23,953 nt of DNA from a virus: the IMG/VR virus record IMGVR_UViG_3300042566_001109, positions 1-23,953 of that record; one strand, given 5' to 3'. The notes beneath the pieces were generated by a model. That model searched no databases. It was given only the letters and a program-made list of their open reading frames with translations, and was not told the origin of the DNA. This document shows, in pieces, positions 1 through 23,953 of this stretch. A program made the position numbers and the translations under genes. Numbering within the stretch: the first letter of the stretch is position 1; each line of letters opens with the position of its first letter.

Positions 1-865
1 ATACGCCAGGAGTTGCAACGTTTTGTACAGCACCTTGCTCAGCAACCTTGTAGATGGTTCTGATAACTTCGCGGTTGATTTCAGCAAGAATCTCAGTTGA
101 GAGAATGTTTGCTAATTCCGCTTCAGCGTTCAGACCGTGGATTGCCTTGAGGTCTTGAGCAAGCTCAAGTGAGTACTCTGCCTTCAGAGCTCTTGACTTA
201 GCGGTAACGGTGACTTTCTCAATCGAGAATGCCATCTGGTTGAATGCATCAGCACCCGTTCCGTCAAGGTTCTCTGCACTATCGGTACGCATACCTTCAC
301 CGACATTATAGCCAGTTGAAGATGCAGTACCAACAGGGTTTAGGATTGAAGGATTGCTACCAGCCTGAGCGGTAGTACCCATACCTGCAACACCATCAGC
401 AAAGCCGTTTGCGTCATCAAGACCAGCAGGCTGACCGGAGAATGCAGAATCAACTTCGTTATAGAAGGTCTCTGCACCACTTTGGTTGGTGTAGCGTGAA
501 CGCATTGCGAAGATGAGTCCAGTAGGACCACTCATTGGTTGAACGCCAGCAATATCATAGGCGATCAGGTTAGGCATTGAGCGTCTGATTAGTGAAATCA
601 GAACGGGGTCAAAACCTGCGGTAGGACCACCAGCAGCGGCACCACCACTGAAACCAGCATAAGTGCCGGATCCGGTGCTCATTGTTGGTGCTTCTGTTAG
701 GAAGTTTCCACCGTGCTCGAAAGCAGATTGCTCACGAAGGAATTTTTCTTGGTTCTCTAGCAGGACTGCGGTTACAGCTCTTCTGTGCGAATCTTTGATT
801 GAATCAAGACCCTCATAGTTGAGGAGAGGTGCCCACTTTTCCTGCAATTGTTCAGAATGGAACAT
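1..865 (-). CDS. 23: Major capsid protein gp23, N-terminal 288 residues (3' end outside window)
   Basis: This gene encodes the T4-type major head subunit that forms the hexamers of the capsid shell. The ATG at 865 begins MFHSEQLQEKWAPLLNYEGL, the same layout as the T4 gp23 propeptide. At residues 54-60 the protein reads NFLTEAP; T4 gp23 is cut by the gp21 protease in FLTE|A, so maturation is expected after E58. Further on, MPNLIAYDIAGVQPMSGPTG closely parallels the T4 stretch around PNLIAFDICGVQPM. The frame stays open to base 1, so the C-terminal part lies outside the window. It follows scaffold gene 22 after a 54-base leader with an AAAGG element about 7 bases before the ATG. This is one of the safest assignments in the window. 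Confidence 0.97.
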   Translation of the reverse strand, partial: MFHSEQLQEKWAPLLNYEGLDSIKDSHRRAVTAVLLENQEKFLREQSAFEHGGNFLTEAPTMSTGSGTYAGFSGGAAAGGPTAGFDPVLISLIRRSMPNLIAYDIAGVQPMSGPTGLIFAMRSRYTNQSGAETFYNEVDSAFSGQPAGLDDANGFADGVAGMGTTAQAGSNPSILNPVGTASSTGYNVGEGMRTDSAENLDGTGADAFNQMAFSIEKVTVTAKSRALKAEYSLELAQDLKAIHGLNAEAELANILSTEILAEINREVIRTIYKVAEQGAVQNVATPGV

Positions 866-919
866 TTGCGTTTACCTTTTGTAGTGTGATTGTTTGCGTT
901 TGAATTATATTAAATTCAA
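866..919 (-). promoter_or_regulatory. Gene 23 leader with small hairpin and a TATAAT box
   Basis: The 54 bases between genes 22 and 23 contain an A/T inverted repeat (TTGAATT, 6-base loop, AATTCAA, about 900-919) and a TATAAT hexamer at 904-909 on the minus strand. There is no copy of the TAAATA late-promoter core. The short sequence AAACGCAAA or AAACGCAAAT occurs twice, once after the hairpin and once overlapping the gene 23 start. The hairpin is not followed by a U run, so it does not look like an intrinsic terminator. Whether TATAAT is a working promoter is uncertain because no good -35 box is visible. Confidence 0.3.
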
Positions 920-2098
920 TTATTTGCTGAATGCTGAAAGAGTCTTCAGGTAAGTAGCCATTGAACCAGAAACTGATTCAGGTGAACTATCTACACCCTC
1001 AGAAAGGGTTTCAGTTCTTGCAGATGGAGATGTAGGTCTTGAAGGGAAATATGATTCCTTCAAAGTCTCCAGTTTTTCACGATATTCCTCTTCACTTTCA
1101 AACTCAACACTTTCGGCAAGTGAAGCGAGCTTGTCTTTCTGAGTGTGTGCAAGACCCTCAGAAACCTTTTCAAAGATTCCATCCGCAACCGACTCTGCGA
1201 GACGCTTGTTTAGGGAAACATTCTTCTCAATTTGCTCGTTGAGTTTTATTTCCATGTCATCAAGTTTTTCTACCATGCTCTCTAGAACATCATATTTATC
1301 TTCAGGGATTGTTACATAATGTGCTTCAAAAAGACCCTTCATTCCTGAAAGGAATGATTCGGTCATTTCGGTCTTAAGACCACCCTCAATTGCGAGAGTG
1401 TTCTCAGTGAACCATTCATCAGAAACATACTCTAGGTATGAATCTACACGCTCAGCAAGTTCGGTCTTAATTTCTTCGACTTCTTCTGCAAGAGCGGCGG
1501 CATACTGTTCTTGAAGTGCTTCTTGAATTTGACCAACTTTTGATCTAAGAGCAGCTTCAAAAATAGTTCTTGCCTTTTCTTGGAACTCCTCAGAGAGTTC
1601 TTCGCCGGAAAGAAGAGCATTTACATCTTCTTCGATGTCATATGATTCTTCCATTTCCTCATCTTCGTCTTCTTCGTCTTCTTCGTCTTCGTCCTCTTCT
1701 TCCTTCTTACCTTTTTTCTTGCCGCCCTCTTCTTCTTCCTCTTCTCCCTTAGCTTCGGCAACTACTCCATCTTCATCAATCTCTTCTTCGATGAAATCTT
1801 CATCGTCAAGTTCTTCCTCTTCTTTCACTCCTTTCATTGCTTCAGCAGGCTTTGCTCCTTTGTTGACAACATCTCTTACTTGCTTAAGAGTTGCGCCAGG
1901 AGTCTTCAGTTTTGCTGAATCATCGGTTGACTTATAATTGGAAGGATCTGGTCCACCAAGATCTTCCCATCCTGCAGTTTGACCTGGTGTTGTACCAGAT
2001 AGATTTGGCATTGCGTCCGCTGCCTTAGCATTTGCATTGACAGCGGTTTTGGATTGCTTAGTGCCTACTTCCATTTCTTGTAAATCTCCACGAGACAT
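920..2098 (-). CDS. 22: Prohead scaffold (core) protein gp22, with acidic extension
   Basis: This is the likely internal scaffold of the prohead, degraded by gp21 during maturation. The identification rests on position (21-22-23 order), a long charged alpha-helical C-terminal half (about 155-345) and an ending (YLKTLSAFSK) that I recall from cyanophage gp22. At 392 residues it is well above the 269 of T4 gp22. The extra length is an N-terminal region: residues 30-85 form a glycine/proline/lysine module, and residues 92-157 are almost only E, D and K. Several sites fit the T4 protease rule [LIV]xE|[AGS], for example after E181, E193, E258, E302, E329 and E367. The ATG at 2098 has a clear ribosome binding site (GGAGAG, 7 bases away). 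It lies downstream of an exact TATAAATA box. Confidence 0.9.
   Translation of the reverse strand: MSRGDLQEMEVGTKQSKTAVNANAKAADAMPNLSGTTPGQTAGWEDLGGPDPSNYKSTDDSAKLKTPGATLKQVRDVVNKGAKPAEAMKGVKEEEELDDEDFIEEEIDEDGVVAEAKGEEEEEEGGKKKGKKEEEDEDEEDEEDEDEEMEESYDIEEDVNALLSGEELSEEFQEKARTIFEAALRSKVGQIQEALQEQYAAALAEEVEEIKTELAERVDSYLEYVSDEWFTENTLAIEGGLKTEMTESFLSGMKGLFEAHYVTIPEDKYDVLESMVEKLDDMEIKLNEQIEKNVSLNKRLAESVADGIFEKVSEGLAHTQKDKLASLAESVEFESEEEYREKLETLKESYFPSRPTSPSARTETLSEGVDSSPESVSGSMATYLKTLSAFSK
1628..1825 (-). repeat. Low-complexity GAA/GAG-rich tract coding the acidic region of gp22
   Basis: This stretch encodes gp22 residues 92-157, made almost entirely of E and D with short K/G runs (GGKKKGKK around 125-132). 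At DNA level it is a purine-rich strand of repeated GAA, GAG and GAT codons. Read on the other strand it gives a poly-serine open frame, which is an artefact. Such tracts are prone to length change by slippage. Confidence 0.8.
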
Positions 2099-2138
2099 TT
2101 GAACTCTCCGATTAACCTTTAGTAATTTAATCTATATT

Positions 2139-2146
2139 TATTTATA
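2139..2146 (-). promoter_or_regulatory. T4-type late promoter TATAAATA before gene 22
   Basis: An exact TATAAATA octamer lies 10 bases past the gene 21 stop and 40 bases before the gene 22 ATG; a second TAAATA core (AATAAATA) partly overlaps it at 2135-2142. In T4 this octamer is the -10 element recognised by the phage sigma factor gp55. It would drive genes 22 and 23. Confidence 0.75.
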
Positions 2147-2156
2147 AATTAAGAAA

Positions 2157-2807
2157 TTACAATGAATTTAAAAATTCATTGAATAATGATAACTTATAGT
2201 CCTCTAGAAGACCTTGATCGACCAAAGTATTTATTTTGTTATATGCTGCTTGTGCAGCCTTTTCTCTAAGAACTCCGCCATCCCATATCCATTCTTTACC
2301 TTCCATAATTCCCTGAACAAAAGCATCAGGTGCAGAAGGGTCGGCAACAATATCAGCAGCAGTTGCTAACATAAAATCTTCACCAACTTCTTTATAACCT
2401 TTTGTGTTCTCTCTTAATGAACCAATACCGCGAGAAGAAACCCCAAGTGTTACTCCATCCTTAAGAAGAGATTCGGCAATCTTGCCCATTGGGGTGGATA
2501 AGATTTGTGCCTTACCGATGAAGTTATTACCTTGACGATAAAGTTCTGTAATTTTATGAGAAACTCTATCAAGATTTACAGTAGGACCATCGGGGTGACC
2601 AAGTTCTCCAAGGGCACGACCTTTCTGAACATACTGCTCATTATAACGACCTACTTCTCGCTCCATAATCTGCATGGGATACATTCTCCCATTGCGATTA
2701 ACACATTCTGCTTGTAAGAATGGTCCTTTGATGTAGAGTTTTGCTTGCTTACCAGTTCCTTCGGTAATAACCTCTACCTTTTCTATTTCTTCTCTGATAA
2801 GTTTCAT
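2157..2807 (-). CDS. 21: Prohead core protease gp21
   Basis: This serine protease of the T4 prohead (fold related to herpesvirus-type assembly proteases) cuts the scaffold and capsid propeptides after [LI]xE. At 216 residues it is close to the T4 protein. Recognisable parts are ECVNRNGRMYP (34-44), ELGHPDGP with the likely catalytic H71, GVSSRGIG with the likely nucleophile S124 (or S125), and ADIVADPSAPDAF (151-163), whose aspartates D152/D156 may complete the triad; the exact triad assignment is inferred from T4. Its ATG at 2807 shares one base with the stop of the upstream gene (TAATG), implying translational coupling. This places protease synthesis under the same message as the fibre-like cassette. 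Confidence 0.93.
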   Translation of the reverse strand: MKLIREEIEKVEVITEGTGKQAKLYIKGPFLQAECVNRNGRMYPMQIMEREVGRYNEQYVQKGRALGELGHPDGPTVNLDRVSHKITELYRQGNNFIGKAQILSTPMGKIAESLLKDGVTLGVSSRGIGSLRENTKGYKEVGEDFMLATAADIVADPSAPDAFVQGIMEGKEWIWDGGVLREKAAQAAYNKINTLVDQGLLEDYKLSLFNEFLNSL

Positions 2808-3358
2808 TATGCTTGTCCTGAAATTTGTACTTGTTGATAATATAAAGTTCCAGATCCAGCACCAAATACTGATACCTTGTTGGAGGTAATAACTGCTGCG
2901 TCCGGCGATGCAAATGCAGTTACGATTCCTGCACTGTTATAATCAACAACCATTCTGGTTTGATAATACCCACCAACGTTTGAAGTTGTATCTACAGAAA
3001 TAACCCTTTGATGAGTGAAGTTGTAATAGGTCTGCCCCGATGCAGTTAGAGATACATAATCACCAACTCCAAATGGAACTTGAGTTCCTTCTGGTACAGT
3101 AACAATTGTAGTTGTGCCGGTGGTTATACCAACAACTCTATTGGATGCTTTTGTCAATGCAATAGTTTCAGTTCCCCCAGATGGGACATAATAATCTGCT
3201 GCTGTTGCAGATGGAGTTGCTCCAACCGAAATAAAAGCAGCACCACCTACAGCAACTACTCTCAAAACACTTGATTGAACTGTAAATGCTGATGAAGTTG
3301 ATGCAGCACCTGCTGTAAATGTGAATGAGGATCCAGCCCCAACTGGTCTATGTGCCAT
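2807..3358 (-). CDS. Uncharacterised virion protein, possible head decoration (183 aa)
   Basis: The function is unknown. The 183-residue product is rich in G, S, T, V and A, with few charges and no signal peptide or membrane segment, as expected for an all-beta capsid- or fibre-associated protein. Notable blocks are SVLRVVAVGGAAFISVG (30-46), NRVVGITTGTTTIVTVPEGT (73-92), VPFGVGDYVSLTASGQTYYN (93-112) and GAGSGTLYYQQVQISG (166-181). I recall similar short proteins in marine T4-like phages beside gene 21, always unnamed. It directly precedes and overlaps the protease gene by one base, and a TAAATA late box lies upstream. A decoration protein applied to the capsid is a reasonable guess from position, but no motif proves it. 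Confidence 0.75.
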   Translation of the reverse strand: MAHRPVGAGSSFTFTAGAASTSSAFTVQSSVLRVVAVGGAAFISVGATPSATAADYYVPSGGTETIALTKASNRVVGITTGTTTIVTVPEGTQVPFGVGDYVSLTASGQTYYNFTHQRVISVDTTSNVGGYYQTRMVVDYNSAGIVTAFASPDAAVITSNKVSVFGAGSGTLYYQQVQISGQA

Positions 3359-3383
3359 TATTCTTATAATTACGTTTATTAGT

Positions 3384-3391
3384 TATTTATT
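3384..3391 (-). promoter_or_regulatory. Late promoter-like AATAAATA before the 183-aa gene
   Basis: The octamer differs from TATAAATA only at its first base. It lies 6 bases after the stop of the 465-aa gene and 25 bases before the next ATG, the spacing seen at the other late boxes in this window. It would feed the 183-aa gene and gene 21. Confidence 0.55.
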
Positions 3392-3397
3392 AATTAA

Positions 3398-4795
3398 TTA
3401 TCTTTGTTCAATCCAAGTCATTGCACCATAAGCAACTGCATTCGTCACACCAGTATCCAAAACTGCAACTGCAAGAGTGAGAGTATCGCTAATAGTTCCA
3501 ATACCACTTCTACCAATTTGATAAACGGTATCCTTATCTAAACGAACACCAGTGCCACTATTTCCACCAATAATAAATCCACTGTCCAAATCAATACCTG
3601 CTGTTCCAACTCCAGTAGCAGTCCTATTGTATTGTGTAAAAGAATTTGTATCGGGCATATCAACCCAAGTTCCACCAGTCAAATCTGCATTTCGGATAAA
3701 TTTATATCCCAAACTAATAATCGTTGCATTTGTGCTTGGACTTGATTGATATAAACTTGCTGCCTGAAAGAATGTTGGGAGAACAATACCTTGAAGTGTT
3801 GTGGATTTTAGGCGAATTGACAGGAGTGGATAATAAGTTTGTGCTGCTGGTAAAATCTTACCAGTCACAGGAGTTTCAATATTCTGTGCAATACCTAACT
3901 TCTCCGGAGTTCCTTCCTGAGTAAGAGAGTTTGAACCTTGATAAAATATTGAAGATGTTGTTGCAATACCTGTTACATTGGTAAGTTCCAATCTAATTGG
4001 CAAGAATGGAGTAGCACACCAAGGTAAAGATAGAATATTTGCGTGATTGAATGTATGAATAAAGTGAGTAGTTCCGTTAATAACAAATCCAACTTTTACT
4101 TGTCCTGCACCATACCATTCATAGTCAAATGAAACTAATTGTTGAGTGTCTGGACCAGCAATAATTCCACTTGGACCAGTTCCATCCAACTTATCTCCAT
4201 TCCACTGACTACGAGGAACTCTAGTTTCAGTTACTATTCCTGTAACAGAACTACGAATTACGCAAGAATATCCATCATATCCGGAACCATTATCTTCAAA
4301 ATAAAAACCATCTCTTGCCTCAAACATTCCCATTCTTCTACGAACACCAGGAACTGGATTTGTAAGAATAATTGAAAATGTTGCTTGAGAAGGTCTTCCT
4401 GGAATATATCTCATTACATTCCTGGTTTGACGAATAACTTCAGAACCAGTAGTAACACCAACTTGCATAACAATCGCACTTCTATATGGGTCGTGATATG
4501 CAGTTCCACCTAAAGAAACTCTTGTATCCCATACGTCAGTTTCTAATCCATATTGGAAAGTATTGAAAAATGTAGTTTCGTATGGAGAAACTCTCAGACG
4601 ATTTTTAGAAGTATTATCAATATTTGCAAGATATGTTGGAAGTGGTGAGAAATCACTTACTCTTGTAGTAGTGCTTTCACCAAAACCAACATAATATAAT
4701 GATGTTGGAAAAGTATTTTGCTCGCTTACTGCACTGGTTCCTATACCAGTATTAACTACTACATCTGCGGGTTGGGGAAGGGGATTATAAGACAT
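3398..4795 (-). CDS. Uncharacterised beta-rich virion protein (465 aa)
   Basis: The function is unknown, but the protein looks like a virion surface component. It is 465 residues with no membrane segment. The conserved-looking core includes RVSPYETTFFNTFQYG (68-83), VIRQTRNVMRYIPGRPS (120-136), RRRMGMFEARDGFYFED (152-168), QWNGDKLDGTGPSG (197-210) and FDYEWYGAGQVKVGFVINGT (223-242); the last part resembles the strand pattern of lectin-like (concanavalin-type) jelly rolls. I recall proteins with this core as unnamed structural genes in large phages, but I cannot verify that here. The ATG at 4795 shares a base with the stop of the 129-aa gene (TAATG), so the two are coupled. A glycan- or surface-binding head or tail appendage is the best inference. 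Confidence 0.75.
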   Translation of the reverse strand: MSYNPLPQPADVVVNTGIGTSAVSEQNTFPTSLYYVGFGESTTTRVSDFSPLPTYLANIDNTSKNRLRVSPYETTFFNTFQYGLETDVWDTRVSLGGTAYHDPYRSAIVMQVGVTTGSEVIRQTRNVMRYIPGRPSQATFSIILTNPVPGVRRRMGMFEARDGFYFEDNGSGYDGYSCVIRSSVTGIVTETRVPRSQWNGDKLDGTGPSGIIAGPDTQQLVSFDYEWYGAGQVKVGFVINGTTHFIHTFNHANILSLPWCATPFLPIRLELTNVTGIATTSSIFYQGSNSLTQEGTPEKLGIAQNIETPVTGKILPAAQTYYPLLSIRLKSTTLQGIVLPTFFQAASLYQSSPSTNATIISLGYKFIRNADLTGGTWVDMPDTNSFTQYNRTATGVGTAGIDLDSGFIIGGNSGTGVRLDKDTVYQIGRSGIGTISDTLTLAVAVLDTGVTNAVAYGAMTWIEQR

Positions 4796-5184
4796 TATAC
4801 TAAGAACCAGTTAGAACCGTTGTAAAAATAAGTAAAACTTTGATGATTAATTTTCATCACAACTGAAGTATCATTTTCAACACTCGCACCAATACCAGCA
4901 CGAACCGTTACATTATATGTAGATATCTTATTACCCTCATCTTTTATTGTGATCTTTTTACCTGTTAATGGAGATGCTGGAAGGTCTATCAGAACAGGAA
5001 CATTTGCATTTATTGCAATATAATCATCAGAAGTTGTTGCTTGATAGTATGTTGTAACTCCAGAAATTGTTACACAACTTGTAAATCCAACACATGCCCA
5101 TTGGACACCATTCCATTTATAATAACGACCTGCGGTATTATAAATTTGATTTAGTAGTGGAGAGTTTGGAAAATTAATCGCCAT
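4795..5184 (-). CDS. Small fibre-like virion protein (129 aa)
   Basis: This compact protein resembles modules found at the ends of phage fibres. It opens with FPNSPLLNQIYNTAGRYYKW (5-24) leading into WNGVQW (24-29), and its last third has DLPASPLTGKKITIKDEG (67-84) followed by YFYNGSNW (119-126). The aromatic turn [Y/W]xxNGxxW therefore occurs twice. The DDYIAIN...LPxxPxxGxxxxIKD...YNGxxW pattern is one I recall from many tail- and head-fibre tips. The start is ATG at 5184, only 4 bases after the 598-aa gene, and the stop overlaps the next start. It has no recognisable enzyme motif. Receptor or decoration function is an inference. Confidence 0.72.
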   Translation of the reverse strand: MAINFPNSPLLNQIYNTAGRYYKWNGVQWACVGFTSCVTISGVTTYYQATTSDDYIAINANVPVLIDLPASPLTGKKITIKDEGNKISTYNVTVRAGIGASVENDTSVVMKINHQSFTYFYNGSNWFLV

Positions 5185-5188
5185 AGTT

Positions 5189-6985
5189 CTAAACCTGCTG
5201 AATGGTTATAATCACTGAAGGAATTCCTGGAATATTGACTAAAACTGGTGGGTTTCCTACAGAAGTAATTGGGTCGCTATGAGTTAATTGTACTTGAGTA
5301 TCATCAACCATCCACACATATTCGATATAGTCACCTGGACTCATACTGATAATAAAATTCCAAGCAGCAACTGTCTCCGCAGATGTCCCTTGAACAGCAA
5401 CCTTGCTATTAGTGAATGGGAGATCAAGTCCATTTTTTTTCAACCAAATCCAGATATTTCCAGTAGCACCTGAGGGTTTATCTAACTGAACTGAAAACTG
5501 TGTATTATAAACTCCACCGTAAGTGGAGGTAATTCTACTATTACTCACTAAAGTAAATCCACTTTGCCCATCAACACTATTGAGAAGCATTGTGGTTGTA
5601 ACACCAATTCCAGGACAAGCTTGTGTTGTTGTGTCCGAATAAGAACCATAGTATCTTGTAGAGGTTCCTAAACCAGTTGCATTGATTGTAACTGTTCCAA
5701 TTCCATTCGTAGGAGAAATTGTAATTCCTGTTCCTGCAATAATTTGATTAACAATTGTGGGTTTATTAAGGATTGATGAGATACCAGTAGTTGCATTCCA
5801 GTCACTATTGACTTGTGCTGCAGGAATTAGTGGTTTGTTTAGAATAGATGTAACTCCAGTTACTGCATCCCAATTTGCATTTAATTGGGTAAAACTACCA
5901 GTACTACCAATACCTGTTGCGTTAATAGTAATGCGTCCAGTATTTGCTGATATGTCAATACCAGTTCCTGCTACCAGATAAGTGACAATACCACTTAAAG
6001 TTGCACCGTTACCATAGTATGAGTTTGCAGTCACAACCCCAACACTCATCCCAAGATTGGAAGTATTTCCATATCCCAGAGTGACATCTAGATTTTGTGG
6101 GAGATTTGCTCCCCCTCCACCACTACCTCCATCACCCCCACATCCAGGTGCAAATTCTACCCATTGCGTACTATTGCCATCTGTATAATAGAGATAGGGT
6201 TTTCCAACAGTGCTGTCCCACCAAAGGGGATAAATTATTGGATCTGTTGGAGGTGCATCACCAATAGTTAATCCAATTCCAGTAATAGTTACAATACCGA
6301 CATGAGAAGAAACAAAAATATTTGGACCCGCATCAATATAAGTTACAATACCACTTAAGGTTGAACCATCATTTGAACCTATCCACTTATTGATTGTTTC
6401 GTCATATTGTAGAAAGTAATTATCCGTCTTTGCACTATCCCTATCAACATCATCTAGGAATTCGAGACGAGTTTCACCACCTCCACCTAATGTGGAAAGT
6501 TGTTGTTGAATTCTTGTTATAAACAGATTATAATGCCTTTGTAAATCATCAAGAGTTGCAAATTTTTGATCCAGTGGGGTTAATGGATCTTGTTGAACTT
6601 TAAAATCTGATGGTTCTGCAAGAAGTCCTAATGATTTTTCTATGAGTGTTGGTTCTTCTTTAGGTTCTTCTGAAATTTCTTCTACTATATTATCTACAAT
6701 TTCTTGAACTTCTTCAATAACTTCTTCTACAATCTCTCGGACTTCTTCTATTGGTTGCTCCTTTATTTCCTCAGAATACAACCAATTTTCAAAAACTTGT
6801 AGAGATTTTTCTTCTTTTTTCTTTTTTATTTTGTTCTTTTTTTTAATAGTGGAGACTTCTTCAAATACCGAATCTAAGTTCAAATCTCCAACAAGAGATC
6901 TAAACTCTTCTTTCTTTTTTTTCTTTTCGGAACTTATAGTTGAAAAAAAATCCGAAAGATCTATATCTACTCCGAAGTCATCCAC
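5189..6985 (-). CDS. Large fibre-like virion protein with charged N-terminus (598 aa)
   Basis: This is probably a virion appendage. Four regions are visible. Residues 1-117 are highly charged, with lysine runs (21-25, 48-58) and a glutamate-rich probable coiled coil (71-117). Residues 119-125 read LGLLAEP, fitting the gp21 rule LxE. Residues 138-170 contain LDQKFATLDDLQRHYNLFIT and a GGGG hinge, then LEFLDDVDRDSAKTDNYFLQ (174-193), familiar from cyanophage fibre proteins. Residues 210-440 hold three copies of a TLSGIVTY...ITINATGIG-type repeat plus two copies of a NWDAVTGVTSILNKP unit. Residues 441-598 form a compact beta domain (WIWLKKNGLDLPFTNSKV, then MSPGDYIEYVWMVDD) like a C1q/TNF-type jelly roll. 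Translation starts at GTG 6985, since TAA precedes it immediately in frame and no earlier start exists. It follows the 52-aa gene by 3 bases. Confidence 0.8.
   Translation of the reverse strand: MDDFGVDIDLSDFFSTISSEKKKKKEEFRSLVGDLNLDSVFEEVSTIKKKNKIKKKKEEKSLQVFENWLYSEEIKEQPIEEVREIVEEVIEEVQEIVDNIVEEISEEPKEEPTLIEKSLGLLAEPSDFKVQQDPLTPLDQKFATLDDLQRHYNLFITRIQQQLSTLGGGGETRLEFLDDVDRDSAKTDNYFLQYDETINKWIGSNDGSTLSGIVTYIDAGPNIFVSSHVGIVTITGIGLTIGDAPPTDPIIYPLWWDSTVGKPYLYYTDGNSTQWVEFAPGCGGDGGSGGGGANLPQNLDVTLGYGNTSNLGMSVGVVTANSYYGNGATLSGIVTYLVAGTGIDISANTGRITINATGIGSTGSFTQLNANWDAVTGVTSILNKPLIPAAQVNSDWNATTGISSILNKPTIVNQIIAGTGITISPTNGIGTVTINATGLGTSTRYYGSYSDTTTQACPGIGVTTTMLLNSVDGQSGFTLVSNSRITSTYGGVYNTQFSVQLDKPSGATGNIWIWLKKNGLDLPFTNSKVAVQGTSAETVAAWNFIISMSPGDYIEYVWMVDDTQVQLTHSDPITSVGNPPVLVNIPGIPSVIITIQQV
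5666..6358 (-). repeat. Internal repeats of the 598-aa protein
   Basis: Three related units of about 30 residues (residues 210-238, 330-360 and 412-440; bases 6272-6358, 5906-5998 and 5666-5752) share the pattern GIVTY.-AGxxI-IS...GI/R-VTINATGIG. Between units two and three, a 15-residue unit ending ILNKP occurs twice, at bases 5831-5875 and 5759-5803, 72 bases apart. The units are diverged at DNA level, indicating old duplication rather than recent tandem copying. Confidence 0.75.
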
Positions 6986-6988
6986 TTA

Positions 6989-7147
6989 TCACTCTTCCTC
7001 TTCTACTTCGCCAAAAAGAGATGATGCTACTGCAGGACGAAAAGAATCAATCTTCTCTGCGGATTTTGTGAAGAGTAGGTCTTTAATTTTATCACTAATC
7101 TGAGAGGGGGACTCATCAGCAGCAATCATATCTAGTAAATCATCCAT
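6989..7147 (-). CDS. Small prohead-core-like protein (52 aa)
   Basis: This short gene fills the gap after the portal. Reading from ATG 7147 gives MDDLLDMIAADESPSQISDK, then IKDLLFTKSAEKIDSFRPAV, then ASSLFGEVEEEE and TGA at 6989. It is predicted to be an amphipathic helix followed by an acidic tail. T4 has the small core genes 67 and 68 at exactly this place between 20 and 21, and I recall short cyanophage genes here with the same LxxKxAExIxxxRPxVAxxLFG pattern. A head-core or scaffold-accessory role is therefore likely, though residue identity with T4 gp67 or gp68 is not evident to me. A GATAAATA box precedes it, and the 598-aa gene starts 3 bases after its stop. Confidence 0.8.
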   Translation of the reverse strand: MDDLLDMIAADESPSQISDKIKDLLFTKSAEKIDSFRPAVASSLFGEVEEEE

Positions 7148-7171
7148 AGTTTTAAATTAAGCAATCGTTGT

Positions 7172-7179
7172 TATTTATC
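7172..7179 (-). promoter_or_regulatory. Late promoter-like GATAAATA overlapping the gene 20 stop
   Basis: The octamer keeps the TAAATA core and differs from TATAAATA at the first base. Its first two bases are the GA of the gene 20 TGA stop codon. It lies 24 bases before the 52-aa gene and could drive the whole 52-aa to 465-aa cassette. Confidence 0.5.
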
Positions 7180-8893
7180 AAATTTCGCCACCCTTGGGCA
7201 TCTTTGCAATACTTGTATTCATTTCTACAGACTTTCCATCTGCTACTGTTGCTCCTCCACCAGTTGCCCCATCAGTATTTGGTTCCATAACAGGTTGTCC
7301 AAGGTCCATTCCTGCAGAGGTTTGGTCTAATGGAAGTCCGGTCATTGGATCAACTGGTGCATTTGGATCGGGAATAATTCCATCTGCAATTTCTTTCTTC
7401 ATCAATTTATCTTGATCGACGATTTCTTGGTCAGTTTGACGAAGAATTTTGCGTCTTACATAATCTTGTGAGAAATATTTTCCAATATATGGCTCTGCAA
7501 CTTGAACCATATTCAACCTTTCATTCAGAAGTTCTGCATCCTTAAGTTCGGCAAAATGGTTATCATATAGGAAATCATATTGAATATGCTCATTCATAAT
7601 CTCCCAATCTTCGGGAGTAATGATATTTTTGAGAATAAGTTGAGTTCTCAGCATATCGCTAAACATATACGAGAATCTTTTTCTCAGTCTAGCAACAAAC
7701 TTGCTGAATTTAACTTCATCGCGAAGAATCTCTGATGAACGACCTAAGTTGAAACCACCTTCACCATCCATTCTTGATGGTGGGACATTTAAAGAACGAT
7801 AAAGTTTCTTTTTAAAATATTCAATATCGGTAATTTCTCCAAGGTTTTGACCACCTGGAAGTGTTGTAATCTCTGTACCTCTACCACCTTCACGGCGAGG
7901 TAACCAGAAATCTTCCAGCATACTCATAAATTTCTTATCATCACGGATTTCTCCAGTTGATGCATCATATACGAGTTTGTTACGATAACGCATCATAACA
8001 TCACGGAGATATTGTTCTGCCTTTACCTTAGGTAGATTGCCTACATCAATATAGAAAATTCTACGCTCTGGAGCACGAGATAGGCGATAGATAACCAGAG
8101 AATCTTCAATCATTCTTAGTTGATTGAGAGACTTGATTGCTTTGTGTAGATATGAAAGAGTTGACCCTTTATTTCTGTCTACAAGACCTGAAGTGCAATA
8201 TGCAATAGAATCTTTTGAGAACTTGATTCCACCAGTACCACCCATCGCAGATGGGTTGCTGGTTGGATAAGTCATCTTTGGATTATAAATGTAATATTCC
8301 TCAATCTCAGGAAATTCATATTGCATTGGGTCGTCAACATTCGTGTTTGCCAACCTATAAATCTTTTTATCCTTCTCAGTTTGCTTTTGTTGGCGAACAT
8401 AACGCATTTTCATTGCGTCAATGTATCTAAGTTCTTGAATTCCCTCGTGAGGATTCTTAAAATCGATTACTTTGTGGTAGTATAGTCTACCATCAACATA
8501 CCAGTTTCTATAAATTTCGTGGGATTTTTTATCAAAATCCAAAAGTTCTAGAATATATTTAAACTCTTCCCTGATTTTTTTCTTAATACCATCACTTGCA
8601 TTAAGATTTGACAGTTCAATTTGTACAGGACTGTCATTAGTATCTGATACGATTGCTTCGTTAACAATATCTTCAATGGCACTATCACACTCCGGATGAA
8701 GTGCCATTTCACGATATCTTTTTATTAAATCAAACTCGGTTCTATAAACACCTTCAATATCTACATAAGAACCAAAAAATCCACTACTTAAGTAAAAATC
8801 ACTCCCGTCCTCACTGTTAGGTGCAACGGGAGATACAATAGAAGGGGATGTTGGTTCTTGATCCTCAATAGAGAATCCAAACAATTTTGCCAT
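7178..8893 (-). CDS. 20: Portal vertex protein gp20
   Basis: gp20 forms the dodecameric ring at the unique head vertex through which gp17 pumps DNA and to which the neck attaches. The product has 571 residues (T4 524). Signature portal blocks are YRLSRAPERRIFYIDVGNLP (269-288), DASTGEIRDDKKFMSMLEDF (310-329) and WLPRREGGRGTEITTLPGGQ (330-349), followed by EYFKKKLYRSLNVPPSRMDG (358-377). These are the conserved stretches widely used as T4-like phage markers. The extra length over T4 is partly a proline/glycine-rich C-terminal tail (about 510-560) that is probably disordered. The ATG at 8893 has a weak upstream AAAGA and a TAAATA box. The gene sits between tail tube and core genes as in T4. Confidence 0.97.
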   Translation of the reverse strand: MAKLFGFSIEDQEPTSPSIVSPVAPNSEDGSDFYLSSGFFGSYVDIEGVYRTEFDLIKRYREMALHPECDSAIEDIVNEAIVSDTNDSPVQIELSNLNASDGIKKKIREEFKYILELLDFDKKSHEIYRNWYVDGRLYYHKVIDFKNPHEGIQELRYIDAMKMRYVRQQKQTEKDKKIYRLANTNVDDPMQYEFPEIEEYYIYNPKMTYPTSNPSAMGGTGGIKFSKDSIAYCTSGLVDRNKGSTLSYLHKAIKSLNQLRMIEDSLVIYRLSRAPERRIFYIDVGNLPKVKAEQYLRDVMMRYRNKLVYDASTGEIRDDKKFMSMLEDFWLPRREGGRGTEITTLPGGQNLGEITDIEYFKKKLYRSLNVPPSRMDGEGGFNLGRSSEILRDEVKFSKFVARLRKRFSYMFSDMLRTQLILKNIITPEDWEIMNEHIQYDFLYDNHFAELKDAELLNERLNMVQVAEPYIGKYFSQDYVRRKILRQTDQEIVDQDKLMKKEIADGIIPDPNAPVDPMTGLPLDQTSAGMDLGQPVMEPNTDGATGGGATVADGKSVEMNTSIAKMPKGGEI

Positions 8894-8914
8894 AATTTAT
8901 TTTAATCTTTGCAC

Positions 8915-8922
8915 TATTTATT
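8915..8922 (-). promoter_or_regulatory. Late promoter-like AATAAATA overlapping the gene 19 stop
   Basis: This is TATAAATA with one change at the first base. Its first two bases are the last two of the gene 19 TAA stop codon, and it lies 21 bases before the gene 20 ATG. The placement matches the other late boxes of this window. Confidence 0.55.
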
Positions 8923-9493
8923 ATGCTTCTTCTGTGGTAGGTGTCCAGTATTGAACCTGGAATTCTACGGTGAATTCCTCAATTGTATCTGAGGTATCAT
9001 ATGAAAGGTCAATTGCAGAGATATTTGTTGGGAAAATGCTATAGAATTTGTAAGTAGCAGCTCTTTCAAGACCAGAACCTGTGGCAATGTTAGTGCCTAC
9101 GTTACTAGCTCCTCTTTTAAACTGCTTTACAAATGCATCAACCATATATTCACTTGGGTTTGTAGCACCACTTCCATCACCATATTGTCCAATGGATTGC
9201 ATCCACTGCTCCATTACGGTTCTAATTGCAAAATCTTGGTCGTTGATAATAGTAATCGTCCAAGTATCAAATGTACGGTCTCCTGCTACCTTGAAAATTC
9301 TTCCTCTAAAGGGAACATCAATAGAAGCAATATTTGACGCAGGTAAAGCAGCTGCCTTACAAAGAATTGGGAAATTGGGTCCCAAAGTATTATTACTTCC
9401 GGGAATAGTACCTGGGATAGTAACTTCAAATAGATTGGGACGAGCTCCGCCCCCTTGCAGTGCTGTTTTAAAGTCCTGGATTGAGTGTGCCAT
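8921..9493 (-). CDS. 19: Tail tube protein gp19
   Basis: gp19 forms the stacked hexameric rings of the inner tail tube. The product has 190 residues (T4 163). It shares ARPNLFEV (17-24), CKAAALPA (45-52), KVAGDRTFDTWTITIINDQD (68-87) and the ending block FPTNISAIDLSYDTSDTIEE (154-173) followed by FTVEFQVQYW with T4 gp19, where the equivalent segments are ARPNLFQV, CKATALPA, VAGDRTFDDW and a closing LDYW. An insertion relative to T4 lies around residues 27-40 (G/P/N/T-rich). The ATG at 9493 has the best ribosome binding site in the window, as expected for an abundant protein. Confidence 0.97.
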   Translation of the reverse strand: MAHSIQDFKTALQGGGARPNLFEVTIPGTIPGSNNTLGPNFPILCKAAALPASNIASIDVPFRGRIFKVAGDRTFDTWTITIINDQDFAIRTVMEQWMQSIGQYGDGSGATNPSEYMVDAFVKQFKRGASNVGTNIATGSGLERAATYKFYSIFPTNISAIDLSYDTSDTIEEFTVEFQVQYWTPTTEEA

Positions 9494-9500
9494 TTTTAAG

Positions 9501-9522
9501 TCCTCCTTTTTGTTTATTTAAT
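9501..9522 (-). promoter_or_regulatory. Strong ribosome binding site and weak late-promoter core before gene 19
   Basis: AAGGAGGA (9501-9508) lies 7 bases upstream of the gene 19 ATG, a near-perfect Shine-Dalgarno match. Just upstream, ATTAAATA (9515-9522) keeps the TAAATA core of the late promoter but differs from TATAAATA at two positions, so promoter activity here is less certain. Confidence 0.6.
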
Positions 9523-9526
9523 AAAA

Positions 9527-11710
9527 TCAAACTGTACCAGCTACTTCTTCAAAACTTACGCCAGTGCGAGTAGCAACGAAAGTAAGAGTTACATAATTAA
9601 TTGACTTTGTAGGCTTCAGATAGATATCAGCTCTAAATTCATTGTTATCAATGACATCAGGAGTATTATTTGAGGTGTCGCAAACAACAAGGAATCCATA
9701 GAGACCTCTCTTTGCCTGAACATCACGGAGGTAGGGTTCAACAATATTTCTAAAGTTTGCTCTAGTGAGTTCATCGTTCAATTCAAAAAGTTGAGCTTGT
9801 GCTGCTTTTTGTAATGCCTGCTCAACTGTGAGGAACAAGCGACGAACATTAATGCGATCAAATGCTGATGCATATCCAAGAGCAGTTTTATCACCAAAAA
9901 GAATAGTACCTACACCAGGTTGAGTTGAAATTGCATTAACTCTTTGTGGATATAGTTGGTCTCTTTGTGCTTTGTTTGGATTGTATGCAAGTTTGATGAC
10001 ATTATTAAGAACTCCACGCTGCTGTCCTGCGGGCGAGAACCAAGGATATGCAACAATATTTGTGCGGCACATTAGACCAGCAACATCAGCATTGCATGGG
10101 ATATATACAAACTTATTGTTGAATCTATCATAAGTGTACTTATATCCACTATCAAATACCGCATAAGATGAGGATGAGAGTGAACTAAAGTATCTGACTA
10201 AGTTGTTTGTTTGAGTTGTGGTATTTGTGATACCAACTAGATCTGATCTGTGAGGTCCAACTGTTGCTACACAGTCCTTTCTTTGCTCTGCAAGTGAGAT
10301 TAAATAACCTGCCTTTGCCTGAGAATCTGATACAGAATCTAGACCAGGACCCATGATCAAGTAATCAACTTGAATTTCATCTCTGTTGGAGAAGAGTGAG
10401 TATGATGTTATAAGATCTCCAAGAGTTGTCTTCATTCCACCAGAGGCAGAATAATCAATACCACCACCTAAGTTGTATGTTTTATTTCCAATTGCACTGA
10501 AGATTACTTCCTGAGCATCTAATCCCCATAGACCATCTGCTGTTGATACTGGAGTGAATGCAGTTGAGAATCCAGTTGCTCTTGGTGCAGTTCCCCAATA
10601 AGCATCGGCAGTACTTGATGGATTATTTCCAGCATAAATTTGGCTGGAATAATCTGCAAGGAATTGCTTGTACCAAATTTTCTGAGGAGAATTGACAGCA
10701 GAAACAGAATCTAGTGCCTTTGAAAGTCCAACATGCTTCTCAATAATTGTTCCTTGGTTTCCTGTGATTGTTCCAAGGTCATCAACAACAACTACATGAA
10801 GACCGTCATTTTTACCATTTCTCTCCAGAACATACTTGTTTGAAGTTGGTTTTGGTGCAATCGACTTCCAATAAATTGTGGAGTTTGTAAGTCCAAGAGT
10901 CTGATTGTCGTACCAATCGGAAATGGATGCTGCAGTTGCAGTACCGGTGGTGATACCAGAATTATTGACAAAACTTAGAGTGCTACTTGCAACATATGAT
11001 GCAAATGTTGCGCTTTCTGCATAATTAATTTGGGTTTCTGTTCCTGCAGAAGAAACTCTCGATACAACTCTTACGTCAATTGTACTATTACCGTTTGTAG
11101 TATCTGTAGATACTCCAGTAATAATTCCCTTCAGGTATCCATTGAAAGTTGAGGTTGTTCCTGCTCCAGGAATAACCACTCCGGAAAGTGTAGATGTTAC
11201 ACCAAATCCAATTCTGGCACCTAAAGAACCTAGATTGGTAGTTGTAATTCCGATTGTTTGATCTGCTAAATCGTCAATGAAGCAAACTTTTAATCCATTT
11301 GCCCAAGATCCAGGATTCTTTGCGGCAAAAGTGAAATTGGTTGCATCAATGTGATTCGCTTGATAATCGTCGTAATTATCAATATCGAGAGAAGAAGTTG
11401 AAGCAATTCCAACACCAGCGTTTGCATTATTCAGTGTTGAACCACCAGTTCTAACAACCTTAAGTACTCCACCATATGAAAGATAGGATGACGCGCTCAT
11501 CCAATATTCATATTGAGAATCTGTACTTTGTGGTTTGCCGAAAGTATTGATTAAATCTTGTTCGGTTGCAATGTCAACTGGATAATCTACTGGTCCAATG
11601 GGAAATGGTCCTGCAATTGCTCCAATGTTATCTAAAACATTATCAGCTCTTCCTACTGTTAAATCAACCTCTCTGACGAGTACGCCTGGAGATAATTGAG
11701 GAGTCGCCAT
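9527..11710 (-). CDS. 18: Contractile tail sheath protein gp18
   Basis: gp18 assembles around the gp19 tube and contracts at infection. It has 727 residues (T4 659). The N-terminus reads LSPGVLVREVDLTVG (6-20), then GPFPIGPVDYPVDIATEQDL (34-53) and INTFGKP, the usual start of sheath proteins. The conserved C-terminal core starts at YPQRVNAISTQPGVGTILFG (587-606) and continues through NVRRLFLTVEQALQKAAQ (621-638), RANFRNIVEPYLRDVQAKRG (650-669) and ADIYLKPTKSINYVTLTFVA (694-713). The middle (about 100-330) is variable and G/S/T-rich, the likely outward-facing protrusion domain that accounts for the extra length. The start has GGAGA 7 bases upstream of ATG 11710, and a late box lies 34 bases upstream. 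Confidence 0.96.
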   Translation of the reverse strand: MATPQLSPGVLVREVDLTVGRADNVLDNIGAIAGPFPIGPVDYPVDIATEQDLINTFGKPQSTDSQYEYWMSASSYLSYGGVLKVVRTGGSTLNNANAGVGIASTSSLDIDNYDDYQANHIDATNFTFAAKNPGSWANGLKVCFIDDLADQTIGITTTNLGSLGARIGFGVTSTLSGVVIPGAGTTSTFNGYLKGIITGVSTDTTNGNSTIDVRVVSRVSSAGTETQINYAESATFASYVASSTLSFVNNSGITTGTATAASISDWYDNQTLGLTNSTIYWKSIAPKPTSNKYVLERNGKNDGLHVVVVDDLGTITGNQGTIIEKHVGLSKALDSVSAVNSPQKIWYKQFLADYSSQIYAGNNPSSTADAYWGTAPRATGFSTAFTPVSTADGLWGLDAQEVIFSAIGNKTYNLGGGIDYSASGGMKTTLGDLITSYSLFSNRDEIQVDYLIMGPGLDSVSDSQAKAGYLISLAEQRKDCVATVGPHRSDLVGITNTTTQTNNLVRYFSSLSSSSYAVFDSGYKYTYDRFNNKFVYIPCNADVAGLMCRTNIVAYPWFSPAGQQRGVLNNVIKLAYNPNKAQRDQLYPQRVNAISTQPGVGTILFGDKTALGYASAFDRINVRRLFLTVEQALQKAAQAQLFELNDELTRANFRNIVEPYLRDVQAKRGLYGFLVVCDTSNNTPDVIDNNEFRADIYLKPTKSINYVTLTFVATRTGVSFEEVAGTV

Positions 11711-11744
11711 GTTTTTCTCCGTAAATCTCAGTTTATCTAAAAAA

Positions 11745-11752
11745 TATTTATT
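11745..11752 (-). promoter_or_regulatory. Late promoter-like AATAAATA before gene 18
   Basis: One base away from TATAAATA, it lies in the 63-base gap between genes 17 and 18, about 21 bases after the gene 17 stop. The leader that follows contains the ribosome binding site GGAGA. It would drive sheath and tube genes. Confidence 0.6.
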
Positions 11753-11773
11753 AAAATATCAATTTACATAACT

Positions 11774-13420
11774 CTACTGATAATCCCACATGTATGACAT
11801 ATCACCATATTCGTCAGTGAACCATCTATCACCATCTGTGTCTACAAAACTTTCATTATCTAATCCATCAGAAACAAATCCAAAAGGTGCCATATCCTGC
11901 TCAATTTGATTTTTTTGTTCCTCATACAATCTTTTTCTAACATCTTGGTCAGTAAGTTCTTTGAAGTAATCTTGAGCAACTAACCATGCATAGATTACAA
12001 GGCACATCGCTAGGTCATCATTACACCCTTCTTCTGCCTCAAATGAATTATGCTTTTGAATAAAAGTGGTTAATTCACTAATTATTTCATAGTCATTAAG
12101 ATATAACTTATCCTCCTCAATCATAGTCTTAAGATTGAGACATCCAACTTTTTTTACAGTTTTGGACATCTTTACGCCAAGCTGAGTCTTTTTGCCCGAG
12201 AATCCTTGACCAACAATTTGACCTGCTCTACCACGCATAGAACACATTAGCAAATTGTTATATTCCAAATCATATTGAATAATACTGGCAACTTGATCTC
12301 CAACATCATTCACTTCACATAAAATATAAGCATCATTATAACTTTTTGCAACATCAACAATAATGCTTGGAAAAAGCATTGGTTTGATTTCGTTATTTCT
12401 ATATTTTCCTACAACTCTATGAGGGAACTGTGTAATATCAACAATCGTAAATGCAGAATAGTCGTTTCCAACACCCCTAGCAACGTCTACAGTGAGCAAG
12501 TAGTCGTGTTGCTCCTCTGGGTCGCAATATACATCCAAACCCGCACTACGGGTCTTAGGGTGGTCATAGACGAGGTTCCTGAGTTTGCTTGGTGCAATGA
12601 GGGTATCAACTGATCCTAAGAATTCGCATTCAAACTCAACTTTAAATTGTTGCTCACTGGTGTTTGCAATAGTTTGTGCTTTCCACTTCTCATCTCTACC
12701 AGGAACTTCACTCCAGTGAACATCAGTGAAGATATATTCATTTTTTCCCTTCTCAGCATCGTGCCACATACGGTAGAAATGATTCATACCGTGAGGGGTG
12801 GAAACTATAATAACCTTTGTACTTTTACCCGAAGTAATCGTAGGATATACTGATGCAAAGAATGAATCTGCAATATGATTTGGAACGAACGCAAATTCGT
12901 CCAAGAATAGAATGTTGAATGACATACCACGAACAGCAGATGCTGATGTGGAAGCAGCAAGAATTTTGGAACCGTTCTCTAATTCAAGTGAGCCTTTGTT
13001 CCACGAAATAATACCCTGTTGCATCCACTTGGGTAAATTTTCATATGCAGTTTGTAGTCTATCAAGAAGTTCTCTTGCGGTCGCGGCTTTGTTTGCAAGA
13101 ATACCAATATTTACATTGTCATTAAAAACGGCATAGTGTAAAAGAAAAGATACTACAGTGGTAGATTTTCCTGTCTGTCTAGGCATTTTGCAGATATTAA
13201 ATCTGTGCCTATGAAAATTATTGACCAGTTTCTCTTGAAATGGATACATCTCAAAAGGCATTAATCCGTGGTCAAGTGTTACGATTTTTACATAATTTTT
13301 TGCAAAATAAACAGGATCATCCTTACACCTCATAAACTCAAGAATTTGCTCTTGAGTAAATTCTATAGAGGTATTTGCTTTTTTTAAATTCGGATTACCA
13401 AGATAAACATCATCTGCCAT
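11774..13420 (-). CDS. 17: Terminase large subunit gp17 (packaging ATPase and nuclease)
   Basis: gp17 is the DNA-packaging motor that docks on the gp20 portal, cuts concatemeric DNA and translocates it using ATP. It has 548 residues (T4 610). The N-terminal ATPase has Walker A PRQTGKST (80-87), Walker B ILFLDEF with D174 and E175 (170-176), and the coupling motif STPHGMNHF (207-215). The C-terminal RNase H-like nuclease has D312 in TVDVARGVGNDYSAF (310-324), E369 in ILCEVNDVG (366-374) and D468/D469 in CNDDLAMCL (466-474), matching T4 D401, E458 and D542. All key residues are present, so the enzyme appears intact. The ATG at 13420 is preceded by AAGGAG 6 bases away. Unlike T4, where genes 16 and 17 adjoin, a 556-aa gene separates it from gene 16. 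Confidence 0.98.
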   Translation of the reverse strand: MADDVYLGNPNLKKANTSIEFTQEQILEFMRCKDDPVYFAKNYVKIVTLDHGLMPFEMYPFQEKLVNNFHRHRFNICKMPRQTGKSTTVVSFLLHYAVFNDNVNIGILANKAATARELLDRLQTAYENLPKWMQQGIISWNKGSLELENGSKILAASTSASAVRGMSFNILFLDEFAFVPNHIADSFFASVYPTITSGKSTKVIIVSTPHGMNHFYRMWHDAEKGKNEYIFTDVHWSEVPGRDEKWKAQTIANTSEQQFKVEFECEFLGSVDTLIAPSKLRNLVYDHPKTRSAGLDVYCDPEEQHDYLLTVDVARGVGNDYSAFTIVDITQFPHRVVGKYRNNEIKPMLFPSIIVDVAKSYNDAYILCEVNDVGDQVASIIQYDLEYNNLLMCSMRGRAGQIVGQGFSGKKTQLGVKMSKTVKKVGCLNLKTMIEEDKLYLNDYEIISELTTFIQKHNSFEAEEGCNDDLAMCLVIYAWLVAQDYFKELTDQDVRKRLYEEQKNQIEQDMAPFGFVSDGLDNESFVDTDGDRWFTDEYGDMSYMWDYQ

Positions 13421-13426
13421 AATAAA

Positions 13427-13432
13427 CTCCTT
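13427..13432 (-). promoter_or_regulatory. Ribosome binding site of gene 17 (AAGGAG)
   Basis: AAGGAG with a 6-base spacer precedes ATG 13420 and fixes the start of gene 17. It lies within the 17-base gap after the 556-aa gene, so both are probably translated from one message. Confidence 0.7.
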
Positions 13433-13437
13433 TTATA

Positions 13438-15108
13438 TCAACAGTTCCAAGCTCTAAGTGATTTATTAATTCTAGAATCTGGGTCGTTTGCGGTCTTTGC
13501 TGAAGTTAATTTCTTCTTCATGCCTTTCATACGAGCACAGAAAGAATCTCTGCGTGATCCACCTTCTGGTTGTGGTCTTTTTAAATCACTACCAGGATTC
13601 TCTCTTTCATAGGACTTACGACCCTTTTCATTTAAACCACCACTTTGAGACTTTCCTTCTTTTCTTTGCCAGGCAGCAACTTCTTCTATTTTTTCTTCGC
13701 CAATTGTTCCGTTATTGAGAAGATAATTTTTTGACTTTGAATTTACAACTTGAATCAGTGGCATTCCCGGTTGAATTCCGGAAACATTATATTGGAGAAC
13801 TTGAGCCCCTGGATAAACTTTCTGAATCTCCAATGTTACATCTTTTCTGGTTGGCATTCCTACTTGAGGGAAGAACATTCTAATCGAATATGTTTTTCCT
13901 CTCCAAGAAAGAATCACTGCAATAATATTACCAGTTTCTGACTGAAGACGAGTTGCCTCTTCAATTTGAGATTTAAAACCTTTAATTGGTTCTGGTTTAA
14001 TTATATCAACTACTTCAGCAAAAGTATTTCCATTGGCATCTTCAATAGTTACTGATTCTTTTTTAGTTTTATCTCCCCAGTTTGCAGCACCTGCCTTACG
14101 GCACTTAACTAATGCTCCAGATGCATATGCACTTGGCCAAATTTTATATCTTGATTTTACCTTTTCCTTACATGCATCTTCATTTACAAATTCTTCAGTT
14201 GCAACATTTTTTGCCTTACCAGATCTTTCTGGATTTGGATCTTCTTTTCTCTTTCTTCTTGCTGCTCTTTCTTCTTCTTCAGGTGACATTTCTGATGCCA
14301 TTTTAGAACTACCGCATTTTGGTTTGGTATCCTGTCCTGGTTGCTTTGCACATGGTTTTCCGGCGTACTTACCACCCAATTGTACCCATCCAGGTTTTCC
14401 ATCGGATGATTTGCTTTTAGAAAACCAGTCATGAAGAGAAGAGTCGCCTGATTTTGATGCTTCTATAAGTTCATCTAAAATTTGATTTACAAGTTGATTC
14501 TCGCTTACTGGAACACAATTTGGAACACTTTTTTTACCTTTCTTTTTCATTCCAACTTGCTTATATCCACTCCAACATGCTTCATCCATTTCTCCGCCAG
14601 CAACATAATCGGCAGCAGTATCAATATAATCAGATGCTTTTGTTATTTTTGATTGTACCCATGCTTCTAAATTACCTTCTCCCTTTCCAACCTTCATTTG
14701 CAATCTCTTAATTGCATCTGCCATAGTTGAAAGTTCTGAACGAACCATAGAATATTCTTCATCTTTGACAGACACCTTATCCCATGCTTTTTCGCCATAA
14801 GAACATTCAGTTCTTGATTCCCTCTTATCACAAAGGGGGCAATATCTTTGCTCTTCTTTCGATTCCTTTACATCTTTAAATTTTTTATGCTCTTTCTTTG
14901 CAGATGCTTCCATTTTCTTTAAACGAGTATAGTAATCTGGAATTTCGTCTAGGTGCTGAAGAGCAATATCCATAGCAAGTTCATGATCTTTTGTGTGCTC
15001 ATGCTCAATTGGTTCTCCCATATCCAGTTGCTTCTGAATAAAAGAAACATCAAGACGATGCTTCTTTGCAATTTGTTCTACTGTTTTATGAGATTTCAAC
15101 TTCGGCAT
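13438..15108 (-). CDS. Polymodular Cys/Lys-rich protein of unknown function (556 aa)
   Basis: The function is unknown. The protein is a chain of short modules. Residues 1-67 form a helical domain with EHEHTKDHELAMDIALQHLD (35-54) then EIPDYYTRLKKME, which I recognise as DUF5661-like. Residues 88-114 contain CPLC plus a third cysteine (C90, C93, C102), a possible metal-binding knuckle. Residues 147-169 read LEAWVQSKITKASDYIDTAA then DYV. Residues 174-200 are a DEACWSGYKQVGMKKKGKK module. Residues 225-300 hold LHDWFSKSKS, GWVQLGGKYAGKPCAKQPGQ and a basic stretch (RAARRKRKEDPNPERSGKAK). Residues 312-345 read ACKEKVKSRYKIWPSAYASG then ALVKCRK. Residues 352-470 are a folded alpha/beta segment. Residues 488-556 are a GLNEKGRKSYERENPG...SFCARMKGMKKK...SLRAWNC tail. 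I recall several of these modules scattered through cyanophage genes. No catalytic motif is seen. Confidence 0.85.
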   Translation of the reverse strand: MPKLKSHKTVEQIAKKHRLDVSFIQKQLDMGEPIEHEHTKDHELAMDIALQHLDEIPDYYTRLKKMEASAKKEHKKFKDVKESKEEQRYCPLCDKRESRTECSYGEKAWDKVSVKDEEYSMVRSELSTMADAIKRLQMKVGKGEGNLEAWVQSKITKASDYIDTAADYVAGGEMDEACWSGYKQVGMKKKGKKSVPNCVPVSENQLVNQILDELIEASKSGDSSLHDWFSKSKSSDGKPGWVQLGGKYAGKPCAKQPGQDTKPKCGSSKMASEMSPEEEERAARRKRKEDPNPERSGKAKNVATEEFVNEDACKEKVKSRYKIWPSAYASGALVKCRKAGAANWGDKTKKESVTIEDANGNTFAEVVDIIKPEPIKGFKSQIEEATRLQSETGNIIAVILSWRGKTYSIRMFFPQVGMPTRKDVTLEIQKVYPGAQVLQYNVSGIQPGMPLIQVVNSKSKNYLLNNGTIGEEKIEEVAAWQRKEGKSQSGGLNEKGRKSYERENPGSDLKRPQPEGGSRRDSFCARMKGMKKKLTSAKTANDPDSRINKSLRAWNC

Positions 15109-15130
15109 TAAATTGCACTAAATCTTTTTA

Positions 15131-15138
15131 TATTTATT
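15131..15138 (-). promoter_or_regulatory. Late promoter-like AATAAATA overlapping the gene 16 stop
   Basis: One base from TATAAATA, with its first two bases inside the gene 16 TAA stop codon, and 22 bases before the ATG of the 556-aa gene. It could transcribe the 556-aa gene and gene 17 separately from gene 16. Confidence 0.55.
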
Positions 15139-15571
15139 AATCTTGATTATCTTGAGACTGTTGCTTTAAAAGTTTTGCAAGTTCTGCAGTGGAACCAACA
15201 AATAATGCATTTGTCACATTTGTTGGACCTTTTACTCCCCTTTCTTCTTCAATATCCTTTAGTTTTTTCTGAAGATCCATCAATTTGTCTGTAGCATCGG
15301 CAACATTTTTGATAAGTTGTCCAGCAACCTCATATGCTCTAGGCATTTCACTTTCTTGAGCAAGTTCGAGAATACCGTTTATTGCTTCTTGTCCCTTTTC
15401 AATAAGAGAATATAAATTACCTCTGGTATAGTCATAATCCTTTTTAATATCATCAATTGATGAAGAAATTTTTTCAATTTTTTCAACCGAAGTTTCTACC
15501 TCCGGAACAACTATCTCCCCAGAAACATTGAATGTGTTATTTAAATCCTCAAATTTTTTTGTCATTTTCAT
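15137..15571 (-). CDS. 16: Terminase small subunit gp16
   Basis: gp16 forms a ring that recognises DNA ends and stimulates the gp17 ATPase. It has 144 residues (T4 164). The helical core matches T4: DYDYTRGNLYSLIEKGQEAI (45-64) corresponds to DDYGVVRRN..., ELAQESEMPRAYEVAGQLIK (69-88) to ETAKNADSPRHMEV, and NALFVGSTAELAKLL (121-135) to NATVFMGSPTEL. The central part (47-110) should form the coiled-coil oligomerisation region. Two in-frame ATGs are possible (15571 and 15565), neither with a good ribosome binding site; the upstream one is given. It begins 9 bases after gene 15. Confidence 0.92.
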   Translation of the reverse strand: MKMTKKFEDLNNTFNVSGEIVVPEVETSVEKIEKISSSIDDIKKDYDYTRGNLYSLIEKGQEAINGILELAQESEMPRAYEVAGQLIKNVADATDKLMDLQKKLKDIEEERGVKGPTNVTNALFVGSTAELAKLLKQQSQDNQD

Positions 15572-15580
15572 GTTTAGAAT

Positions 15581-16582
15581 TTATGAAGTTAAACCAGTGA
15601 ATCCAAAATCATCGCCAGATTCTATTAAATCACTATCTTGTGTAGTAATAGATTTGATTTCTGCACCAGATAGGTGAGAAGTAATTGTGGTATTGTCCAT
15701 ACCCCTTTGAACCGTTAAGACATTTCCTGATACGGACTTTACATAAACTTCCTCACCTTCAATATCAAAATATGTGCTTGCTACGATAGAAGAAGCATTG
15801 TTCACAGTGATTAATGTATCCTCTGTTGTAATATCTTTTGTTATATTTGTAACAACAATACCTGTATAATTTTTAATCGCTCTTGGTTCGGCAGTATATA
15901 CAACAGAACGAGAAGGAGTTGGTGTAGATTCTCCACTGATATAACTGAGAGTAGTTTTTTTGATAATATCCTTTGTTGCAGAAGATATTGGACCAAAGAG
16001 ATAAGTTTTTACTGTAAATCTAAGAGTATAAATTAAAACTCTTCTGGTAGTAAAGTTTCCCTCATAATCATCTTGCATTGTAATATTTTCTAGAACAACG
16101 GGCACATCTCGTTTTTCATTAATATTGTTTACCAATTCCACAGTCAGTGTATAAGCTGGTTGAAAATATGGAAGTATTTGTTCAACAATCTGCAAGACAT
16201 CATCATTTAATTTTGACATAATGCTGAGTTCAAATTCCATATTATATGGAACTGGCATATATGCTTTTTTTATCTGAGTACCATCCGATTCCAAACCTGA
16301 GGTAAAGGTTTGAGTTGTAGTAACTTTTCTTGATGGATCATAAGTTAGACCAGTAAACTCAAATGACATTCTTGGCAATGTAATTTGAGTTGGTTTATTT
16401 AAATCGGGTACTTGCTCAAGTCTTGCCAAGAATTTCTGAGTTGGTCCATATGCTAAAGGTACTTTAATAACACTAACAACATTTCCAGAAGAATCTGTAT
16501 GTTTGACTGAAATGTTGTTAAAGAGAGAACCGAATGCAATTACGGTCCTTCTTAAAATTTCGTTATAAAAGTATTCAAACAT
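15581..16582 (-). CDS. 15: Tail sheath stabiliser / tail completion protein gp15
   Basis: gp15 caps the finished tail and joins it to the neck. From ATG 16582 the product is 333 residues (T4 272) and starts MFEYFYNEILRR, matching T4 MFGYFYNSSFRR; this decides against a longer TTG start at 16606. The T4-like hallmark EFELSIMSKLNDDVLQIVEQ (116-135) then ILPYFQP is clear, as are TLPRMSFEFTGLTYD (68-82) and YEGNFTTRRVLIYTLRFTVK (173-192). The C-terminal 90 residues exceed T4 and contain a small beta module, TYFDIEGEEVYVKSVSGNV (270-288) followed by LTVQRGMD, also found in the giant protein at 19302-23953. A CATAAATA box precedes it, overlapping the gene 14 stop. Confidence 0.95.
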   Translation of the reverse strand: MFEYFYNEILRRTVIAFGSLFNNISVKHTDSSGNVVSVIKVPLAYGPTQKFLARLEQVPDLNKPTQITLPRMSFEFTGLTYDPSRKVTTTQTFTSGLESDGTQIKKAYMPVPYNMEFELSIMSKLNDDVLQIVEQILPYFQPAYTLTVELVNNINEKRDVPVVLENITMQDDYEGNFTTRRVLIYTLRFTVKTYLFGPISSATKDIIKKTTLSYISGESTPTPSRSVVYTAEPRAIKNYTGIVVTNITKDITTEDTLITVNNASSIVASTYFDIEGEEVYVKSVSGNVLTVQRGMDNTTITSHLSGAEIKSITTQDSDLIESGDDFGFTGLTS

Positions 16583-16617
16583 ATTGGTAAAATTAATACT
16601 ACTCAATTATTAATTAG

Positions 16618-16625
16618 TATTTATG
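16618..16625 (-). promoter_or_regulatory. Late promoter-like CATAAATA overlapping the gene 14 stop
   Basis: It differs from TATAAATA only at the first base. The TAA stop codon of gene 14 lies inside the octamer. It lies 35 bases before the preferred ATG of gene 15, supporting transcription of 15 and 16 from here. Confidence 0.55.
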
Positions 16626-18033
16626 GCATTCCAAAAGGGTTGATTTCATTAAAATCTATAATCGAATCTGCCTCATTTTCAATATTTTGATTATCAGAGT
16701 ATCCATCATCTGCTGGATAGGCATCAATTGTTATCAATCCTCTGGATGCTCCAGAATCTGAACCAACGATAGTTTCTCCCGTAACAAATTCTCCAGATAC
16801 TGTAGAGACCTGAAGTTGATTTGTAATGGAATTCCAAGATCTCACTCTTGCAGTTGTTCCGCTTTGTGATCCTGTCACCAATTCGTTAAAAGTAAAATTA
16901 CCAGTAGATGCTATTGATGGGTTACCAATTGTAATTGTTGGAGCAACACTGTACCCCAAACCAGCATTTGTAATTTTGATTTGTGTGATAGAACCTGCTG
17001 AACTTACCACTGCCGTCGCAGATGCAGTAACTGAACAGATTCCTGTAAATGTGACAGTAGGTGCAGAGGTATATCCAGAACCTACATTTGCAATATTAAT
17101 TGGTCCTATTACACCAGTACCAATTGTTGCTGTTGCAGCAGCCCCAGATCCATCTCCAAAGAATGCAACTTTTGGTGCAATAGTATATCCATATCCAGGA
17201 TTTATGACCTCAACTGACTGCACTGATTTTAGATTTGGATTAACATTATCTGCACATACGACAATACCACCAATCATGGTTGCGGAAGCAATACCAGTTA
17301 AACCTCCGGTTGGAGCAGATGATATTGCAACTCGTGGTGGATAAGAATATCCGCCACCTCTGTTTGAAACTGTAATATATCTAATACCACTACCTATTAG
17401 AGTTGTATTTGCAGTTGCTGTAACACCAGTTCCTACAAGAGTAAGTGTCTGTATTAATCCAACAGTAATTCCAGAACCATCGCCCAAATCTCCAGAACCT
17501 CCAATATTATCATCAATTTCGTCAATACTTGTATCAATAACCTCATCTTCATATCTAAAGAGTTCACATTTTAAAGTATAAACATAATTTTTTCTAAGTT
17601 GATAAAATGGTTGCTCGTGCTCTACAAATTTAACTTCAAATAGTCTATCGCCATAAGGAAAATAAATTAAGTCACCTTCTTTTGGTCTAGAAGATAATTT
17701 AATATTTGGACTATTTTTAGATAATGGTGCAATATAAGTTTCAAATCTTTCTTGAGATATGGTAATAGTTAATTCATTTAGTGCCTGAATACCAAATTTT
17801 GAAAGAATTGTTGTATTATCGCCATATCCATCATAATTTTCAATATATGCTTCAATAGGATATGCCATATCAAATGCAGATTGAATGACCTCTCTTATTA
17901 CTGTTTTCTCTGTTAAATATTTTCTGGGAAGATAATGAACTTCAACTCCATACATCCGAAGTTGTTCATTTATTAGGTCTTGAATAAGTCCTTGCTCGCC
18001 TTTAGAACCCTGAAGAAAAAATGGATTAAGCAT
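16621..18033 (-). CDS. 14: Neck protein gp14 with a beta-repeat insertion
   Basis: gp14 sits with gp13 at the head-tail junction. From ATG 18033 the product has 470 residues, nearly twice T4's 256. The N-terminal 175 residues match T4: LRMYGVEVHYLPRKYLTEKT (25-44) against MRGVECYYVPREYVS, YIENYDGYGDNTTILSKFGI (63-82) against LNSFEGYEG...FGM, and KEGDLIYFPYGDRLFEVKFV (118-137) with EHEQPFYQL. Residues about 178-436 are an insertion of G/T/S/V-rich beta repeats with four GxGY motifs. The last 25 residues (NIENEADSIIDFNEINPFG) look like the conserved tail. A TTG at 18045 could extend it by four residues and overlap gene 13; ATG 18033, 4 bases after gene 13, is preferred. No clear ribosome binding site is visible. 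Confidence 0.92.
   Translation of the reverse strand: MLNPFFLQGSKGEQGLIQDLINEQLRMYGVEVHYLPRKYLTEKTVIREVIQSAFDMAYPIEAYIENYDGYGDNTTILSKFGIQALNELTITISQERFETYIAPLSKNSPNIKLSSRPKEGDLIYFPYGDRLFEVKFVEHEQPFYQLRKNYVYTLKCELFRYEDEVIDTSIDEIDDNIGGSGDLGDGSGITVGLIQTLTLVGTGVTATANTTLIGSGIRYITVSNRGGGYSYPPRVAISSAPTGGLTGIASATMIGGIVVCADNVNPNLKSVQSVEVINPGYGYTIAPKVAFFGDGSGAAATATIGTGVIGPINIANVGSGYTSAPTVTFTGICSVTASATAVVSSAGSITQIKITNAGLGYSVAPTITIGNPSIASTGNFTFNELVTGSQSGTTARVRSWNSITNQLQVSTVSGEFVTGETIVGSDSGASRGLITIDAYPADDGYSDNQNIENEADSIIDFNEINPFGMP
16939..17364 (-). repeat. Four GxGY beta repeats inside gp14
   Basis: The motif N-x-G-x-G-Y-[ST]-x-x-P occurs four times (NRGGGYSYPP, NPGYGYTIAP, NVGSGYTSAP, NAGLGYSVAP; first residues 224, 278, 316 and 356 of the 470-residue protein), spaced 54, 38 and 40 residues. 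Each copy is followed by a short beta-strand pair (for example PTVTFTG). The block is followed by NQLQVSTVSGEFVTGETIVG (405-424). Confidence 0.85.
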
Positions 18034-18037
18034 AGGA

Positions 18038-18883
18038 TTAACCAATCATATCCATTGGAGGAAGTTCATAAGTATTAGACATTTTCTCCATAATCAAATC
18101 AATTTCTCTTTGCCCATCGTCATACATTTGACGACCATTAAGTTCAACGCCCCCCGGTAATTTAACTCCAGTAAATTTCATCATATTTTGCCCCCATTGC
18201 CTTTTAATAAGGGACGTTAAGTATGGTTTAATAAAAGAATCGTTCCAAACTCTAGAATAGTCGTTTGGATCTAAAACAGAATAGCAATCAATAATAACAT
18301 AATTTCCTACAGATACTGCACCCCAATCAATATCCAAATATAGTCTGTCTTGTCTCTTATTAAAACGAATTTGTTTTTGTGTACTCAGTAAAAAGTCCAA
18401 ATCTTCCAGATACGTTTTGACCATTGCATAACTTAAAAGTTCAGTTGTTCCCCAGTAGTAAATATCATTTAAAAATAATTGATATTTAACACTAAACATA
18501 TTGTGAGTAATACTGTTAGTGCCATCATATTGGAATATTTTATTTACTCCAATAACTCCTGGAGGAACTTGTAAATAATTACTATTTTCCTCATATTTAA
18601 ATGTTGTTGCAGTGCCCACAATATTTGTAGTTACACTTGTGGTTACAATCCCAACATTTTTATTGTTACCCCTAGATCTTCCTCTATCAACATCCTCTTG
18701 AGTAAATTGATATTTGAAAAATGTTGGATAAACGCCATCAAAATGTCTTTCTTGAAAAAGTTGGATGGCATCATCTACGAGATCATCAATTTGCTCATCT
18801 GCAACATTAATTTCTAAAACTGGCGCCCCCAGTTTTCTTTTACAGTAGTCTATTAGTTCTTGTCTAGTAGATGGTTGCGCCAT
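18038..18883 (-). CDS. 13: Neck protein gp13
   Basis: gp13 is a head-completion or neck component that, with gp14, makes the head competent to bind a tail. It has 281 residues (T4 309). It begins MAQPSTRQELIDYCKRKLGA (1-20), then PVLEINVADEQIDDLVDDAI (21-40), a start I recall as typical for gp13 of T4-like cyanophages, and ends with a conserved stretch through NDSFIKPYLTSLIKRQWGQN and LPGGVELNGRQMYDDG. Position directly before gene 14 supports the call. The exact TATAAATA box at 18904-18911 precedes it with a leader too short to hold a strong ribosome binding site; only AAAGA is visible. The next gene starts 4 bases after the stop. Confidence 0.93.
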   Translation of the reverse strand: MAQPSTRQELIDYCKRKLGAPVLEINVADEQIDDLVDDAIQLFQERHFDGVYPTFFKYQFTQEDVDRGRSRGNNKNVGIVTTSVTTNIVGTATTFKYEENSNYLQVPPGVIGVNKIFQYDGTNSITHNMFSVKYQLFLNDIYYWGTTELLSYAMVKTYLEDLDFLLSTQKQIRFNKRQDRLYLDIDWGAVSVGNYVIIDCYSVLDPNDYSRVWNDSFIKPYLTSLIKRQWGQNMMKFTGVKLPGGVELNGRQMYDDGQREIDLIMEKMSNTYELPPMDMIG

Positions 18884-18903
18884 TTATTTTTTATCTTTAA
18901 AAA

Positions 18904-18911
18904 TATTTATA
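18904..18911 (-). promoter_or_regulatory. T4-type late promoter TATAAATA before gene 13
   Basis: An exact match to the T4 gp55 late-promoter octamer. It overlaps the last codon and TAA stop of the 59-aa gene (CTA TAA ATA) and lies 20 bases upstream of the gene 13 ATG, so the predicted leader is about 10-15 bases. Confidence 0.75.
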
Positions 18912-19086
18912 GTCCAGTTAGTGCTAAATTTTTAACAATCTCCTGCTGCTTCAAATATAATTTCATATATGCCTTAGAAATATTCCTAAGGTCTTCAATA
19001 TCTTCTATAGAATCAATCTCATTGCAGGCTTTCACATATTCAAAACTTTTTGATAGATCTTCTAATACAATATCATTTGGATTCAT
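18907..19086 (-). CDS. Small helical protein of unknown function (59 aa)
   Basis: A short gene between the 75-aa gene and gene 13. ATG 19086 gives MNPNDIVLEDLSKSFEYVKA, then CNEIDSIEDIEDLRNISKAY, then MKLYLKQQEIVKNLALTGL and TAA. It is predicted to be all helical, with no Cys cluster beyond one residue and no membrane segment. The start is supported by GGAG 9 bases upstream. It overlaps the 3' end of the previous gene by 14 bases in another frame, and its stop lies inside the TATAAATA box of gene 13. I recall similar LRxxxKxxxKLYxKQQE proteins as unnamed small genes of T4-like cyanophages. The function is unknown; a small neck or tail chaperone is only a guess from position. Confidence 0.75.
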   Translation of the reverse strand: MNPNDIVLEDLSKSFEYVKACNEIDSIEDIEDLRNISKAYMKLYLKQQEIVKNLALTGL

Positions 19087-19300
19087 TGATTAAACTCCGT
19101 AATAAATTTTTGATTTCATCAATATCATTCTTCATATTAGCAAGATCCGATTCTAAATTTTGTGTCTTTTGATTCACTTCATTCTTAGCATCTCGCCTTG
19201 CAATATATTCTTGATATTCTGAAATGTTTGTATTGACAATAGAATTTGTTTTCACATCTCTAAGTAGGTTATTATAACCTTCGACTTTTATATAGTCCAT
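19073..19300 (-). CDS. Small coiled-coil protein of unknown function (75 aa)
   Basis: From ATG 19300 the product reads MDYIKVEGYNNLLRDVKTNS (1-20) and IVNTNISEYQEYIARRDAKN (21-40), then a heptad-like coiled coil (NLESDLANMKNDIDEIKNLL, 49-68) and ends LINESK. The N-terminal pattern IKVEG.xxLxRDxxxxxIxNTNxxEYxxY followed by a coiled coil is one I recall from many T4-like phages, where it is unnamed. A TTG start at 19309 would overlap the upstream stop; ATG 19300, one base after that stop, is preferred. It probably acts in trimeric or dimeric form; beyond that no function can be read. Confidence 0.78.
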   Translation of the reverse strand: MDYIKVEGYNNLLRDVKTNSIVNTNISEYQEYIARRDAKNEVNQKTQNLESDLANMKNDIDEIKNLLRSLINESK

Positions 19301-19301
19301 A

Positions 19302-22300
19302 TTATGCAAGAGTAATGACTCTTAAATCTTTCATTCTTGGTACATAAACTTGATTAGTTGATGTCATAATAATCTTAATTCTATAAGATCTAAATGCAGG
19401 TAATTTGTCAGCGGTAAAGACATATTCTTTATATTCAATATCAGAAGGAAGATAACCAAGAGAATTTGCTGGAGGAACAAAAATATCAGATCTTCCATCA
19501 CTATCTGCAAAATTAATTATTTCGTTTTTAACATTTAAATTATTATATCCTGGGAATGGTACAAAGATTGGATTGAAGTTTTGGTTTTGATTAATTGCAT
19601 ATAAAACACGAATATCAGAATAAAGATTAATATGTGCATTTAATATTATTTTAATAGAAGATGCAGAGTATTCCAAATTAATTTCTTTGGAAAGATATTG
19701 GAAAGCACTTGGATCATCTAAAACGCTATTGACTCTGCTATCAGTTGCATAATTTGTAATTGCACTATTAACTCTATTTGAGGTAAATATTGCACTAACT
19801 CTTTGAGTATCAACTACTGGACTTAATCTAGAATCAGTTGTATTAAGTAGAAGTCTCATATTCAATGATTTATTGCCAGTGAGATTTGTTAAATTATTTG
19901 TCTCATTAATTTTTGAGCAAACTATTCTTGAACTATTCAGATAATTTGAATTGTTGAGCGTAATTGATTCGAATCCATTGTCAATAAATGGAATTTCGGT
20001 TCCACTTATACTTGAACCAGTTACTGTTCTTAATTCTGCATTTAATGCAGTACCTCTAACTGTTACATTTTGAACATTTGGAGTTATAATTTCAAAAGGA
20101 ATATTTTGTGTAGCATTAATATTATATCCACCAGAAGATTTGGTCTGATTAAAGTGGAGATTCGGATAGACACTTCCAATAGTTCTGTCGATTCCATTTG
20201 AGGACATATCAATTTTAATTTTATAAGAATCAAATGTAATTGGATTAGATTCTGTTACATTTCCAAAATAATGTACTTTGTTAATTCTATTCAATGAAAC
20301 GCCACCAAGTTCATATTTGTAAACTGGAGTTCCTGCTGGATAATTTGTTGGATTAGAACCTCTTGTAATTTGACCACCAATTGAACCTGCAGTAACTGAA
20401 GTATATTCAATAATTTCATTTCCTATTAATAGGTATCCTGGATTTGCAATTCCAACACTAACATTTTCAAAGGTGGCAAAATTTGTAGAATTATCTACAG
20501 AAATTGCTGCATTAGAATCTGAATTATATGCAACTGTTAGTTTCGTTGGTACAATATCGGATTGTACATTTGAAATTTCAACATAATTTGTATCGGAATA
20601 CATTCCATGATTTTTATGATTCACATTAATATGTAAACCATCACTTACTGTATTGATAGATGAGATAAGGACATTTCCTCCAGATGATGCATTTAGATTT
20701 GTTGTTATTCCGGAGTTATTGATATATCTTACTGTTTTTCCAACTCCAGTTACAAAATCTCCTTGAACATTATCAAGTATGAGTTGATTTGTACTAGCAA
20801 TAGAAACTATAGAGAATCTTGCATTACTTCCAACAGAAGTTGCTCCTATAGTTGTAATTCCAAGAACATCGCCAACTTGATATCCACTACCACCACCTAC
20901 AATAGTTGCGGCAATTGCTACTCCATTACTAATAGTTACATTTGCAGTAGCATCTCTACCACTACCAGTAACTGTTGTTAGATTAACACTACTAAAAGTA
21001 TATGAACCACTTGCTGGTGTATATCCTATACCCGCATTTATTATGTTTAAAGTTGCAGTTGCAATACCTGCACTACCTACATAATTGCCAGTTGCATTTG
21101 ATCCTTCTTGGAGAATAATATTCCCTAAAGTCAATCCAGAATCATTTAGAGTAGAAGCAAGAGATACTCTGATTTTATTTGAATTTAAATCTATAGAATT
21201 TGGAAGTAAAGTTGCTATTTGCTTGTTGCCGTTGGTTAGTTCTGGACTATAGAATTCTGCTGTTCCAGATTCTATAAAATCTGCTCTATAAAGAGTAAAT
21301 TTAAGATCTTCCCATTGACTTGCTTCCCAAGTGGAGGCATTTTGAGATTTAAATAGAGATCCAAGATATGGTTGATTTGAAATAAATGACTGGGTTAATA
21401 GATCATTCTCTCCAATTCTTGAAATATAAACACTATATTTTGTTGAATTTGATGCTAAGCATATTGCATATTCCTTTCCACCTTCCAAATATATTGGTGC
21501 CTTGAAAGAAATTGAAGTTGCAACAGAACCATCTCCAGAAATATTAACTTGTGATGGGTCAAGAACAATTTCTGAGAATGGAATAACCTTTTGAGTTGGG
21601 AATCCATTTTGCATTGTTCTGAGTTGGAATGTAACTGGTACATCCATATCATCTTTAGATCTAAAGAAGACATCACATCTAGTTAAGAAAACTCCACTCT
21701 CATCATCAACTAAGAATGATTGTGCAAGAGGATCGTACCATCCAACAATAGCACTTCTTGTTGTCTGCGAGATTACCTTACTTGAGACAACTTGGGTTCC
21801 TGTTGTTCTAGAAATTGCACGACTTTCAAATTCTTGCTTATTCTCAACTCTTGCATTTCTTACAGAAATAATATTTTCCTGTACAGATTCTAAAGTTCCA
21901 CTTGACACAAAACCTTCTTCTGCAATTGTTGTTGCAAGATCTTGGTTATTGAGATTGTTATTAAGTAAAGTAAATGTTTTAGTTCCTGTTTCAAATCTTG
22001 GATGAATGCCAACATTTGGATTTGGAATATAAAAACTTCCAATAAGAGCTGCAGAAATATCTGAAATTAATCTGACATTTGTTATAGTTGCTTGTGCCCC
22101 ACTTGTTTTTCCAACAAGAATCATTTCTTGGGAAACCCATCCACTATACTCACCTTGTGGTTGATTTGCAAGAGAGAAAGTATCAATATTCAATATTGAT
22201 GATGTCGATGAATATGATTGTTGAAGAACTTGATTTGTGTATGGGTTAAATGGATATGTTGAAGTCGGTAAGTTATAAGGACCTTCTTTATGATTTGATT

Positions 22301-23953
22301 GAGCAACTCTAAAGGTAATATTTGGAGCATTGTTGCCAAGATTTTGAATAGTACCTGTTGATTGCATTTTTCCAACAACAGTTTCTCCAACTTCAAATAC
22401 TCCAGAAATCATACTAATTTCTAAAAGTTTTGGAGTGCAATACTTAGTTACATCAACTCCATCAAAGAAAGCATAAAGTTGAGTGAGAGGTTTAACTTTT
22501 TTGGAAATAAATTGAATATTTCTAGATCTCATATAAGAGATGAGATCTCTACTTACTACTCTATCGCCAACAGATGTTCTATCGAATTGTTCGGTTACTA
22601 TTGTTGTGTTTCCTTGTCTACTAGAAACTCCAGTATCTCTAACTTCTCTCAATCTTTCTTCAAATATAGTAGTAGTCTCTGTTCCCATACGGGCAACAAG
22701 ACCTCCACCACCTTGCCATGCTACGGAACCAGTAACCTGTCTTCTAGTTCTTGTTGTTTGAGTGACATCTTGACCAGTCCAATTATCAACCCAAGCATTC
22801 CAAACTGTTGGAGCAAATCCTGTTTGTGGGTCAACATTTAAAGTTTTTACTGCATTGGCAAGAGTCTCTACATAGTTTCCTTCAGTATTAATAATTTTAG
22901 CCTCTAGTCTAACTGTATCAACCCAAGTGTCAGTTGCGGGAGTTAATTCTAAAGTTCCCTGCCAGAAACTAATCAAGAAAGGAGTAACACTTTCAGATCT
23001 TGTTGCAAATGACTGCTTCAACCATTCTATTTCTGCATAATCAAGAGTAATAATCCCTTCATTTTTTCTAATGTTGATTCCTTCTGGGGAAGAAAATGCT
23101 AAATCGTCAGTAGGATCTACATTTACAACAGGACCAGAAATTAAATCTACCGAAGTAGTATAATGCTTTGGTCTTAATTCTTTATTTGAAATGTCTAGAC
23201 TATTTTTATATTCTACAGAGTTTTCCTGAGCAAGTAATGACGTAAAATTATCTACAAAGAATCCAGACTTAAATCTGTTTAATCCATCGGCATCAGGAAC
23301 AAAAAGATTTGCAGTATTTGTTTCTAGAAGAGATAATGCAGTATAATACTCAAGATTTTTAATTCTATTTTCAAGTTGTTTGATATCAACCATTCTATAT
23401 CTCTTATGCTCTAAAAATTGTATAGATGCTTGAGATATATCGTAAAGATATGGTGGTAAAGTAATAGTTGCAATCTCCAGTGCATCATCAACTGATACTG
23501 GTTTTTCTAATTTTTCAGAAGGAGTTCCATATTTAACTTGAAACTTTCCATCTTTAGTCAAATAAATTCTATCAATTCTTCCAAGATAGAATGAGTAATT
23601 TGTAACAATAGATTCATCAGATGCAAGAATATTTGCTGCAGAATTTCCAGAAGAATTAAATGTTCTTCCATAAAATTCTAGTGGAGATCTTGAATTTTCT
23701 GAAACTGTATATGACGAAACTACAGGTCTGATATCAATAATATCAGAATTTTGAATTCCATCTACTGTTTTAATTTCTTTTCCATAATCAAAACTAGTAT
23801 AAGAATTTACTGTAGTAATGTCTCCATCATCAGAAGATTGATAATAACCACTTGAAAAATAAATTTTCAATTGCTTAGAAGACTCTAAAGATGAGGGTTT
23901 TCTATTGATTGTTCCACAATTATAAAAAGTTCCCTTCTGTCCAGTTGTAAATG
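19302..23953 (-). CDS. Giant virion structural protein, DUF4815-like (5' end outside window)
   Basis: The frame is open from the window edge: 27 further codons lie upstream of the TTG at 23870, so the gene is truncated here and at least 1549 residues long. Numbered from that TTG, recognisable blocks are NSDIIDIRPVV (41-51), NYSFYLGRIDRIYLTKDGKF (91-110), FLEHKRYRMVDIKQLENRIK (152-171) followed by NLEYYTALSLLE, LRPKHYTTSVDLI (232-244) and GWYDPLAQSFLVDDESGVFL (710-729). I recognise these as DUF4815-type phage virion proteins. The C-terminal third adds GxGY repeats (945-1001) and a small RG domain (1146-1186). Position just before the neck genes, where T4 has its baseplate genes, fibre gene 12 and wac, suggests a tail or baseplate component. 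No enzyme motif is visible. Confidence 0.85.
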   Translation of the reverse strand, partial: FTTGQKGTFYNCGTINRKPSSLESSKQLKIYFSSGYYQSSDDGDITTVNSYTSFDYGKEIKTVDGIQNSDIIDIRPVVSSYTVSENSRSPLEFYGRTFNSSGNSAANILASDESIVTNYSFYLGRIDRIYLTKDGKFQVKYGTPSEKLEKPVSVDDALEIATITLPPYLYDISQASIQFLEHKRYRMVDIKQLENRIKNLEYYTALSLLETNTANLFVPDADGLNRFKSGFFVDNFTSLLAQENSVEYKNSLDISNKELRPKHYTTSVDLISGPVVNVDPTDDLAFSSPEGINIRKNEGIITLDYAEIEWLKQSFATRSESVTPFLISFWQGTLELTPATDTWVDTVRLEAKIINTEGNYVETLANAVKTLNVDPQTGFAPTVWNAWVDNWTGQDVTQTTRTRRQVTGSVAWQGGGGLVARMGTETTTIFEERLREVRDTGVSSRQGNTTIVTEQFDRTSVGDRVVSRDLISYMRSRNIQFISKKVKPLTQLYAFFDGVDVTKYCTPKLLEISMISGVFEVGETVVGKMQSTGTIQNLGNNAPNITFRVAQSNHKEGPYNLPTSTYPFNPYTNQVLQQSYSSTSSILNIDTFSLANQPQGEYSGWVSQEMILVGKTSGAQATITNVRLISDISAALIGSFYIPNPNVGIHPRFETGTKTFTLLNNNLNNQDLATTIAEEGFVSSGTLESVQENIISVRNARVENKQEFESRAISRTTGTQVVSSKVISQTTRSAIVGWYDPLAQSFLVDDESGVFLTRCDVFFRSKDDMDVPVTFQLRTMQNGFPTQKVIPFSEIVLDPSQVNISGDGSVATSISFKAPIYLEGGKEYAICLASNSTKYSVYISRIGENDLLTQSFISNQPYLGSLFKSQNASTWEASQWEDLKFTLYRADFIESGTAEFYSPELTNGNKQIATLLPNSIDLNSNKIRVSLASTLNDSGLTLGNIILQEGSNATGNYVGSAGIATATLNIINAGIGYTPASGSYTFSSVNLTTVTGSGRDATANVTISNGVAIAATIVGGGSGYQVGDVLGITTIGATSVGSNARFSIVSIASTNQLILDNVQGDFVTGVGKTVRYINNSGITTNLNASSGGNVLISSINTVSDGLHINVNHKNHGMYSDTNYVEISNVQSDIVPTKLTVAYNSDSNAAISVDNSTNFATFENVSVGIANPGYLLIGNEIIEYTSVTAGSIGGQITRGSNPTNYPAGTPVYKYELGGVSLNRINKVHYFGNVTESNPITFDSYKIKIDMSSNGIDRTIGSVYPNLHFNQTKSSGGYNINATQNIPFEIITPNVQNVTVRGTALNAELRTVTGSSISGTEIPFIDNGFESITLNNSNYLNSSRIVCSKINETNNLTNLTGNKSLNMRLLLNTTDSRLSPVVDTQRVSAIFTSNRVNSAITNYATDSRVNSVLDDPSAFQYLSKEINLEYSASSIKIILNAHINLYSDIRVLYAINQNQNFNPIFVPFPGYNNLNVKNEIINFADSDGRSDIFVPPANSLGYLPSDIEYKEYVFTADKLPAFRSYRIKIIMTSTNQVYVPRMKDLRVITLA
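20313..21059 (-). repeat. Beta modules in the giant protein shared with gp14 and gp15
   Basis: Bases 20721-21059 encode two GxGY units (NAGIGYTPASG, GGGSGYQVGD) followed by NQLILDNVQGDFVTG, matching the order and pattern of the gp14 insertion (GxGY units then NQLQVSTVSGEFVTG). Bases 20313-20435 encode YLLIGNEIIEYTSVTAG then QITRGSNPTNYPAGTPV, matching the gp15 C-terminal module. Confidence 0.7.

Follow-up and report, generated by a model that had tools for sequence, protein, structure and literature searches.

The 556-aa protein encoded between the two terminase genes of this virus is probably expressed late and carried as cargo inside the head of a T4-like cyanophage, and it has a modular build that is shuffled among relatives. 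It might also be a capsid-packaged polyprotein whose exchangeable effector modules are released by the gp21 protease in the head before injection, a reading that we hold with considerably more doubt. The protein falls in a cyanophage cluster (T4-GC 119, PHROG 727) that is known, although not characterised, and that occupies a known variable slot.

Gene context and late-promoter-like box

The slot gene is found at 13438..15108 on the minus strand of the window, which is the whole 23,953-nucleotide stretch analysed (IMG/VR record IMGVR_UViG_3300042566_001109). A first-pass annotation had described a gene separating gp16 and gp17, and the ORF lies exactly at 13438-15108; its strand was not given there. 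ORF analysis places the ATG at 15108. An in-frame TAG occurs four codons 5' of this ATG, so the protein has no N-terminal extension. The gene begins 28 bp after the end of gp16, the terminase small subunit (15137..15571, minus strand; DNA_Packaging, E 2e-8), and its stop lies 17 bp before gp17, the terminase large subunit (11774..13420, minus strand; Terminase_6, E 2e-24). In T4, genes 16 and 17 overlap. The window also encodes the S77 prohead protease gp21 (2157..2807, minus strand; Pfam E 1.6e-38) and the prohead scaffold gp22 (920..2098, minus strand; Pfam E 2e-81). Judged by gp17, the closest of the named phages is Synechococcus phage S-SCSM1 (87.6%).

A late-promoter-like box, AATAAATA, is located at 15131..15138 on the minus strand, 23 bp 5' of the start codon of the slot gene. 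The late promoter of phage S-PM2 is NATAAATA (PMC2984593). The window contains eight such boxes where 5.5 are expected, and this count alone is unremarkable. However, because all eight are on the coding strand and seven of them sit 21-41 bp 5' of a start codon, the box of the slot gene, which had been proposed earlier, is credible. WATAAATA boxes at this spacing also occur on the coding (minus) strand upstream of other late genes, at 2135-2146, 3384-3391, 8915-8922, 11745-11752 and 18904-18911. The window scan revealed no late-promoter-like box belonging to gp17 itself, and gp17 is probably co-transcribed with the slot gene.

Module structure

Profiles of eight modules, A to H, were built from 80 IMG/VR loci and from phage records, and all ORFs were searched with them. 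All modules of the 556-aa protein lie on the minus strand. Module A (residues 11-67, 14908..15078) is a helical DUF5661 domain (Pfam E 2.6e-13), modelled by AlphaFold2 with pLDDT of about 90-96. Module B (residues 84-113, 14770..14859) has a CPLC...C pattern with three invariant Cys residues. It is followed by module C, a two-helix LEAWVQSKITKA module (residues 114-171, 14596..14769; profile and AlphaFold2), and by module D, ACWSGYKQVGMKKK...PNCVP (residues 172-203, 14500..14595; profile, AlphaFold2 and alignment), which is a beta hairpin. Module E (residues 218-305, 14194..14457; profile and alignment) is basic and has the pattern DWF...GKPGW...KPC..KPKC. Module F (residues 308-346, 14071..14187; profile and alignment), DAC...WPSAYASGALVKCRK, matches DUF5872 weakly, and the middle of the protein has no other Pfam annotation. 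Module G (residues 376-455, 13744..13983; profile and alignment) has a beta-beta-alpha-beta arrangement and, in relatives, also occurs as a stand-alone protein with a capsid-targeting sequence (CTS). Module H (residues 472-556, 13441..13695; Pfam and profile) is a basic DUF6321 module that ends at the stop codon. Its Pfam match covers residues 485-554 (E 6.6e-21), and DUF5661 and DUF6321 both score above the Pfam cut-offs.

The first-pass annotation had counted at least seven modules, starting with a helical DUF5661-like segment. That start is borne out by the Pfam match and the helical model, every motif quoted there is present, and eight modules are now resolved. What had been called a basic linker is indeed basic, but it is no linker: residues 218-305 form a further conserved module (E).

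Modules D, E, F and H each contain one Cys pair, which is kept in all aligned family sequences. These pairs, and the triplet of module B, may form intramodule disulfides or metal sites. The median pI of the slot-protein family is 9.5 (n=89); modules A, B and C are not basic. An earlier suggestion that the protein associates with DNA or nucleoprotein is plausible from this composition. The AlphaFold2 model resembles beads on a string, in which the modules are confident and the overall pTM is 0.28.

A PDB sequence search with the 556-aa protein gave a single chance match (E 0.2), and Foldseek searches of PDB with the full model and with module G gave no match below E 0.001. Against viral models, Foldseek gave ten matches below E 0.001, and all named ones are cyanophage proteins. 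No enzymatic domain was detected in the protein by Pfam and PHROGs, which returned only DUFs, or by sequence and fold searches of PDB, and Pfam and PHROGs detected no terminase family domain. A module G model (m4bd118406826) is weakly and non-significantly (E above 1) like T7 Gp2, RNAP epsilon/YkzG and phi29 p56; T7 Gp2 and RNAP epsilon/YkzG are host RNA polymerase binders, and the likeness is only a lead. None of the papers searched names DUF5661 or DUF6321. In Caulobacter phage Cr30, DUF5661 occurs alone with a CTS-like start, and Vibrio phage VPs20 encodes a DUF5661-DUF2213 fusion that is flanked by terminase and major-capsid-type genes.

Family and module shuffling

The 556-aa protein matches PHROG 727, a family of unknown function, over three stretches (E 1.1e-122). 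The gp16-gp17 slot holds T4-GC 119 in the S-SM1 and S-SM2 records, and slot proteins are found at the matching position in S-SM2, S-SM1, S-SCSM1 and B23. The earlier statement that the system has no described function is right; the family itself is not unknown, as it is covered by T4-GC 119 and PHROG 727 and is called 'T4-like structural protein' in some records. The region between gp16 and gp17 is a hot spot of variable genes (Sullivan et al. 2010, PMC3037559), and in several phages it also carries plastocyanin, PTOX, gnd/zwf or tail-fibre-like genes.

More than 40 distinct module orders occur among the relatives, some of them from truncated ORFs. The order A-B-C-D-E-F-G-H of the 556-aa protein is shared among relatives with one locus only (L005); other examples are A-E-F-B-C-D-G-H, E-F-D-G-H and C-D-E-F-B-G. 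Module E is usually followed by F, and module H is always last where it is present. Module order and content vary wildly, whereas gp17 is about 85% identical. These orders support the mix-and-match build, and the recurrence of modules in other cyanophage genes is shown by searching with each module profile separately.

The module pool exceeds eight, because KHSDLYTDENPKGTIHGLGF, SHKTPHLKGKQHQLDPNLDLKQL and CPAGQYYCYTDKKCKPIPKGF blocks are found in the N-termini of relatives (for example, at loci L048, L070 and L030). A second tagged slot protein, which starts with MKTLKQFLKET, is represented by SSM2_108 (L087, 31377-31805) and by relatives such as that at L018, 259-690. Proteins of the SSM2_108 type end in another recurring module, SNKYKKSIDCSNPKGFSQKAHCAGRKK.

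Relatives reported in purified virions

The literature and public records place relatives of the slot protein in virions. SSCSM1_29, which has modules E-F-D-B-G-H and is encoded shortly before gp17, is called a 'virion protein' in the S-SCSM1 record, and this record marks MS hits (PMC9602691). In phage S-CREM2, ORF137 (G-H, in the slot) and ORF160 (E-D-F) are both in the virion MS table (Table 3), in which gp16 and gp17 are absent; ORF137 is supported by 4 peptides and 4.1% coverage. The S-SM2 record attaches the note 'similar to S-SM1 protein' to virion proteins (gp25, 6, 13, 14, 15, 18, 19, 20, 21, 23 and 3) and to GC 119; the note is missing from gp16, gp17, gp22, UvsY, UvsW and gp55. If these notes reflect S-SM1 virion proteomics, as their distribution suggests, presence of the S-SM1 slot protein in virions is implied. 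Slot gene 194 of S-SZBM1 is absent from the S-SZBM1 MS Table 1, and S-SCSM1 and S-SZBM1 have tagged G and H proteins for which no MS detection is reported. MS indicates presence in purified particles and not position, and co-purification is possible, as the authors of virion proteomes warn.

Capsid-targeting tags

T4 internal proteins IPII and IPIII start with MKTYQEFIAEA. In the T4 CTS, residues 4 and 7 serve capsid targeting and residues 8 and 10 serve processing, and gp21 cuts after L/I-x-E (PMC9026906). A corresponding start, MKxFxxF[I/V]xE, is found in 7 of 74 complete slot proteins; all seven genes lie in the gp16-gp17 slot, and none of the seven proteins has DUF6321. Examples are MKTFQEFILEA, MKSFKQFIKET and MKNFKEFIDET, in which positions 4, 7, 8 and 10 of the T4 tag are kept. 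None of 63 complete slot proteins with DUF6321 carries the tag (Fisher p 1.8e-7, calculated on related sequences). The 556-aa protein likewise has no N-terminal tag: it starts with MPKLKSHKTVEQ, with the stop codon upstream in frame. DUF6321 was considered as a substitute for the tag, because the two hardly co-occur; SSZBM1_192 has both, and the idea stays hypothetical. In many relatives, a protein of about 105 aa that consists of module G alone is encoded just 3' of the slot gene and starts with MKSFKQFLSES or a similar sequence.

Most metabolic enzymes reported in cyanophage virions also carry the tag pattern, for example as MKDFDSFLEE, MKNFSSFLTEA or MKSFLQFLKEA. Tagged enzymes detected by MS are, in S-CREM2 (record OR473000, loci L109-L118), ORF6 (SAM hydrolase), ORF14 (kinase), and ORF136 and ORF154 (cytidylyltransferase), and the NMNAT proteins S-SZBM1_140 and S-SCSM1_91. 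The S-CRM01 kinase gene SCRM01_130c carries the pattern as well, and a kinase is among the proteins reported from S-CRM01 virions. Among plausible gene starts with the tag pattern, 4 of 5 in S-CREM2 are MS-detected (Fisher p 0.01), as are 6 of 10 across three genomes (p 0.004, with an approximate gene total for S-SCSM1). Such a tag would explain the packaging of SAM hydrolase, kinases and cytidylyltransferase/NMNAT. None of the papers searched describes a CTS in cyanophages; the single co-occurrence of the terms has cyanophage only in its reference list. S-CREM2 ORF12 (7704-10313, minus strand), which is annotated as a Cas9 nuclease, is also in the virion MS table. Its residues 17-27, LRFASFMAEAA, are tag-like but lie at an internal CTG codon; the annotated start may be wrong.

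Module joints

The motif [LIVMF]xE, which is short and is similar to the sites cut by gp21, is found at most module joints. In the 556-aa protein, six candidate gp21-type sites are predicted on the minus strand, written here with a slash at the putative cut. MDE/A (after E176, 14581..14589) precedes module D, LIE/A (after E216, 14461..14469) precedes module E, and VNE/D (after E310, 14179..14187) is at the start of module F. FAE/V (after E365, 14014..14022) lies in the linker before module G, IEE/A (after E384, 13957..13965) is assigned to the joint before G by motif and alignment, and IEE/V (after E476, 13681..13689), found by motif, precedes module H. Five of the six are in or beside linkers of low confidence in the AlphaFold2 model. 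The Glu before module G is present in all 83 sequences aligned, and it matches up with the Glu of the tag in stand-alone G proteins.

The Glu nearest before each module was compared with Glu residues in control structural proteins. A hydrophobic P3 accompanies it at 59% of joints versus 32% of controls (OR 3.1), and A, G or S is at P1' in 55% versus 16%; before module G, these proportions reach 97% and 83%. Modules B and C fail this test, with the signal being present at A, D, E, F, G and H. A hydrophobic P3 followed by E and a small or polar P1' is almost absent inside module cores. The joint motif is enriched over shuffled upstream windows at every joint (z 4-10), but these figures overstate the significance because homologous joints are not independent.

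Proposed mechanism and alternatives

In the proposed mechanism, the protein is put together from freely recombining modules that each fold on their own, and several of which are basic and have Cys pairs, and it would enter the prohead core in the manner of T4 internal proteins. Relatives that lack DUF6321 would do so through their N-terminal CTS, for which gp22 would be the receptor, whereas the 556-aa protein presumably relies on a different part for entry, which might be DUF6321 or DUF5661. Trimming by the gp21 protease would probably take place at module joints, and a polyprotein cut in this way would account for the shuffling of modules into any order. Packed with the DNA, the protein would enter the host at infection, where its modules may protect the DNA or interfere with host functions. 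These roles are suggested by the rapid turnover of modules and by T4 IPI, which blocks a restriction enzyme (PMC3012670).

Several other functions would fit part of these data. An uncut, histone-like head protein that condenses DNA and has no effector would account for the family's basic median pI and for the basic proteins of DUF6321 alone that podoviruses encode near capsid genes. Nevertheless, such a role is unlikely, since modules A, B and C are not basic and the extreme shuffling and turnover suit a diversifying cargo better. The invariant Cys pairs of four modules, together with the presence of relatives in virions and neighbours annotated in some phages as tail-fibre-like or YadA, could instead point to an external or neck/tail protein (an adhesin, whisker or decoration) whose disulfide-stabilised modules face sea water. 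We regard this as quite improbable in view of the T4-type tags on slot orthologs and on stand-alone module G, and of the DUF6321 mini-proteins that adjoin scaffold or capsid genes in T7-like cyanophages.

The packaging or virion factor proposed by the first-pass annotation is upheld only in its second half, by the relatives annotated or MS-listed as virion proteins. An accessory that acts with gp16 and gp17, and whose basic composition would let it bind DNA or the terminase, would agree with the position of the gene and with late transcription in common with gp17. Beyond position, nothing points to packaging, and this role is very unlikely: the slot is a hot spot shared with unrelated genes (PMC3037559), module order and content are far more variable than gp17, and relatives remain in purified virions for which S-CREM2 Table 3 lists neither gp16 nor gp17. 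The low coverage of ORF137 and the warnings about co-purification would also allow a late, nucleic-acid-binding protein of the host cell that merely accompanies the particles. However, three virion proteomes (S-SM1, S-SCSM1 and S-CREM2) independently report or mark relatives, and together with the tags on orthologs they make this explanation more improbable still. An internal head cargo protein is the preferred reading.

Cyanomyoviruses rank with the most abundant viruses of the sea, and very little is known of the cargo that accompanies their DNA into the host. With a head-targeting tag of T4 type that can be read in them, genome sequences yield testable lists of packaged cargo, and the tag offers a reason for the SAM hydrolase, kinase and NMNAT-like proteins in virions that proteome papers leave unexplained. 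A shuffled and possibly protease-released string of modules in a fixed slot would, if true, be a new way of diversifying cargo. On the polyprotein reading, the gp16-gp17 slot of marine T4-like phages would be a cargo-loading island.

Comparison with known systems

T4-GC 119 (Sullivan et al. 2010) and PHROG 727 share with the 556-aa protein the gp16-gp17 slot and homologous modules. Earlier work on them described no modules, tag or mechanism, and the member studied here starts with DUF5661. T4 IPI, IPII and IPIII (and Alt) are head cargo, are basic and hypervariable between phages, and have an N-terminal CTS that is cut by gp21 (PMC3012670, PMC9026906). This CTS is also found on slot orthologs, but not on the 556-aa protein. 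Moreover, the T4 internal proteins are single units of 95-193 aa, whereas slot proteins are strings of shuffled modules of about 280-740 aa. The T4 prohead core proteins gp22, gp67 and gp68 are cut by gp21 into several pieces and, provided that the joints are genuine cleavage sites, would resemble the slot protein in having more than one site of L/I-x-E type; unlike this removable scaffold, the modules of slot proteins look folded and conserved. Polyvalent proteins (Iyer et al. 2017, PMC5512222) are likewise multidomain, shuffled and predicted to be injected, but they fuse disparate enzymatic domains, of which the 556-aa protein has none detected. In cyanopodoviruses, DUF6321 mini-proteins (P-SCSP1q_18, L143; S-TIP37 gp28, L142) consist of module H alone and are encoded beside scaffold or major capsid genes; in contrast to the slot protein, they are single units of 71-84 aa and belong to T7-like phages unrelated to T4.
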